From the NCBI GenBank assembly GCA_902801205.1, contig CADCHE010000011.1:52731-116730 (forward strand): a stretch of 64,000 bases of DNA, in the 5' to 3' direction. The notes beneath the pieces are model-generated. The model was given only the letters and a program-made list of their open reading frames with translations, was not told the origin of the DNA and ran no database searches. Position 1 is the stretch's first letter, and the number at the start of each line of letters is the position of its first letter. This DNA is from an uncultured Bacteroidia bacterium (lineage in GTDB: Bacteria > Bacteroidota > Bacteroidia > Bacteroidales > UBA932). Shown here piece by piece: positions 1-64,000 of the stretch. The translations under genes were made by a program, and so were the position numbers.

Positions 1-2349
<2,349 letters not shown>

Positions 2350-2374
2350 ATCGCAGGTGGATGTATGTGGTTTT

Positions 2375-3268
2375 CTATAGAGTTGTAATACCTTCGATGA
2401 GGATGCCTTCCTTCCCGGCGGCGATGCGCTTCACAAGGCCCTGCAGCACGGTACCGGGGCCGACTTCCGTGAAGGATTCCGCACCGTCGCGGAGCATGTT
2501 CCCGACGGTCTGCGTCCATTTCACGGGAGAGGTGAGTTGCTTGAGCAGCTGCTCTTTGATGAGGACGGGATCCGTCGTGGGTTCGCCGGTGACGTTCTGG
2601 TAGACGGGACAGACCGGGGCGACGATGGGCGTGGCTTCGATGGCCTTGCCCAGTTCCACGCGGGCCGGCTCCATGAGCGGGGAATGGAACGCGCCGCCGA
2701 CGGCAAGGGGAAGGGCGCGTTTGGCACCCGCTTCCTTCGCCTTCGCGCAGGCGGCCTCGACGGCTTCACGCGCGCCGGAAATGACCACCTGGCCGTTGCA
2801 GTTGTAGTTGGCGGGGATGACGGTGCCTTCGCAGGAGGCACAGATCTCCTCCACCTGCTCGTTCGACAGGCCGATGACGGCAGCCATCGTACCGGGCACT
2901 TTCTCGCAGCATTTCTGCATTTCGGTCGCCCGCAGGTGGACGAGGCGCAACGCATCTTCAAACGCGACGGCGTCGGCCGCGGCGAGGGCGGAGAATTCGC
3001 CCAGGGAGTGGCCGGCGACCATGTCGGGCCGGAAGTCCTCCAGGCACTTGGCCAGGACGACGGAGTGCAGGAAGATGGCCGGCTGGGTGACCTGCGTTGC
3101 TTTCAGGTCTTCCGCCGTCCCTTCGAACATGATGTCGGTGATTCGGAATCCAAGGACCTCGTTGGCTCTCTCAAGCAGTTCCTTCGCCTTGGGGAGGCTA
3201 TTGTAGAGATCTTTCGCCATTCCAGGGAATTGCGACCCCTGACCGGGGAAAAGATAGGCTTTCTTCAT
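2375..3268 (-). CDS. fabD: Malonyl-CoA:ACP transacylase FabD
   Basis: Transfers malonyl from CoA to acyl carrier protein, starting fatty-acid elongation. The 297-residue product opens with the family hallmark MKKAYLFPGQGSQFPGMA and carries the nucleophile motif GHSLGEF (Ser at about residue 88) and the second catalytic His in GGAFHSPLM near residue 195. Length and motifs match the family. An upstream in-frame GTG four codons earlier is possible, but the conserved homology starts at the ATG chosen here. A TAnnTTTG box lies 28 bases upstream. The next gene on the strand is nifJ, so the promoter probably serves both. Fatty-acid synthesis next to pyruvate oxidation links acetyl-CoA supply and use, but that link is inference. 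Confidence 0.96.
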   Translation of the reverse strand: MKKAYLFPGQGSQFPGMAKDLYNSLPKAKELLERANEVLGFRITDIMFEGTAEDLKATQVTQPAIFLHSVVLAKCLEDFRPDMVAGHSLGEFSALAAADAVAFEDALRLVHLRATEMQKCCEKVPGTMAAVIGLSNEQVEEICASCEGTVIPANYNCNGQVVISGAREAVEAACAKAKEAGAKRALPLAVGGAFHSPLMEPARVELGKAIEATPIVAPVCPVYQNVTGEPTTDPVLIKEQLLKQLTSPVKWTQTVGNMLRDGAESFTEVGPGTVLQGLVKRIAAGKEGILIEGITTL

Positions 3269-3296
3269 AAGAAATTTCACTTTATTTCATATTAGG

Positions 3297-3304
3297 CAAA
3301 AATA
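3297..3304 (-). promoter_or_regulatory. -7 promoter box of fabD
   Basis: TATTTTTG on the minus strand matches the Bacteroidota primary-sigma -7 consensus TAnnTTTG and lies 28 bases before the fabD ATG. No good TTTG -33 element is visible at the expected distance. Confidence 0.6.
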
Positions 3305-3332
3305 CATAAATATCCTGTAAAAACCGAATTTC

Positions 3333-3367
3333 TTTGTGTGTATTTTTAAAGAAAATGTTTACCTTTG
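3333..3367 (+). promoter_or_regulatory. Promoter of the tRNA-Arg gene
   Basis: A -33-like TTTG (3333-3336) and a -7 box TACCTTTG (3360-3367) stand 23 bases apart, slightly longer than the usual 19-21. The box ends 16 bases before the tRNA. The region between is AT-rich, as expected for a strong tRNA promoter. Confidence 0.65.
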
Positions 3368-3383
3368 CATCCGTATCCGATAC

Positions 3384-3455
3384 GCCCCTGTAGTTTAATG
3401 GATAGAATTTCGGATTCCGGTTCCGACGATAGGCGTTCGATTCGCCTCGGGGGTA
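3384..3455 (+). tRNA. tRNA-Arg (anticodon CCG)
   Basis: The 72-base sequence folds as a cloverleaf. The acceptor arms GCCCCTG and CGGGGGT pair with a G-U at the end. The anticodon stem is TCGGA/TCCGA with loop TTCCGGT, so the anticodon is CCG, reading CGG arginine codons. The T-arm is AGGCG-TTCGATT-CGCCT and the discriminator base is A at 3455. The 3' CCA is not encoded. A promoter precedes it and a strong terminator follows immediately, so it is a single-gene transcript. No duplicate of its 3' end was found nearby, so there is no sign of an integrated element. Confidence 0.95.
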
Positions 3456-3459
3456 CAAG

Positions 3460-3508
3460 GAGGATGGCTGCGAAAGTCTGTGTGACATGCCGGCCATCCT
3501 CTTTTTTT
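3460..3508 (+). terminator. Rho-independent terminator after tRNA-Arg
   Basis: Perfect 9-bp arms GAGGATGGC (3460-3468) and GCCATCCTC (3493-3501) are followed by seven T residues (3502-3508). Confidence 0.9.
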
Positions 3509-3510
3509 GT

Positions 3511-3518
3511 TATCTTTG
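3511..3518 (+). promoter_or_regulatory. -7 promoter box of the 3540 gene
   Basis: TATCTTTG matches TAnnTTTG exactly. It starts just after the T-tract of the preceding terminator and ends 21 bases before the ATG at 3540. Confidence 0.7.
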
Positions 3519-3539
3519 CGGAAACAAAGGACATTACCC

Positions 3540-5240
3540 ATGTGCAACGCCCCGTTGAGATACCCCGGTTTCTCCATCGTCTTCATCCAGACCTTCTCCC
3601 TCCATCACGAGCGGAAGTTCTACGTGAAAGAACTGCTGGACCCGGAGCGCCCGGAAGGGCAGGAAAACTACGCCCCCTGTTTCAACAAAGCCGGCTCCGT
3701 CTTCATTGCGCGGGCGGATGAACTGGACGTTCCCATCGCACGGAGCGGCCGCAACATTGAAGAGCAGATCTTCATCCTCCACAGCAAGAAGGACGAAGCG
3801 GTCCGGAACGTACGCCGCTGCTCGCTGCGCGGTTTCGATTTCGAGATGCCGCTGAAAGGCCAGACCTTCTCCGGACACTGTAACGTGGAAATGTCCCTGT
3901 TCTTCGGCCATGTCGTCTCGCTGACCTACCGTTTCCTGTTCGATGGCGCCTCCTGCCGGATGACCCGCACCGCCACGACGGACGACCTGATCGCCCTGCT
4001 GTCCATCTGGCTGAGCGCCGAATTCTGGAGCAAGGACATGGCGCAGGAGGAAAACGGGAAAGACCACTGGTCCCAGACCGACATCAACTTCGAAAGCCGC
4101 TTCTCCGTCCGGAACCTCCGTTACGGCGTGGACGGCGCCTACCTTCCCGATGGCGAATCGCTGGAAATCAAGGGGAAAGGCCGCTATTTTGACCAGATTG
4201 CCTTGCGCTACAAGCTGTTCCTCTACAAGCAGTGCACGCAGGACAAGCCGGAGTATGCCCGCCGGGGCCGGCATCCGTTCAAGTTCCCCGGCACCACCGA
4301 GAACGACCTGCACTATGCGATGGCGGACATCTGGGAGAACATCGCCCACCCGGAAGGAGGGAAGGGCGGCCCCGACCTCTTCAGCCTCTCCCGGAAGCCG
4401 GCGCTCAGCGAGGCGCAGATCGTCGACCATATCCGAAACGAGCACAAGAGCGAGCTGATCGGTCTGCTTACGCTCTATCCTTCGGAGTGGCCCTACCGCG
4501 ACCCGGCCGCTTACGAGGAAGTCTGCGGGGAGAACATCGCCATCGACACGGACGACCTCGTCCTGGCCGGAAGTTCCGTTTGCATGGTGCTGGGCACCTA
4601 CGGCCGCCGTGGCGCGGAATCCAAAGGCGTGGACTGGAAGAAGCACCTTGCGGAGCGGATGCGCTACCATGTCTCGTGGCCGGAGTACCTCGTGATCCTG
4701 CAGATGGTCCTCGCGCGGAAATACGTGCTGGGCTATGTGGCGGACCGCCTGATCGAAGCGACGGACGATCATCGGATGCGGCGCTCGCCGGACCGCCTGA
4801 TCCGCGACAATGCCGAACTGAGTGTCCGCCTCTCCCGGATGCTCCTCCGGCTCGACGTGGTCAAGATGTCCAAGTTCCCTTCACATAAGGTGATGTACGA
4901 CCGCACGGTGCGCCGTCTGGAACTCGATGCGGACCAGGAGAAAGTCTCCTCCTTGATGGAAACGCTGGACAACAGCCTGCGCAACATCAGCGACTCGAAG
5001 TCGGCCCGGTCCGAGAACATGCTGAACCTGATCCTCGGTTTCATTTCCGTGGCTTCCGCCTTCCAGCTGTTCTTCATGGAGACGCGGATGCCGTTCCTCG
5101 ACTATCTGGGCATTGCCGACCGGCCCGTCATTTCGACGGTCGTCATCGCCCTGGTCGCCGCCATCGCCTTCTTCGCCATCCTGTACCTGCTGGTACATGG
5201 ACTGAAAGATTTTATTGTCAGACACTTGCAAGAAAAATGA
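3540..5240 (+). CDS. Unrecognised protein with a large soluble domain and two C-terminal membrane helices
   Basis: I do not recognise a named family. The 566-residue product has a long soluble region without Cys clusters or nucleotide motifs. A charged, probably helical stretch at about 460-493 is followed by two hydrophobic segments (about 494-512 and 530-555) separated by a short loop, and a basic tail. This architecture resembles the CorA metal-ion channel superfamily, but the GMN signature is absent, so the resemblance is only topological. The start was chosen as the ATG after the -7 box; an upstream TTG in the same frame overlaps the promoter. Its last four bases (ATGA) overlap the next gene, a GNAT acetyltransferase, so the two are translationally coupled. 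Confidence 0.8.
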   Translation: MCNAPLRYPGFSIVFIQTFSLHHERKFYVKELLDPERPEGQENYAPCFNKAGSVFIARADELDVPIARSGRNIEEQIFILHSKKDEAVRNVRRCSLRGFDFEMPLKGQTFSGHCNVEMSLFFGHVVSLTYRFLFDGASCRMTRTATTDDLIALLSIWLSAEFWSKDMAQEENGKDHWSQTDINFESRFSVRNLRYGVDGAYLPDGESLEIKGKGRYFDQIALRYKLFLYKQCTQDKPEYARRGRHPFKFPGTTENDLHYAMADIWENIAHPEGGKGGPDLFSLSRKPALSEAQIVDHIRNEHKSELIGLLTLYPSEWPYRDPAAYEEVCGENIAIDTDDLVLAGSSVCMVLGTYGRRGAESKGVDWKKHLAERMRYHVSWPEYLVILQMVLARKYVLGYVADRLIEATDDHRMRRSPDRLIRDNAELSVRLSRMLLRLDVVKMSKFPSHKVMYDRTVRRLELDADQEKVSSLMETLDNSLRNISDSKSARSENMLNLILGFISVASAFQLFFMETRMPFLDYLGIADRPVISTVVIALVAAIAFFAILYLLVHGLKDFIVRHLQEK

Positions 5241-5767
5241 AAATACTTCCCGCACAGCTTCAGGACGCACCGGTCCTCTCGGACATGTTCTTCGCCCATC
5301 TCGATGCCGACCCTTCCTATATCTCACACGGAGAAATGCAGATGGGGGTTGGAACGGGGTGTTTTACGGAAGATGGCACCTTGCTGAGCGCTGTCGCCCC
5401 GGACGGGCGTGAAAAATGGATGCGCTACATCCTTGCCCACATGACGGCTCCGGAAGAGGCTGCGGTCTGGAAGGCCGTCGACGACGACGGAACCATCGTC
5501 GGCTTCTGTGTGGCGGACATCGAAGAAGACGGGGACGCTCCGTTCGGGGTGGTCTGCGACGTGCTGGTGAGTCCCACCTTCCGTGGCGGCGGCGCCGGCG
5601 GTGCGCTCCTGTCCACGGCCATCGGCTGGCTGCGCGGACAGGGCGTCCGGGATATCTACCTGGAATCGGGGAAGGACAACCATGCTGCCCACCGCTTCTT
5701 CGAGAAGCGGGGATTCCATCACGTCAGCAACATTTTCAAACTGGACAACAACGCGTTTCCCAAGTAG
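5237..5767 (+). CDS. GNAT-family N-acetyltransferase
   Basis: The product is a 176-residue cytoplasmic acetyl-CoA-dependent acyltransferase of unknown substrate. The acetyl-CoA pyrophosphate loop is visible as SPTFRGGGAGGALL (about 117-130), followed by the conserved C-terminal beta-bulge pattern with ESGKDNHAAHRFFEKRGF near residue 155. The start overlaps the stop of the upstream membrane-protein gene by ATGA, so both are probably one operon. The gene ends nine bases before the convergent S9 peptidase. Substrate cannot be predicted from sequence; GNAT proteins include protein, aminoglycoside and polyamine acetylases. Confidence 0.9.
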   Translation: MKILPAQLQDAPVLSDMFFAHLDADPSYISHGEMQMGVGTGCFTEDGTLLSAVAPDGREKWMRYILAHMTAPEEAAVWKAVDDDGTIVGFCVADIEEDGDAPFGVVCDVLVSPTFRGGGAGGALLSTAIGWLRGQGVRDIYLESGKDNHAAHRFFEKRGFHHVSNIFKLDNNAFPK

Positions 5768-5776
5768 GAAAGCGCC

Positions 5777-8101
5777 TCAGGACTTGCACCAGCGGTCGAG
5801 CCATTCGAAGTAGCTGCGGTGCCAGAACAGTGCGTTCTGGGGCCGCAGGATCCAGTGGTTCTCCTGCGGGAAGACAATGAGTTTCGAGGGAACGCCCATC
5901 ATCTGGGCGGCGTTGAAGGCGGCCATGCCCTGGTCGTAGGGGATGCGGTAGTCCATCATGCCGTGGATGCAGAGGATCGGCGTGTGCCACCGGGTGACGT
6001 TCGCCGCGGGGGAGTTGGCGTAGTGGCGGATCGCCTTCGGGGCGTCGCTCCAGGGCGATCCGGCTTGCTGCATGCCGCCGAAAGTCTTCCCGTCACCGGC
6101 GGGGCCGGTCTGTCCCGGGGTGTAGGCATATTCCGTCAGGCCGCCGTTGTCCCAGTTCGGGAACCACATTTCCTCGGTCTCGTAGTACATGTATTTCTCG
6201 TCGAAGATGCCGGCGTGCGCGATGAAACAGTCGTAGGTGTCGCCGTGGATGCCGGCCATGTAGTAGACGCTGTAGCCGCCATAGGAGGCGCCGCAGCCGG
6301 CCATCTTGCCGATCCAGGGCTCCTTCTTCAGCTCCCGGGCAGCGCTCAGGTAGTCCTGCATGTTGCGGCCGGGGTAGTCGCCGCTGATCTGTTCGCACCA
6401 TTCCTGGCCGAAGGCCGTCGTGCCGCGCCGGTTGGGCAGGATGACGACATAACCCTGGGCGGCCATCAGGCGGTAGTTCCAGCGGTAGCTCCAGCCCTGG
6501 CTGAGGGTACCCTGCGGGCCTCCGAGGAAGATCTCGATGGCCGGATACTTGCGGGCGGGATCGAAGCCGGGCGGCAGGAGGACCCACGTGAGCATCTTCT
6601 TCCCGTCGACGGTGTCGATCCAGCGCGCCTGGGTCTCGTAGGGGGCGAGGGCGCCGATGATGTGCCCGTTCTCGTCGGTCAGGCGCTCGAACGTGCCTTC
6701 CGCTTCGTGTACGCAGACGAGCTCGTTCGGGAATTCCATCGAGCAGTAGGAGGCGAGCAGGTCGCCGCCGCGCAGGGCGAAGGGCGAGTTGAAATCGTAC
6801 CAGGCGTCATCGGGGGTGATCCGCACCGGAACGGGCGCGATGTCGTGGTGCGCCTCCGCCGTCAGGGCGCCTGCCAGCGCGTCGACCTTGAAGATGCCTT
6901 GCAGGCCGTTGACGAGGGCGTTGAAATACAGGTAGTGTCCGTCTTCGGACCAGACGGGTCCCGCGGCGTTGTAGTCGAATCCGGTGGAGACGTCACGTGC
7001 TCCGAGAACGGCCGGCAGGGCGGTTTGCCCTTCGCCCTCCGCCTTGTACTGCAGGTCGGCCACCATCAGGCGCGTTTGGTCGGCCTCATAGCCGTTGCGC
7101 GCCATGCTCAGGAAAGCGATGTGCTTCCCGTCCGGGCTCCAGACCGGGTCGGTGTCGTAGCCTCCGCCCATCGGGATGACGGCCGTTTCGCCGGTAATGA
7201 TCTTGTAAATATAGATTTCCGTATCCGTCGAGAAGGCGTATTCCTTTCCGGTCTCCACCTTCTTGCAGGAGTAGGCGACCATCTGCCCGTCCGGGCTCCA
7301 GGAGAGTTGTTCCATCCCGCCGAACGGCTCCGTCGGGAGTTCATACTTCCCGGCATCCGCGCCCAGGATATTGAGCGCGTTCGCTTCGGTGATGCAAGCC
7401 TCCGTTCCGCCCAGGGGCGCGACATAGGTCTGCGGGCGTTCGGTCGTCCAGTGGTCCCAGTGCCGGTACATCAGGTCTTCGGTGACGTAGGCTTCGGCCT
7501 TGTCGAGGGCGGGGTCGAAATCCTTCGGGGTCTTGACCGCGCCGGGCACCGTGCTGCTGAAGAGCACCTGGCTCTGGTCGGGACTGAGCGAGAATTCCCC
7601 GATGCCCGCCGGGATGTCCGAGAGGCGGACGCGACCCTTCAGTGCATCCGCGTCGGGAGCATCCTGTCCGCCTTCCACGGCGCGGGCGCCGCGCAGGTCG
7701 AGGGACGCTTTCCACAGCTGGCCGCCCTGGACGTAGAAGAGACTGCTCCCGTCAAGCGACCAGCGGGCGCACGAGAGGCTCTGCCCGTCGGCGGTGAGCT
7801 GGATCCGGTCGCCCTGCCGGAAGGATGCAGTGTCCTCCAGGCAGGAGAGGAAAAGGTTCCTGCAGGAGCGGTTTTCTTCAATGGAGGTGTAGCTGACACC
7901 GTACAGGACGAACTTGCCGTCCGGGGACAACTGCGGGTCGGAGAGACGCCCCAGGGAGAGAAGGGCTTCCGGAGTCATTTTTCCGTCCGTGATCTCGGGG
8001 CGGGCGGGCCCGATGTAGCGGGAATCGGCTTCCTGCTTGGGAGTACAGTTCGTCATCATGAGGACAGCGGCCGCAACGAGGGCCTTATAAACGGATTGCA
8101 T
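5777..8101 (-). CDS. S9 (prolyl oligopeptidase/DPP IV-like) serine peptidase
   Basis: The 774-residue exported peptidase has an N-terminal hydrophobic signal ending near Cys19; the bases before the Cys are not a good lipobox, so lipidation is uncertain. A beta-propeller part follows, with repeated SPDG(K/Q) blades over residues ~40-500. The C-terminal alpha/beta-hydrolase domain shows the nucleophile motif GASYGGY (~605), Asp in MMDYRIPYD (~715) and His in QENHW (~748). The family releases dipeptides or short peptides from oligopeptides, and in this phylum such enzymes serve amino-acid scavenging. It is transcribed divergently from recG with its own -7 box 40 bases upstream. Exact specificity (DPP IV, acylaminoacyl or prolyl) is not decidable here. 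Confidence 0.92.
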   Translation of the reverse strand: MQSVYKALVAAAVLMMTNCTPKQEADSRYIGPARPEITDGKMTPEALLSLGRLSDPQLSPDGKFVLYGVSYTSIEENRSCRNLFLSCLEDTASFRQGDRIQLTADGQSLSCARWSLDGSSLFYVQGGQLWKASLDLRGARAVEGGQDAPDADALKGRVRLSDIPAGIGEFSLSPDQSQVLFSSTVPGAVKTPKDFDPALDKAEAYVTEDLMYRHWDHWTTERPQTYVAPLGGTEACITEANALNILGADAGKYELPTEPFGGMEQLSWSPDGQMVAYSCKKVETGKEYAFSTDTEIYIYKIITGETAVIPMGGGYDTDPVWSPDGKHIAFLSMARNGYEADQTRLMVADLQYKAEGEGQTALPAVLGARDVSTGFDYNAAGPVWSEDGHYLYFNALVNGLQGIFKVDALAGALTAEAHHDIAPVPVRITPDDAWYDFNSPFALRGGDLLASYCSMEFPNELVCVHEAEGTFERLTDENGHIIGALAPYETQARWIDTVDGKKMLTWVLLPPGFDPARKYPAIEIFLGGPQGTLSQGWSYRWNYRLMAAQGYVVILPNRRGTTAFGQEWCEQISGDYPGRNMQDYLSAARELKKEPWIGKMAGCGASYGGYSVYYMAGIHGDTYDCFIAHAGIFDEKYMYYETEEMWFPNWDNGGLTEYAYTPGQTGPAGDGKTFGGMQQAGSPWSDAPKAIRHYANSPAANVTRWHTPILCIHGMMDYRIPYDQGMAAFNAAQMMGVPSKLIVFPQENHWILRPQNALFWHRSYFEWLDRWCKS

Positions 8102-8141
8102 AAGCTGGGTTGTTTAATCGGACGGAAAGACCATCCGGACA

Positions 8142-8177
8142 CAAAGATAGTGAAAAAGGATTTTTTTTCTAAATTTG
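8142..8177. promoter_or_regulatory. Divergent promoters of the S9 peptidase and recG
   Basis: On the minus strand TATCTTTG (complement of 8142-8149) lies 40 bases from the peptidase ATG. On the plus strand TAAATTTG (8170-8177) lies only four bases before the recG ATG at 8182, predicting a leaderless recG mRNA. A poly-T run (8161-8168) separates the two boxes. Confidence 0.7.
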
Positions 8178-8181
8178 TGTG

Positions 8182-10299
8182 ATGTATGTGAACGATCCAT
8201 TGGAGACGGGAGTCCAGTTCCTCCCGGGCGTAGGGCCGCGGCGCGCCGCCCTGCTGGCCTCCGAACTGTCCGTCCGGACGGTGGGGGACCTGCTGCGCCT
8301 GTATCCTTTCCGGTATATCGACCGGAGTTCCATCCTGCGGATCGCGGACGTGCGGAGCGACGCCGCCTATGTCCAGATCCTGGCGCGGGTCGTCTCTGCC
8401 GAACTGGCCGGAAAAGGCGGGAAGCGGCTCAGCGTCGTCGTCCAGGACGATTCCGGGCAGATGGAGCTGGTCTTCTTCCGTGGGGTGAAATACACTGCGG
8501 ACCGGCTCAAGCCCGGCAGTGTCTTCCTTTTCTTCGGAAAGCCTGCGGTCTTCAACGGACGCCTGAACATGGTGCATCCCGAAATCGACTTCCCGCCGGC
8601 GGAAGGGGCGCGCAGCTTCGCGGGGACACTCACCGGCGTCTATCCTTCGACGGAGAAGCTTTCCGGCGGCGGTATCACCGGCAAGGTGATGAACCGCCTG
8701 ATGGCCGCGGCCATCGAGTCCGGCCTCCCGGCCGTGCAGGAAACCCTTCCGGAATATATCCTGCGGGAGAAGGGCCTTTGCAGCCTGCGTTTTGCGCTGA
8801 AACACATCCATTTTCCGGACAGCGGAGAAGCCCTGTCCCGGGCCCGCCACCGGCTCAAGTGGGAGGAACTTTTCCTGCTGCAGCTCTCCCTCCTGAAACA
8901 GAAATACGTCCTCAGCCGTTCTGAGAACGGGATCCCGATGCCCAAGGTCGGGCCGGCCTTCAATGCCTGTTTCAACGCCCTGCCCTATGCGCTGACCGGG
9001 GCCCAGAAGCGGGTGATCAAGGAAATCCGCGCCGACCTCATGAGCGGGCACCAGATGAACCGGCTCCTGCAGGGCGACGTCGGGTCCGGCAAGACGATGG
9101 TCGCCGTTCTGTCGGCCCTCATCGCCGTGGGCAACGGCTACCAGGCCTGTCTGATGGCACCTACGGAAGTCCTTGCCCGTCAGCACTATGCAAATATTTC
9201 CCGGTACCTGGCGCCGACCGGAGTCCGCTGCGAACTGTTGACCGGTTCCGTCACCGCGGCCGCCCGCCGTCCGATCCACGAGGGGTTGCGCGACGGTTCG
9301 GTCGGGATCCTGATCGGTACCCATGCCCTGCTGGAAGACCCTGTCGTCTTCCAGTCGCTCGGCCTGGCCATCATCGACGAGCAGCACCGTTTCGGCGTGG
9401 ACCAGCGCGCCCGCCTGTGGGCGAAGGGCGCCGGCGGCCGGCCGCCGCACATCCTGGTGATGACGGCGACACCGATCCCGCGCACCCTGGCCATGACCCT
9501 GTACGGCGACTTGGATGTCTCGGTCATCGACGAGATGCCTCCGGGGCGGAAACCGGTCAAGACCATGTGTATCGGGGAAGGGCAGCGGCCCGCCCTCTAC
9601 CGGTTCATGAAGAAGCAGATCTCCCTCGGCAGGCAGGTTTTTGTGGTGTATCCGCTGATCTTCGAGAGCGAGAAAGTCGATTACAGGAACCTGGAGGTGG
9701 GTTACGAGCAGGTCCTGTCGCATTTCCCCGAGCGGGAAGGATACAAGGTGGCGATCGTCCACGGACAGCAGACGTCCGAAGTCAAGCAGTTCAACATGAA
9801 CGCTTTCGCCGCCGGCCGCGCGCAGATCCTGGTTTCAACGACGGTCATCGAAGTGGGCGTCGACGTGCCGAACGCCTCGGTGATGGTCATCGAGAGCGCC
9901 GAACGCTTCGGCCTTTCGCAGCTGCATCAGCTGCGCGGCCGCGTGGGGCGGGGCAGCGAAGCGTCTTTCTGCGTGCTGATGCACGGGGACAAGGTGTCGA
10001 AAGAATCCCGCCGCCGGCTCGACCTGATGTGTGCTACCGAGAACGGCTTCGATCTGGCGGAGGAAGACATGAAGATGCGCGGGCCGGGTGATCTGGAGGG
10101 GACGCAGCAGAGCGGCCTTCCCGTGGCGCTGAACATCGCCTCCCTCGTTCACGACGGCGACCTGCTGGCCGATGCGCGCAGTTATGCGGGCCATGTGCTC
10201 TCGCGCGATCCGGACCTTTCTGCGCCGGAGAACGCACCCGTCGCCGCGGCGCTCCAGGCGCAGCGGATCGAAGTGCGGGATTACAGCAAGATTTCCTGA
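8182..10299 (+). CDS. recG: ATP-dependent DNA helicase RecG
   Basis: The product remodels stalled replication forks and branched DNA. The 705-residue protein has the N-terminal wedge/OB region (LETGVQFLPGVGPRRA at the start) and then a superfamily 2 helicase core: Walker A GDVGSGKT (~298-305), DEQH box IIDEQHRFG (~397), motif III TATPIPRT and motif VI QLRGRVGRG. The C-terminal RecG-specific region is complete. The start is ATG at 8182; a GTG immediately upstream is also in frame, and both fall within a few bases of the predicted transcription start. It stands alone as a transcription unit, ending eight bases before the convergent pdxA. Confidence 0.97.
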   Translation: MYVNDPLETGVQFLPGVGPRRAALLASELSVRTVGDLLRLYPFRYIDRSSILRIADVRSDAAYVQILARVVSAELAGKGGKRLSVVVQDDSGQMELVFFRGVKYTADRLKPGSVFLFFGKPAVFNGRLNMVHPEIDFPPAEGARSFAGTLTGVYPSTEKLSGGGITGKVMNRLMAAAIESGLPAVQETLPEYILREKGLCSLRFALKHIHFPDSGEALSRARHRLKWEELFLLQLSLLKQKYVLSRSENGIPMPKVGPAFNACFNALPYALTGAQKRVIKEIRADLMSGHQMNRLLQGDVGSGKTMVAVLSALIAVGNGYQACLMAPTEVLARQHYANISRYLAPTGVRCELLTGSVTAAARRPIHEGLRDGSVGILIGTHALLEDPVVFQSLGLAIIDEQHRFGVDQRARLWAKGAGGRPPHILVMTATPIPRTLAMTLYGDLDVSVIDEMPPGRKPVKTMCIGEGQRPALYRFMKKQISLGRQVFVVYPLIFESEKVDYRNLEVGYEQVLSHFPEREGYKVAIVHGQQTSEVKQFNMNAFAAGRAQILVSTTVIEVGVDVPNASVMVIESAERFGLSQLHQLRGRVGRGSEASFCVLMHGDKVSKESRRRLDLMCATENGFDLAEEDMKMRGPGDLEGTQQSGLPVALNIASLVHDGDLLADARSYAGHVLSRDPDLSAPENAPVAAALQAQRIEVRDYSKIS

Positions 10300-10307
10300 G
10301 AAACGCG

Positions 10308-11357
10308 TCAACCGCGGTCTTTCCGCAGCTCGTCGAACGCGGCGCGCTTGCGGAAGATGTCGATGGCCGTGTAGATCGACGACATCATCGACTGCGGGTC
10401 GGCCATGTCCCGGCCGGCCAGTTCGAAGGCGGTGCCGTGGTCGGGTGACGTACGGACGATGGGCAGCCCCGCCGTGAAATTGACACCGTCCTGGAAAGCG
10501 ATCGCCTTGAAGGGAACGAGCCCCTGGTCGTGGTACATCGCCAGGGTGGCGTCGAAGCGGGCGTAGGTTCCCTGCCCGAAATACCCGTCGGCGGAATAGG
10601 GACCGAACGCCAGGATGCCTTCGTCCGCAGCCGCGCGGACGGCCGGCAGGATGACCTTCTCCTCCTCATCGCCCAGCAGGCCGCCGTCGCCGCAATGCGG
10701 GTTGAGCCCGAGCACGCCGATCTTCGGCTCGATGACGCCGAAATCGCGGCGCAGCGAAGCGCTCATCAGGCGCAGCTTGCTGAGGATCTTCTCCTGCGTG
10801 ATGGCGGCGGATACGTCCTTGAGCGGGATGTGCCCCGTCACGACGCCGATCTTCAGCTGGTCGGAGACCATGAACATGGTCACGTCCTCCACGCCGAATT
10901 CCTTCTGCAGGTATTCGGTGTGTCCCGTGTTCCCGAAGCCTTCCGCGTCCATCGCCCGCTTGTTGATCGGGGCGGTGACGAGCACGTCGATGTCGCCCGC
11001 CTTGATGTCGCGGACCGCGCATTCCAGCGACCGGATGGCCGCCTGGGCAGACTCCGGCGTGGATTTCCCGGGCTCGACATAGACGTTGTCACTCAGGCAG
11101 TTGACGATGTTGACCCGGCGCTGCCGTGCGTCCTTCGCCGACTGGATGACATAGGTGTCGATGTTGTCGATATTGTGGATCTGCTTGCGGTAGAAGCCGA
11201 AGATCTTCGAGGATCCGTAGATGACCGGCGTGAACGATTCGAGGATCCGGGCGTCCGCGAGGGCCTTGATGATCACTTCGTATCCGATGCCGTTGCCGTC
11301 GCCCTGGGTGATGCCCACGACCGGCTTCCGGCCAAGTCTGTCAGTATTTCTTTCCAT
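10308..11357 (-). CDS. pdxA: 4-hydroxythreonine-4-phosphate dehydrogenase PdxA
   Basis: Oxidises 4-phosphohydroxy-L-threonine in the DXP-dependent vitamin B6 pathway, using NAD+. The 349-residue product starts with the PdxA signature KPVVGITQGDGNGIGYEVI. It has conserved metal-ligand segments around TGHTEYL (~140), NPHCGDGG (~215) and MYHDQGLVPFKAI (~275). Length fits the family. It lies downstream of rnhA on the same strand, with a -7 box overlapping the end of rnhA and an odd tandem repeat in its leader (see the repeat entry). Cytoplasmic homodimer by family knowledge. Confidence 0.96.
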   Translation of the reverse strand: MERNTDRLGRKPVVGITQGDGNGIGYEVIIKALADARILESFTPVIYGSSKIFGFYRKQIHNIDNIDTYVIQSAKDARQRRVNIVNCLSDNVYVEPGKSTPESAQAAIRSLECAVRDIKAGDIDVLVTAPINKRAMDAEGFGNTGHTEYLQKEFGVEDVTMFMVSDQLKIGVVTGHIPLKDVSAAITQEKILSKLRLMSASLRRDFGVIEPKIGVLGLNPHCGDGGLLGDEEEKVILPAVRAAADEGILAFGPYSADGYFGQGTYARFDATLAMYHDQGLVPFKAIAFQDGVNFTAGLPIVRTSPDHGTAFELAGRDMADPQSMMSSIYTAIDIFRKRAAFDELRKDRG

Positions 11358-11358
11358 A

Positions 11359-11376
11359 TGTGAGTCGCTGTGAGTC
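11359..11376 (-). repeat. Tandem 8-bp direct repeat in the pdxA leader
   Basis: GACTCACA-GC-GACTCACA on the minus strand lies between the pdxA -7 box and its ATG, ending one base before the start codon. It may be an operator, an mRNA-binding site, or chance. Confidence 0.45.
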
Positions 11377-11379
11377 TTG

Positions 11380-11387
11380 CAAATTTA
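11380..11387 (-). promoter_or_regulatory. -7 promoter box of pdxA
   Basis: TAAATTTG on the minus strand is 22 bases before the pdxA ATG and overlaps the last codon of rnhA. Confidence 0.6.
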
Positions 11388-11891
11388 ATCAAAAGGAATG
11401 ACATCTCCTTCACTGTCGGCGGAAATGTACCCCGTATCTTCCGGGAGGACGGCGCCCGCGGCGGCCGCCTTGCCGCCGGCGTTCACGGCCAGCGTGTCGC
11501 ACCGCTCGTTCTCGGGATGGCCGGCGTGTCCTCGGATCCAGTGGAAGGTGACGCGGTGGCGGCGGTACACTTCGAGGAAGCGCATCCAGAGGTCGGGATT
11601 CTTCACTTTCTTCCAGCCCTTCCGCTGCCAGTTGTCCAGCCAGCCTTCGTTGACGGCCTTCACGACGTAGGAGGAATCACTGTATACCTCCACGCGGGCA
11701 TTCTCCCAGCGGATGGTCTCCAGGCCGACGATGACGGCCATCAGTTCCATCCGGTTGTTGGTCGTCCTGGCGAAGCCGCCGCTGAGCTCTTTTTCGTGCC
11801 CGGCGCAGCGCAGGATGGCCCCGTATCCGCCCGGCCCGGGATTGCCGCTCGCGGCCCCGTCGGTGTAAAGATAGATGACTGGTTTTTCCAT
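11385..11891 (-). CDS. rnhA: Ribonuclease H (RNase HI type)
   Basis: Cleaves the RNA strand of RNA:DNA hybrids, for example Okazaki primers and R-loops. The 168-residue product has the acidic active site: Asp in YTDGAASGNPGPGGYGA (~11), Glu in NNRMELMAV (~49), Asp in VYSDSSYVVKA (~71), and the handle and His region WIRGHAGHPENERCD (~125-138). The core matches the usual ~150 residues, with a short Ala/Asp-rich tail. The reading frame is open further upstream, but that part overlaps the promoter and the divergent rfbD gene. The ATG chosen is five bases from a perfect -7 box, so the mRNA is probably leaderless. Confidence 0.95.
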   Translation of the reverse strand: MEKPVIYLYTDGAASGNPGPGGYGAILRCAGHEKELSGGFARTTNNRMELMAVIVGLETIRWENARVEVYSDSSYVVKAVNEGWLDNWQRKGWKKVKNPDLWMRFLEVYRRHRVTFHWIRGHAGHPENERCDTLAVNAGGKAAAAGAVLPEDTGYISADSEGDVIPFD

Positions 11892-11896
11892 ACATG

Positions 11897-11925
11897 CAAA
11901 GATACGCAGAATTTTCTTATATTTG
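11897..11925. promoter_or_regulatory. Back-to-back promoters of rnhA and the rfb operon
   Basis: TATCTTTG on the minus strand (complement of 11897-11904) is five bases from the rnhA ATG. TATATTTG on the plus strand (11918-11925) is six bases from the rfbD ATG. The whole divergent intergenic region is only 40 bases, so each -7 box serves as spacer of the opposing promoter and both messages should start at or next to the ATG. Confidence 0.75.
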
Positions 11926-11931
11926 TTGGTT

Positions 11932-12813
11932 ATGAATGTTCTCGTTACCGGAGCCTGCGGACAACTTGGGTCCGAGATCCGCGAGCTGGCTGCGGCCAGT
12001 CCGCACCGTTTCATCTTCTCCGACGTCACTGCGGCGCCCGGCCAGGAGATCGTCCATCTGGACATTACGAACATCGACGCCGTCCGGATCGTCTGTGATT
12101 CGGAGCAGGTGGATGTGATCGTGAACTGCGCCGCCTACACGGCCGTGGACAGGGCCGAGGACGAACCGGAGATGGCGGAGTTGCTCAATGCGACGGCCGT
12201 TTCCTGCCTGGCCGAAGTGGCTGCGGAACGCGACGCCGTCCTGGTCCACATTTCCACGGACTATGTTTTCCAGGGCGACACGCCCGTTCCCTGCAGCGAG
12301 GACATGCCGACGGCGCCCATCGGCGTCTATGGTTCCACGAAGCTGGCGGGGGAGCGCGCCGTTGCGAAATCCGGCTGCCGCAGCCTGGTGTTCCGGACGG
12401 CCTGGCTCTATTCTCCTTTTGGGAAGAACTTCGTGAAAACGATGCTTTCCCTGACGGCCTCCCGTCCCGGGATCAAGGTCGTTTCCGACCAGGTCGGCAC
12501 CCCGACTTACGCGCGCGACCTCGCGACGCTGATCGTCGGAATCATCGACCGCGGACAACTCGGGCATACGGGGATTTACCATTACAGCAATGAGGGGGCG
12601 GTTTCCTGGTATGATTTCGCGCAGGCCATCTGCGAACTGGCCGGCCATACCTGCGACATCCAGCCCTGCAGGACGGAAGAGTACCCGTCCAAGGCCCCGC
12701 GGCCCCGGTACTCCGTCCTGGACAAGACGAAAGTAAAGCGGACGTTCGGCATCACCGTCCCGTACTGGCGGGATTCGTTGAAGGACTGTCTGGCAAGAAT
12801 GAATACGAAATAG
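11932..12813 (+). CDS. rfbD: dTDP-4-dehydrorhamnose reductase
   Basis: Last step of dTDP-L-rhamnose synthesis: NAD(P)H reduction of dTDP-4-keto-L-rhamnose. The 293-residue product starts with the Rossmann motif MNVLVTGACGQLGSEI and has the RmlD-family STDYVFQGD (Thr/Asp region) and the YGSTKLAGE active-site Tyr-Lys pair near residues 133-137. It is the first gene of a tight operon (rfbD-rfbA-rfbC-rfbB-spt) and has a -7 box immediately upstream. The gene order D-A-C-B differs from the common B-D-A-C of enteric bacteria. Confidence 0.96.
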   Translation: MNVLVTGACGQLGSEIRELAAASPHRFIFSDVTAAPGQEIVHLDITNIDAVRIVCDSEQVDVIVNCAAYTAVDRAEDEPEMAELLNATAVSCLAEVAAERDAVLVHISTDYVFQGDTPVPCSEDMPTAPIGVYGSTKLAGERAVAKSGCRSLVFRTAWLYSPFGKNFVKTMLSLTASRPGIKVVSDQVGTPTYARDLATLIVGIIDRGQLGHTGIYHYSNEGAVSWYDFAQAICELAGHTCDIQPCRTEEYPSKAPRPRYSVLDKTKVKRTFGITVPYWRDSLKDCLARMNTK

Positions 12814-12819
12814 TCAGCG

Positions 12820-13704
12820 ATGAAAGGTATTGTTTTGGCAGGAGGCAGCGGAACCCGGCTGTATCCGATCACGAAAGGGGTCAGCAAGCAGCTGCTCCCG
12901 GTTTTCGACAAGCCGATGGTCTATTATCCGCTCTCCGTCCTGATGGGCGCGGGCATCCGCGAGATCCTCGTGATCTCCACTCCCGAGGACCTGCCCTCCT
13001 TCCGCCGCCTGCTGGGCGACGGGAAACAGTTGGGCGTTTCGTTCTCCTACGCCGAGCAGCCCTCCCCGGACGGGCTGGCGCAGGCGTTCCTGATCGGGAA
13101 GGAATTCATCGGCGGCGATTCCGTCTGCCTCGTGCTGGGAGACAACATCTTCCAGGGCGCGGGCTTCGACCCGCTGCTCGCGCAGGCGGTCGCCTCCGCC
13201 GAACGGGAAAACAAGGCCACCGTGTTCGGCTACCGGGTCAGCGATCCGCAGCGCTACGGCGTCGCGGCCTTCGATGCGGAAGGAAACTGCACCGGCATCG
13301 AGGAAAAGCCTGCCGTTCCCAAGAGCAATTACGCCGTCACCGGCCTGTATTTCTACCCCAATGACGTCGTCCGGATCGCCGGGTCGATCCGTCCGTCCGC
13401 CCGCGGCGAGCTGGAGATCACCTCGGTCAACCAGGTCTTCCTCGAACAGCACCGGCTGAAGGTCTTGCGGCTGGGACAGGGCTTCGCCTGGTTGGACACC
13501 GGGACGCATGACTCCCTGTCCGAGGCTTCCACCTATATCGAGGTGCTGGAGAAGCGCCAGGGCATCAAAGTGGCTTGCCTGGAGGAGATCGCCTTCCGGA
13601 AAGGCTGGATCGACGCGGCAGTGCTGCGCGAGGCGGCCCGCCCGATGGCGAAGAACCCTTACGGACAGTATCTGCTCCGGATCGCGGACGAAACGAAAGC
13701 GTGA
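12820..13704 (+). CDS. rfbA: Glucose-1-phosphate thymidylyltransferase
   Basis: First step of dTDP-rhamnose synthesis: glucose-1-phosphate plus dTTP gives dTDP-glucose. The 294-residue product opens with the nucleotidyltransferase signature [17 protein letters not shown] and carries [13 protein letters not shown] and the catalytic VLGDNIFQG region (Asp ~108) and [19 protein letters not shown]. Length fits RmlA. It follows rfbD by six bases and precedes rfbC by two, so the whole pathway is co-transcribed. Confidence 0.97.
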
Positions 13705-13706
13705 AC

Positions 13707-14255
13707 ATGAAAGCGGTTAAAACGGATATTGACGGCGTCTATATCCTCGAACCTGTGGTTTTCGGGGATGCGCGCGGCTATTTCTTCGAATCGTACAACC
13801 AGAAGGATTTCCCCTCGGAGATCGGCGACATCCGATTCGTGCAGGACAATGAGAGCAAGTCGTGCTACGGCGTCGTGCGCGGGCTGCATTTCCAGAAAGG
13901 TGCCTTCGCGCAGGCCAAACTGGTACGTGTCGTCCGCGGATGCGTCCGCGACGTGGCCGTCGACCTGCGGCCCGGTTCGCCGACCTTCGGGGCGCACGTC
14001 GCCTTCGACCTTTCCGGCGAGAACCACCGTCAGCTCTTCATTCCGCGCGGCTTCGCACACGGATTCAGCGTCCTCAGCGAGGAAGCGGTCTTCCAATACA
14101 AGTGCGACAATTACTATGCACCCGACGCGGAAGGAGCCATCGCCTGGGACGATCCCGACCTGGGCATCGACTGGGGCATTCCTGCGGACAAGGTGCGCCT
14201 GTCTGCCAAGGACGCCGCGCATCCTACATTGAAAGAATACCTTGAGCACAAATAA
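13707..14255 (+). CDS. rfbC: dTDP-4-dehydrorhamnose 3,5-epimerase
   Basis: Epimerises dTDP-4-keto-6-deoxyglucose at C3 and C5. The 182-residue cupin protein shows VFGDARGYFFESYNQKDF, the catalytic His in VVRGLHFQKG (~62) and the IPRGFAHGFSVLSEEAVFQYKCDNYY region with the catalytic Tyr. Length is typical of RmlC. The ATG lies two bases after the rfbA stop, and the stop TAA is directly followed by the rfbB ATG. An open extension of the frame upstream overlaps rfbA and was rejected. Confidence 0.96.
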   Translation: MKAVKTDIDGVYILEPVVFGDARGYFFESYNQKDFPSEIGDIRFVQDNESKSCYGVVRGLHFQKGAFAQAKLVRVVRGCVRDVAVDLRPGSPTFGAHVAFDLSGENHRQLFIPRGFAHGFSVLSEEAVFQYKCDNYYAPDAEGAIAWDDPDLGIDWGIPADKVRLSAKDAAHPTLKEYLEHK

Positions 14256-15347
14256 ATGAGCAGAAACATCGTCATTACCGGCGGCGCAGGATTCATCGGA
14301 AGCCATGTCGTCCGCCTGTTTGTGGAAAAATACCCGGAATACCGCATCATCAACCTCGATGCGCTGACCTACGCCGGGAACCTGGCCAATCTCTCGGATG
14401 TGGAGGATAAACCCAATTACCGCTTCGTCAAGGCGGACATCTGCGACCTGGAGGCCGTCCGCTCCCTGCTCCGTGAGGAGCGGGTCGACGGGATCATCCA
14501 TCTGGCTGCGGAAAGCCACGTGGACCGTTCCATCCGCGATCCGTTCTTGTTCGCGCGGACCAATGTGCTGGGCACACTGACGCTGCTTCAGGCGGCCCGT
14601 GAATACTGGGAGCCGGAAGGCTGGGAAGGGAAGCGTTTCTACCACATCTCTACGGATGAGGTGTACGGTGCCCTGGCCTTGACGCACCCCGAGCGGCCGT
14701 CGGGGCCGTACGGCGACGTCTTCTTCACGGAAGAGACGCGCTACTCCCCGCACAGTCCGTACTCCGCCGCAAAGGCCTCCAGCGATCATTTCGTCCGGGC
14801 TTTCCACGACACCTACGGCATGCCGACGGTGATTTCCAACTGCTCCAACAATTATGGCCCGTACCAGTTCCCGGAGAAACTGATCCCCCTGTTCATCCAT
14901 AACATCCGTGACCGCCGTCCGCTCCCGGTGTATGGGAAAGGGGAGAATGTCCGCGACTGGCTGTACGTGGAAGACCATGCCCGGGCCATCGACCTGATTT
15001 TCCACGAGGGGAAGGCAGGCGAGACGTACAATATCGGCGGACACAATGAATGGAAGAACATCGACTTGGTGAAGCAGCTGATCCGGACGACGGACGTCCT
15101 GCTGGGACGGCCGGAAGGCGCGGACATGGATCTGATCACCTATGTCGAGGACCGGAAGGGGCACGACTTGCGCTATGCCATCGACGCCTCGAAAATCGAA
15201 CGGGAGCTGGGCTGGCGTCCTTCCCTGCAGTTTGAGGAAGGCCTCGAGCGGACGGTCCGCTGGTACCTGGAACACCAGGACTGGCTCGATGACGTGACTT
15301 CCGGAGCGTATGTGAAGTATTACGAAAACGCATACGGGAAGTATTGA
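14256..15347 (+). CDS. rfbB: dTDP-glucose 4,6-dehydratase
   Basis: Second step of dTDP-rhamnose synthesis, NAD+-dependent. The 363-residue extended SDR protein has the Rossmann glycine motif ITGGAGFIGSHV, the TDEVYG segment with catalytic Thr/Asp/Glu (~130-136), YSAAKASSDH (YxxxK, ~167) and NNYGPYQFPEKLIP. These are diagnostic for RmlB. It abuts rfbC with no gap and is followed after 25 bases by spt. Its product is also a branch point for other dTDP-6-deoxy sugars. Confidence 0.97.
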   Translation: MSRNIVITGGAGFIGSHVVRLFVEKYPEYRIINLDALTYAGNLANLSDVEDKPNYRFVKADICDLEAVRSLLREERVDGIIHLAAESHVDRSIRDPFLFARTNVLGTLTLLQAAREYWEPEGWEGKRFYHISTDEVYGALALTHPERPSGPYGDVFFTEETRYSPHSPYSAAKASSDHFVRAFHDTYGMPTVISNCSNNYGPYQFPEKLIPLFIHNIRDRRPLPVYGKGENVRDWLYVEDHARAIDLIFHEGKAGETYNIGGHNEWKNIDLVKQLIRTTDVLLGRPEGADMDLITYVEDRKGHDLRYAIDASKIERELGWRPSLQFEEGLERTVRWYLEHQDWLDDVTSGAYVKYYENAYGKY

Positions 15348-15372
15348 AAAAGAAATAATTAAAAAGTATTAT

Positions 15373-16560
15373 ATGAATAAATCATTTACTGAAAGATTCG
15401 CACAGTACACACTTCCGCAGGAAGTGAAGGCGATGGGGATTTACCCTTATTACCGCCCCATCGAATCCGGCCAGGATCCGGTCGTCCGGATGAACGGCCG
15501 CGACGTACTGATGTTCGGATCGAACTCTTACCTGGGCCTGTCGGATGATCCGCGCCTGAAGGAAGCGGCCATCGAGGCCATCCGGAAATACGGCACCAGC
15601 TGTTCCGGCTCCCGTTTCCTGAACGGAACGCTGGACATCCATCTTGCCCTGGAAGAAAAACTCGCGCGACTGGTGGGGAAGGAGGAGGCAGTGACTTTCA
15701 GCACTGGTTTCCAGGTCAATCTGGGAGTCGTTTCGCTGGGATCGCGCGACGGTTACATTTTCCTGGATTCTTACGACCACGCCTGCATCATCGACGGCAG
15801 CCGCCTGTCGCACAGCCGTGTGCTCAAGTTCTCCCACAATGACTTGAGGGCATTGGAAAATAAGCTGAAAATCGCTGAAATTGATGCACCGAAACTTATT
15901 GTAGTAGACGGAGTTTACTCAATGAGCGGCGATCTTGCACCACTGCCGCAGATCCTGGATTTGGCGGAGGAATACAACGCCGCCGTGATGATTGACGACG
16001 CGCACGGCCTCGGGGTCTTCGGCCACCAGGGACGCGGGACGGCCGACCACTTCGGCGTCACCGACCGGGTGGACCTGATCATGGGAACTTTCTCCAAATC
16101 CTTCGGGTCGCTCGGCGGCTTCGTTGCCGGCGATGCCACCCTGCTCAATTACATCAAGCACAATTCCCGCTCCCTGATCTTCAGTGCGAGCATGCCGCCT
16201 GCCAATGTCGCCGCAGTCAGCAAGGCCATCGACATCATGTTGTCCGAGCCCGAACGGATCGAGCACTTGTGGGACCTGACGCGCTTCGCCCGCGAGCAGT
16301 TCGTGCGCAGGGGATTCGACTTCGGTACGACGCAGTCTCCCATTTTCCCCCTGTATGTCCGCGACATGGTCAAATGCCTGACCGCGGTCCGGGACGCACT
16401 GGACGCCGGTGTGTTCATTACCCCCGTCATTCCTCCCGCAGTACCGGAGGATTCCGTCATCATCCGTTTTGCACTGATGGCGACGCATACCTTCGAACAG
16501 GTGGAGGAGGCGATCGACAAGCTGGAGAAGATCTTCCGCCGGCTGGAAATCATCTGCTGA
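15373..16560 (+). CDS. spt: Serine palmitoyltransferase (alpha-oxoamine synthase)
   Basis: PLP enzyme condensing L-serine with a long-chain acyl-CoA to 3-ketosphinganine, the first step of sphingolipid synthesis. The 395-residue product has the alpha-oxoamine synthase signatures FGSNSYLGL, GSRFLNGTLDIHLALE, DDAHGLGVFG (Asp-x-x-His, ~210) and the PLP lysine in TFSKSFGSLGG (~240). 2-Amino-3-ketobutyrate ligase (Kbl) and BioF are the close alternatives. The N-terminal region (SYTLP-like start and YPYYRPIESG) resembles the Bacteroides serine palmitoyltransferases more, and there is no neighbouring threonine dehydrogenase or biotin gene. It is last in the rfb operon, 25 bases after rfbB. It ends before a hairpin shared with the convergent RNA gene. 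Confidence 0.88.
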   Translation: MNKSFTERFAQYTLPQEVKAMGIYPYYRPIESGQDPVVRMNGRDVLMFGSNSYLGLSDDPRLKEAAIEAIRKYGTSCSGSRFLNGTLDIHLALEEKLARLVGKEEAVTFSTGFQVNLGVVSLGSRDGYIFLDSYDHACIIDGSRLSHSRVLKFSHNDLRALENKLKIAEIDAPKLIVVDGVYSMSGDLAPLPQILDLAEEYNAAVMIDDAHGLGVFGHQGRGTADHFGVTDRVDLIMGTFSKSFGSLGGFVAGDATLLNYIKHNSRSLIFSASMPPANVAAVSKAIDIMLSEPERIEHLWDLTRFAREQFVRRGFDFGTTQSPIFPLYVRDMVKCLTAVRDALDAGVFITPVIPPAVPEDSVIIRFALMATHTFEQVEEAIDKLEKIFRRLEIIC

Positions 16561-16576
16561 ACCGCAGGCCGGCGCA

Positions 16577-16758
16577 TCCGATAAAGCAAAGAGGCTGTCC
16601 CTTGCGGGGCAGCCTCTTGTAGGTTTGACTTTCTGCAGAGGTAAGGAGTTCTGACGGAGGAGCTTTTGCTCCGGCAATCCTGCTGCCCCACGGCCTTGAA
16701 AGAGAACAAGGAGTTCCGCTTCGGCTTCCGTTAGCCTTTGCCTGGCTGATCAGAAAGT
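16577..16758 (-). ncRNA. Candidate structured non-coding RNA (~180 nt), possibly 6S-like
   Basis: There is no conserved coding gene here, but the strand has every mark of an RNA gene. It has a full-consensus promoter at 16763-16793. The 5' segment ACTTTCTG (16758-16751) is perfectly complementary to CAGAAAGT near the 3' end (16635-16628). Inside lie short hairpins: GGCT/AGCC (16736-16723), CCTTG/CAAGG (about 16710-16693) and GGAGC-AAAA-GCTCC (about 16673-16660). A GNRA-capped terminator stem with U-rich tail ends it (16619-16577). The motif GAACTCCTT occurs twice, at about 16714 and 16651. A long closing stem, an asymmetric bubble and a separate terminator recall 6S-type RNAs (for example the Rfam Bacteroidales-1 group), but I cannot confirm membership. 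The 5' end is inferred from the promoter. Confidence 0.7.
16589..16618. terminator. Terminator hairpin between spt and the candidate RNA
   Basis: Arms AAGAGGCTG (16589-16597) and CAGCCTCTT (16610-16618) pair perfectly, with an inner CCC/GGG and a GCAA tetraloop read on the minus strand. The minus strand is followed by TTTGCTTTAT, fitting intrinsic termination of the RNA. The plus side has only a weak T content, so it is a poorer terminator for the rfb-spt operon. Confidence 0.75.
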
Positions 16759-16762
16759 ACTG

Positions 16763-16793
16763 CAAAGGTACAACAATATTTTTTATCTCCAAA
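16763..16793 (-). promoter_or_regulatory. Full-consensus promoter of the candidate RNA
   Basis: TTTG (complement of 16790-16793), a 19-base spacer and TACCTTTG (complement of 16763-16770) give the textbook Bacteroidota TTTG-N19-TAnnTTTG promoter, the best in this window. It is preceded on the same strand by about 40 bases of almost pure A/T (16794-16830), like an UP element. No protein-coding gene lies downstream on this strand until far past the terminator. Confidence 0.85.
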
Positions 16794-16822
16794 TTTTTTT
16801 TCATTTTTTTTGCAAATTTTTT

Positions 16823-16966
16823 ATTTATCGTACCTAGAATAACCTACTGAAATCCATTTTTTTCTATGCGTTCTTCCGTACCTAAAGCAACGGGTGAGAT
16901 AAGGAATCCCGGCGACTCTCCAACCGCACAAATCCCACGCTTCGTGCCGCCGGGAAGGCCTTTCCA
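16823..16966 (-). other. Gene-free stretch downstream of ssb with an inverted repeat
   Basis: This stretch holds no gene that I can support. Directly after the ssb stop is an 8-bp inverted repeat (TCCCGGCG at 16907-16914 with CGCCGGGA at 16948-16955) enclosing an inner GCAC/GTGC pair. No T-run follows, so it is not an obvious terminator. The octamer CGTACCTA occurs twice on the plus strand (about 16829-16836 and 16877-16884). The rest is an A/T-rich lead-in to the RNA promoter. Confidence 0.5.
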
Positions 16967-17314
16967 TTACATGCCGTACTGCGCCGCTTGTGCTTCTTCG
17001 ACCGGTGTGACGGCGGCTGCGATGATTTCCATGTAGTACTTTTCCGCGCCGTCGTTCGCCGTGTATTTCTGAGAGCGCATCCGGCCGGTCACATACACAC
17101 AGGCGCCTTTGGCGAGGAAGTCCAGGTTGCCGATCCCTTTTCCCTCCCAGGCGGTAACGTTGTGCCAGGTGGTCTCGATGACCGCCTCGCCGTTGCGGTC
17201 TTTGTAGGCGTAGTTCGTCGCCACGGAGAAATGCGCGACCCGGCTTTCCCCGACCTTGAGAATGTTGACGTTGCCGACATTCCCGCGGATTTCGATTCTG
17301 TTCAATTGTTCCAT
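16967..17314 (-). CDS. ssb: Single-stranded DNA-binding protein
   Basis: Coats single-stranded DNA in replication and repair. The 115-residue product is a compact OB-fold SSB. It begins MEQLNRIEIRGNVGNVN and has VAHFSVATNYAYKD, ETTWHNVTAWEGK and CVYVTGRMRSQKYT, the typical Bacteroidales SSB pattern. The C-terminus (EEAQAAQYGM) lacks the acidic DDDIPF-like tip through which E. coli SSB recruits partners. An alternative ATG eight codons upstream adds residues not seen in the family, so the later ATG was chosen. It is a single-gene unit with the candidate RNA downstream on the same strand. Confidence 0.93.
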   Translation of the reverse strand: MEQLNRIEIRGNVGNVNILKVGESRVAHFSVATNYAYKDRNGEAVIETTWHNVTAWEGKGIGNLDFLAKGACVYVTGRMRSQKYTANDGAEKYYMEIIAAAVTPVEEAQAAQYGM

Positions 17315-17338
17315 AATCCAAGTTTGTTGGTTGCCCAA

Positions 17339-17545
17339 AGGTGGGGAAGGGGGGCGGATTGTCCGCGCGGAAATAAAAAAAACGTCCGTTTCTTTTCCTT
17401 TTTTCCTGTTTTCCTTTTTTCTTTCCTCCTTTTAAAAAATTATTTGTGCATGGCCGGGCGTAAGAAACGGAAAAAGAAGCGCTCGTACGCATGTTTTCCT
17501 TGCCCGGACCGCCGTCTCCCTCTATCTTCGGGAAAATGAAGGAAC
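17339..17545. other. Intergenic region upstream of ssb and the zinc-ribbon gene
   Basis: This 207-base divergent region contains a long pyrimidine-rich run (about 17388-17431) and a weak -7-like TATCTTCG at about 17521 before the zinc-ribbon gene. A 29-codon, very Lys/Arg-rich reading frame (17450-17539) is present, but nothing supports its being a gene. Confidence 0.4.
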
Positions 17546-17950
17546 ATGGACGGGAAGGGGAAGAAAACGCGGAGCGTCTGCCCGGTATGCGGCGGCGCCC
17601 TGCCAGCGGGAAGGAAAGACATGCGATTCTGCTCGGTTCGCTGCAAAAGCCGGTGGCACTACTTGCGCGAAGGACGTGCGCGCGTCTTTCGCCGCAAGCT
17701 GCTCGGAACGCTGGAGCGGAACTACCGGATCCTGGATGCGCTGCTCGCGGAAGGGACGACCTCCATGACGATTCCCGACCTTGCGCAGGCGGGATACGAT
17801 TTTTCGTGCATCACCTCCTATCACAAGGTCGGGAACCGCAATGAATACCGGTGTTTCGATATCAAGTATTACCAGTCAGGAAGCCGGATCTTCCACCTGG
17901 AACGGGTCGTTCCGATCAGCCTTTCGTCGGGTCTTCCGCCTTCGGATTGA
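17546..17950 (+). CDS. Small zinc-ribbon protein of unknown function
   Basis: The 134-residue basic protein has two Cys pairs, CPVCGG (12-15) and FCSVRCKSRWHY (29-33), that should bind one zinc ion. The rest is a small globular domain with no recognised family motif (SCITSYHKVGNRNEYRCFDIKYY). Similar Cys-ribbon proteins of this size are common in Bacteroidales and are usually hypothetical. DNA or RNA binding is plausible from the zinc ribbon and basic character, but unproven. Its 3' end overlaps the convergent permease gene by 35 bases. The ATG at 17546 was chosen because the zinc ribbon lies directly after it. Confidence 0.8.
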   Translation: MDGKGKKTRSVCPVCGGALPAGRKDMRFCSVRCKSRWHYLREGRARVFRRKLLGTLERNYRILDALLAEGTTSMTIPDLAQAGYDFSCITSYHKVGNRNEYRCFDIKYYQSGSRIFHLERVVPISLSSGLPPSD

Positions 17951-19241
17951 AGTCGGGATCCATCGCGACTTCATCCTTGCCGGGATCCTTGAAGATCAGC
18001 AGGAAAACGATGCCGACGACGAGGGCGTAGGCGGCGAAGATGAACCAGACCGTGTCCCAGTCTCCGACGGTGTAGAAGCGTCCGCCGACCTCGGCCGGGT
18101 GCGTGAAGGCGTTCACGACGGCCTGTGCGGCGAGGGAACCGATGGTGGCACCCAGACCGTTGGTCATCAGCATGAAGAGGCCCTGGGCGCTGGAACGGAT
18201 GTCATCCGTCGTCTTCCGGTTGACGTAGAGCGAGCCGGAGATGTTGAAGAAGTCGAAGGCGACGCCGTAGACCAGCATGGAGAGGATGAACCAGATGACG
18301 CCCGGGAAGCCCGGGTTGCCGATCCCGAAGAAGCCGAAGCGGAACACCCAGGCGAACATGGCGATGAGCATCACCTTCTTGATGCCGAAGCGCTTCATGA
18401 AGAACGGGATGAGCAGGATGCAGAGGGTCTCGGACATCTGCGACAGGGAGATCAGGATGTTCGCGTGTTCCACGCCGAAGGTGTGCTGGTACTGCGGATC
18501 GGTGACGAACTGCGAGATGTACGGATTGGCGAAGCCGTTGGTGATCTGGAGGGCGGCGCCCAGCAGCATCGAGAAGATGAAGAAGATCGCCATCTGCTGG
18601 TTGCGGAACAAGGTGAAAGCCTTGAGACCGGTCGCTTCCATGAAGCTCTGGGCCTGGACCTTCTTCACAGGTACGTTCGGGAGCGTGAGGGCATACAGGG
18701 CCAGGAGGATGCCCAGACCGCCGGAAACGCAGAACTGATAGGGCGTGTGCTGGAACTTCAGCAGGTCGACGGCGATCATGCTGCAGATGAAGCCGACGGT
18801 ACCGAACACGCGGATCGGCGGGAAGGTCTTCACCGTGTCTTTCCCGGCGCCTTCCAGGGCGGCGTACGCCACGCTGTTGGAGAGGGCGATGGTCGGCATG
18901 TAGAAGGCGACGCTGATCGCATACAAGGTGAACAGCGGCCCGAACTGGACGCTGCTGCCTGCGCTGAGTCCGTACCAGCCGGCGGCGATCATGAAGAGGG
19001 CGGCGATGAAGTGGCAGCCGCTGAGCACTTTCTGTGCGGGGATGAAGCGGTCCGCGATGATGCCCACGAGGGCAGGCATGAAGATGGAGACGATGCCCTG
19101 CATGGAGAAGAAGAGTCCGATCTTCCCGCCCAAGCCGGCGCCCGCGAGGTAACTGCCCATCGAGGTCAGGTAGGCTCCCCATACCGCATACTGCAGGAAA
19201 TTCATGAGGATGAGCCTGAGGGTGATGTTCTGGGTTTTCAT
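17916..19241 (-). CDS. MFS permease, nucleoside:H+ symporter (NupG/XapB) type
   Basis: The inner-membrane transporter has 441 residues and about 12 hydrophobic helices (start MKTQNITLRLILMNFLQYAVWGAYL, end DPKAEDPTKG). The first-helix pattern FLQYAVWGAYLTSMGSYL and the central FFGIGNPGFPGVIWFILSMLVYGVAFDFFNISG region match the nucleoside-symporter branch of the MFS that is common in Bacteroidota. Substrate (purine or pyrimidine nucleosides) is by family analogy. The frame is open upstream past the divergent tgt gene, but the ATG chosen gives the correct first helix. A TACTTTTG box lies 44 bases upstream. With uraA and dut nearby, the region clusters nucleotide salvage. Confidence 0.88.
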   Translation of the reverse strand: MKTQNITLRLILMNFLQYAVWGAYLTSMGSYLAGAGLGGKIGLFFSMQGIVSIFMPALVGIIADRFIPAQKVLSGCHFIAALFMIAAGWYGLSAGSSVQFGPLFTLYAISVAFYMPTIALSNSVAYAALEGAGKDTVKTFPPIRVFGTVGFICSMIAVDLLKFQHTPYQFCVSGGLGILLALYALTLPNVPVKKVQAQSFMEATGLKAFTLFRNQQMAIFFIFSMLLGAALQITNGFANPYISQFVTDPQYQHTFGVEHANILISLSQMSETLCILLIPFFMKRFGIKKVMLIAMFAWVFRFGFFGIGNPGFPGVIWFILSMLVYGVAFDFFNISGSLYVNRKTTDDIRSSAQGLFMLMTNGLGATIGSLAAQAVVNAFTHPAEVGGRFYTVGDWDTVWFIFAAYALVVGIVFLLIFKDPGKDEVAMDPDFNPKAEDPTKG

Positions 19242-19285
19242 ATCGTGTGTTTGTTTTTGTGTCTCGTCTGTTGTGGTCCAACTTG

Positions 19286-19323
19286 CAAAAGTACAAGTTT
19301 TACGGTAAAAAATAGTATCTTTG
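19286..19323. promoter_or_regulatory. Divergent promoters of the nucleoside permease and tgt
   Basis: TACTTTTG on the minus strand (complement of 19286-19293) lies 44 bases from the permease ATG. TATCTTTG on the plus strand (19316-19323) is five bases from the tgt ATG at 19329, again predicting a leaderless message. Confidence 0.7.
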
Positions 19324-19328
19324 TGCCA

Positions 19329-20474
19329 ATGAATTTCGTACAAACCGCATCCGACCCGCATTCCCTGGCAAGGACGGGCGTCTTCACCACCGACCATGGC
19401 GAAGTGCGCACGCCCATCTTCATGCCTGTGGGGACGGTGGGCGCCGTCAAGGGGGTCTATCACCGTGACCTGAAAGACGACGTCCGTGCGGAGATTATCC
19501 TGGGCAACACGTACCACCTGTACCTGCGTCCCGGTCTGGACATCCTCCGCCAAGCCGGCGGCCTGCACCGCTTCGAGGCGTGGGACCGCCCGATCCTGAC
19601 GGACAGCGGCGGGTTCCAGGTCTTCTCCCTGACGGGGATCCGGAAACTGACGGAGGAAGGATGCACGTTCCGTTCACACATCGACGGCTCCCGCCATGTC
19701 TTCACCCCGGAGAACAACGTGGATACGCAGCGGGTGATCGGCGCCGACATCGTCATGGCGCTGGACGAGTGCTGTCCGGGCGATGCGGACATTCGCTATG
19801 CGACGAAATCATTGGAACTTACGCAGCGTTGGCTGGAGCGATTCTTCAGGCGATTCTGCGAGACGGAGCCGCTCTACGGACACGACCAGGCGATGTTCCC
19901 GATCATCCAGGGATGCGTCTACCCGGAGCTCCGCAAGCGGGCGGTCGACCACATCCTTTCGCTGACCGGGGATTGTTCCCGTGTCGGCGGCTTCGCCATC
20001 GGTGGCCTCGCGGTCGGGGAGCCGACAGAGAAGATGTATGAGGTCCTGGAACAGGTCTGTCCGATGCTGCCCGCCGGACGCCCCCGCTACCTGATGGGGG
20101 TGGGGACCCCTGCCAACCTGCTGGAAGGCATCGCCCGCGGTGTAGACATGTTCGACTGCGTGATGCCGACCCGCAACGCGCGGAACGGTTCGCTCTTCAC
20201 CTGGAACGGGGTGATGAACATGCGGAACGCGAAATGGGCGGACGATTTCTCTCCGCTCGACCCGGACGGTACGTCATTTGTTGACAGGACGTACACGAAG
20301 GCCTATCTGCACCACCTGGTCATCGCCGGCGAGATGACGGCGGCGATGATCGCGAGCGAACACAACCTCGCTTTCTACCTCGACCTGGTCCGCCAGGCCC
20401 GCGCCCACATCGAGGCGGGCGATTTCACTCCCTGGAAGGAGGCGGCGGTGAAGAAACTTGGCATGCGACTGTGA
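19329..20474 (+). CDS. tgt: tRNA-guanine transglycosylase lacking the usual zinc cysteines
   Basis: Exchanges guanine-34 for preQ1 in GUN tRNAs (queuosine pathway). The 381-residue product has the substrate-binding TDSGGFQVFSL (~97), GGFAIGGLAVGE (~220) and the nucleophile-Asp segment MFDCVMPTRNARNG (~275). The bacterial enzyme normally binds structural zinc by C-x-C-x2-C and a His. Here the corresponding stretch is DGTSFVDRTYTKAYLHHL with no Cys, and only the His of EHNL remains. The rest is intact, so the enzyme is probably active. The same loss occurs, as far as I recall, in related Bacteroidota. The lptF/G-type gene starts directly after it. Confidence 0.93.
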   Translation: MNFVQTASDPHSLARTGVFTTDHGEVRTPIFMPVGTVGAVKGVYHRDLKDDVRAEIILGNTYHLYLRPGLDILRQAGGLHRFEAWDRPILTDSGGFQVFSLTGIRKLTEEGCTFRSHIDGSRHVFTPENNVDTQRVIGADIVMALDECCPGDADIRYATKSLELTQRWLERFFRRFCETEPLYGHDQAMFPIIQGCVYPELRKRAVDHILSLTGDCSRVGGFAIGGLAVGEPTEKMYEVLEQVCPMLPAGRPRYLMGVGTPANLLEGIARGVDMFDCVMPTRNARNGSLFTWNGVMNMRNAKWADDFSPLDPDGTSFVDRTYTKAYLHHLVIAGEMTAAMIASEHNLAFYLDLVRQARAHIEAGDFTPWKEAAVKKLGMRL

Positions 20475-20475
20475 C

Positions 20476-21570
20476 ATGGACTGGAAACTGAAGAAAATCG
20501 ACACGTACATCATGAAGAAGTTCATCGTGACCTTCTTCATTGCGCTGTTGCTGATCATCGGTATCGTCATCATCTTCGACATCAGCGAGAAGGTGGACGA
20601 CTTTGTCGAGAAGCAGGCACCGCTGCGTGCGATCGTTTTCGACTACTACGTCAACTTCGTCCCGTACTTCATCAACATGTTCAGTCCGCTCTTCGTCTTC
20701 ATCACGGTGATCTTCTTCACCTCGCGGATGGCGGCGAACAGCGAGATCATCGCCATCCTGTCGTGCGGCGTGAGCTATCGGCGCCTGATGCATCCCTACA
20801 TGCTGTCCGCGCTGTTGATCGCCCTCCTGTCGCTGGGGCTGAACCTCTTCGTGATCCCGCGGGCGAATCTCAAGCGGGTGCAGTTCGAGGCGACCTATAC
20901 CAAACTGGACCGCCGCAACCTGAATTCTTCCAATGTCCACTACCAGCTCCATCCGGGGCAATTCGTCTATGTGGAGTCGTTCAGTACCTGGAACAACACG
21001 GCATACAATTTCACCCTCGAGGATATCCAGGATAACAAGCTGGTCCGCAAGATCACGGCGGAGACCGCGGTCTGGGACAGCACGTTCGGCGGATGGACGC
21101 TGAAGAAATATTTCGTCCGCGACTATGCGGAAGGGCTCGAGGACCACATCCGGTCCGGGACGCAGCTCGACACCGTGATCAACCTGACGGTGACGGATTT
21201 CTACCGGAACAAGAAGACGGTGGAGACCCTGCCGCAGCGCGCGCTGAACCAGTTGATCGCCACGCAGCGCATGCGCGGCGACGCGAACGTGATGTACGCC
21301 CTCATCGAGAAGCACACGCGCTATGCCCTCCCGTTCTCCGCGTTCATCCTCACCCTGATCGGCGTGAGTCTTTCTTCGCGCAAGCGCCGCGGCGGGATCG
21401 GCTGGAACATCGCCGTGGGCATCGCCCTGAGTTTCACCTACATCCTTTTCCTCCGCTTCAGCCAGATGTTCGTCTACGGCGGGACGCTCCCGCCCGTGAT
21501 CGCCCTGTGGCTTCCGAACCTCATCTATTCGGTCATCGCGGCAGTTTTGTACTACAGGGCTTCCAGATAA
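20476..21570 (+). CDS. LptF/LptG-family permease (YjgP/YjgQ)
   Basis: The 364-residue inner-membrane protein belongs to the family that extracts lipopolysaccharide in the LptB2FG transporter. Three N-terminal helices (KKFIVTFFIALLLIIGIVII and following), a periplasmic domain (~100-270) and three C-terminal helices (PFSAFILTLIGVSLSSRKRRGG) give the standard topology. Bacteroidota usually have an LptG-like and an LptF-like paralogue; which one this is cannot be decided here. The ATG follows the tgt stop by one base (TGAC-ATG), suggesting translational coupling with tgt, a common pairing in the phylum. Confidence 0.88.
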   Translation: MDWKLKKIDTYIMKKFIVTFFIALLLIIGIVIIFDISEKVDDFVEKQAPLRAIVFDYYVNFVPYFINMFSPLFVFITVIFFTSRMAANSEIIAILSCGVSYRRLMHPYMLSALLIALLSLGLNLFVIPRANLKRVQFEATYTKLDRRNLNSSNVHYQLHPGQFVYVESFSTWNNTAYNFTLEDIQDNKLVRKITAETAVWDSTFGGWTLKKYFVRDYAEGLEDHIRSGTQLDTVINLTVTDFYRNKKTVETLPQRALNQLIATQRMRGDANVMYALIEKHTRYALPFSAFILTLIGVSLSSRKRRGGIGWNIAVGIALSFTYILFLRFSQMFVYGGTLPPVIALWLPNLIYSVIAAVLYYRASR

Positions 21571-21583
21571 AAGATTTATTTAT

Positions 21584-21591
21584 TATATTTG
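21584..21591 (+). promoter_or_regulatory. -7 promoter box of uraA
   Basis: TATATTTG lies 24 bases before the uraA ATG and just after the preceding stop codon. Confidence 0.65.
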
Positions 21592-21615
21592 GTCCTGCCT
21601 AAAAACACAAACCCA

Positions 21616-22824
21616 ATGGCAGAACAAACCTTATCCCCGCTGAAGCGCTCGATAGTCGGCGTTCAGTTCATGTTCGTGGCGTTCGGATCCACGGTGCTTG
21701 TCCCTCTTCTGGTCGGTTTCGACCCGGCCATCGCCCTCCTCGCTGCCGGTCTAGGCACGCTTCTTTTCCACCTGGTCACCGGCGGAAAAGTTCCCATCTA
21801 CCTGGGGAGCAGTTTCGCGTTCATCGCTCCGATCATCAAAGCCACGGAACTGTACGGGCTGCCCGGCATGTTCTGCGGACTGGTCGCCGTGGGTGTGGTC
21901 TACATGCTGATGAGCCTTCTTGTCAAACTGTTCGGCATCGGCCTCATCAAGCGGCTGTTCCCGCCGGTCGTGATCGGCCCCGTCATCATCCTGATCGGTC
22001 TCTCCCTGGCCGGAACGGGCGTCGACATGGCAAGCAAGAACTGGATCCTCGCGCTGATTTCCCTCGCTGTCGCGGTGGTCTGCTCCATTTGGGGAAAGGG
22101 CATGGTCAAGCTCATCCCCGTCTTCTTCGGTGCCCTGGCGGGCTACCTGGCTGCCGTCCTCTTCTATCGCAGCACGATGGATTTCTCGGCCGTGGCTTCC
22201 GCCCCTTGGTTCCAGCTGCCGCATCTGAGCAAGCTTTCCTTCTCCTGGCAGGCCATCCTCTTCATGGCTCCCGTCGCGATTGCTCCGATCATCGAGCATG
22301 TCGGTGACATGTATGCGATCAGCGAGATCGCAGGGAAGGACTTCGTGAAGGATCCGGGTTTGCATCGGACGATGCTGGGTGACGGTCTCGCCTGCTCCTT
22401 GGCCGCTTTCCTGGGCGGTGCGCCCGTCACGACCTATTCCGAGGTGACCGGTGCCGTGGCCCTGACGAAAGTGACCGATCCCAGCTGCATGCGCATCGCC
22501 GCCATTTCCGCCATCGTCATCTCCGTGATCGGCAAGGTGGGCGCTGCCATCCAGACGATCCCCACCGCCGTCCTCGGCGGTATCATGCTCCTCCTGTTCG
22601 GAAGCATCGCCGCAGTCGGTATCAACAATATGGTGAAGGCCAAGATCGACATGAACAAGTCCCGGAATCTCGTGATCGTCTCGATCATCCTGACGATCGG
22701 CATCGGTGGCGCCGTGATCAGCTTCGGAAAATTCTCCCTGGCCGGCATCGGACTCGCTTCCATCGTGGGCGTCGTGCTCAACCTGATCCTTCCTGATAAA
22801 AAATCCGCTGAAAGTGAAAGTTAA
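21616..22824 (+). CDS. uraA: Uracil/xanthine permease (NCS2 family)
   Basis: The 402-residue nucleobase:cation symporter of the inner membrane shows [15 protein letters not shown] in the conserved binding helix and the QxxxPLVG-like start [15 protein letters not shown]. It has the [19 protein letters not shown] segment and the NCS2 signature [15 protein letters not shown]. The family transports uracil or xanthine; the UraA-like length and the GG(K/V)PxYLGSSFA motif favour uracil. Its end overlaps the dut start by 11 bases, so uracil import and dUTP hydrolysis are co-expressed. Confidence 0.92.
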
Positions 22825-23248
22825 GATCGTCAACAAGTCTCCCTGGCCCGATCCGTCCTACGCCACGGAAGCCTCCGCCGGCATGGACCTGCGGGCCTGC
22901 ATCGATGAGCCGCTGCTGCTCCGTCCCCTGGAGCGTGCCCTGGTTCCGACCGGCATCTTCATTGAACTCCCCGTCGGCTACGAAGCCCAGATCCGGCCGC
23001 GCAGCGGCCTCGCGACCAAGTGCGGGATCACCGTGATCAATGCACCGGGCACGGTCGACGCCGATTTCCGCGGCGAACTCCGCGTGTCCCTCGTGAACCT
23101 TTCGAACGATCCGTTCGAGGTCGTTCCCGGGGAGCGTATCGCCCAGATGGTCGTCGCCGCCCACGAGAAGGTGGAGTGGGAAGATGTCGAAGCCCTGTCC
23201 GAAACGGTGCGCGGCACCGGTGGATGGGGGAGTACGGGTTCCAAGTAA
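22814..23248 (+). CDS. dut: dUTP diphosphatase
   Basis: Hydrolyses dUTP to dUMP and pyrophosphate, preventing uracil incorporation. The 144-residue trimeric dUTPase has the motifs [10 protein letters not shown] (I), PRSGLA (II), [12 protein letters not shown] (III), GERIAQMVV (IV) and the C-terminal arm [10 protein letters not shown] (V). It starts with GTG inside the end of uraA; the GTG is required because the homology starts there and no ATG is available. Length and motifs are complete. Confidence 0.96.
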
Positions 23249-23254
23249 CGGCCT

Positions 23255-24586
23255 ATGCACATGCAGGAACTGTACGGAATCTTCCGTCGTGCCGGTCGTG
23301 TGACGACGGATTCGCGGACCATTTCAGGCGGAGAACTGTTCATCGCGCTCCGCGGAGAGAATTTCGACGGGAACGATTATGCGGCCGCCGCCCTTGAAAA
23401 AGGAGCGGTGGCTGCCGTCGTTTCCGCGGACAGCGCCGCAGCCGCTTCCGGCGACCCGCGGATGATCCCGGTGCCGGATACGCTGGCGGCCCTGCAGGAC
23501 CTTGCGCGGATGCACCGCCGGTACAGTGGCCCGGAAAACGGATTCCGGCCCGTGCCCGTGGTCGGCCTGACCGGGACGAACGGCAAGACGACCACCAAGG
23601 AACTGATCACGCGCGTGCTCTCCGTGAAATACCGGGTTACCGCGACCCGCGGCAACCTGAACAACGACATCGGCGTGCCGCTCACGCTGCTGGACATCGT
23701 TCCCGGACAGACGCAGGTCGCCGTCGTGGAGATGGGGGCGAGCCACCCCGACGACATCGGCAAGTTGGTGAAGGTCAGCGAACCCGACTGCGGCCTGATC
23801 ACCAACGTCGGCAAGGCCCACCTGCTGGGCTTCGGCAGTTTCGACGGCGTGAAACGGGCCAAGGGCATGCTTTATGATTATCTGGCCGCCCACGGCGGCA
23901 TCGCCTTCGTCAACGAGGGCGATCCCGACTTGAAGGAGATGGCCTCTGACCGGAAGGGAATGACCTGCCTGCCTTACGGCCTGGCCCTTTCCGGGGCGAG
24001 GGTGATCCCGTCGGATGCGGCGCATCCGTTCCTGCGGATCGCCTTCCCGCATCGCGTGCTGGAAACGCACCTGTCCGGAGCCTACAATGCGACGAACGTC
24101 ATGGCCGCCCTGGCCGTGGGAGGACATTTCGGTGTCGGCCTGGACGAGGCCCTGGATGCCGTTGCCTCCTATGTCCCGACGAATAACCGTTCGCAGTTGG
24201 AGCGGACGGAACGGAATACCCTGATCGTGGACGCGTACAACGCCAATCCTTCCAGCATGGCGGCCGCCCTGGAGAACCTTCGCTTGGCGGATCATCCCCA
24301 CAAGGTAGCCCTGCTCGGCGAGATGCGTGAACTGGGCAAGGAATCCAATGCTGAACACCGGGCCGTCCTGCGCCAGGTCCTTTCCCTGGGACTGGACCGT
24401 GTCTGCCTGGTCGGTGAGGAGTTCGGCCGCGCCGCATTTGATGAAGACGTGCTGGACCGCGTGGAATGCTTCCTGACGTCCGTCGACCTGGCGGACCGCC
24501 TGGCTGAAGCGCCGGTGGAAGGCTGCCTCGTCCTGGTCAAGGGGTCCCGCGGGACGATGATGGAAAGGGTTATTCCGAAACTGTAG
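23255..24586 (+). CDS. murF: UDP-N-acetylmuramoyl-tripeptide--D-alanyl-D-alanine ligase MurF
   Basis: Adds D-Ala-D-Ala to the UDP-MurNAc-tripeptide in peptidoglycan synthesis. The 443-residue Mur ligase has the N-terminal substrate domain (VTTDSRTISGGELFIALRGENFDG), the ATP loop GLTGTNGKTTTKELI (~108-120), GNLNNDIGVPLTLL and the C-terminal DAYNANPSSMAAALENL region. It follows dut by six bases and is likely in the uraA-dut-murF unit. The stop overlaps the convergent PAP2 gene by 17 bases. An internal ATG two codons later is an equally plausible start. Confidence 0.96.
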   Translation: MHMQELYGIFRRAGRVTTDSRTISGGELFIALRGENFDGNDYAAAALEKGAVAAVVSADSAAAASGDPRMIPVPDTLAALQDLARMHRRYSGPENGFRPVPVVGLTGTNGKTTTKELITRVLSVKYRVTATRGNLNNDIGVPLTLLDIVPGQTQVAVVEMGASHPDDIGKLVKVSEPDCGLITNVGKAHLLGFGSFDGVKRAKGMLYDYLAAHGGIAFVNEGDPDLKEMASDRKGMTCLPYGLALSGARVIPSDAAHPFLRIAFPHRVLETHLSGAYNATNVMAALAVGGHFGVGLDEALDAVASYVPTNNRSQLERTERNTLIVDAYNANPSSMAAALENLRLADHPHKVALLGEMRELGKESNAEHRAVLRQVLSLGLDRVCLVGEEFGRAAFDEDVLDRVECFLTSVDLADRLAEAPVEGCLVLVKGSRGTMMERVIPKL

Positions 24587-25238
24587 GGTTTTCCCCCGAA
24601 GGTTTCAAATCGAAATGGAAGGTCAGGCCCTCGGGCTTGACCTTTTCGATGTATTTCCGGATGATGTGCCGGGCGAGCATGGCGACGAAATAGCCGATGA
24701 CGGATCCGACGAGGATCCCCGTCAGGACGTCGCCCAGAAAGTGTTTCCCCACGAAGATGCGGCTGACGGAAACCAGGGTTGCCCAGAGGATGGTCACCTT
24801 GTAAAGGGCGTTGTACGTATGCGTCTTGTCCGCGCGGAAACCGATGTTCAGGCAGGTGGCCACGGCGAAGGCGTTGGCGGCGTGGGCGGAGAAGAACCCG
24901 TAGAAGCCTCCCCGGCCTTCCAGGACGTTGAGCCCGGCCTGCAGCATGTCGCTGTTGTAGCTGGGACGCAGGCGGGCGACCGAATACTTGACCAGGTTGG
25001 AGCATTGGTCGCAGAGGCCGAACGCAAGCGCCACGGAGGCCAAGACGACAAGGGCGCGTTTCCACCCCAGGCGGTCGAAGAGCAGGTACAGGAGGATGGC
25101 GTACATCGGGATCCAGAATCCCTTGTTGCTGAACAGCTGCCACATCTGCTCCGTGAAAGGCGTGCTCAGGCTGTTCAGCCAGAGCGTTGCATCCATGTCG
25201 GCTTGGTGGAGGGTCTCTATGAGCGAAGCGCCTCCCAT
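24570..25238 (-). CDS. PAP2-superfamily membrane phosphatase
   Basis: The 222-residue integral membrane phosphatase has the three acid-phosphatase motifs: KYSVARLRP (K-x6-RP, ~96), FSAHAANAF (variant of PSGH, ~125) and [16 protein letters not shown] (SR-x5-H-x3-D, ~165). There are five or six hydrophobic segments. Family members dephosphorylate lipid pyrophosphates, including undecaprenyl pyrophosphate or phosphatidylglycerophosphate; position next to murF would fit undecaprenyl-phosphate recycling. The start overlaps the end of obgE by 22 bases, so both are expressed together. Confidence 0.9.
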
Positions 25239-26209
25239 AGCAGTTCCTTGAGTTCCTTCAGCCCTTCACCGCTGACGGAGGAGATGAAGACGTGCGGGAT
25301 GCCTTCGGGCAGGGACGCGGCCAGTTCACGTTCGATCTCCTTGTCGATGAGGTCGCATTTGGTGACGGCCAGGACACGCTCCTTGTCGAGCAGTTCGGGG
25401 TTGTATTCCCGCAGTTCGGCCAGCAGGGTCTCGTAGCCGGCGCGGATGTCGTTCTCTTCGGCTGATACCATGAACAGCAGCACCGAATTCCGTTCGATGT
25501 GGCGCAGGAAGCGGATGCCGATGCCTTTGCCCTCATGCGCACCTTCGATGATACCGGGGATGTCCGCCATCACGAAGGACTGGTCGTCGTAGTAGCGGAC
25601 GATGCCCAGGTTGGGCTCCAGGGTGGTGAATGCATAGTTGGCGATTTTCGGCTTGGCGGCGGTGACGGCCGCCAGGAGCGTCGATTTGCCCGCGTTCGGG
25701 AATCCGACGAGTCCCACGTCGGCCAGCAACTTGAGTTCCAGGATGAACCAGCCTTCCTGTCCTTCTTCGCCAGGTTGCGCGAAGCGGGGCGTCTGCAGGG
25801 TAGGGGTCTTGAAGTTGTTGTTCCCCAGGCCGCCGCGGCCGCCTTTGCAGAGGATGCGTTCTTCACCGGGCTCGACCAGTTCGAAGAGCACTTCTTCGGT
25901 TTCGGCGTCCTTGACGACCGTGCCGACAGGGACGTCGAGGTAGATGTCCTCGCCGTTCTTGCCCGTCCGCAGGCCGCCGCTGCCGGGCGCACCGTTGTCG
26001 GCTTTCACGTGCTTGCGGTATTTCAGGTGGATGAGTGTCCAGAACTGCGGGTTCGCCCGCAGGATGATGTGTCCGCCCCGTCCCCCGTCGCCGCCGTCCG
26101 GTCCGCCCTTGGGCACGTATTTGGCGCGGTACAGGTGCATCGATCCTGCGCCTCCGTGTCCGGACGCGCAGAAGATCTTCACGTAGTCGATGAAGTTGCT
26201 GTCAGCCAT
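25217..26209 (-). CDS. obgE: GTPase ObgE/CgtA
   Basis: Essential GTPase of late 50S ribosome assembly and stress control. The 330-residue product has the glycine-rich Obg fold ([36 protein letters not shown], ~1-155). The G domain shows G1 GFPNAGKST (~166), G3 DIPGI, G4 TKCD and G5 SSVSG. The short C-terminus lacks the extra domain of some Gram-positive Obg proteins. A -7 box lies 17 bases upstream, inside the tail of the GH88-like gene, so it is transcribed with the PAP2 gene behind it. Confidence 0.97.
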
Positions 26210-26223
26210 TGTTCTCGCTTTGG

Positions 26224-27441
26224 CTACAAAGGTAATGATTTTCTTTGATGCAGGAGTTTCTTCAGGCGGAGCAGCGCTTCGATGTAGTAATAGTCGCCGT
26301 AAGTCAGCGGGACGTCGACCTCGGCCTTGCCGGGGAGGCTGCCGACGCCGTGCTTGATCAGGAAACCGCCCATCTCTCCTTTCCTGGCCAGGTATTCGGG
26401 GCTGCTGAGGGTCCGCAGCTGCTGCTCGGCCGTCTCCAGCCAGCGGGCGGCTTCGGGACCGGGGTCAAGCTGGCTCAGCTGGATGAGTGCGGACGCCATG
26501 ATGGCGCCGGCGGATGCGTCACGCAGCGCGCCGGGGATGTCCGGAGCGTTGAAGTCCCAGTACGGTATTTTGTCTTCCGGAAGGTTCGGGTGGTCCAGGA
26601 GGAAGCGTGCAATCTTTCGCGCCTGCTCCAGGTAGATGGGGTTGTTGGTCTCCTGGAACATCATCGTGTAGCCATAGAGCCCCCAGGCCTGGCCGCGCGA
26701 CCAGGCGCTGTCGTCGGAATAGCCCTGCGCCGTGTTCTTGGCGTGCGGCTGTCCCGTGGCCGGGTCGTAGGAGACGACGTGCCAGGTGGAAGCGTCTGCC
26801 CGGAAATGGTTCTTGATGGTGGTCTGTGCGTGCTTCTCGGCCGCATTTTCGTAGAAGCGGTTCCCCGTGACGTGGGTGACGAAGCAGAGCATTTCGAGGT
26901 TCATCATATTGTCGATGATGACCGGGTATTTCCAGCGTTTGTTCTCGTTCCATGATTTCATCACGCCCAGGGACGGATTCCAGCGCGTCATCAGGCTGTC
27001 CGTCCCTTCGAGGATCACCTCCAGGTAGCGGCGGTCGCCCGTGATGCGGTATCCCTGCCCGAAACTGGACATGAGCATGAAGCCCAGGTCGTGCGTGGAT
27101 GTGAGTTTCTTCGCGGGTTCGACACGGTCCGTGAAGATCTCGGCGTATTTTCCCAGCTGACCGTCGCCGCTGTCTTCATACAGCATCCACAGGACGCCGG
27201 GGAAGAAACCGGAGATCCAGCTCCTGTAGGTGGTGGTCAGCAGTTTCCCGTCCTGGTAGGTGTGCGGAAGTGCATCCGGGGTGCCTTCCAGGTTGCGTGC
27301 GAGGAGAAGGGCCTGGTCGGCGGCGCGGTCCAGGCCGCGTTCGATCATGTCTTGCAGCGATTCCTGTGCGCGGGCCGGGATGACCACCAGGAGCAGGGCG
27401 GCGAGTGCCGCGGAGAAGGAGCGTTTCAGTTTCCGTGTCAT
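26224..27441 (-). CDS. GH88-family unsaturated glucuronyl hydrolase, secreted
   Basis: The 405-residue product has a Sec signal peptide (about 24 residues, cut after PARA). The (alpha/alpha)6-barrel family removes the unsaturated 4,5-glucuronyl residue that polysaccharide lyases leave on oligosaccharides. Visible signatures are [14 protein letters not shown] (catalytic Asp ~105), [16 protein letters not shown] (second catalytic Asp ~170), [18 protein letters not shown] (~245) and the final [19 protein letters not shown]105 is the close alternative, but the length and the DNMMNLEML signature favour GH88. The ATG follows a -7 box (27459-27466) by 17 bases. Substrate (glycosaminoglycan, ulvan or similar) is not decidable. 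Confidence 0.88.
26227..26234 (-). promoter_or_regulatory. -7 promoter box of obgE
   Basis: TACCTTTG on the minus strand is 17 bases from the obgE ATG and overlaps the last codons of the upstream GH88-like gene. Confidence 0.65.
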
Positions 27442-27458
27442 GGTTTCCGTGTTTTTAA

Positions 27459-27509
27459 CAAAGATATTCATTTTTCGGCTTGTTCCAATGGCAAAATCAT
27501 TTATCTTTG
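27459..27509. promoter_or_regulatory. Divergent promoters of the GH88-like gene and the tandem ABC gene
   Basis: TATCTTTG on the minus strand (complement of 27459-27466) lies 17 bases from the GH88-like ATG. TATCTTTG on the plus strand (27502-27509) is six bases from the ABC-gene ATG at 27516, predicting a leaderless transcript. Confidence 0.7.
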
Positions 27510-27515
27510 CCTCTC

Positions 27516-28727
27516 ATGAATGCGAACCTGCAGACAGCGGAAAAACGCCTCTCTGATTGGATGGACGGCGGCAGGGGCTGCGCTGTCCTTGTCGGACCGA
27601 ACGGGTCCGGAAAGACCACCCTGGCACGGCGCCTGCTCCGTTCCGGCACCTCCCGTCGGATCCGCTACGTCCCTTTCAAGGACTGTTATGGCGGAACGGC
27701 CGACCTGGACTACTATCACCAGCAGCGCTGGAACAGTACCGACGTCTTCGACGAGGCGGTCACGCTCTCCAGCGGCGAACTCCGCAAGCGCCAGTTCGCA
27801 CGGTACCTGCAGGACGCGCCCGACGTGCTGGTCGTCGACAACCCGTTCATCGGCCTGGATGCGCCTTCCCGTGACGTGTTCCGCCGGACGCTCCGGCAGA
27901 CGGTGGAAGGCGGCACATCGCTGCTTCTGCTCCTGGCCCGGGAGGACGAGATCCCGTCCTTTGCGGACGAAGTGATCCGCCTGGACGGCCTGTCCGCTCC
28001 TTGCCCGGAAGGAGGCCCCGGGTTGGTCGCGACGCTTCCTGCGGACCATCGCCAGGGAGCCGGTGAACCCGTCGTGGAACTGCGGCATGTCTCGCTCCGG
28101 TATGGCGGACGGACGATCCTCGGCCCGCTTGACCTGACGGTCCGCAGCGGTGAGTGCTGGGCGCTGACCGGTCCGAACGGAAGCGGCAAGTCCGCCCTGC
28201 TCAGCCTGATCTGTGCGGACAACCCGCAGGGATACGCCTGCGACATGTCCCTCTTCGGCCGGAAGCGGGGGAGCGGCGAGAGCATCTGGGACATCAAGGC
28301 GCGCATCGGGTTCGTCAGTCCGGAACTGCACCGGGCCTTCCGCGATCCTTTTCCGGCGGAACGGGTCGTTGCCGGCGGCGTCCGGGCGGAAGCCTTCCTG
28401 TATGGCCATCCCGGGCCGGAAGAATACCGGAAGGCGGCCTTCTGGATGGACCTCTTCGGCATCGGCGCCCTGGCCGGCCGTTCCTATACGGAACTCTCCG
28501 ACGGGGAACAGCGCCTGGTCCTGCTCGCCCGCGCCTTCGCCCGCGATCCGCAGCTCCTGGTCCTGGACGAGCCGATGCACGGACTGGATGAAAGGAACCG
28601 GGCGCGCGTGAAGGACATCATTACCGCCTTCTGCGCACGCCCGGTCAAGACGTTGCTGATGGTTTCGCACTACGAGGACGATTTCCCGCCCTGCATCACG
28701 GACCGCCTGGTGCTGCACCGCGGCTAA
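27516..28727 (+). CDS. Tandem-domain ABC ATPase (ModF-like)
   Basis: The 403-residue soluble protein has two ABC ATPase domains and no membrane segments. Domain 1 shows Walker A GPNGSGKT (27-34), signature LSSGELRKRQ and Walker B VVDNPFIGLD, where the catalytic Glu is replaced by Asn. Domain 2 shows Walker A GPNGSGKSA, signature LSDGEQRLV, Walker B LVLDEPMHGLD and the switch His in SHYEDD. Such fused ATPases without a permease resemble ModF (ElaC-type regulator of molybdate transport) and other non-transport ABC proteins; the actual partner is unknown. The stop overlaps that of the convergent beta-helix gene by three bases. Confidence 0.85.
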   Translation: MNANLQTAEKRLSDWMDGGRGCAVLVGPNGSGKTTLARRLLRSGTSRRIRYVPFKDCYGGTADLDYYHQQRWNSTDVFDEAVTLSSGELRKRQFARYLQDAPDVLVVDNPFIGLDAPSRDVFRRTLRQTVEGGTSLLLLLAREDEIPSFADEVIRLDGLSAPCPEGGPGLVATLPADHRQGAGEPVVELRHVSLRYGGRTILGPLDLTVRSGECWALTGPNGSGKSALLSLICADNPQGYACDMSLFGRKRGSGESIWDIKARIGFVSPELHRAFRDPFPAERVVAGGVRAEAFLYGHPGPEEYRKAAFWMDLFGIGALAGRSYTELSDGEQRLVLLARAFARDPQLLVLDEPMHGLDERNRARVKDIITAFCARPVKTLLMVSHYEDDFPPCITDRLVLHRG

Positions 28728-30790
28728 TGCCGCGCTTTCAAGTCGTAATATCCGCCGGGTGCGGGCTCCGCGGCCCTGACGATGTCGTTGAACCGCTGGA
28801 TGTCTTTCTCGGGCATTTGTGCGAGTTTCTTCCAGGCGCGTGAACCGGTCACGCCGGCTGTCGAGATATCGATGGGCTTGAATCCGATACGTTGTGCATT
28901 GCGCATCGACGTGAAGGAGAAATCGGCGTTGTATGGATCCTTGAACAACGGGTTCCCGTACTTGGCTCCTTCTTCCCGCCAGACCTTCCATTCTTTCCAT
29001 TCCAACCCCGGGAATTCCGGCGCCTTGCCACGCATATCGAAGTAGAGGTTCTTGCTGATCTTGTACATCGGCGATTCGGCCGCCCTCCCGCCGATCAGGA
29101 TGCCTGCATCCATCAGGACGATATTGCCGGTGAAATCGAAGGCCCATTCCTCGTCGGCGCGGGAGAATTGGAGCTGCTGCTCGATGCCCCAGGCGAAGAT
29201 GTTGTTCCGGATCGTGTTGTTCAGTCCGTAATGCTGGTGGAATCCGCCGTGTTTGGTGGCGTAGACGACGTTGTTCTCCAGGAGGATGTCGGAGGATCCT
29301 TCATCTGTATAGAGCCCCCAGCCGCCGTACTGCGAGGCGAAGATGTCGTGGATCAGGTTGTGGTGGATGACCGTCCCTTCCGACTTGCCCAGCGTGTAGA
29401 TGGCGCCCATGTCGGAAAGCAGCCCCCAGCCGAGATGGTGGATGTGGTTGTAGGCGATTTCATTGCGTTTGCTCGGACTGTCGGAGAAGCCCCAGACCCA
29501 GCCGACGGAGATGCCGGTGTAACCGAAGTCGAAGATCTCGTTGTGGAGGATGAGGTTGTCGGCCGCGTGCATCATGAGGATGGCGACCCCGCTCGGGAAC
29601 ACCCGTCCGCCTTCGCGCAGGATGTTGTTGCTGATGATGTTCTGGTCGGGAACGTCATCTCCTTTCTCCCATTTCGTCACGCCCATCCGGATGCCGCCGG
29701 CACCCAGGTCACGGAAGAGCGAGGTGGTGACGCGGCAGGAATGGCAGCCGGCCCCCAGCCAGAGCGCATATTCGGAGAGGTGTGCGAACGTGCATCGGTC
29801 GAAGACGATCCTTTCCGCGTAGGAAGCCTCGACAGCGGCTTCCGTCGAGACGGCCGCCTGAAGCGATTCGCGCCAGCCTTCAGGGCCGAATCCGGTGTGC
29901 TCGAAAGCGATGCCGGTAAAGGAGATGTCATGTGCCTTTTGCTGTGGCGTTCCCTCGATCCGGAGCAGTTTGTGCGTGACGGGGACGGTGAAGGCGGTCT
30001 TCGCGAGGGTCTGTCCTTCCTTCGGAATATAATAGAGATAGCCGTCGGTGTGGAGGAGCCATTCGCCCGGGGCGTCCAGGGCGGCCATGTAATTCTCCAG
30101 GTAATAGGATGAGCCGTCGTTGACCATGATCCAGGGGGCGATGGGCGCCCCGCCGATGGTGAAACCCTTCTCGTCCCAGCTTTCGAGGGGACGGTACGAG
30201 ACTTCCCATTTCCTGTATACCATCATATATGGCCGCTCGTCCGGCGCAATGCCAGCCAGGGCTTTGCGTCCGGCCGAATCAACCTGGAATTCATAGCTCG
30301 CTTCCGCCGCGCCTTCGACGGAGCGGTCATAGAATGCAGAAATGCCGTAGCCCCCTTCATCGGGCGTGCGGGCGCGGATGGCCCGTTCTCCGTCCACAAA
30401 CAGGAAATCAATGTCAAGAGGCTTTCCGTCAGGACCTTCCGGGACCTTGCAGCGCCAGCGCTTCCCGTCGGCTTCCCAGCCGGTGAGCGGGACGTCTCCC
30501 GAGATGACGGGATGGGCTCCCTTCACCGGGACGAACGAGATGGGATGCGGGCATGCACCGATGGAAAGGGGAGCGTCCACCCGGTGGATGCCGGGACCGA
30601 GCTCCACGCGGACGGGATCTGTGCCGGGAGCGGCGACGGCGGCGTCGACGGCTTCCTTGAGGGAGGTATACGCGGTCTTTCCTTCTGCGGTGATGACGGT
30701 GATCTCGTTTCCGCTTTCTTTTTCACGGCATCCCGCCATCAGGAGTGAAAGGGTGGCGAGCAAGGCTGGGATAAATGTGTATTTCGACAT
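28724..30790 (-). CDS. Right-handed beta-helix lipoprotein, GH141-like hydrolase candidate
   Basis: The 688-residue outer-surface protein has a canonical lipobox (LLMAGC, Cys21). Residues ~40-130 resemble the N-terminal strand cap (TSLKEAVDAAVAA...VRVELGPGIHRV). From ~300 to ~600 repeated N/D-rich coils of a parallel beta-helix follow (NLILHNEIFDFGYTGISVG, YNHIHHLGWGLLSDMGAIY, NNVVYATKHGGFHQHYGLNNTI as separate coils). The architecture and the coil containing DMGAIYTLGKSEG resemble the GH141 (fucosidase/xylanase) hydrolases of Bacteroidota, but that family call is uncertain; a polysaccharide lyase or epimerase is possible. The ATG lies 26 bases downstream of the Hdr operon, so it may be its last gene. 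Confidence 0.82.
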   Translation of the reverse strand: MSKYTFIPALLATLSLLMAGCREKESGNEITVITAEGKTAYTSLKEAVDAAVAAPGTDPVRVELGPGIHRVDAPLSIGACPHPISFVPVKGAHPVISGDVPLTGWEADGKRWRCKVPEGPDGKPLDIDFLFVDGERAIRARTPDEGGYGISAFYDRSVEGAAEASYEFQVDSAGRKALAGIAPDERPYMMVYRKWEVSYRPLESWDEKGFTIGGAPIAPWIMVNDGSSYYLENYMAALDAPGEWLLHTDGYLYYIPKEGQTLAKTAFTVPVTHKLLRIEGTPQQKAHDISFTGIAFEHTGFGPEGWRESLQAAVSTEAAVEASYAERIVFDRCTFAHLSEYALWLGAGCHSCRVTTSLFRDLGAGGIRMGVTKWEKGDDVPDQNIISNNILREGGRVFPSGVAILMMHAADNLILHNEIFDFGYTGISVGWVWGFSDSPSKRNEIAYNHIHHLGWGLLSDMGAIYTLGKSEGTVIHHNLIHDIFASQYGGWGLYTDEGSSDILLENNVVYATKHGGFHQHYGLNNTIRNNIFAWGIEQQLQFSRADEEWAFDFTGNIVLMDAGILIGGRAAESPMYKISKNLYFDMRGKAPEFPGLEWKEWKVWREEGAKYGNPLFKDPYNADFSFTSMRNAQRIGFKPIDISTAGVTGSRAWKKLAQMPEKDIQRFNDIVRAAEPAPGGYYDLKARH

Positions 30791-30816
30791 GATGTCCAGG
30801 TATGTTTCGTGTTTTA

Positions 30817-32637
30817 TCAATCGGTTGTGTTCTCCAGGACGACCTGCGCGAGGTCTTTGACCGGGCGGTCGGCGTAACGGGCGAAGGTGTTCAGACAAAG
30901 CGGGCAGGCCGTGACGATGGTGTCGGGCCGCGCCGCGGTCAGGTTTCCGAGCGCGCCGAGGGTGATGTCTTTCCGTTTCTCGAAACTCAGGGAAAGGCTG
31001 CCGAGGCTTCCGCCGCAGCAGATGCTTTCCTGACGGTTCTTAGGTGCTTCGAGCAGTGTCCCCAAGGCGTCGAGCGTCTCGCGGGGCGGTTCGTAGATGC
31101 CGCATCCCCGGCCCAGTTCGCACGGGTCGTGGTAGACGAAGCGCGGTTCCACGGGGGTGTTCTTCGGCGTAAGTTTCCCGTCGCGCAGCAACTCCTGGAA
31201 GAACACGGAATGGTGCACGACGCGGATTCCCGGCAGGTCGTAATCTTCCAGGAAGACACGGTAACAGATCGGGCAGGTGAGCAGGAGGGTGTCGCAGCCG
31301 CTCGCGAGGATGATTTCGCGGTTTTTGGCCATGAGCTCCCGGGCCGCATCCGTACGTCCCGCCGTCAGGAGGGGCCTTCCGCAGCACAGCCTGCCGTCCG
31401 GGTCCATCGGTTGCCAGTCGATCCCGGCCCGGTCCAGGACGGCGGCCGTCGCTTTCCGGATGGAGGGTGTCAGCTGGCTCATGCAACCGGCGTAGTAGAG
31501 GACTTTCGCCTTCCGTTCCGCGAGCGGGGCGCTCAGGGCGGACGTTTCGATACGTCCGTAGTCCGGGGTCAGGGCGTACTTCCGCTCGCCGCGCAGGGCC
31601 ATCCGAAGTTCGGGGCCTTCCACGCCGACCTGGCAGACAGCCGTGCATTTCCCGCAGAGCAGGCACTTGTCGCTGATCTCTTCGATCCTCGGTTCGTTCT
31701 TCCGGCGGAGCTGCCGGTTCAGGTAGACCGTGCAGTCCTTCAGGTTCTCTTTCCGCACACTCATCGGGCAGGCGTCGATGCAGACGCCGCAGCCCGGGCA
31801 GGAGAAGTATTCCAGGCGGGCGAATCCCTTCCGGGCGGACCGGATCCGGATCCCCGCGTTCCGCATCGGAATCAGGAGCATCTCGGTGGGGATGTGCATG
31901 TACCGGGTGAACGGCAGTACGACCATGAAGATGCCCAGGGCGATCGAATAGGCCCACCAGGTGGGCAGGATGTGCATGTCGTTGGAGATGAACCGGTGGA
32001 ACAGCTGGCCGGCCGGCTCGGTGAGGAAACTGCCGCCGCTGATGTGGGCGGTGAAGGTCTCGGCGAGCAGGCGCAGCGGGAAGATGGCCCAGAGCGCGTA
32101 CAGGCCCACGGTGTCCAGCGCATTCGCCCGCGTGGTGCGGCGCATCCCGACGATGCGGGAGCGGAAACGCTTGATGATCGCGATGACGATGCCGCTCAGG
32201 ATGAGGAGGAGGAACAGGTCCATCAGGAACATCAGGACTTCTCCCTGGATGGTGGCGTCGGCCTCGGCGACGAAGAAATTGAAGAAGATCGGATAGTACA
32301 GGAAGCGGACGCGGTGGGGAAGGAACAGGAAGACCTCCACGTGCCCGAGCAGGATCAGCATGAACCAGCCGAACGCAATGCTCGAGTGCATGTAGCCCAG
32401 TACTTTGTTGCGCTTCCACAGACGCACGTGGATCAGGCAGTTCAGGAAGATGTCCTTGATGTCCTTCCAGAGGATCCGGGGCGTGATGAGGGAGACGAAG
32501 AACTTGCGGCGGTCTTCGCGCGGAAGTTCGAAGAGGATGCGCAGCATGCCGGCCAGGCACCAGGCCAGGACGAAGACCATGCCGATGACGAACGGCAGGA
32601 CGAAGGGGTGGAATGCCCCGGGGATGCGTTCAATCAT
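30817..32637 (-). CDS. Membrane Hdr-like protein: cytochrome-b domain fused to HdrD-type CCG domains
   Basis: The 606-residue integral membrane oxidoreductase starts at ATG 32637 (MIERIPGAFHPF). The N-terminal half (~10-250) has about five helices with several His able to bind b-heme (for example GYMHSSIAFGWFMLILLGH and RFISNDMHILP), like HdrE/DsrM/NarI. Then follow two [4Fe-4S] motifs (CPGCGVCIDACPM, CLLCGKCTAVCQV). Two CCG domains follow, with AGCM...LCCGRP...CPICYR (~380-475) and DPCE...ICCGGS...CPLC (~500-590), as in HdrD/GlpC. So quinone-side heme and HdrD are fused in one chain. It overlaps the preceding 114-residue gene by four bases. Electron donor and acceptor are unknown. Confidence 0.88.
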   Translation of the reverse strand: MIERIPGAFHPFVLPFVIGMVFVLAWCLAGMLRILFELPREDRRKFFVSLITPRILWKDIKDIFLNCLIHVRLWKRNKVLGYMHSSIAFGWFMLILLGHVEVFLFLPHRVRFLYYPIFFNFFVAEADATIQGEVLMFLMDLFLLLILSGIVIAIIKRFRSRIVGMRRTTRANALDTVGLYALWAIFPLRLLAETFTAHISGGSFLTEPAGQLFHRFISNDMHILPTWWAYSIALGIFMVVLPFTRYMHIPTEMLLIPMRNAGIRIRSARKGFARLEYFSCPGCGVCIDACPMSVRKENLKDCTVYLNRQLRRKNEPRIEEISDKCLLCGKCTAVCQVGVEGPELRMALRGERKYALTPDYGRIETSALSAPLAERKAKVLYYAGCMSQLTPSIRKATAAVLDRAGIDWQPMDPDGRLCCGRPLLTAGRTDAARELMAKNREIILASGCDTLLLTCPICYRVFLEDYDLPGIRVVHHSVFFQELLRDGKLTPKNTPVEPRFVYHDPCELGRGCGIYEPPRETLDALGTLLEAPKNRQESICCGGSLGSLSLSFEKRKDITLGALGNLTAARPDTIVTACPLCLNTFARYADRPVKDLAQVVLENTTD

Positions 32638-32978
32638 GCTTTTCCCTCCTTTCCTTTCCCGCTGATCCGGCACAGGGACAGGATCAGGTGACGGGTGTTG
32701 ATGCCGCGCGGGCAGACCATCGTACATTTCCCGCAGAGCATGCAGGCGGCCAGCATCCGGTCGACTTCCGCGTCACGGCCCCGCTGCAGCCCGAGCAGTA
32801 CCTTCCGCACGCTCATGCCGGAGTAGGGTTCGGCGGTGCAGGTCGCCGAGCAACTGCCGCACCCTATGCAGATCCGCGCCTGCGGCTCCATCTCCACCAG
32901 CCGGTCGAAACGGGAGGTGTCCACCTTGTCGAGGTCGACGGCGGAACTGGGGCTGAGTGAGAATCCGAATTCCATCAT
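32634..32978 (-). CDS. HdrC-like 4Fe-4S ferredoxin subunit, short
   Basis: The 114-residue product carries two cysteine clusters, ICIGCGSCSATC and CMLCGKCTMVCPRG, for two [4Fe-4S] centres, as in the electron-transfer subunit HdrC/QmoC. It has no membrane segment. The start ATG overlaps the stop of the HdrA-like gene in ATGATGG, and its end overlaps the membrane-protein start by four bases. This tight coupling supports one complex. By analogy with methanogen HdrABC and sulfate-reducer QmoABC, it should pass electrons between the flavin subunit and the membrane HdrD/E-like subunit. Confidence 0.86.
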   Translation of the reverse strand: MMEFGFSLSPSSAVDLDKVDTSRFDRLVEMEPQARICIGCGSCSATCTAEPYSGMSVRKVLLGLQRGRDAEVDRMLAACMLCGKCTMVCPRGINTRHLILSLCRISGKGKEGKA

Positions 32979-34012
32979 TGCGCGGACAGGTATGCGTGGA
33001 TGCTCAGGGCGGCGCTGCGGGCTTCCGCCAGCGTTTCGGGCACGGTCTTGGGGCCGGTGACCGCTCCGGCGTAGAAGATGCCGCGGTTGTCGGACTCCGT
33101 GATCGAGGCGATGTTGTCGCGGCTCTTGAGGAAACCGTCCTCGTCGACACCGAGCGACAGCTGGCAGGCCAGGCCGTGGACCTGCCGGTTGCAGACCATC
33201 CCGGACATGAGCACCAGCACGTCGAGGGAGACCTTGACCGGTTTGCCGGCGAGGGTGTCCTCCGCTTTCACGATGACGCGGCCTTCGATGTTCTCGGATA
33301 CTTCCGAAACGCGGCCCCGGATGAAATGGATCCCGTAGTCCCGCTGTGCGCCGATGTAGAAGTCCTCGTATTTCTTTCCGAAGAGGCGCAGGTCCATGTA
33401 GAAGCACCAGATCTCCGCATCGGGGAACTTCTCCTTCATTTCGATCGCCTGTTTGATGGCCGTGATGCAGCACACCTTGGAGCACTGCGCATTGCCTGCC
33501 TTGACATCGCGGGAACCGACGCAGTGGACAAATCCGATGCGACGGATCTCCTTTCCGTCCAGACGTTTGTCCCCGCCGCCGTTGAACCAGCGTTCCAGAT
33601 CGGCGTTCGTCATGACCTGGTCGTAGATCCCGTACCCGTACTCTTCCTTCTTCGCGGCTTCGAAAAGGTCGAAGCCCGTCGAGAAGAGAACCGCGCCGGC
33701 CCGGAGGGTGTTGCCGTCCGAGAGGGTGAGGGTGTAGTCGTTTCCGAGCCGCCCGGCAGCGTAAATCTCCGTTTGCAGCAGCGTGCGTGCGCCTTCCGTT
33801 TCACGGCGGAGCCGTTCCACGATGTCCTTTGCAGGTGACATGTCCGGGAACAGCCGGTGCCAGTCCGCAACGTGGCCGCCGGTGCGGTCGGATTTCTCAA
33901 TGATGACCGGACGGTAGCCGAGCCCGAGCAGCGCACGGGCCGCTTCGAGCCCGGCGATTCCTCCGCCGATGATGGCGACATGTTGGTTTGCGTTGTTCTT
34001 GTTCTTTTTCAT
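32975..34012 (-). CDS. HdrA-like FAD/4Fe-4S subunit (QmoA-type, short)
   Basis: The 345-residue flavoprotein has the N-terminal dinucleotide motif AIIGGGIAGLEAARALLGLG (~12-31) and the HdrA cluster region FVHCVGSRD with NAQCSKVCCITAIKQA (~185-215). The C-terminal FAD motif resembles GIFYAGAVTGPKTVPETLAEA. The methanogen HdrA is roughly twice as long; here the N-terminal cluster and the C-terminal ferredoxin domain are missing, as in QmoA-like proteins. The usual HdrA Cys before the FAD loop is absent. In methanogens this subunit bifurcates electrons; whether this short form can is unknown. Operon position between HdrB-like and HdrC-like genes is the main support for function. Confidence 0.88.
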   Translation of the reverse strand: MKKNKNNANQHVAIIGGGIAGLEAARALLGLGYRPVIIEKSDRTGGHVADWHRLFPDMSPAKDIVERLRRETEGARTLLQTEIYAAGRLGNDYTLTLSDGNTLRAGAVLFSTGFDLFEAAKKEEYGYGIYDQVMTNADLERWFNGGGDKRLDGKEIRRIGFVHCVGSRDVKAGNAQCSKVCCITAIKQAIEMKEKFPDAEIWCFYMDLRLFGKKYEDFYIGAQRDYGIHFIRGRVSEVSENIEGRVIVKAEDTLAGKPVKVSLDVLVLMSGMVCNRQVHGLACQLSLGVDEDGFLKSRDNIASITESDNRGIFYAGAVTGPKTVPETLAEARSAALSIHAYLSAQ

Positions 34013-34016
34013 TTTG

Positions 34017-35087
34017 TCAGCAGCAGCGCAGGACGTGTGGGAGTCCCGGTTTCATGATTTCCTTTTCGTTGAGCCCCAGGTACTTCTTTGCGGGGTCGTA
34101 TTCGATGCCGATCTTGTCCAGCAGGGGCTCGACGGCGACCTGATGGATCTGCAGGCCGAGGTCCCACGGGTCGATGCCGAGCACCAGCCCGGCCAGTTCC
34201 TCGTAGGTGAGGACGGGAATCCCGAACCCGTTCCTGCCGTAGGTTTTCCCGGTCTGTTCGGCAATGACGTACTGCCAGCGGTCCAGGAAATAGGGGCAGC
34301 CCGGACAGTTGGTGATGATGACGTCGGGATGGTAGGGCTCCATCGACTCGAACTTCTTGTGCGTGTTCGAAACGGAGTATCCGCGGTTGGCCTGGACCAG
34401 GTACTGCCGGAATCCGAAACCGCAGCAGTGCCGCCGTTCGGGGTAGTCGATGACCTTTCCGCCCCAGGCCTCCGCCATGCCGCTCAGTACGCAGGGATAC
34501 TCGGCGCCGCCGACCCCCTTGTGGGGGAACATCTTCGAGTAGTGGCACCCGATGTGTTCCACGATGCGGAGCGGCTCGCCGGTTTCCTTGTCGACCAGGT
34601 GGTACTTGGCCCGCTCGGCAATCTCGCCGCGGAACTTGTACACCAGGTCGCTGGCGTGGGCGACATATTCCGGCTTCTCGAATTCCCGGCGGCATGCCTT
34701 CCAGAGGTTCTCGCGGATGCGGGCCTCCAGTTCGGGGAATTCCCGCCAGGTCTCGAGCGTCTCCGTGTAATTGCCGAAGGAGGTGATGCACGACGCCACG
34801 AGGTTCTTGTATCCCGCCTCCGTCATCAGGGCGAACTGGCGGGCGACGATCGTCATTGCTGTCTCCTGGGGAATCGTGTCGCTGTGGTAGGCGATGCCGC
34901 CGCAGGTCGTATGATGCTCCGTCTCGTGGATGTCCTTGCCGAGCATGTCGCGGCAGATGCCGAGGAAATACCGTTCGGACCCCGGGAAGAAACTCTGCCG
35001 GATGCAGCTGCGCACGTAGAACCAGTGGTCGTCGGGAATTTCTTTCTGGTAATCGGACCAGATCTTCTGTTTTCCTTTGTAGATCAT
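34017..35087 (-). CDS. HdrB-like CCG-domain subunit
   Basis: The 356-residue soluble protein has the cysteine-rich CCG signature in the C-terminal half: GCHYSKMF (~190), RHCCGFGFR (~235) and NCPGCPYFL (~275), the arrangement that binds the non-cubane cluster of heterodisulfide reductase HdrB. An earlier region contains TTCGGIAYHS and SCITSFGNY, additional CCG-like pieces. It lies four bases from the upstream HdrC-like gene and four bases from the HdrA-like gene downstream. Its electron acceptor cannot be a CoM-CoB heterodisulfide in a bacterium, so the physiological disulfide or quinone is unknown. Confidence 0.86.
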   Translation of the reverse strand: MIYKGKQKIWSDYQKEIPDDHWFYVRSCIRQSFFPGSERYFLGICRDMLGKDIHETEHHTTCGGIAYHSDTIPQETAMTIVARQFALMTEAGYKNLVASCITSFGNYTETLETWREFPELEARIRENLWKACRREFEKPEYVAHASDLVYKFRGEIAERAKYHLVDKETGEPLRIVEHIGCHYSKMFPHKGVGGAEYPCVLSGMAEAWGGKVIDYPERRHCCGFGFRQYLVQANRGYSVSNTHKKFESMEPYHPDVIITNCPGCPYFLDRWQYVIAEQTGKTYGRNGFGIPVLTYEELAGLVLGIDPWDLGLQIHQVAVEPLLDKIGIEYDPAKKYLGLNEKEIMKPGLPHVLRCC

Positions 35088-35090
35088 GCT

Positions 35091-35792
35091 TCAGTCCTCT
35101 GTGTTGAAATGCCCCTTCGAGCAGTGTTTGAAAGTGTATGCCGTGTATTCGTCCATCGTCATGCCCATCTCCTCCGCTTTTGCGCGGGAATACTTCTCGA
35201 CGGCCTCCAGACGCTCCGTGCCGCCGGTGACGTCATAGATGGCCTTCAGTTCGTCGAGGTCTTCCTGCGGGATGCGGCGCAGCACCCCCGGTCCCTTGCC
35301 CTGATAGTTCGCTCCAAGCCGTCCGTAGACGTCTTCCTTGTGGGCGAGGGCCCACTGGAAGACAGGGCCGGACTCGGGGTGGTCCTCAAAGGCGAAGGTG
35401 GCCGGATGAACGCAGTACCCGTAGTTCAGGACGTTGCTGTTCAGGGCCTTGGTCAACGGCCATACCTGCCGGCCCTTCTCGGATTCCGTAAAATAGCCCA
35501 GGCGGATGGACAGGTTCCGGAGCGCCATGATGACGAGGCCGGCGCCGTTCTTCCGCGGGCAGCGGGTGACGCAGGACATGCATTCTCCGCAGTACCAGAT
35601 GGTCTCGCTCTTGAGCAGCGCCTCGATCTGGGCGTCGTCTTTCCGCTGCACCGTGTCCACGATCTTCCGAGGATCGTACCTATAGAACTCGGCCGCCGGG
35701 CAGATGGCCGTGCATGTCCCGCAGTTGATGCAGGTCTTGAGTCCTTCCTTCAGGCGGTAATCCTCGCTGAGCAGGTCGAAGAGTTTCCCCAT
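35091..35792 (-). CDS. HdrC-like 4Fe-4S subunit, first gene of the Hdr operon
   Basis: The 233-residue iron-sulfur protein has CINCGTCTAICPAAEFY (~20-36) and CGECMSCVTRCPRKNG (~65-80), each a [4Fe-4S] set. A C-terminal extension (~100-233) has no known motif. It opens a five-gene run (HdrC-HdrB-HdrA-HdrC'-HdrDE membrane fusion) with gaps of only 3 or 4 bases or overlaps, so all are one unit. The preceding gene on the strand, a GH106-like enzyme, ends ten bases upstream; the Hdr genes may therefore ride on its promoter or use an internal one not visible here. Confidence 0.86.
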   Translation of the reverse strand: MGKLFDLLSEDYRLKEGLKTCINCGTCTAICPAAEFYRYDPRKIVDTVQRKDDAQIEALLKSETIWYCGECMSCVTRCPRKNGAGLVIMALRNLSIRLGYFTESEKGRQVWPLTKALNSNVLNYGYCVHPATFAFEDHPESGPVFQWALAHKEDVYGRLGANYQGKGPGVLRRIPQEDLDELKAIYDVTGGTERLEAVEKYSRAKAEEMGMTMDEYTAYTFKHCSKGHFNTED

Positions 35793-35802
35793 TCCTTGTC
35801 TT

Positions 35803-38800
35803 TTATTGGATGGTCGTCACCTGGACCGGGCCGAGCAGGCCGGCAGGGAAGAGCGCCGAATCCGCGTTGTAGAAATGATAGGAAGTATAGGTGACGGGCT
35901 TCCCGGCGTCGGGCTGCGCGTCGCCGATGATGCGGTTGGGCCAGGTGTTGATGACCGTGACCTCCAACGTGTTCTCGCCGGCTTTGACCGCTTCGGTGAT
36001 GTCCGCGCAGAACGGTTCCTTCCAGAGGGTGCCGCAGTCGACGCCGTTGACTTTCACCACCGCGAGTTCGCGGACGGCGCCGAGGTCGATGGCGACCTTC
36101 CCGCCTTCAGGAACGGCGTCCAGGGTGAACGTCTTCGTGTAGACGGCGGAGCCGGAGAAGTATTTGATGCCGGGGACATCGGACTCGGTATAGGAGCCCA
36201 GCTGCTCGAACACAGCCTCTTCCGGGGCCTTGCGTCCGGGCTGGAAGCGGACCGTCCAGGGACCGGTCAGCGCTGCGGCGACCTTCGTCTCAGGCTTGGG
36301 AACTTCGAAGGAAGCGGCGCCCGTCTTCCCGGAGAAGACCACGAACACGGCGTCGTCCGGGACCAGGTCGAGCGTCACGATGGTCCGTCCGTTTTCCTGG
36401 CGGAACGAAGCGTCCTCGATGCGGCCGGTCTCGGGATGCCAGACGCGCGGAGTCAGGCCGCTCTGGCGGAAGGAAACCTCGACGGTCTTGTAATCCTTCG
36501 CGGGACGGTTGATCCAGTAGATTTCCGCATTCTTCAGGTGGCGGTGGACGAAGCGGATGTCCTCGGACGCATCGAAACTGATGTCGGGCAGGATGCCGTC
36601 ACCTTCCAGCACTTCGGCGATGGTAGCGCCCAGGCGGACGTTCGGGAAGGACTTGAGCTGCTCCGCGAGCTTGTTCCAGGTGTCTTTGTCATCCATCAGG
36701 CCGATGGGCGTGAGGGGCGTGTGGCCGCAGATGCGGACGCCGCCCTGCGCGAGATTCACCAGCTGCTGCAGAACGGGGACGGACATCATGCTGACGTTCT
36801 TGTCCAGGTAGAGGATGTTGTATTCCATCTTGCCGGCGACGAGGCGGCCTTTACGGGCAGAGGCTTCCTTCAGGACGGTCGGACCGGCATAGTCGTAGTT
36901 GTATCCCACGGGAGTGAAATCCGGCATGGCGCTCGTGGAGACCTGTGCGCAGACGTTGCTGTCTTCGCCGTAGTAGACGAGGATGTCGGCGACCGCCTGG
37001 CCACGCTGGAGCATGTAGCAGCTCCGGGCGAGATAGTCGGTCCAGACCTTGGCTTGTTCCGCCCAGGTCTCATGCCGGTGGAACCACTGGCCGTAAGGGC
37101 CGAGGCCCAGGCCGGGGAAGACGCTGTCGAGGGGCTGGTGGGCGGAATCGTGGATGACGAAGCGGTTCACGCCGTGGGTCATCTCCCAGTCGGCGGTCGA
37201 CTTGAGCAGGCGCGGGCTGTACTTGTAGGCGCTCCGGTCGGTGCCGTGCGCCGTCAGGGACTCGGCCGCCACCAGGTTCTGCCCGTAGATGTGGGCGACA
37301 GAAGCGGATTCGCGGATGTCGGCGGCCGCCATGGAAGCGGAGCCGGCGTCGATCCAGCAGGCCGCCATCGGGACGCTGGCCGTCCGCTTGACGTCCATGC
37401 CGTCGGCGATGTAGGCACGGCCGCACTCGTGCGATTCGCTGTAACGGCCCTTCATGCCATATTCCTTGACGTAGTCGTTGATCCGGTCATAATTGGCCGC
37501 GTAGAGGTCGGCGATGGTCATCGTCCAGTCGTGGAGGAAGGCTTCGCTCTGCTCGACGGAACCGACGATCTCGCCGGTCAGGACGGGCAGCCAGGGGAAG
37601 AGGTCGTAGCCGCGGCGTGCCTTGAATTCCTCGGGGAGGACGGGCGACCAGTTCTGGCAGCCCGCTTCGTAGCTGTCGGTGAGGATATACTGGATGCCGC
37701 GCTCACCGATCATGCCGCCGGTGGCTTCCTTGTACATGTCGAGGTAGTTGTGGAAGTAGCGCGACCAGGCGGCCGGATCCAGCTTGTCGACCTCCAGGCC
37801 CGTCGCTTCGGGCGGCGCCGGCGCGTTCTTGTGGCCGTTGAGGGAATATCCGATGCGCAGGACCTTCCAGTTGCCTTCGGGAACATCCCAGGCGAGGACG
37901 TCGTCCTTCACGAACTCCTTCAGGTCGACGACCTGCTCGACGAAGGATCCATCGGTCTGCGTCGGATAGTCATGGATGTCATGCGGTGCGCAGAACCCCG
38001 CCTTCTCTTCCGCGTGGTTGACCCGGCCGACCGGGTAGAGGTTGAATTCGCTGACCATCGCGCCCTTGCCGCCGGTGTTGTTCACGCGCAGGCGGAAAAA
38101 CTTGGCCTTCGCCTCCGGGAAGGAAACGGTGGAACGGCGGCAGGTGGTGCTTGGAATCTTGACGACTTCCGTGTAGACCTTGCCGTCATCGCTCTTCTCG
38201 AGGGAGACGTCGAAGGAGGCAGGGAAGAGGTAGGGCCAGTGGCGCTGGCGCCCGTCCACGGTGGAAACGGCGCGGAAAGAAACGGGCTCGGGGAATTCGT
38301 AGGCAATCCAGGCAAAGCCATCCTTTCCTTCGGGAAGGAGTTCGGCGTCGGCCAGGTCGTCATCCGCGAGCTGCTCCAGGGTGAAATGTCCGCCGGAGGA
38401 GGTTACCTTGGCCTCCATGCCGGAGAGCGGACGGTCTTCGGCGGGGACTTTCAGCGCGATGTAGGCGATGTCCTCATAGTATTCTTCGGCTACGTTGTTC
38501 CTGAAACTCTGGAAGTTGCCGGTTTTCCGGAAAGGCTCCGGAAGCTTGCCTTCGAAACGCGCGCCGCCCGGGATGTACATTTCCCGCCAGACGATCTTCT
38601 TCATCGCGTCCTCCGGTTTGACCCAGGGGCCGCCCGTGCAGCTCCAGCCCGGAGAACTGGCCACGGTCATTTCCATGCCGAGGGAGTCGCCGAGGGCGAT
38701 GGCGTAGCGGAAGGCGTCTTTCCAGTCTTCCTTCATGTAAATCAGACGGTTTTCCACGATCTGCGGTACTCCGATGCCGGCGTCGAAATGGTGGAAGCCG

Positions 38801-39039
38801 CCGATGCCGACGCGGTCCATCCAGAGGAGGTCCTTGCGGATGCCTTCCTTGGTGATGTTACCATTCATCCAGTGCCACCACAGGTAAGGCCGGGCCTCAC
38901 GGGGCGGATTGGCGAAACCTTCTTCCAGTTGGGCGAGTGTTTCGCCCGAGGTCCCGTTTCCTTCAGTGCAGGCGATGGCGCCGCAGAGAGCGGTCATGAC
39001 CAGCGTGAAGGACAGCAGATTGATGCGCATGCTTTTCAT
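35803..39039 (-). CDS. GH106-like alpha-L-rhamnosidase, lipoprotein
   Basis: The 1,078-residue enzyme has a signal with lipobox-like AIAC (Cys24). The family-106 catalytic (beta/alpha)8 domain begins with PPREARPYLWWHWMNGNITK (~50). It has further signatures GGFHHFDAGIG, DSYEAGCQNWSP (acid/base region ~470), GRYSESHECGRAYIADGMD and HGVNRFVIHDSAHQP. A C-terminal galactose-binding-like module (~970-1,070, KYFSGSAVYTKTFTLD...DLGAVRELAVVKVNG) follows. The family releases alpha-L-rhamnose from pectic rhamnogalacturonans. The ATG at 39039 precedes the signal; a second ATG three codons later is possible. It is divergent from the alkaline-phosphatase gene with a -7 box 45 bases upstream. Confidence 0.88.
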   Translation of the reverse strand: MKSMRINLLSFTLVMTALCGAIACTEGNGTSGETLAQLEEGFANPPREARPYLWWHWMNGNITKEGIRKDLLWMDRVGIGGFHHFDAGIGVPQIVENRLIYMKEDWKDAFRYAIALGDSLGMEMTVASSPGWSCTGGPWVKPEDAMKKIVWREMYIPGGARFEGKLPEPFRKTGNFQSFRNNVAEEYYEDIAYIALKVPAEDRPLSGMEAKVTSSGGHFTLEQLADDDLADAELLPEGKDGFAWIAYEFPEPVSFRAVSTVDGRQRHWPYLFPASFDVSLEKSDDGKVYTEVVKIPSTTCRRSTVSFPEAKAKFFRLRVNNTGGKGAMVSEFNLYPVGRVNHAEEKAGFCAPHDIHDYPTQTDGSFVEQVVDLKEFVKDDVLAWDVPEGNWKVLRIGYSLNGHKNAPAPPEATGLEVDKLDPAAWSRYFHNYLDMYKEATGGMIGERGIQYILTDSYEAGCQNWSPVLPEEFKARRGYDLFPWLPVLTGEIVGSVEQSEAFLHDWTMTIADLYAANYDRINDYVKEYGMKGRYSESHECGRAYIADGMDVKRTASVPMAACWIDAGSASMAAADIRESASVAHIYGQNLVAAESLTAHGTDRSAYKYSPRLLKSTADWEMTHGVNRFVIHDSAHQPLDSVFPGLGLGPYGQWFHRHETWAEQAKVWTDYLARSCYMLQRGQAVADILVYYGEDSNVCAQVSTSAMPDFTPVGYNYDYAGPTVLKEASARKGRLVAGKMEYNILYLDKNVSMMSVPVLQQLVNLAQGGVRICGHTPLTPIGLMDDKDTWNKLAEQLKSFPNVRLGATIAEVLEGDGILPDISFDASEDIRFVHRHLKNAEIYWINRPAKDYKTVEVSFRQSGLTPRVWHPETGRIEDASFRQENGRTIVTLDLVPDDAVFVVFSGKTGAASFEVPKPETKVAAALTGPWTVRFQPGRKAPEEAVFEQLGSYTESDVPGIKYFSGSAVYTKTFTLDAVPEGGKVAIDLGAVRELAVVKVNGVDCGTLWKEPFCADITEAVKAGENTLEVTVINTWPNRIIGDAQPDAGKPVTYTSYHFYNADSALFPAGLLGPVQVTTIQ

Positions 39040-39065
39040 GATGTGTGTTATTTGTTTTATGTTGA

Positions 39066-39084
39066 TATCTTCTGATACAAGATA
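39066..39084. repeat. 19-bp inverted repeat in the GH106-like leader
   Basis: TATCTT-CTGATAC-AAGATA on the plus strand forms perfect 6-bp arms around a 7-base spacer. It sits directly downstream of the minus-strand -7 box, a place where a repressor or structured leader could act. Confidence 0.4.
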
Positions 39085-39128
39085 CAAATATAATAAAAAA
39101 CCGTATTTCGAGAATATGATTATATTTG
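39085..39128. promoter_or_regulatory. Divergent promoters of the GH106-like and alkaline-phosphatase genes
   Basis: TATATTTG on the minus strand (complement of 39085-39092) is 45 bases from the GH106-like ATG. TATATTTG on the plus strand (39121-39128) is 20 bases from the phosphatase ATG at 39149. Neither has a clear TTTG -33 partner. Confidence 0.65.
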
Positions 39129-39148
39129 CATCAGAAACATTTTGCATT

Positions 39149-40249
39149 ATGAAGAAAATCGTCTTGTTCCTTCTGATGTCGGCGCTGGTTGTGTCTCCGG
39201 CATTCGCCCGGGAGAAAGAGAAAGCTCCCAAGAACGAAAAAGTGAAGAACGTCATCCTCCTGATCGGGGACGGCATGGGCCTCGCACACGTGGCGACCTG
39301 GATGATCAGTCAGGACTACGGCCCGACGGCCTTCGACCGTGCGCAGTTCGTCGGTGTCAGCAAGACCTATTCCGCCAACAACCGTGTGACGGACTCCGCC
39401 GCTTCCGCGACGACGATGGCTACCGGTCACAAGACCAACAACGGCATGCTGGGCATGCTGCCGGACGGCACGGAGCCTGAGAACATCGGCGAACTGGCCC
39501 GCGCGAAGGGCATCCCGATGGGCCTAATCGCCACGTCGTATGTCCTGGATGCCACACCGGGCGCCTTCTACGCCCATGCCGCGAACCGGGGTCATTTCAA
39601 GGATATCATGGAAGACCTCATCGCCCTGAAACCGGCCGTGCTGGTCGGCGGCGGACGCCGTTATTTTACGGACGAGAAGTACACCGGCGGCGAGAATATG
39701 ATCGACAAGGCCGTCCAGGCCGGGTTTACCTACTGCGAGACGCCCGAGCAATTCTATGAAACGGAGGCTACGCCCATCCTCGGCCTGTTCTCCGAGGGCA
39801 GCTATCCGATGGTCATCGAGCGTGATTCCGACTTCCTGGCCGACGCCCTGAACCACACGCTCGACATCTTCGGCAAGAGCAAGAAGGGCTTCTTCATCAT
39901 GGCGGAAGGCTCCCACATCGACCATGCCGCCCACGCCAACAACGCGGAGCAGATGGTGTTCGAGATGGAGGAATTCGACAAGGCGGTCAACGCGGCGTTC
40001 GACTATGCCGACACGCACAAGGGAACGCTCGTGATCGTGACGGCCGACCATGAGACCGGCGGCGTCACGCTCCTTTCCGGCGACCGTGACTATACGAAGG
40101 GGGAGAGCGGCATCAACGTCACCTACAGCACGAACGGCCACAGCGGCTCGCCCGTGCTGATCTACTCCTACGGTGCATCTGCCTGGAAATTCGGCCGCGT
40201 GATGGAGAACACCGCCATTTTCGACCAGATCAAGGAGTTGCTGTTCTAA
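39149..40249 (+). CDS. Alkaline phosphatase, PhoA-type, periplasmic
   Basis: The 366-residue secreted phosphomonoesterase has a signal peptide (cut near PAFA-RE). The active site is complete: metal-binding IGDGMG (~38), the phosphoserine nucleophile in TDSAASATTMATGHK (~75), EGSHIDHAAHAN, ADHETGG and TNGHSG with the zinc His residues. The sequence is shorter than E. coli PhoA and resembles the plain alkaline-phosphatase branch of Bacteroidota. It is a single-gene unit starting from its own -7 box and ends three bases before a convergent gene. Its likely role is phosphate scavenging. Confidence 0.93.
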   Translation: MKKIVLFLLMSALVVSPAFAREKEKAPKNEKVKNVILLIGDGMGLAHVATWMISQDYGPTAFDRAQFVGVSKTYSANNRVTDSAASATTMATGHKTNNGMLGMLPDGTEPENIGELARAKGIPMGLIATSYVLDATPGAFYAHAANRGHFKDIMEDLIALKPAVLVGGGRRYFTDEKYTGGENMIDKAVQAGFTYCETPEQFYETEATPILGLFSEGSYPMVIERDSDFLADALNHTLDIFGKSKKGFFIMAEGSHIDHAAHANNAEQMVFEMEEFDKAVNAAFDYADTHKGTLVIVTADHETGGVTLLSGDRDYTKGESGINVTYSTNGHSGSPVLIYSYGASAWKFGRVMENTAIFDQIKELLF

Positions 40250-40252
40250 GAC

Positions 40253-43200
40253 TTATTCCTTGCCGAACCAGGTAAGGACATCTTTCATGAGACGGTCGGC
40301 GGCCTTCGGGTCGTCGATCGTTTCTATTGGAAAGCCCATGCAGAAGGTCTTGTACCCGTCCATCGTCGCGCAGACGGCGGCGGAAACGTTGGAGTCTGCA
40401 TAGCGGAACACCGTCCGTCCCCGTTCGCCGGCGGGAACGAGCCCGTCCGGGGTTTCGACGTTGTAGATGTACGGGTTCTTCTCGTGTGCGAAGCCGAAGC
40501 GACCGGTTTCGCCGTGGAAGCCGTTTCCGTCCACTTCGAGCACCGGCCAGACTTTCGCCGTCCGGCTGGCGTAGTTGGTGATCCAGCGGTATCCCAGTAC
40601 TTCTTCGACGAAGGCCTGTGTCTGCACGGTGTACAGGCTGTCGGCTTTGACCGGATATACGCGGTCCCAGACGTCCGTGCCGATGTGTGCGCCGGAGACG
40701 AGCAGGTGTCCGCCGCGGGCCGAGAAGCGGCGCAGGGCGGCCTGCAGGTCCTCCGGGAATACCTGGTACTTCGGTTCGACGGCTCCGGAACCGATCTGGG
40801 TGGTCACTTGTTTCCCGCAGATCAGGTCGAGCGCGAAATTGTCCGCGCCGTCGGCCGTGCCGCTGCGGAAGGCTTCTGCGCTGGCGGAGTGGAAGGGGTG
40901 TCCGGCGGCCAGCAGCGACCGGCCGTGCAGGGCGGGGTAGTCGAACGTATTGCCGGCGTAAGGCTTGGCGGCTTGGTCGGTGTACGATCCGCCGAAACCG
41001 GGGTTGTCGTCATCTTTCCAGGGCAGTTCGCGGCGGAACTGGTACTGTTCGCCGATGAAGTTGATCTCGCGCAGGTAGGGCACGCCGCCGTCAAGCTCAT
41101 CGTCGAAGCCTGCATAGTCAGGCGTGTCGAACCAGGTCGGGGCTGAAATGCGGGTGAAGTTGTTGACGACCAGGACGGTGCCGCCCTCGCCGGAGGAGGG
41201 GACGCCGGCACTCAGGATCTCGGAGGGGAAACTCTTCCCGCCTGCGTTGAAGGCGATGATGCGGTAGCTCCATACGGCCCCGGGCTCCAGGTCAACTTCG
41301 ATGCCGTGCAGGTCTCCGTCCGTAGTGTAGCCGCTCAGGACGGTGCCTGCGTCGAATGCGCCGTCGTCCTTGCGGACCTGCAGCAGGTAGCCCGCGGGCT
41401 TCGCGGTCGGCTCCAGCAGGTCTTCGGTGTCGCGCCACTGCAGTTTCAGCCGGGCTTTCTGCCCGCAGGCGGCGGGGGCGGCGAAGGTGGCGGAGAATCC
41501 GTGCACCGGCAGCGGCTGGACGGCGTATTCGCAACCGTATCGGCTGCTCAGGAACTTGAGCATGCCCTTGTAGATGGCGCGGCTGACGGTGAAGCGGAAG
41601 GACGGGTCGAGCCCGTATTTCATGTCGGCGAAATTCTGGTGCGAGAGGGCCTCGAGCAGCAGGGCGGGAACGGTCGTCGTACGCGATTCGCTGTAGGATT
41701 TGTCCCATAGCCCGCGCCGGCTCCATTTGGGCTCGTAAGAGGAGCGGATGGCCTTGACAATCTCCGTCTGGGCGAAGTCGCAGAGCATACGGCTCTGCAG
41801 TCGCGGCTCGCCGTTGGGCAGTTCTTCGCTGCCGTCCGCCTTCAGCGTGTAGATGGCCAGGGTGCCGATGATCGAATCGTTCGGCGTTACGCCGGCGTCG
41901 GAATGGAAGGCGAAAGACAGGTCGATCGGGATTCCCTCGCCCTCGACGTCGGGGTTCGTCCGGGAGCCGCCGGACATCCAGCCCACCCAGGCGCCACGGT
42001 CGGCATAGTCGGAGGTGTAGTCGTCTTCATGCAGGTTCAGGATCGTCGTGTCCGCTCCTGCCCACTGCATCCAGTAGTAGGCGCCCTCCGCAAAGCAGGG
42101 AAGCCCGGAGGTGGTATACGTGTCCGGGGATGCGTCTTTCCGGCCGCGGGCGATCTTGCCGATGCCGCCGCCGAAACGGACGGCGTCCGCCGTCACCGTC
42201 TCGCCCTTCGCGCCGTCCGGAAGGGTGTTGTCCAGGAGGACGCATCCTTCCTCACCCTCGGCGAACGGGAAGGTCCCCAGGTAGATCCAGGTGCCGCCGC
42301 CCATCCGCTGGTTGACATAGAACTCGCTCTCTCCGCCCAGGTGACGGACGGTGTAGTGGGCTTTGTCCGTGCTGCCGGGCAGTGTCTTGTACGAAACATA
42401 GACGGCATATTCGCCCCGTTCGGGGATGTCCGGCGTCCAGCGCGCGACCGCCCGGTGTGAGCGCCTGTTGTCACAGCGGGCCATCCGGGCCGTTCCCATC
42501 CGGAAGGGGTTTTCCAGGCGGGAGGAATAGGTCTTCTTCCGGTCTGCGAATCCTGTACCGGCATCGCTCCAGCTGCCTTTTTCCTGGTAGGCTCCCTGCA
42601 GGCGCGTCCCGTCCGTCCGCTCGTCTTCGAAAGCGGGGTCGTTGTCTGCCACGACTTCCCGTCGCTGGATGTCACGCTCGCGCGGCGTCATGACGTACGC
42701 ACCGGCATTCTCCAGCATCGGGATCAGGAAGGGCAGGACATAACTCTGCGTATACATGTCCTCGACCGTGCGGAAGAGCGGGGCGCGCTGCCATTCCCAG
42801 CGGTCGAATTTCTCTTCGTAATAACGTCCGTGGCTCTGCCAGAGGGCGATGTTGCGTCCGGTGAGCCCCTTTTCGAAACGCTGGCCGCCGACGGCTTCCA
42901 CGAAGGGCGCCTGCCCGCGCGGATCCCGTGTGCGGAACGTGCGGCAGTCGGGTTTTCCGTTGTTGCCGGCTTCGGGGATGACGAGGGTGGCGATGTCCGC
43001 CGTCCCCACGTAGATCTCGCCCACTTCGTAGCCCTGGTACTTGTCCGGCAGGCTGGCCTTGATGTCTTTTCGGAGCCAGGCGACATCCGCGCTTCTCCAT
43101 GGCACTTCACCCAGCCCGGACTTGAAGTGGAAGTCCAGGCTCTTGCCCCGCCGGGCTACTTTCGAAAGTGCGACGCCGTTGCGGACGGTCGTCCGACGCT

Positions 43201-43315
43201 GGATGCGCGCCTTCAGGCTGTCGGTCATTTCCTTGAATTCTGCGGGTGTCTGCGCAAGGGCAGCCGTCGCCAGGCACCCCGTTGCGAGGAGGAGGATCAG
43301 TTTCCGGACATTCAT
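40253..43315 (-). CDS. Large secreted amidase-like protein with golvesin (xanthan-lyase-type) domain
   Basis: The 1,020-residue product has a signal peptide (cut at ALA-QT). It contains a split amidase_3-like zinc site: IALWQSHGRYY (~155), ENAGAYVMTPRERD (~205), then after a long insertion DLSFAFHSDAG (~480) and PALLLEALSHQNFADM (~565). These would supply His-Glu-His-Glu. The insertion (~290-375, PERGEYAVYVSYKTLPGSTD and WIYLGTFPFAEGEEG) is a golvesin-C/XLY-like beta module. A fibronectin-III-like domain (~640-720) and a C-terminal alpha/beta domain (~730-1,010) follow. Related Bacteroidota genes are often labelled xanthan lyase. N-acetylmuramoyl-L-alanine amidase activity is inference. It precedes a CBM9-like gene with a three-base gap upstream. 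Confidence 0.82.
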   Translation of the reverse strand: MNVRKLILLLATGCLATAALAQTPAEFKEMTDSLKARIQRRTTVRNGVALSKVARRGKSLDFHFKSGLGEVPWRSADVAWLRKDIKASLPDKYQGYEVGEIYVGTADIATLVIPEAGNNGKPDCRTFRTRDPRGQAPFVEAVGGQRFEKGLTGRNIALWQSHGRYYEEKFDRWEWQRAPLFRTVEDMYTQSYVLPFLIPMLENAGAYVMTPRERDIQRREVVADNDPAFEDERTDGTRLQGAYQEKGSWSDAGTGFADRKKTYSSRLENPFRMGTARMARCDNRRSHRAVARWTPDIPERGEYAVYVSYKTLPGSTDKAHYTVRHLGGESEFYVNQRMGGGTWIYLGTFPFAEGEEGCVLLDNTLPDGAKGETVTADAVRFGGGIGKIARGRKDASPDTYTTSGLPCFAEGAYYWMQWAGADTTILNLHEDDYTSDYADRGAWVGWMSGGSRTNPDVEGEGIPIDLSFAFHSDAGVTPNDSIIGTLAIYTLKADGSEELPNGEPRLQSRMLCDFAQTEIVKAIRSSYEPKWSRRGLWDKSYSESRTTTVPALLLEALSHQNFADMKYGLDPSFRFTVSRAIYKGMLKFLSSRYGCEYAVQPLPVHGFSATFAAPAACGQKARLKLQWRDTEDLLEPTAKPAGYLLQVRKDDGAFDAGTVLSGYTTDGDLHGIEVDLEPGAVWSYRIIAFNAGGKSFPSEILSAGVPSSGEGGTVLVVNNFTRISAPTWFDTPDYAGFDDELDGGVPYLREINFIGEQYQFRRELPWKDDDNPGFGGSYTDQAAKPYAGNTFDYPALHGRSLLAAGHPFHSASAEAFRSGTADGADNFALDLICGKQVTTQIGSGAVEPKYQVFPEDLQAALRRFSARGGHLLVSGAHIGTDVWDRVYPVKADSLYTVQTQAFVEEVLGYRWITNYASRTAKVWPVLEVDGNGFHGETGRFGFAHEKNPYIYNVETPDGLVPAGERGRTVFRYADSNVSAAVCATMDGYKTFCMGFPIETIDDPKAADRLMKDVLTWFGKE

Positions 43316-43318
43316 GGG

Positions 43319-43966
43319 CTATCGAAGGATGAGTTCACCGAAATAATCAGGACGGTGGAAATCCGGTGCGGGGGTTCCGACCGGGCTCCAGCTCAGGAAA
43401 TGCGGGTGGGCCGTCAGGTCGCCGCATTTGTAGAAATTGCCCCGGAGGCGTTCCGGGAGGCGCTCAGGATCGACTCCGACCAGGCGGAAGGGGATGAGCA
43501 TGCCCGCCGTCCAGGTGAAGATGCGGTCCTTCTCTTCCACGGCTTTGAAGGGAAGGCTGCTGAAACGGATCACCTGAGCGAGCGCATCCGGCCCGAGCGG
43601 GGTGCTTTCTGCGCGGCTGCGGCGCTTGGACGCCAGCAGGCTGCCGATGCACGTCAGCTCGAAATTGTAATAGGTACCGTCGGCCGGGTCGGCCAGGAAA
43701 CACTCGCAGCAGCTGTCTTCCCAGCTGTTGCCGCCGTCCTCCAGCGCCGTCGCCCGCAAGTCGAGCCCGCGGACATGGTAGAGCACGGCCAGGTGGGTCG
43801 CGCTCCGGGCGACAACGGCCGTGCAGTCCGGCGCATAGGGCGCGACCTGGGGCCAGTTGTTTTCACAGACGGGGGCTTTCACCCCTTTTTGCTCCAGCGT
43901 GCCTTCCAGCGTCTGGAGGTCCATCTTTTCCAACCCTTCTACAAAGGGGATGCTGATCTGTTTCAT
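43319..43966 (-). CDS. CBM9/DOMON-like carbohydrate-binding protein
   Basis: The 215-residue protein has no recognisable signal peptide. The sequence WEDSCCECFLADPADGTYYNFELTCIGSLL and the final PHFLSWSPVGTPAPDFHRPDYFGELIL are hallmarks of the carbohydrate-binding family 9-like beta-sandwich found in many Bacteroidota. Ligand is unknown. The frame begins MKQISIPFVEGLEKM and ends three bases before the large amidase-like gene. It follows the exporter gene by 12 bases, so the M28, exporter, CBM9-like and amidase-like genes probably form one operon. Cytoplasmic retention is odd for a sugar-binding protein, so a missed signal peptide or non-sugar role is possible. Confidence 0.78.
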   Translation of the reverse strand: MKQISIPFVEGLEKMDLQTLEGTLEQKGVKAPVCENNWPQVAPYAPDCTAVVARSATHLAVLYHVRGLDLRATALEDGGNSWEDSCCECFLADPADGTYYNFELTCIGSLLASKRRSRAESTPLGPDALAQVIRFSSLPFKAVEEKDRIFTWTAGMLIPFRLVGVDPERLPERLRGNFYKCGDLTAHPHFLSWSPVGTPAPDFHRPDYFGELILR

Positions 43967-43978
43967 GTTCCTTGTCTC

Positions 43979-45829
43979 TTACAGTGCCTGCATATCGTGC
44001 AGTTTCCGATAATAGCCGCCGAGCGCGATCAGTTCCGTGTGGGTGCCGCGTTCGACAATCCGTCCTTCGTCCATCACGATGATTTCGTCGGCGTCGCGGA
44101 TGGTGGACAGCCGGTGGGCGATTGCAATGGTGGTCCGCGTGGCCATCAGGCGCTCCAGGGCCTCCTGCACCGTCTTCTCGGATTCCGTGTCCAGCGAAGC
44201 CGTGGCCTCGTCCAGGATGAGGATCGGCGGGTTCTTCAGGATGGCGCGGGCGATGCTGATGCGCTGGCGCTGGCCGCCGGAAAGCTTCACGCCGCGGTCT
44301 CCGATGTTGAAGTTGTAGCCGCCCTCCTTCTCCATGATGAAATCGTGCGCGTTTGCGATCTTCGCCGCCGCGATCACTTCGTCCATCGTGGCGTCCTCGA
44401 CGCCGAAGGCGATGTTGTTGAAAATCGTATCATTGAAGAGGATCGATTCCTGGTTGACGTTGCCGATCAGGCTGCGCAGGTCGGCGATCCGCACCTGCCG
44501 GATGTCCGTCCCGTCGATCCGGACGCATCCTTCTGCCGGGTCATAGAAACGGGGCACGAGGTCGACGAGCGTCGTCTTGCCCGCGCCGGACGCGCCGACG
44601 ATTGCGACGGTCCTGCCCTTGCCGATCGTCAGGTCGATGTGGTCGAGGATCGTCTTCGTGCCGTCCGGATAGCGGAAGGAGACGCCTTCGAAGCGGATTT
44701 CCTTCTCGAAGCCCTCGAGGGGCACGGGATGCGCGCTCTCCTTGATGTCGTTCTCCGCGTCGAGGATCTTGTTGATGCGGTCCATCGAAGCCATGCCCTT
44801 CGGAATGGCGTATCCCGCCTTGGCGAAGTCCTTGATCGGGTTGACGATGCTATACAGGATCACCATGAAATAGATGAAGACGGGCGCGTCGATGTTGGCC
44901 TTTCCGCCGAGGATCAGCGATCCGCCGAACCAGAGTACGATCATGATCATCACCGTGCCGAGGAACTCGCTCATCGGGTGGGCGAGCGACTGGCGGACCG
45001 ATACGCGGCCGCTCCGCCGGCGCATCTCTTCCGTCACGCCGTCAAAGCGGGCGGACATCTTCTTTTCCGCAATGAACGCCTTGATGATCCGCAGGCCGCC
45101 GAGCGTCTCCTCCACCTGGGCCATCGTGTCGCTCCAGAGCTGCTGGACATGCATCGACTGCCGCTTGAGGTTGCGGCCCACGACGCCCATCACCCAGATC
45201 ATCAACGGGGCGAAGACGATCGTGAACAGGGTCATCTGCCAGCTGATCGCGACGAGGGCCAGGAAGTAGAAGAGGATCAGGATCGGGTTCTTGATGAGCA
45301 TCTCCAGCGAGCCCGTGATGGAGTTCTCGACCTCCTGCACGTCACCGCTCATGCGGGCGATGATGTCCCCCTTCCGCTCTTCCGAGAAGAAACCGATCGG
45401 AAGGGACAGGATCTTGTCGTAGAGATCTTTGCGCAGGTTCTTGACGACGCCGGTGCGGATGGGGACCATCACGGCGGCCGACCCGAAGTAGCAGGCGGTC
45501 TTGATGGCGGTCGTCACGATGAGGAAAAGGCACAGGTACAGCAGTACGCGGGAAGCGCCCTGGTTGGCGATCGCCTGCTCGAGAAGATAGTAGAGGTTGT
45601 CCGTCACGCCGCCGCCCATCTGTGATACCGGACGGGAGAAGACCTCGTTCCAGGGCGTGAACGTATAGACCTCGTCGCTGATCCGGAAGAGGATCCGCAG
45701 CATCGGTACGATGACGGCGAAGGAGAAGATGTTGAAGACGGCGGAGAGGATGTTGAGCACCACCGAGCCGTACAGGTATTTCTTGAAGGGGGCGATGTAC
45801 CGCCGCATCATTTGCAGGAAGTCTTTCAT
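43979..45829 (-). CDS. MsbA-like ABC exporter (lipid A or lipid flippase type)
   Basis: The 616-residue fused permease/ATPase has six N-terminal membrane helices (residues ~20-330) and a C-terminal nucleotide-binding domain. The latter shows Walker A VGASGAGKT, the Q-loop NQESILFN, signature LSGGQRQRIS, Walker B ILILDEATASLD and the H-loop AHRLST. The organisation is that of MsbA/LmrA half-transporters working as homodimers. Substrate (lipid A core or another amphiphile) is not decided by sequence. It lies between the M28 peptidase gene, eight bases upstream, and the CBM9-like gene. Confidence 0.9.
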   Translation of the reverse strand: MKDFLQMMRRYIAPFKKYLYGSVVLNILSAVFNIFSFAVIVPMLRILFRISDEVYTFTPWNEVFSRPVSQMGGGVTDNLYYLLEQAIANQGASRVLLYLCLFLIVTTAIKTACYFGSAAVMVPIRTGVVKNLRKDLYDKILSLPIGFFSEERKGDIIARMSGDVQEVENSITGSLEMLIKNPILILFYFLALVAISWQMTLFTIVFAPLMIWVMGVVGRNLKRQSMHVQQLWSDTMAQVEETLGGLRIIKAFIAEKKMSARFDGVTEEMRRRSGRVSVRQSLAHPMSEFLGTVMIMIVLWFGGSLILGGKANIDAPVFIYFMVILYSIVNPIKDFAKAGYAIPKGMASMDRINKILDAENDIKESAHPVPLEGFEKEIRFEGVSFRYPDGTKTILDHIDLTIGKGRTVAIVGASGAGKTTLVDLVPRFYDPAEGCVRIDGTDIRQVRIADLRSLIGNVNQESILFNDTIFNNIAFGVEDATMDEVIAAAKIANAHDFIMEKEGGYNFNIGDRGVKLSGGQRQRISIARAILKNPPILILDEATASLDTESEKTVQEALERLMATRTTIAIAHRLSTIRDADEIIVMDEGRIVERGTHTELIALGGYYRKLHDMQAL

Positions 45830-45836
45830 GTGTGGA

Positions 45837-46877
45837 TCAGAGCATTTTGGTGAACCAATGGAAAATCAGGAAGATGCGCTTCTTGAAGATCTCATAGTCC
45901 AGGGTGTCGGCCGTGTCGCCTTCCTTGTTGGTCAGCATCGTGATGCCGGAAGTGAAGAGGGCGCAGTGGACGCCGTTCTCCACGAAGATGCGCTGGTCGC
46001 CGATGCGGTTGTGGAACATCTTCGTGAAACTTTTGCTGCCGTAGTAGTTGAATGAAATGTCCAGCGAAAGGTAATCGGCTTTGTTGGCGTCTACGAGGTC
46101 GGCGGTGAAATGGCCGTCGCTCAGCATCATCAGATAGTCATCGCGGCCGGGATGGACCGGCGACATCGTACTGCCGAGGATGTCGAGGACCACCATCGAG
46201 TGGACGCGGTCGGGCCGGATGACGCCCCCGTCGACCGGGTCACGCAGCGAGAGCGAGGAGATCCGTGCCCACAGGTCCTCGGCGCCGGCCGAATTTTTCT
46301 CGCGTCCGTCCAGGGCGACGAAGATGAGGTTGTTCCCGTAGGAGCGTCCGAGTTCTTTCATCTTGGCGAACATGTCCACGATCGAGAGCATCGCCACCAC
46401 CCCGGAGGCATTGCTGTCGGCACCCGGCAGCAGCCGCCCGTCCACGACGCCGAAACTGTCGTAATGCGCTGCGACGATGGTGTACAGCTGGTTTCCCGCT
46501 CCCCGGTTCCCGGGCAGGAACCCGACGATATTGTGCCCGACGGTGCCGTCCGCCGTCCGGAACGACTGGCTCCACGAAGATCCCAGCATCTGCAGGCCCC
46601 GGCTCTCAAAACGCCGCGTGATCCAGAAGGCTGCCTCGTTGGCGCCGCGGGTCCCGGTACGCCGCCCGTGGAAGAGCGTGTCCGTCAGGAATTCGACGTC
46701 CGCGCGGAGATTCTCTTCCGTGATGACCTTCTCGGCGTTGCGTCCCGAAGGGACCATCTTCCGGGCGAGTGTCTGCGCCGGAGCGGCCGTGGACAGGCAC
46801 AGGAGGGCCAGCGGGATGAAAAATTTGATGAAAGATGTCTTCAAGGCACGATAAATGTTTATATTTGCACGATTCAT
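45837..46877 (-). CDS. M28-family zinc aminopeptidase, secreted
   Basis: The 346-residue exported metallopeptidase has a signal region (~15-35, IPLALLCLSTAAPAQ). Zinc ligands of the M28 fold are visible in AAHYDSFG (His ~150), PGADSNASGVV (Asp ~165), ALDGREKNS (catalytic region) and VHCALFTSG (His near the end). Bacteroidota M28 proteins act as aminopeptidases or glutaminyl cyclases; the exact type is unclear. The ATG was placed at 46877, but this overlaps the promoter of the divergent TPR gene, so a shorter start is possible. A strong inverted repeat lies just upstream. Confidence 0.85.
   Translation of the reverse strand: MNRANINIYRALKTSFIKFFIPLALLCLSTAAPAQTLARKMVPSGRNAEKVITEENLRADVEFLTDTLFHGRRTGTRGANEAAFWITRRFESRGLQMLGSSWSQSFRTADGTVGHNIVGFLPGNRGAGNQLYTIVAAHYDSFGVVDGRLLPGADSNASGVVAMLSIVDMFAKMKELGRSYGNNLIFVALDGREKNSAGAEDLWARISSLSLRDPVDGGVIRPDRVHSMVVLDILGSTMSPVHPGRDDYLMMLSDGHFTADLVDANKADYLSLDISFNYYGSKSFTKMFHNRIGDQRIFVENGVHCALFTSGITMLTNKEGDTADTLDYEIFKKRIFLIFHWFTKML
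46860..46867 (+). promoter_or_regulatory. -7 promoter box of the TPR gene
   Basis: TATATTTG lies 61 bases before the TPR-gene ATG at 46929, leaving a long leader that contains the 46888-46906 inverted repeat. The box overlaps the beginning of the M28 gene on the other strand. Confidence 0.6.
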
Positions 46878-46887
46878 TTTAGAATTT

Positions 46888-46906
46888 GTAAAATTAGGAA
46901 TTTTAC
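46888..46906. repeat. 19-bp perfect inverted repeat between the M28 and TPR genes
   Basis: GTAAAATT-AGG-AATTTTAC has 8-bp arms and a 3-base centre. It lies in the leader of the TPR gene and over a possible minus-strand -7 box (TAATTTTA) of the M28 gene, so it could be an operator for both. Confidence 0.55.
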
Positions 46907-46928
46907 GTCTAAACGAAAAATTATTTTT

Positions 46929-48956
46929 ATGCGGAGGATCTTCCTTTCCATCGTGTTCGCCTGTCTGTCCGTGCTTTCCGCTCTCGGTCAGTACGATAAG
47001 GACGCCATCTATTTCCGCGGGCGTCTCGCGCTTTCGGAGGGGAAGTATTCCGAGGCCATCGGGCAGTTCAACATGCTCGCCCACCTGGATACCACGGACT
47101 GCTGGACGTACTTTTTCCGCGGGATCGCCAAATACAACCTGGGCGATATCCGCGGCGCCCACGCCGACTTCGACCATTCCGTCCGCGTGAACCCCGTCTT
47201 CACGAACGGGTACCATTTCCGGGCCATCACCTTCAGCCGCTCCGGCAAGTACGACGAGGCGTTCGCCGACTTCGACCGGGCGATGGAACTGCGCCCCGGC
47301 CTGAACGGACTGTACTTCAGCCGCGGTGTCACCCGCTTCCTGGCCGGCCAGTTCGACAAGGCTGTCGAAGACTTCGACCGGTATATCAAGAAGGAACCCA
47401 AGGATCCTTCCGCCTTCCTCAACCGGGGCGCGTCCTTCCTGTTCCTGGGGGATACGACGAAGGCGCTGGCCGATTACAACCGCGCCATCAAGCTCGACCG
47501 TTTCGATCCGGAAGGATACATCCGGCGGGGGAGGGTGTACGCCCTGCAGAAGGATTATCCGGCTGCCATCGCCGACATGGACAAGGCGATCTCGCTGGAT
47601 ACCACCAACACCTTCGCTTATTTCAACCGGGCGATGATGCACTACGAACGCCTGGACTACAATGCGGCGGTGGCTGATTTCAACCGTGTGCTCCGCGACG
47701 AGCCCGGCAACGCGCTGACCTTGTACAACCGCAGCCTCGTCTATGCCCAGGTCGGCGATTTTGAACGTGCGCTGCCCGACATGGACCGCGTGATCAACAT
47801 CAATCCCGAGAATGTGCTCGCCTATTTCAACCGGGCGTCCTATTTCATGCAGATGGGCCGTTGGCTCGACGCCCTGGACGACTTGGACAAGGCGATCGAA
47901 CTGTATCCGGACTTTGCGAAGGCCTATCTCAACCGCTCCTACGTCAAGAACATGATCGGGCGGACCCGCTCCTCGAAACAGGACTACGACACGGCCCAGA
48001 AAAAGGTCCGGGAGTACCGGACGGCGAGCGCCGATTCCGTCGCATTCGCCGACACGACCCGGAAATACAACGCCCTCCTGGCCCTGGACGCCGATTTCGC
48101 CAAGAAGGATTTCGAAAACGAACTGCTCCAGAACCGCGACATCAACATCCGGCTCAAGCCGCTGTACCGGTTCCGTCTTGCCGCAGTACGCGATCCCGGC
48201 CGTGTGGCCCTGTCGCGCCGTTATGAGAACCCGCTCATCGAGAAGTTCATCGCTGATGCACCTGTTCCGCTGGCCATTTCCAATGCGGACACGCTCACCG
48301 CGCTTCCCTACAAGGACCTCTCCGAAGTCTCCCTGTTCGGCGACAGCGCCGCTTCCGCCGGCGCTTCCAATTCGATGACCGACGCGGACCGTTCCTTCAT
48401 CACGGGTCTCTTCCTGCTGCGTTCGAAACAGTATTCTTCCGCCCTGGCGGAATTCGACGAAGCGGTGGACATGTCCGCGGACGGGCGGTATGCGGAGTAC
48501 TACCGCGCCTTCTATCACTTGAACCGCGGCGTGCTGCGGGCGGAGATGATCGATTTCATCTCTTCGATCGAGAACAACGTGCAGACCCTGACGATGGACG
48601 ACCAGGGGACGACGCGGGCGCGTGTCCGTGACCAGGTCACGCGTACCTATGACTATTCCGAAGCCATCGAAGACATGCTGGAGGCCGACCGGATCCTGCC
48701 GGGCGTCCCGTATGTCAGCTTCAACCTGGGCAACCTGTACTGCCTGTCGTCCCGATTCGTGGAATCCATCGAGTGCTATACGCGGGCGATCCGCCTGTAT
48801 CCCTACATGGGCGATGCCTATTTCAACCGCGGCCTCGTCCAGATCTACTTGAAAGACAAGGAGAAGGGGTGCATCGACCTGTCGCGTGCGGGCGAACTCG
48901 GCGTGACGGACGCCTACAGCGTCATTTCTAAATATTGCGAGGAGGAAAACCGGTAA
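46929..48956 (+). CDS. Secreted tetratricopeptide-repeat protein
   Basis: The 675-residue protein has a signal peptide (cut near ALG-QY) followed by many TPR units. Typical pieces are GKYSEAIGQFNMLAHLD, AYFNRAMMHYERLDYNAAVADF and ALDDLDKAIELYPDFAKAYLNRS at spacings of 34 residues (~20-350). A less regular middle section (~360-480) precedes more TPRs (~490-670). It probably acts as a periplasmic or outer-membrane scaffold; no partner is evident. Its stop TAATG overlaps the start of the metallo-hydrolase gene, so translation of the two is coupled. The ATG follows a 61-base leader. Confidence 0.86.
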   Translation: MRRIFLSIVFACLSVLSALGQYDKDAIYFRGRLALSEGKYSEAIGQFNMLAHLDTTDCWTYFFRGIAKYNLGDIRGAHADFDHSVRVNPVFTNGYHFRAITFSRSGKYDEAFADFDRAMELRPGLNGLYFSRGVTRFLAGQFDKAVEDFDRYIKKEPKDPSAFLNRGASFLFLGDTTKALADYNRAIKLDRFDPEGYIRRGRVYALQKDYPAAIADMDKAISLDTTNTFAYFNRAMMHYERLDYNAAVADFNRVLRDEPGNALTLYNRSLVYAQVGDFERALPDMDRVININPENVLAYFNRASYFMQMGRWLDALDDLDKAIELYPDFAKAYLNRSYVKNMIGRTRSSKQDYDTAQKKVREYRTASADSVAFADTTRKYNALLALDADFAKKDFENELLQNRDINIRLKPLYRFRLAAVRDPGRVALSRRYENPLIEKFIADAPVPLAISNADTLTALPYKDLSEVSLFGDSAASAGASNSMTDADRSFITGLFLLRSKQYSSALAEFDEAVDMSADGRYAEYYRAFYHLNRGVLRAEMIDFISSIENNVQTLTMDDQGTTRARVRDQVTRTYDYSEAIEDMLEADRILPGVPYVSFNLGNLYCLSSRFVESIECYTRAIRLYPYMGDAYFNRGLVQIYLKDKEKGCIDLSRAGELGVTDAYSVISKYCEEENR

Positions 48957-49780
48957 TGCTTCAATTCATCAGCCTGAGCAGCGGCAGCAGCGGCAATTGC
49001 TATTTCTTGACGGACGGGGACCATGGCCTGCTGATCGATGCCGGCGTCAGCATGCGCCGCCTGAAGCGGGTGCTGGGGGAGAACGGGTTTTCCATGCAGG
49101 CCTTCCAGGCTGTCCTGGTCACGCACGACCACCTCGACCATATCCGCCATCTCGGGGCGTACTGCAAGTACCTGCAGGTGCCTGTCTACACGACGCAGAC
49201 GATCCTGGACGCCCTGAATGTCCATTCCTTCACGCGGGATTACATCGGACCCTGCGGGCGGGCGCTCCCTCCGGAAGGCGGTTTCCGCCTGCCGCTCGGC
49301 GATGCCGAGGGACCGCTCGTACGCCATTTCGTCGTGCCGCACGACGCGACGCAGACGGTTGCCTACGACCTCCGCTGGGCGGACGGGCATTTCCTGCTGA
49401 TGACGGACGTCGGGCGCATGGTCCCGGAAGGACTGGCACTCGCCGCCCAGGCGGACACCGTCGTCATTGAATCCAATTACGACCCGGACATGCTCCGCAG
49501 GGGCGGTTATCCGGAAGACCTCAAGCGGCGGATCCGCAGCGGGTCCGGACACCTGAGCAACGAGGAATGCGCCGCTGCCGTGAAAACCTTCTGGCATCCC
49601 GGCCTGAAAAACCTCTTCCTCTGCCACCTGAGCGCGAACAACAACACGCCGCAGCTGGCCTATGCCGCCACCCATGCCGCGCTGCAGGGAATCTTCCCGG
49701 AAAGCGGCGGCTCGGCGGCGGACGTGACGCGGCTGCAGATCCTTCCGCGCGGGGCCGCTTCCCGCCGTTTCGATTTGTAG
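48956..49780 (+). CDS. Metallo-beta-lactamase-fold hydrolase (YycJ/WalJ-like)
   Basis: The 274-residue cytoplasmic protein has the metal-binding signature THDHLDHI (His-x-His-x-Asp-His, ~58-65), VPHDATQTVAYDL (~125), LMTDVGRM (Asp) and CHLSANNNTP. The opening ISLSSGSSGNCYFLTDG and the extended length match the YycJ/WalJ branch, a nuclease-like single-domain group associated in Firmicutes with cell-wall control. Function in this phylum is unknown. The ATG overlaps the TPR stop (TAATG), showing coupled translation. Confidence 0.9.
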   Translation: MLQFISLSSGSSGNCYFLTDGDHGLLIDAGVSMRRLKRVLGENGFSMQAFQAVLVTHDHLDHIRHLGAYCKYLQVPVYTTQTILDALNVHSFTRDYIGPCGRALPPEGGFRLPLGDAEGPLVRHFVVPHDATQTVAYDLRWADGHFLLMTDVGRMVPEGLALAAQADTVVIESNYDPDMLRRGGYPEDLKRRIRSGSGHLSNEECAAAVKTFWHPGLKNLFLCHLSANNNTPQLAYAATHAALQGIFPESGGSAADVTRLQILPRGAASRRFDL

Positions 49781-49823
49781 CCTGATTTTTGCAGCAAAAC
49801 ATTCCATGTTAATGATATAGACC

Positions 49824-50444
49824 ATGAAGAAAATGATACGCAGGACTTTGACCACGCTCCTTGCCGCGCTCTGCCTTTCCGGTGCAGCCCTGGCACAGAA
49901 TAGCATTTACGACTTGAAAGTGAAGGACATGGACGGAAAGGACGTTTCCCTCTCCATGTATAAGGGGAAGGTGCTTCTGATCGTCAACACGGCGACGGAA
50001 TGCGGTTTCACCCCCCAGTATGAGGACCTGGAGAAAATGTACCAGAAGTTCAAGGACAAGGGACTGGTGATCCTGGATTTCCCCTGCAACCAGTTCGGCG
50101 GTCAGGCCCCCGGCACCATCGAGGAAATCCACTCCTTCTGCACCGGCAAGTACAAGACGACCTTCCCCCAGTTCGACAAGATCGACGTGAACGGCGAGAA
50201 CGAGAGTCCGCTCTTCACCTTCCTGAAGGCGAAGCAGAACTTCAAGGGCTTCGGCAGCGGCGCGAAGGCCGAGTTGATGGATTCGATGCTCAAGAAACAG
50301 GATCCGGAATACGCCTCCAAGTCCGACATCAAGTGGAATTTTACCAAGTTCCTCGTGGATGCGAAGGGAAATGTCGTGGCGCGTTTCGAACCGACGGCGA
50401 GCATGAATTTCGTCAGCACCGTCGTGAGTTCCAAGCTTTTCTAG
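49824..50444 (+). CDS. Periplasmic glutathione-peroxidase-family thiol peroxidase
   Basis: The 206-residue product has a signal peptide (cut at ALA-QN) and a thioredoxin fold. The catalytic peroxidatic Cys is in NTATECGFTPQYEDL (~63), with FPCNQFGGQAPG (Gln ~98) and KWNFTKFLVD (Trp) giving the classical triad. It is a Cys, not a selenocysteine, enzyme. Bacteria without glutathione use thioredoxin as donor, so it is most likely a thioredoxin-dependent lipid or hydroperoxide peroxidase of the periplasm. It is convergent with the M64 peptidase with only 12 bases between them. Confidence 0.93.
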   Translation: MKKMIRRTLTTLLAALCLSGAALAQNSIYDLKVKDMDGKDVSLSMYKGKVLLIVNTATECGFTPQYEDLEKMYQKFKDKGLVILDFPCNQFGGQAPGTIEEIHSFCTGKYKTTFPQFDKIDVNGENESPLFTFLKAKQNFKGFGSGAKAELMDSMLKKQDPEYASKSDIKWNFTKFLVDAKGNVVARFEPTASMNFVSTVVSSKLF

Positions 50445-50456
50445 CCTTTTCCGGCA

Positions 50457-51788
50457 TCACTTTTCCTCCGTATAGAAACGGATGATCTCGTCAATGGCCC
50501 GTTGGCAGACGGGGCAGAAGGCGGGGTAGCTGTTCGTCTTCATGCGGCAGTCTTCTGCGCCGCGCCAGACTCCTTCTTTCTGGTATCCGCCGCCTGGAAA
50601 CAAGCCGACGGTCGCCTTCGGGCTCGTGGTGGCCTGCCCTTCCCAACCATAGTCGCTGAAAACGACGCGGTAGACGCGGCCGGTCATGTCTTTCCATTTT
50701 GACGCGAAGTCCTTCTGGGTCGTCAGGTTCTTCTCCCAGGGCTCTGTGTCGGCAAAGTACATCGGGTCGTAGGGGTCGTCCGAGAAATACTCGTCGGCCA
50801 GGCCGGCGAAACTGTGGCCGAACTCGTGGACGACGACCGGCTTGAATTGCGCGTGGCGGGCCGTCGTCAGCGTATATGCGTTGAAGATGCCCCCTCCGCC
50901 GTAGGTGTCCGTATTGGCGAGGATGACGATGTGCTCATAGGGGATGCCGGCCAGTGCGTCGTGCAGTGCGAAAAGGTGCTGCGTCGTCAGGTACCGGTCG
51001 GAATAGAAGGTGTCGAAATGGGAGAGGGCCGTCGTCCGCTTCCAGTCTTTCTCCCGCGGGACGCTGACTCCGCTTTCCTCGGAAGGCAGCAGGGCGGCGA
51101 CGACGTTGAAACGGTCGCGCAGATGCCCGAAGGGCTCGTGCGCCCGGAAGCTTTCCAACGCGGTGCGGACGTCCGCGAGAAAGTCGTCCATCTCGTCTTC
51201 GGCATATCCCTCCGGCACGAAGACGACATCGATCCGCCGGTCGGCCTGGACGGGAGCCGAGTCGGGGTCTTCGCCGCCTTTCCAGAGCCAGACGTGCGGG
51301 GCCGGTTTCTGCCCGATGGGCTGGATCAGGATGTCTTCCGGGTCCACGCGGTGGGACAGCGAGGCGGAGACGGCACCATGGAAGTCGGTCAGCGTCACAT
51401 CGATACGTACTTTTCCGTCGGGCATCGGCAGCAGGAATACGTTCTCGAACGCCTTCCGCACCTGCTTGGCTTCATCCGTCGCCAGCCATTCCTGGAAGAG
51501 GGTGGAGAAGGAGGTGCAGTACAGGACTTCCCCTGCCGTTCCGTCTTCTTCCAGGGCGCGCATGACGATCTGTCCGTTGCCCTGGAGCGGGGGACGGTCA
51601 AGGTTGACGCGCCGTCCGGCCCAGCCTTCGATGCTGTACAGGTGGGCGAGGGCGATGTCCTGCCGGGATGCGTCACCGCTGAAGATATAATCGACCCTGA
51701 GCGTGCGGTCGGTCAGGCGTACGGCCGCCTGGCCGGAGAACGGCGCGGTTGCGGCCAGGACGAGAAAGAGAAGGAGGATTCGTTTCAT
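50457..51788 (-). CDS. M64-family (IgA-peptidase-like) metallopeptidase, secreted
   Basis: The 443-residue product has a signal peptide (~1-22). A beta-rich N-terminal domain is followed by the peptidase domain from ~185 (RRIDVVFVPEGYAEDEMDDF). The zinc site is VVHEFGHSFAGLADEYF (~320), an extended HExxHxxGLxDE, and three Cys lie near the C-terminus (EDCRMKTNSYPAFCPVCQRA). These match peptidase M64. Clostridial members cut IgA hinge regions; in Bacteroidales such proteins are widespread and their targets unknown. Divergent from the nitroreductase gene over a 47-base region. Confidence 0.9.
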   Translation of the reverse strand: MKRILLLFLVLAATAPFSGQAAVRLTDRTLRVDYIFSGDASRQDIALAHLYSIEGWAGRRVNLDRPPLQGNGQIVMRALEEDGTAGEVLYCTSFSTLFQEWLATDEAKQVRKAFENVFLLPMPDGKVRIDVTLTDFHGAVSASLSHRVDPEDILIQPIGQKPAPHVWLWKGGEDPDSAPVQADRRIDVVFVPEGYAEDEMDDFLADVRTALESFRAHEPFGHLRDRFNVVAALLPSEESGVSVPREKDWKRTTALSHFDTFYSDRYLTTQHLFALHDALAGIPYEHIVILANTDTYGGGGIFNAYTLTTARHAQFKPVVVHEFGHSFAGLADEYFSDDPYDPMYFADTEPWEKNLTTQKDFASKWKDMTGRVYRVVFSDYGWEGQATTSPKATVGLFPGGGYQKEGVWRGAEDCRMKTNSYPAFCPVCQRAIDEIIRFYTEEK

Positions 51789-51835
51789 ATTTCAAAAATA
51801 ATCTTTATATTTAAAAACTCAATGAAAGTGATCCG

Positions 51836-52468
51836 ATGAAAACGAAAAATACCCTCATTCTCCTCTGTGCGCTGCTCGCGGCGGGCGCCTGCCGTCCGTC
51901 GCCGCAGGGCGGAACAACCGCAGTCGAACCCGGAACGAATGCCGTGATCGAAACGATCATGAGCCGGCGCAGTATCCGGCAGTATACGGGCGTTCCCGTC
52001 GGCCGGGATACGATGGATGTGATCCTGCGGTGCGGCATCAACGCACCCAACGGCCAGAACAAGCAGTCCTGGGCCGTCCGCGTGGTGGATAACCCCGAAT
52101 GGCTCCACGGCCTGGCTTCGGCACTTGCCGGTGATGGAATGTCCGCGGAGGATGTGCTCCAGCGTGGTTTCCGCGGCGCTCCGACGGTTGTTTTCATTGC
52201 CAAGGACACCTCCTATCCATTCTCCGAGACGGACTGCGGCCTGCTGACGGAGAACATGCTCCTTTCCGCCTGGTCGCTGGGCATCGGCTCCATCTGCCTG
52301 GGCGGCGTCGCCCGCCAGATTGCGGGCACCCCCGCTGCGCAGCCCTATCTCGACCGGCTCCAGTTCGGGGACGGCTTCGAACTGGTCCTCTGCGTCGGTT
52401 TCGGCTATCCCGCCGAACAGCCCGAGGCCCGGCCGCGCGACGATTCCAAATACCGATTCATTGACTGA
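51836..52468 (+). CDS. Nitroreductase-family flavoprotein with a lipoprotein-like signal
   Basis: The 210-residue protein has an FMN-binding nitroreductase fold: SRRSIRQYTGVPV (~43-56), NAPNGQNKQSWAVRVV (~72) and LGIGSICLGGV (~150). Unusually the N-terminus is a hydrophobic signal ending in LAAGAC (Cys19), which suggests membrane anchoring on the periplasmic side. The lipobox is imperfect. Exported members would need FMN outside the cytoplasm or a bound cofactor. A TATATTTA-like element is near 51808. It may be an operon with the C-S lyase gene 12 bases downstream. Confidence 0.86.
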   Translation: MKTKNTLILLCALLAAGACRPSPQGGTTAVEPGTNAVIETIMSRRSIRQYTGVPVGRDTMDVILRCGINAPNGQNKQSWAVRVVDNPEWLHGLASALAGDGMSAEDVLQRGFRGAPTVVFIAKDTSYPFSETDCGLLTENMLLSAWSLGIGSICLGGVARQIAGTPAAQPYLDRLQFGDGFELVLCVGFGYPAEQPEARPRDDSKYRFID

Positions 52469-52480
52469 CCCATCCTTTAT

Positions 52481-53791
52481 ATGATCATGGAAAAATTCGA
52501 TTTTGATTCCTTGACCGACCGTCATGGAACACATTGTGTCAAATGGGACTCCAAGCCTCCCGTAACGTGTGAAGACGTAAGCCGGCTGAATCCTTCCGTG
52601 CAGCCGGGCTGGCGCGCTGACCTGATTCCCATGTGGGTGGCCGACATGGACTTCAAGACGGCTCCCTGCATCATCAAGGCGCTGCACGACCGCGTGGACC
52701 ACGGTATCTTCGGCTACTCGCACGTGCTTCCATCCTTCCTGGAGGCAACCGTCGACTGGTGGGAGCGCCGCCGCGGCTGGAAGACGCGCCGCGACTGGTA
52801 CCTCCAGGTGCCCGGCCTCGTAGCGGGCATGTCCGTCGTCATCAAGGCGCTCACCCAGTATGAACTGGATGCCGACGGCCAGGTCGTCGCCAAACCCGAC
52901 CAGGGCCGCGGCCCCGACGGCCGGAAGCCGCAGGTCATCGTCCAGACACCCGCCTACAACTGCTTCTTCTCCTCGGTCCGGAACAACGACTGCGAACTGG
53001 TGGAGAACAAGCTGATCTACGACCTGGAAGGCGACCAGCCGACCTGGTACATTGATTTCGAGGACCTGGAGCGCAAGGCGGCCGACCCGATGGCGAAGCT
53101 GCTGCTCTTCTGCAACCCCCACAACCCCTGCGGCCGCGTCTGGCCGAAGGAGGACCTGCAGCGCGTCGACGAGATCTGCCGCCGGAACGGCGTCATCGTG
53201 ATCAGCGACGAGATCCACTGCGAACTGGAAATGCCCGGCTATCATTATACGCCGTTTGCCAGCCTCTCGCCGGAGGCGCAGGACAACACCATCACCCTGA
53301 ATTCGCCCACGAAGGCGTTCAATATCGCCGGCCTCGCGATCTCCAACCTGGTGACGAACAATCCGACGTGGCGCCGCCTGATCGACAAGGTCATCAACAT
53401 CAACGAAGTCTGCGACCTGAATTCCTTCGGTATCGTCGCCCTCGAAGCGGCCTACCGGGAAGGGGAGCCCTGGCTGAACGAACTCCGCCAGTACCTGTAC
53501 GACAATTACCGCCTGACGGTCGAGTTCTTCGAAGATGTCCTGCCGCAGGTGCTGGTCACGAAACTGGAGGCCACCTATCTTGTCTGGCTCGACGTGCAGT
53601 TCCTCCATCTGTCTGCCGACGAGATCCAGAAGGAACTCATCGCCGTGGAGCATGTCTGGCCTTCTTCCGGCTTGCTTTACGGGCGGGACGGCTTCCTGCG
53701 CGTGAACATCGCCTGCCCGCGTACGCGGCTGCTGCAGGGCCTGAATCGGATCGTCGCCGGTCTCGAGCGCCTGGCGGCACGCAAGGCTTGA
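52481..53791 (+). CDS. PLP-dependent C-S lyase (PatB/MalY-type cystathionine beta-lyase)
   Basis: The 436-residue fold-type I aminotransferase-like enzyme has the PatB signature PMWVADMDFKTAP (~56), FGYSHV, FCNPHNPCGRVW (~205), ISDEIHCELEMPGYHYTPF and the PLP lysine in NSPTKAFNIAGL (~270). The family cleaves cystathionine or other cysteine conjugates to ammonia, pyruvate and a thiol. The ATG at 52481 is followed two codons later by a second ATG that fits the family equally. It is followed by fucI after 18 bases; functional link is not obvious. Confidence 0.9.
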   Translation: MIMEKFDFDSLTDRHGTHCVKWDSKPPVTCEDVSRLNPSVQPGWRADLIPMWVADMDFKTAPCIIKALHDRVDHGIFGYSHVLPSFLEATVDWWERRRGWKTRRDWYLQVPGLVAGMSVVIKALTQYELDADGQVVAKPDQGRGPDGRKPQVIVQTPAYNCFFSSVRNNDCELVENKLIYDLEGDQPTWYIDFEDLERKAADPMAKLLLFCNPHNPCGRVWPKEDLQRVDEICRRNGVIVISDEIHCELEMPGYHYTPFASLSPEAQDNTITLNSPTKAFNIAGLAISNLVTNNPTWRRLIDKVININEVCDLNSFGIVALEAAYREGEPWLNELRQYLYDNYRLTVEFFEDVLPQVLVTKLEATYLVWLDVQFLHLSADEIQKELIAVEHVWPSSGLLYGRDGFLRVNIACPRTRLLQGLNRIVAGLERLAARKA

Positions 53792-53809
53792 TCCGAACCG
53801 AAATACATA

Positions 53810-55600
53810 ATGAATACACTGAAAATGAGTAACTATCCCAAGATTGGCATCCGGCCTACGATCGATGGCCGCATGAACGGTGTCCGCGAATCGCTCGAGG
53901 ACCAGACCATGAACATGGCCCGGCAGGTGGCCGGGCTGATCGGCGCGAACCTCCGCTATCCGGACGGCTCGCCCGTGCAGTGCGTCATTTCCGACACCAC
54001 CATCGGACGCGTGGCCGAAAGTGCGGCCTGTGCCGAGAAATTCGCCCGCGAGAACGTGGCCGTGACGATTACCGTCACCCCTTGCTGGTGCTACGGCAGC
54101 GAGACGATGGACATGGACCCGCATACGATCAAGGCCGTTTGGGGCTTCAACGGAACGGAGCGTCCCGGTGCGGTGTATCTGGCCGCCGTCCTGGCTGCGC
54201 ATGCCCAGAAGGGCCTGCCCGCTTTCGGCATTTACGGGCATGATGTCCAGGATGCTGACTGTACGGAACTCCCTGGGGACGTGAAGGACAAGCTCCTGCG
54301 GTTCGCCCGTGCCGCCATGGCCGCCGCCCTGATGCGCGGCAAGTCCTACCTGTCCATCGGCGCCGTATGCATGGGCATCGGCGGTTCGATCGTGAATCCG
54401 GATTTCTTCGAGGACTACCTGGGCATGCGCGTCGAAGGCATCGACGAGGTGGAGCTGATCCGTCGCATGGAGAAAGGCATCTACGACCACGAGGAGTTCG
54501 AGCGCGCCCTGGCCTGGGCGAAAGCCAACTGCAAGGAGAACGAGGATATCTGCAACCGCCCCGACCTGAAGAAGACCCGGGCGGAGAAGGACGAGGACTG
54601 GGCCTTCGTCGTCAAGATGGCCCTGATCATCAAGGATCTCATATGCGGCAACCCGAAACTCAAGGAGATGGGCTTCGGCGAGGAATCTCTCGGCCACAAT
54701 GCCATCCTGGCCGGTTTCCAGGGACAGCGCCAGTGGACGGACTACTATCCGAACGGCGACTTCGCCGAGGCGATCCTGAACTCTTCCTTCGACTGGAACG
54801 GCATCCGCAAGCCGTACGTCCTCGCAACGGAGAACGATTCGCTCAACGGCGTGGCGATGCTGCTGGGACACCTGCTCACGCAGGCCCCCGCCATCTTCGC
54901 CGATGTCCGCACCTACTGGAGCCCCGCCGCCGTCGAGCGTGTGACCGGCAAAAAACTCGAGGGCCGGGCCGCGAACGGCATCATCCACCTCATCAACTCC
55001 GGCGCCGCGACCCTGGACGGCAGCGGACGCCAGTCCGCGGCGGACGGTACGCCCGCGATGAAGCCATTCTGGGAGATAACCGAAAAGGAGGCGCAGGACT
55101 GTCTCGATGCGACGGTCTGGGTCCCTGCCAACCGTGAGTATTTCCGTGGCGGCGGCTTCTCCTCGAAGTTCCTCTCGCGCGGCGGCATGCCCTGCACCAT
55201 GGTGCGCGTGAACATCGTCAAGAACCTTGGTCCGGTGATCCAGCTGGCGGAAGGATGGACGGTAGATATCGACCCGGAGCAGCACCGGATCCTCGACGAG
55301 CGGACCGACAAGGGCTGGCCGACGACCTGGTTCGCGCCGCGCCTCGACCCGACCAAGGAGAATTTCAAGGATGTGTACAGCGTCATGAACTGCTGGGGCG
55401 CCAACCACGGTGCCATCAGCTACGGCCACATCGGTGCCGACCTGATCACGCTGGCCTCCATCCTGCGCATCCCCGTGTGCATGCACAACGTTCCGGATGA
55501 GCAGATCTTCCGTCCGGCCGTCTGGCGTTCCTTCGGCATGGATCCCGAGGGCGCCGATTTCCGGGCCTGCGCCGCTTACGGGCCTCTTTTCAAGAAATAA
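53810..55600 (+). CDS. fucI: L-fucose isomerase
   Basis: Converts L-fucose to L-fuculose, first step of fucose catabolism; also acts on D-arabinose in many species. The 596-residue product contains the family markers [50 protein letters not shown] and [14 protein letters not shown] (Mn ligand Glu). [14 protein letters not shown] has the conserved His. It is complete in length. A second in-frame ATG at 53825 fits the family N-terminus better, so the true start may be 15 bases further. It is four bases from fucP and co-transcribed. Confidence 0.96.
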
Positions 55601-55603
55601 GCG

Positions 55604-56920
55604 ATGGCCGGAAAGTCCATTTTAAAGGAGAACGGGGTGAATTATCTCATCCCGTTCCTCCTCATTACCTGCTGTTTCGCCCTCTGGGGATTCGCCAACG
55701 ACATTACCAATCCGATGGTCAAGGCGTTCTCCAAGATCTTCCGGATGAGCGTGACACAGGGTGCCCTGACGCAGGTCGCCTTTTACGGCGGCTATTTCGC
55801 CATGGCCCTGCCTGCGGCGATGTTCATCCGCCGCTTCTCTTACAAATCGGGAATCCTGGTGGGTCTGGGGCTGTATGCCACCGGCGCCATCCTCTTCCTG
55901 GGTGCGCGCCAGACGGGCAGTTACTATCCCTTCCTGGCCGCCTACTTCATCCTGACCTGCGGCCTTTCCTTCCTGGAGACGAGCGCGAACCCCTACATCC
56001 TGAGCATGGGCAGTCCCGAAACGGCGACCCGCCGGCTCAACCTGGCGCAGTCCTTCAATCCGATCGGATCGCTGCTGGGGATGTTCGTGGCGATGAACTT
56101 CATCCAGGCGCGGATCAATCCGATGGACTCCGCCGGCCGGGCGACCCTGTCCGATGCCGAGTTCGAGGCGATGAAACAGGCCGACCTGGCTGTCCTGATC
56201 AAGCCCTACGTCATCATCGGAGCCGTGATCGTGGCGATGTTCCTGCTGATCCTGCTGGTCCGGATGCCCAAGGTGAAGGAGGAGAACTCCCGCAGCCTGA
56301 TTCCGGCGCTGAAGTACCTGTTCGGCATCAAGAGGTACCGCGAAGGCGTCGTCGCGCAATTCTTCTATGTAGGTGTGCAGATCATGTGCTGGACCTTCAT
56401 CATCCAGTACGGTACGCGGATCTTCATGGGGCAGGGGATGAGCGAAATCGATGCGGAAGTGCTGTCGCAGCGGTACAATATCGTGGCGATGGTGATTTTC
56501 TGCGTGAGTCGCTTCGTCTGCACCTGGCTGATGAAGTATTTCCGTCCTTCGCGGATGCTGGCTGCATTTGCCACGGCCGGCGCGTTGCTGACCCTTGCCG
56601 TCATCTTCATCGACGGCATTGTCGGCCTGTATTGCCTGGTGGGTGTTTCCGCCTGCATGTCGCTGATGTTCCCGACCATCTACGGTATCACGCTGGACGG
56701 CCTGGGCGACGATGCCAAGTTCGGCGCTGCGGGCCTGATCATGGCCATCCTGGGCGGCTCCGTGCTTCCGCCGCTGCAGGCGATGATTATCGACCGCGGC
56801 ACGGTGCTGGGCATGCCGGCCGTGCATGTGTCGTTTGTGCTTCCGCTGGTCTGTTTCGCCGTGATCCTGGTCTATGCGATCCGCCGGACTTCGGAGTCGA
56901 AAGAGGCTTTGTCAGAATAG
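55604..56920 (+). CDS. fucP: L-fucose:H+ symporter, FucP-type
   Basis: The 438-residue MFS permease has 12 hydrophobic segments and the FucP-branch motifs FALWGFANDITNPMVKAFSKIF (helix 1), GLGLYATGAILFLG (between helices), FLETSANPYILSMGSPETATRRLNLAQSFNPIG (~115-150) and GVQIMCWTFIIQYG. These are typical of fucose/glucose/galactose symporters. It follows fucI with a three-base gap. Its stop overlaps the convergent exonuclease by nine bases. No fuculokinase or fuculose aldolase gene is in the window, so later steps must be encoded elsewhere. Confidence 0.93.
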   Translation: MAGKSILKENGVNYLIPFLLITCCFALWGFANDITNPMVKAFSKIFRMSVTQGALTQVAFYGGYFAMALPAAMFIRRFSYKSGILVGLGLYATGAILFLGARQTGSYYPFLAAYFILTCGLSFLETSANPYILSMGSPETATRRLNLAQSFNPIGSLLGMFVAMNFIQARINPMDSAGRATLSDAEFEAMKQADLAVLIKPYVIIGAVIVAMFLLILLVRMPKVKEENSRSLIPALKYLFGIKRYREGVVAQFFYVGVQIMCWTFIIQYGTRIFMGQGMSEIDAEVLSQRYNIVAMVIFCVSRFVCTWLMKYFRPSRMLAAFATAGALLTLAVIFIDGIVGLYCLVGVSACMSLMFPTIYGITLDGLGDDAKFGAAGLIMAILGGSVLPPLQAMIIDRGTVLGMPAVHVSFVLPLVCFAVILVYAIRRTSESKEALSE

Positions 56921-57889
56921 TTTCCCGCCTTCGAACTTGCCTTTGAGGCGGTTGAGGGCATCGCTCATCTCCTGCTGGTCGAGCGGCTTGCTGCGCTCCT
57001 GGTCGAACTGTTCCTTGAGCCGCGCGAACTGCCGTTTGGTATCCATGGTGAACTCGCCGTTTTCGATCCATGCGAAATAGGCGGGTTCCACTTCATATAC
57101 CTCGCGTGCGGTCTTGCCGCGGTGTTTCCCGAAATTGATGACGGCCTCGCCGCCCTTTCCGCGGACCAGACGCCCGGCATAGTCGATGGTTTTCGGCCTT
57201 CCGCCCACGCCGGAGAGGAATTCGATGTCGTTCTGCAGCGGCTGCTCGTGCCAGGCGTCGGCCTCTCGGTACATGTCGAGCTGGGCTTTCAGCACCTCGT
57301 AGGTGGCCATCGTGTCCGCCTCGGCTGTATGGGCGTTCTCAAAGTCCTTTCCGCCGCAGTAGAAGCGGTAGGCTGCCCGCAGGTTGCGCGGTTCCATGTA
57401 ATGGTAGATCGTCTGGACGTCCACCGTCCGGCGCGTGTGCAGGTCGATGTCGGCGATGGCTTCCAGCGTCCTGCGTGCCAGGTTTTTCTTCGCTTCCGGG
57501 ACCTTCGTGTCGGCGATCCGCCCCTTGCAGTAGGAGCGGACGCGCTCGATTTCCTCAGCCAGCATCGGGAGGTCGAACCGGTTGGAGTTGAAGCCGGCCA
57601 GGTCGCTGTCTCCGATCCATCCGACCACTTCCTGGACGATCTCCAGGAACTTCGGCTCGTGGGCCACGTCCGCGTCCTTGATGCCGTTTACTTCGGATGC
57701 GCTCGGATCGATCGCCTTCTGGCAGCTGTGCACATAGTCCCAGGGACAGACCCGCCAGGTCTTGACCTCATCGTGTCCGTCGGGAAAAACCTTTACGAAA
57801 CTCAATTCGACGATTGCGTCGGTGACAATGTTAAGGCCCGTGCTTTCGATATCGAAGAAGAGCAAGGGCCTTTTCAAGTTCAGCTGCAT
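56912..57889 (-). CDS. DnaQ/epsilon-like 3'-5' exonuclease with ExoX-type C-terminal domain
   Basis: The 325-residue DEDDh nuclease shows Exo I FDIESTGLNIV (Asp ~13, Glu ~15), Exo II FNSNRFDLPML (~105) and Exo III HTAEADTMATYEVL (His and Asp, ~190-195). Residues ~240-300 (INFGKHRGKTAREVYEVEPAYFAWIE) form the small C-terminal domain seen in exonuclease X and related repair nucleases. Its place 15 bases downstream of dnaN suggests co-expression and replication-linked proofreading or repair. It may be the pol III epsilon equivalent, since Bacteroidota polymerases often carry separate epsilon-like proteins. Confidence 0.9.
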   Translation of the reverse strand: MQLNLKRPLLFFDIESTGLNIVTDAIVELSFVKVFPDGHDEVKTWRVCPWDYVHSCQKAIDPSASEVNGIKDADVAHEPKFLEIVQEVVGWIGDSDLAGFNSNRFDLPMLAEEIERVRSYCKGRIADTKVPEAKKNLARRTLEAIADIDLHTRRTVDVQTIYHYMEPRNLRAAYRFYCGGKDFENAHTAEADTMATYEVLKAQLDMYREADAWHEQPLQNDIEFLSGVGGRPKTIDYAGRLVRGKGGEAVINFGKHRGKTAREVYEVEPAYFAWIENGEFTMDTKRQFARLKEQFDQERSKPLDQQEMSDALNRLKGKFEGGKLF

Positions 57890-57904
57890 GATGCCTGGCC
57901 TTTG

Positions 57905-59023
57905 TTATGAAACCATGATCGGCATCAGGATGCCGCAGATGCGCTCGCTGTCCGCTTCCTCCTCGGAAGGGACGATGAGGGCGGCGCGACGGGCGTCGGC
58001 GAACTTCATCACGACCGTCTCGCAGGACATGTTCGCGAGGATCTCGGAAAGGAAGTTCGATTTGAATCCGATCGAAAGATCGTCGCCGTTGTAGTCGCAG
58101 GCGATCTTCTCGTATGCGGCGATGGCGAAACCCAGGTCCTGCGCGGTGATCTCGAGCTGCCCGCTCTTGAGGTCGAGTTTGATGTGGTTGGACGCCTTGT
58201 TGGCGCACACGGCCACACGGCGGACGGTATTGAGCAGCAGGCTGCGGTCGATCTTCAGGATGCTGGAGTTCTTCTGCGGGATGACGTCGCGGTATTTCGG
58301 ATATTTGCCGACGATCAGGCGGCAGATCATCGTCGTGGCGCCGAAGCGGAAGACGACGGTGCTGGCGTCGAAGGAAATCTCGACCTCGCCCGCATCCTTG
58401 CCGAGGATCGACTTCAGGACGCCGGCCGGCTTCTTGTGCAGGATAAAGGAGCACTTCTCGGGCACCTTGACATCTGCGGTGTAGCAGATCAGCTTGTGCG
58501 AATCGGAGGCCACGAGGGTGGTGGAATCGACGTCGAAATCGAAGAAGATACCGTTCATCGCCGGACGGATCTCATCGTCTGCGGTGGCGTAGATCGTCCC
58601 GGAGATGCCGGCGATCAGCGCCTCGGCCGGGAACTTGATGACGGAAGCGTCTTCGCCCGTGCCCTTGATCTCGGGATAGTCTTCGGCGGGGAAGAATGGG
58701 AGGACGGAGTTACCGCTTGTCCAGCGGCACTCGATGGACGTGTCGTTCAGGGTCCGGATCGAGAGCGGCTGGTCCGGCAGTTCCTTGAGCAGGTCGATCA
58801 TGTGCCTGGCGGGAACCGCGATCTTTCCTTCTTCTTCGGTGGCGTCCACCTCGATCTCGGTCCGGAGCGTGAGTTCGGAATCGGAGGCGGTCACTTCCAG
58901 CATATTGCCCCGGAGGATGAACAGGAAGTTCTCCAGGATCGGCAGCGCGGATTTGGCAGGAATGGCTTTGGAAATATCCATCAACCCTCTCAGGAGGTCG
59001 GTGCTTGATACATTGAATTTCAT
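57905..59023 (-). CDS. dnaN: DNA polymerase III sliding clamp (beta subunit)
   Basis: The 372-residue clamp has the typical three-domain fold. Recognisable segments are KFNVSSTDLLRGLMDISKAIP at the start, LTLRTEIEVDATEEEGKIAVPARHMIDLLKELPD, FFPAEDYPEIKG and ATDSHKLICYT-like VASDSHKLICYT (~170). NTVRRVAVCANKASNHIKL and the C-terminal ...CGILMPIMVS complete it; the VMKF-like end of clamp C-terminal strand is VVMKFADARRAALIVPS. It is not next to dnaA here. The ATG at 59023 follows a -7 box by 24 bases. The epsilon-like nuclease follows 15 bases after the stop. Confidence 0.96.
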   Translation of the reverse strand: MKFNVSSTDLLRGLMDISKAIPAKSALPILENFLFILRGNMLEVTASDSELTLRTEIEVDATEEEGKIAVPARHMIDLLKELPDQPLSIRTLNDTSIECRWTSGNSVLPFFPAEDYPEIKGTGEDASVIKFPAEALIAGISGTIYATADDEIRPAMNGIFFDFDVDSTTLVASDSHKLICYTADVKVPEKCSFILHKKPAGVLKSILGKDAGEVEISFDASTVVFRFGATTMICRLIVGKYPKYRDVIPQKNSSILKIDRSLLLNTVRRVAVCANKASNHIKLDLKSGQLEITAQDLGFAIAAYEKIACDYNGDDLSIGFKSNFLSEILANMSCETVVMKFADARRAALIVPSEEEADSERICGILMPIMVS

Positions 59024-59047
59024 AACCCGTTTCGTTTTAGCTAAAGA

Positions 59048-59055
59048 CAAATATA
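59048..59055 (-). promoter_or_regulatory. -7 promoter box of dnaN
   Basis: TATATTTG on the minus strand lies 24 bases before the dnaN ATG. The 140-base divergent region toward the HtrA gene is AT-rich, and I see no second perfect box for the HtrA side. Confidence 0.65.
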
Positions 59056-59163
59056 CAAATAAATCCGCAATATCCCGGCAATAATCTGGCATTATATTTG
59101 ATTTTTTCAAATGGCGCCTTGAAAATGACTTTCCGGCGCGTTTTGTTTTGAATATCTGTAAAA

Positions 59164-60645
59164 ATGTCTGTTATGAAAAAGAATGTATTAACGGTTCTGC
59201 TGTCGGTCCTCCTGAGTTGCCTGGCAGCATATGGCGTCGTCAGCGCGACGGCGAAAGAACACACCGGGAATGTGTCTGCCCAGGGGAGCGGCGTCGAATA
59301 CCGCACTGTCAATTTGGCACAGTCTGATTATCCGGATTTCACCTACGCCGCTGAATCCGCGGTCGAGGCGGTGGTATACGTCGATGTCGTCGTTACCCAG
59401 CAGTTCCAGATCGACCCGCTCTACAAGTTCTTCTTCGGCCTGGACGACTCTGTCCAGCAGCAGAAGGCGAGCGGTTCCGGCGTGATCATCCGCCCGGACG
59501 GCTATATCGTCACGAACAACCACGTGGTCGCCAATGCCACCAAGATCGAGGTGACCCTGAACAACAACCAGAAGTATCCCGCCAAGCTGATCGGTGCAGA
59601 TGCCGCGACCGATGTCGCCCTGATCAAGATCGAGGCGGAAGGCCTGCCGACGATCCCGTTCGGCGATTCCGACCAGCTGCGTCTCGGCGAGTGGGTCCTG
59701 GCCATCGGCAGCCCGCTCGGTTATGAGCTGCGGAGTACCATCACCGCCGGCATCGTCAGCGCGAAAGGCCGTTCGATGTCCCACGGGAACACCCAGCAGG
59801 GCGGTCTGCAGATTGAGTCCTTCATCCAGACCGATGCGGCGGTCAACCCCGGCAACTCCGGCGGCGCCCTGGTCAACAAGACCGGCGAACTGGTCGGCAT
59901 CAATACGGCCATCATCTCGCAGACCGGATCCTATTCCGGCTACTCCTTCGCCGTTCCTGCCAACATCGTCAAGAAGGTGGTTTCCGACCTCATCGATTTC
60001 GGTACGGTGCAGCGTGCCGTCCTCGGCATCCGCATGAGCGACCTGGGTCCGGACCTGGCCGAAGGGCTGAAGTACGAATCGGTCGAAGAAATGCAGAAAA
60101 AAATGAAACTTTCTTCCCTTGAAGGCGTATATATTGGTGAAGTCGTCAAAGGCAGCGCCGCGGAAAAGGCGGGGGTCAAGGAAGGCGACATCCTTCTGGA
60201 GATCAATGGCGTGAAAGTGATCAACGGCGCCGCCGTCCAGGAGCGGGTCAATGCCTTCCGTCCCGGCGAGAAAGCAACGCTGAAACTGCTCCGCGACGGC
60301 AAGGAGAAGGAAGTGGAAGTAACGTTCCAGGGCAGCAGTTCCGAGACGGGAACCGAAGTAGCCGACGGTGAAATCGCCTTTTACGGTTCCGTCCTGCGCG
60401 CCGCCTCTCCCGAGACCCTCGCCAAGTTCGGTGTGAATTCCGGAGTGGAGATCGTCTCCGTCGGAGCGGGCAAGATGCTGGAAGCCGGTGCGGCGGAAGG
60501 CTTCGTGATCACCTTTGTGAATGACAAGCCGGTTGCCAAGCCCCAGGATGTCATCGACATCGCCAAGGCGGCCAAGCGCTCGGTGTACATCGAAGGCTTC
60601 ACGGCCAACGGCAGAAGGGCTTACTTCGGCTTCGGCAAGGACTGA
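59164..60645 (+). CDS. HtrA/DegP-type periplasmic serine protease
   Basis: The 493-residue product degrades or refolds misfolded envelope proteins. An N-terminal hydrophobic signal anchor (residues ~4-30) is followed by the trypsin-like domain with His in VTNNHVVANA (~120), Asp in TDVALIKIE (~150) and Ser in NPGNSGGALVNKTG (~230). Two PDZ domains follow (LEGVYIGEVVKGSAAEKAG ~325, and a shorter second one near 440-490). Length and layout match DegP/DegQ. The ATG at 59164 is followed by another ATG at 59173; both precede the signal. A strong terminator lies behind it. Confidence 0.95.
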   Translation: MSVMKKNVLTVLLSVLLSCLAAYGVVSATAKEHTGNVSAQGSGVEYRTVNLAQSDYPDFTYAAESAVEAVVYVDVVVTQQFQIDPLYKFFFGLDDSVQQQKASGSGVIIRPDGYIVTNNHVVANATKIEVTLNNNQKYPAKLIGADAATDVALIKIEAEGLPTIPFGDSDQLRLGEWVLAIGSPLGYELRSTITAGIVSAKGRSMSHGNTQQGGLQIESFIQTDAAVNPGNSGGALVNKTGELVGINTAIISQTGSYSGYSFAVPANIVKKVVSDLIDFGTVQRAVLGIRMSDLGPDLAEGLKYESVEEMQKKMKLSSLEGVYIGEVVKGSAAEKAGVKEGDILLEINGVKVINGAAVQERVNAFRPGEKATLKLLRDGKEKEVEVTFQGSSSETGTEVADGEIAFYGSVLRAASPETLAKFGVNSGVEIVSVGAGKMLEAGAAEGFVITFVNDKPVAKPQDVIDIAKAAKRSVYIEGFTANGRRAYFGFGKD

Positions 60646-60670
60646 TCACCCGGATGGGTTTGACGTGACG

Positions 60671-60711
60671 TCATCCCGGCGGGGTGCCTGCCCTGCCGGG
60701 ATGATTGTTTG
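60671..60711 (+). terminator. Strong terminator after the HtrA gene
   Basis: Arms TCATCCCGGC (60671-60680) and GCCGGGATGA (60695-60704) pair perfectly over 10 bp, with an inner GGG/CCC extension and the tail TTGTTTG. It separates the HtrA gene from rpoD. Confidence 0.85.
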
Positions 60712-60731
60712 AAATTACGATAGCGTAAAGC

Positions 60732-61592
60732 ATGAGACAATTAAAAATTACAAAATCCATCACCAACCGCGAGAGCGCGTCCTTGGACAAGTATCTCCAG
60801 GAGATCGGCCGCGAGGAACTGGTGTCTCCGGAGGAGGAGGTAGAGCTCTCCCAAAGGATCCGCAAGGGCGACCAGCAGGCGCTGGAGAAACTGACGCGCG
60901 CGAACCTGCGCTTCGTCGTTTCTGTCGCGAAACAATACCAGAATCAAGGCCTCAGCCTGCCTGACCTGATCAACGAAGGCAATCTCGGACTGATCAAGGC
61001 GGCGGAGAAGTTCGATGAGACCCGCGGCTTCAAGTTCATCTCCTATGCGGTCTGGTGGATCCGCCAGTCCATCCTGCAGGCCCTGGCCGAGCAGTCCCGC
61101 ATCGTGCGGCTGCCGCTCAACCAGGTCGGTTCCCTGAACAAGATCAACAAGGCTCTCTCGCAGTTCGAGCAGAAGAACGAGCGTGCGCCTTCGAACGAGG
61201 AACTCTCCGAGATGATCGATATCCCGCAGGACAAGATCTCCGATACGCTGCGTGTTTCCGGGCGGCATGTCTCCGTCGACGCTCCCTTCGTGGAGGGTGA
61301 GGACAACAGCCTGCTCGACGTCATCCCCAATGATGACTCCCCGAGCGCCGACCGCGGTCTCGAGCGTGAGTCACTGGGGACCGAAATCGAACGGGCGCTG
61401 CAGATCCTGACCGTCCGCGAGCGCGAGATCATCAAGTCTTTCTTCGGCATCGGATGTCAGGAGATGACGCTCGAGGAAATCGGCGAGCGCCTTGACCTGA
61501 CGCGCGAGCGCGTGCGCCAGATCAAGGAGAAAGCGATCCGCAAGCTGAAGAAACCGTCCGCAAGCAAACTGTTGAAATCTTATCTTGGATAA
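60732..61592 (+). CDS. rpoD: Primary sigma factor RpoD (Bacteroidota type)
   Basis: The 286-residue product lacks the long N-terminal region 1.1 and non-conserved region of E. coli sigma70, as is usual in Bacteroidota. Region 1.2 begins [20 protein letters not shown]. Region 2 shows [31 protein letters not shown] and [16 protein letters not shown]. Region 3 shows [17 protein letters not shown]. Region 4 ends [20 protein letters not shown] in the form [20 protein letters not shown]. This sigma recognises the TAnnTTTG promoters found throughout the window. It is separated from argS by seven bases, and the two are likely co-transcribed. Confidence 0.97.
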
Positions 61593-61599
61593 TCCTGTC

Positions 61600-63387
61600 A
61601 TGACGCCGGAACTCTTTCTTGCCCAGAAGGCCGCCGAGGCCATCCGGGCTCTTTATTCTGTCGAGGTGGATCCTGCCACCCTCCAGGTCCAGGTCACCCG
61701 CAAGGAATTCGAGGGCGACTATACCCTTGTCATCTTCCCGCTGCTCCGCATCACCCATGCCTCGCCAGAAAACACCGGGAAGGCGATCGGTGACTGGCTG
61801 CAGGAGAACGTGCCCGAGGTGTCGGGCTACAACTGCGTCAAGGGCTTTCTGAACATCCTCCTGTCTGCCGTGTACTGGAACAACGTGTTCCGCACGATCG
61901 CGACCGATCCCGCTTTCGGGACGCTCCCTTCCACGGGCCGGACGGTGATGGTGGAGTTCTCCTCGCCGAATACCAACAAGCCGCTCCATCTGGGGCATAT
62001 CCGCAACAACCTGCTGGGTGATTCCGTCTCGCGGATCCTCGCCGCCAGCGGCAACAAAGTCATCAAGGCGACGCTCGTCAACGACCGCGGCGTGCACATC
62101 TGCAAGTCGATGCTGGCCTGGCAGCGGGTCGGCCAGGGTGCCACGCCCGCTTCGTCGGGGCTGAAGGGCGACCATCTGGTCGGTGACATGTACGTGGCTT
62201 TCAACGACATCTACAAGAAGGAAGTGGAAGACCTCGTGGCCGGCGGCATGGACGAGGAAACGGCCAAGAAAGAGGCTCCCTGCCTGAAAGAGGCGCACAA
62301 GATGCTCCTCGACTGGGAGGCCGGCGACCCGCAGGTGCTCGACCTCTGGAAGAAGATGAACGGCTGGGTACTGGAAGGCTTCGACCAGACGTACCGGGCC
62401 CTCGGCATCTCTTTCGACAAGGTGTATTACGAGTCGCAGACCTACCTGCTCGGCAAGGAACTGGTGCAGAAGGGCCTCGATATGGGCGTCTTCGTCCGCG
62501 ACCCTGACGGCTCCGTCTGGTGCGACCTGACGGCCGACGGCCTGGACCGCAAGCTCCTGCTCCGCTCCAACGGCACGTCCGTCTACATCACGCAGGACCT
62601 CGGTACGGCGGAGCGCCGCTTCGAGGAATTCCGTCTCGACTCCCACGTCTACGTGGTCGGCAACGAGCAGGATTACCATTTCCAGGTGCTGAAGCTGATC
62701 CTTTCCAAGCTTGGTTTCGCGTGGGCGGACCAGATCTTCCATCTGTCCTACGGCATGGTGGAACTGCCCGAAGGCAAGATGAAATCCCGCGAGGGGACCG
62801 TCGTCGACGCCGACGACCTCATCGAGAAGATGTACCTCGAGGCCAAGGCCACGTCCGAGGAAGCCGGCAAGCTGGAAGGCCTGTCCGACGAAGAGAAGGA
62901 GAAGCTCTACCGGATGATCGGTCTCGGCGCGCTGAAGTATTTCATCATCAAAGTCGACCCCAAGAAGACGATGCTCTTCAACCCGAAGGAGTCCATTGAC
63001 TTCAACGGCAATACCGGTCCTTTCATCCAGTATACCCATGCGCGGATCCGCTCGATCCTGCGCAAGGCGGCGGAACAGGGCATCGCGTTCGACGCGGCCG
63101 CGCTCCCTTCGCTCGACCTTTCGCCGAAGGAGATCCGCCTGGTCAAGCTGATGAACCTCTTCCCGGGCAAGGTCGCGGAAGCCGCACAGGCCTATTCGCC
63201 GGCGGTCATCGCCAATTTCGCCTATGACCTCGCGAAGGAGTTCAACCAGTATTACCACGAGACACCGATCCTGAAGATGGAAGATGCTGTCCTCCAGCAG
63301 GGAAGACTGGCGCTGATCGACACGGTTTCCGCCGTCCTGCGCACGGCGATGGGCATGCTGGGCATCGAACTTCCGGAACGCATGTAG
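61600..63387 (+). CDS. argS: Arginyl-tRNA synthetase
   Basis: The 595-residue class Ia synthetase carries the HIGH-type motif FSSPNTNKPLHLGHIRNN (~125-142) and the KMSKS-like GKMKSREGTVVDADDL (~395). The Arg-specific N-terminal Add1 domain (~1-115, PELFLAQKAAEAI) and the C-terminal anticodon-binding DALR domain (~480-595) complete it. The start ATG at 61600 was preferred to an in-frame TTG upstream that overlaps rpoD. A tRNA-Arg gene is also in this window but far away, so there is no operon link. Product is cytoplasmic. Confidence 0.97.
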   Translation: MTPELFLAQKAAEAIRALYSVEVDPATLQVQVTRKEFEGDYTLVIFPLLRITHASPENTGKAIGDWLQENVPEVSGYNCVKGFLNILLSAVYWNNVFRTIATDPAFGTLPSTGRTVMVEFSSPNTNKPLHLGHIRNNLLGDSVSRILAASGNKVIKATLVNDRGVHICKSMLAWQRVGQGATPASSGLKGDHLVGDMYVAFNDIYKKEVEDLVAGGMDEETAKKEAPCLKEAHKMLLDWEAGDPQVLDLWKKMNGWVLEGFDQTYRALGISFDKVYYESQTYLLGKELVQKGLDMGVFVRDPDGSVWCDLTADGLDRKLLLRSNGTSVYITQDLGTAERRFEEFRLDSHVYVVGNEQDYHFQVLKLILSKLGFAWADQIFHLSYGMVELPEGKMKSREGTVVDADDLIEKMYLEAKATSEEAGKLEGLSDEEKEKLYRMIGLGALKYFIIKVDPKKTMLFNPKESIDFNGNTGPFIQYTHARIRSILRKAAEQGIAFDAAALPSLDLSPKEIRLVKLMNLFPGKVAEAAQAYSPAVIANFAYDLAKEFNQYYHETPILKMEDAVLQQGRLALIDTVSAVLRTAMGMLGIELPERM

Positions 63388-63429
63388 GCGGGGCTGCGTG
63401 TTTTTTTCAGAATTTAGCAGCGACCCGTA

Positions 63430-63458
63430 TTGCAATTCGGAAAAAAGCATTAATATTG
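63430..63458 (+). promoter_or_regulatory. Promoter of the small acidic protein gene
   Basis: A -33-like TTG (63430-63432), an 18-base spacer and TAATATTG (63451-63458) resemble the Bacteroidota consensus with two mismatches. The ATG at 63493 is 34 bases downstream. Confidence 0.5.
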
Positions 63459-63492
63459 CACCGCGAAATGTGAATGTGAATTCTACAATCGA

Positions 63493-63864
63493 ATGACTAT
63501 TATGGCACCTGATCAAAAGAAAAGACACGTTGTCAGTTTCGAAAACATGTCGGAGGAGTTGGCTGCGGCGTTCAACGAGAAGTTCCCCAGCGGTTGGAAC
63601 GATTATCTCCCTGAACTGACCAAGTACACCAAGCCTGACGGGACGCCGTTCTATGCGGTGACGGTCGAGACTTCCGATGCCATCTACCTTGTGAAGATCA
63701 AGGTGAAGACCGACGATGCCGAAGCACTGGAGCGCTGGCTGGAAGGAGAGGAAGACGCTGGTAACGAGGAAGTAACGGGAACGGGCGGAGAGTCCGATTC
63801 CACGCTCCCCGACGACAATATCTCCCAGTACGGCGGCGGCGACGACGATGGTGGCGACGCCTGA
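63493..63864 (+). CDS. Small acidic conserved protein of unknown function
   Basis: The 123-residue product starts MTIMAPDQKKRHVVSFENMS; a second ATG four codons on is equally possible. The core (~10-80) holds VVSFENMSEELAAAFNEKFP, and a stretch YAVTVETSDAIYLVKIKVKT. It ends with an acidic, glycine-rich tail GGGDDDGGDA. I recall similar short proteins in other Bacteroidales, always unnamed. No signal, membrane or catalytic motif is seen. It sits alone between argS and the terminal hairpin. Confidence 0.8.
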   Translation: MTIMAPDQKKRHVVSFENMSEELAAAFNEKFPSGWNDYLPELTKYTKPDGTPFYAVTVETSDAIYLVKIKVKTDDAEALERWLEGEEDAGNEEVTGTGGESDSTLPDDNISQYGGGDDDGGDA

Positions 63865-63890
63865 CGGGCGTACCATGCAATCATATAGGA

Positions 63891-63938
63891 AGAGGATGAC
63901 TAAAAAGTCAATATGACTTAGAGGTCATCCTCTTTCTT
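63891..63938 (+). terminator. Bipartite terminator-like hairpin
   Basis: Outer arms AGAGGATGAC (63891-63900) and GTCATCCTCT (63924-63933) enclose an inner AAGTCA-ATA-TGACTT hairpin (63905-63919). The 3' side is T-rich (TTCTTTATGTTGTTT). The rest of the window, 63939-64000, shows nothing else I can interpret. Confidence 0.8.
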
Positions 63939-64000
63939 TATGTTGTTTCAAGTTCGCGGGCGGGTTGTCCTGCAAACCTTCCGCTTCGCTCCATCCCTCC

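Follow-up and report, generated by a model that had tools for sequence, protein, structure and literature searches.

A predicted RNA gene behind ssb, bounded by a promoter and a terminator of its own

The stretch of DNA analysed here, 64 kb long and called the window throughout, carries an ssb-like gene followed in the same direction by a predicted RNA transcript, beyond which a gene of the aminotransferase fold approaches from the other side (Table 1). The RNA is preceded by an exact match to the pattern TTTG-N19-TAnnTTTG; this is the single exact match within the window, where 100 shuffles gave a mean of 0.04 (four shuffles with one match), in agreement with a preliminary description of the locus that had named it the window's best promoter. 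Both ends of the transcript are predicted positions, the start being set a few bases past the -7 box and the end in the T-rich, interrupted tail of the terminator. The terminator stem carries the GNRA-type cap ascribed to it beforehand, a GCAA loop, and the complementary ends that had been seen flanking the segment are present as the two strands of stem P1. These signals recur in the family of 31 sequences described below, with a match to both promoter boxes in 27 of the 31 members, the -7 box in all 31, and a comparable terminator hairpin (script score of at least 13) in 29; the two exceptions are L065, which is truncated by its contig end, and L061, which exceeds the script's mismatch limit and in which the hairpin is visible by eye. 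Together with the conservation among relatives and the covarying helices reported below, the promoter and terminator strongly support a free-standing, unannotated structured RNA gene, as the preliminary description had proposed, that is, a probably noncoding RNA that would be transcribed and terminated by signals of its own.

Table 1. Positions of the RNA gene, its signals, its predicted structural elements and its neighbours within the window.
Feature	Positions	Strand	Sequence or remark
Predicted RNA transcript, about 170 nt	16588..16758	minus	from promoter and terminator positions
Bacteroidetes-type promoter	16763..16793	minus	exact TTTG-N19-TACCTTTG
Promoter boxes	16793-16790 (-33 box); 16770-16763 (-7 box)	minus	TTTG; N19 spacer; TACCTTTG
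Terminator hairpin	16590..16617	minus	GCAA loop, then TTTGCTTTAT
P1 outer stem, 5' strand	16751..16758	minus	ACTTTCTG
P1 outer stem, 3' strand	16628..16635	minus	CAGAAAGT
P1b, 5' strand	16735..16742	minus	GGCAAAGG; partner CCTTACC 16646-16640
P1b, 3' strand	16640..16646	minus	CCTTACC
P2, 5' strand	16727..16734	minus	stem with the strongest covariation
P2, 3' strand	16651..16658	minus	
P3-P4-P5 arm	16685..16725	minus	GCC/GGC, GCGG/CCGT, CCTTG/CAAGG
P6 hairpin	16674..16683	minus	GCA-GGAT-TGC
P7 hairpin	16659..16672	minus	GGAGC-AAAA-GCTCC
Bulge, copy 1	16712..16715	minus	AACT preceding CCTTG
Bulge, copy 2	16647..16650	minus	AACT preceding CCTTACC; same module as copy 1
ssb-like gene	16967..17338	minus	Pfam SSB; upstream of the RNA
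Aminotransferase-fold gene	15373..16560	plus	Pfam Aminotran_1_2; convergent, beyond the terminator; spt-like (name from the preliminary description)

The arrangement is shared by the relatives. In 27 of 30 loci the RNA core follows ssb on the same strand at a distance of 169-285 nt; the stretches of the remaining three are too short to show ssb, and for two of these it was seen on a longer locus of apparently the same contig, the last one lying at a contig start. The direction of the downstream gene was read from the nearest of the two longest frames printed per locus, and it is antisense to the RNA in 26 of the 27 loci readable with frames of at least 150 aa (one, L087, is ambiguous, and four loci have no such frames). 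Since the next gene is convergent in 26 of 27 loci, the RNA would have no role as a leader and no gene that it controls in cis. On the far side of ssb, and divergent from it, the window encodes a small Cys-rich protein (17546-17950) that is zinc-finger-like by eye and has no Pfam match; such a protein adjoins ssb in the other RNA-bearing loci too.

Relatives and their distribution

At the DNA level, eight of the 61 genomes searched had a match, the window's own included; among the other seven, three matches were long and four, covering just 28-33 bases at the promoter end, were discarded as short. Two covariance models were used, R1 from four sequences and R2 from 31. R1 found the RNA in 20 of 200 genomes of the genus, again including the window's own, and in that genome alone among 198 genomes of the order. 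R2 matched 30 of 400 genomes of the genus, reduced to 27 on discounting three weak matches, and once more the window's genome alone among 393 of the order. The three discounted matches (L101-L103, 22.0-24.6 bits) have flanks with no match to ssb, the zinc-finger-like gene or spt, and they look coding, as judged from the frames of L101 and by eye for L102 and L103. The resulting prevalence is a lower bound, because each genome was first screened loosely and then contributed just 9-18 candidates for scoring.

A pattern scan of a collection of species genomes returned 33 stretches. Thirty of them, all Bacteroidales records, match the model, with core identities of 67-80%, and the remaining three (two from Brevibacterium, one from Gemmobacter) were dropped for having no model match. 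Many of these 30 loci appear identical with contigs from the genus search, and the two sets overlap. Twelve of the 30 records stem from samples of yak, reindeer, water deer, water buffalo, goat, roe deer or horse. No match to the pattern was found in viral contigs, and a viral origin was rejected on this ground. One metagenome-assembled genome, Horse_feces42, holds differing copies of the RNA on two contigs (L073 and L082); with a contamination estimate of 4%, this may reflect either an additional copy or a mixing of genomes in the bin.

As far as sampled, the sequence comparisons restrict the RNA to part of one genus, which we infer to be Cryptobacteroides. In a tree of one conserved protein encoded beside the 6S locus (see below), 11 RNA-bearing and 5 RNA-lacking genomes are one branch apart, the dividing branch having a support of 79/79 and occurring in 84% of bootstrap trees. 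On the evidence of this one protein in 16 genomes, the RNA-bearing genomes would form one group, and both gain and loss of the RNA fit such a tree.

In 29 ssb-like loci of RNA-negative genomes, the unfiltered model found no copy of the RNA, apart from a single R1 match of 16.5 bits (E 0.14, locus L035) that was taken as chance. The zinc-finger-like gene is still beside ssb in 18 of these 29 loci, and the 11 RNA-negative stretches that were inspected have other sequence, often a reading frame, after ssb. Three RNA-negative loci (L032, L033 and L039) have a frame that is lipoprotein-like by eye behind ssb, at the place usually taken by the RNA, and in another locus without the RNA (L038) a CRISPR-like array of regular repeats, likewise recognised by eye, lies downstream of the ssb-like gene.

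Covariation and the predicted fold

The 181-nt strand has a folding energy of -68.5 kcal/mol, compared with -54.7 (sd 4.2) for shuffled sequences (z -3.3; none of 200 shuffles as good). In the proposed fold, the RNA would close through the outer stem P1 and continue as a P1b-P2 stem into a four-way junction, whose arms would be the long P3-P4-P5, the short P6 hairpin and the variable P7 hairpin.

The fold was examined in an alignment of 31 rows, 24 of them distinct, which was fitted to the model structure and is hence biased toward pairing, and in which 98.3% of cells are paired. Changes on both sides of a pair occur in 9 pairs, against 4.0 in shuffles, and in 33 cells, against 7.2, neither value being reached in any of 500 shuffles; sliding the 3' partner by one to three columns leaves a paired share of at most 51%. 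The number of additional standard pair types stands out less, 28 of the 500 shuffles being as high. A separate MAFFT alignment of 20 sequences agreed with this fold: its consensus contains 29 pairs, and in 7 of these both partners have changed. The element is thus conserved and its helices covary, which is the outcome that the preliminary description had proposed to look for in an alignment of relatives.

Support is distributed unevenly over the helices. P2 has changes on both sides in five of its seven pairs, with 96.4% of cells paired. All six pairs of P1b are invariant and paired in 100% of cells, and along the P3-P4-P5 arm 97-99% of cells are paired, with one pair changed on both sides in P3, one in P5 and none in P4. 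Because changes on both sides number zero, zero and one in P1b, P4 and P5, respectively, covariation says little about these three helices. P1 was assessed on 23 distinct pairs of leader and tail (L065, cut by its contig end, was excluded): the mean energy of duplexes between a leader and its own tail is -9.6 kcal/mol, that of swapped, dissimilar combinations -6.7, and in a permutation test on 15 representatives none of 20000 permutations did as well. In four of the 23 distinct rows (L070, L078, L082 and L092) P1 is not better than most swaps. The P6 loop is of the GNRA type in the relatives read (GAAA, GCAA or GCGA) and is GGAT, hence non-GNRA, in the window. P7 is constant in position and differs among relatives in sequence and register, and when folded in isolation 3 of 18 distinct P7 segments do not yield a hairpin. 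Minimum-energy folds of the 23 distinct cores contain both P1b and P5 in 15 cases and lack one or both in eight.

A bulge-and-helix module used twice

A doubled GAACTCCTT motif had been pointed out earlier and supposed to expose C/U-rich single strands. The doubling stands; the exposure does not, since both CCTT parts are base-paired, the two CCUU-bearing helices being paired in 100% and 99% of cells and only the AANN bulges left free. What is doubled is one module, an AANN bulge between helices followed by CCUU paired with AAGG, with one copy in the P1b-P2 stem and the other in the long arm. A bistable fold in which the two AAGG/CCUU helices exchange strands was rejected, this alternative being less stable by 9-29 kcal/mol in every one of the 23 distinct cores.

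Among the 24 distinct rows, the two adenines of each bulge copy are at least 95% conserved. The same level is attained by 12 of the 50 unpaired columns, nine of them A, and no conserved unpaired run longer than 2 nt was found in the 24 distinct core rows (leader and tail were judged by eye). The hairpin loops vary while isolated adenines stay conserved. With conserved adenines in runs of at most two and with variable loops, tertiary or protein contacts are therefore favoured over an antisense seed.

Comparison with known RNA families

No Rfam family reached its gathering score in the window. This includes the Bacteroidales-1 RNA (RF01693), against which a check of the locus had been suggested: its model gave no match at the gathering score in the window, nor any up to E 10 in 16540-16850. 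Bacteroidales-1, which appears in the accessible text of PMC2864571, is likewise a structured RNA of Bacteroidales, and differs in that the ssb-linked RNA has no match to its model. The STAXI motif also occurs near ssb-type genes; as described in the same partial text (PMC2864571), it consists of pseudoknots in two or three repeats, whereas here, on a comparison by description, we see a single junction RNA with a promoter and a terminator. The small SRP RNA of bacteria (RF00169), another small structured RNA, was rejected as an identity because the genome's sole match at E of 1 or below, at 47.9 bits and above the cut-off, is at a separate locus (G000:C13:77777-77875). A literature search, assessed by title and the start of the abstract and with subscription journals mostly outside its range, contained no such RNA among the matches listed, and among those matches there was no work on small RNAs of the genus's mostly uncultured bacteria.

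6S RNA binds the RNA polymerase holoenzyme and templates pRNAs; its fold is rod-like with a large central bubble, and some bacteria possess two 6S loci. The preliminary description had offered a 6S-type RNA as one possibility for the present locus, and the two are alike in size range, in being standalone genes, here with a promoter of their own, and in having complementary ends and a terminator. For Bacteroides, the accessible text of PMC7366714 reports a 6S RNA together with its product RNAs. The Rfam models for 6S (RF00013) and 6S-Flavo (RF01685) gave no match anywhere in the window's genome at E 10. RF01685 had matches in 51 of 247 genomes of the order, none above the cut-off, and these share a pattern unlike the ssb-linked RNA. 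A home-made Bacteroidales 6S model, R3, was built from 18 of 20 loci fetched among these sub-threshold matches, and it found a match in 19 of the 21 genomes on which it was tried, two of these being represented among its training rows; within the genus it matched 15 of 17 genomes (the misses being G022 and G023), or 14 of 16 when the window's genome is left out. Run with filters off, R3 had no match to the ssb-linked RNA in 7 loci, and gave 118 and 105 bits for two training loci.

In the window's genome, a separate locus on the minus strand at about 10025-10114 of G000:C18 (L140) probably encodes the 6S RNA. R3 matches it weakly and in part, at 27.4 bits (E 0.047), but the neighbouring proteins are those seen beside it in relatives, and one of these proteins is 84-88% identical to its counterpart in the ten other RNA-bearing genomes. 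RF00013 and RF01685, the Rfam 6S models tried, thus miss this genome's likely 6S RNA. Given a separate, syntenic 6S locus and the failure of R3 to match, the ssb-linked RNA is therefore almost certainly something else. Moreover, covariation gives a branched junction within a closing stem, a four-way junction instead of a rod with a central bubble, and the RNA is found in just 27 of 400 genomes of the genus. The 6S proposal did not hold up, and we now give it a negligible chance. On these comparisons, the ssb-linked RNA matches no Rfam family and is not a 6S RNA.

Discussion

A role in trans is possible in general, and the reading that we favour, with chances approaching even, is a trans-acting folded RNA that binds protein. 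It is favoured because the conserved unpaired positions are mostly A and come in runs of one or two, and because the loops are variable. Such an RNA would work as a folded scaffold, possibly holding two copies of a protein through its twin bulges, and would either form an RNA-protein particle or titrate the bound protein, with no antisense seed exposed.

We consider it unlikely that the RNA is instead a trans-acting antisense sRNA, in which the P5 or P7 loop, or the P1-terminator tail, pairs with mRNAs. Its size, promoter and terminator would suit such an sRNA, and GibS, a trans-encoded sRNA of Bacteroides thetaiotaomicron, acts in this way according to the accessible text of PMC7366714. GibS also resembles the ssb-linked RNA in its intergenic position, its own transcript and its intrinsic terminator, as predicted for the RNA described here. 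However, GibS is described in that text (PMC7366714) as relatively unfolded and conserved mainly in its single-stranded 5' part, whereas the ssb-linked RNA is compact and lacks a conserved seed: sequence and length differ among relatives in the P5 loop, the P7 loop and the tail, the CCUU strands lie within helices, and the longest unpaired run conserved at 95% is 2 nt across 24 distinct cores.

A ligand-sensing aptamer transcribed alone, which would change what becomes of its own transcript or of a factor bound to it, is an improbable reading. A compact junction with conserved adenines would be in keeping with it, as would the best Rfam match at lax thresholds, to c-di-GMP-I-GGC (RF03167), which has 17.9 bits and an E value of 0.068 and is set against a gathering score of 59. 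We rejected a c-di-GMP riboswitch because this match is below threshold and absent, up to E 5, from the three relatives scanned; and the RNA is no leader of this type, ending in its own terminator with the next gene convergent in 26 of the 27 readable loci, which argues against control in cis.

The association with ssb could also mean that the RNA takes part in ssb regulation, as a processed 3' end or as an element acting on the stability of the ssb transcript. Its place behind ssb in 27 of 30 loci, and in two of the other three, is what such a role would predict, but a promoter of its own stands between ssb and the RNA, and the pair of zinc-finger-like gene and ssb is present in RNA-negative genomes without it. 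We give this reading a slim chance.

A short peptide gene or a dual-function RNA is very improbable. The earlier statement that the segment has no coding gene holds in that the window's RNA has no ATG and no complete start-to-stop frame, but frames called mechanically do cross it, namely one of 84 aa (16804-16550) whose ATG is upstream of the -33 box, and others that start at a TTG inside the RNA and run antisense through the neighbouring gene. Further points in favour of a peptide are a stop-free frame spanning the RNA in 24 of 31 rows, an ATG in most relatives, mostly located in P6, and a mild unevenness of variable columns by position modulo 3 (13, 17 and 21 of 38). Against it, the frames that follow from the relatives' ATG codons are unequal in length, the core lengths of 109, 112, 114, 115, 116 and 118 nt shift the frame, and the helices covary. 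We infer, with a small reserve, that the RNA is noncoding.

A chance intergenic fold or a functionless remnant, which an occurrence limited to part of one genus might suggest, is contradicted by the compensatory changes and the conserved promoter and is scarcely credible.

It is uncommon for a standalone RNA to conserve structure to this extent, and several solved examples proved to be RNPs, regulators or ribozymes. The ssb-linked RNA combines covariation and a compact predicted fold with a narrow distribution in bacteria of gut and rumen, most of them uncultured. As a protein-binding RNA, it may, though we hold this fuller picture to be doubtful, represent a new RNA family of one Cryptobacteroides group that forms an RNP, or titrates a dimeric protein, in a manner unlike the described bacterial RNPs, and whose place next to ssb would reflect a part in DNA or stress metabolism.
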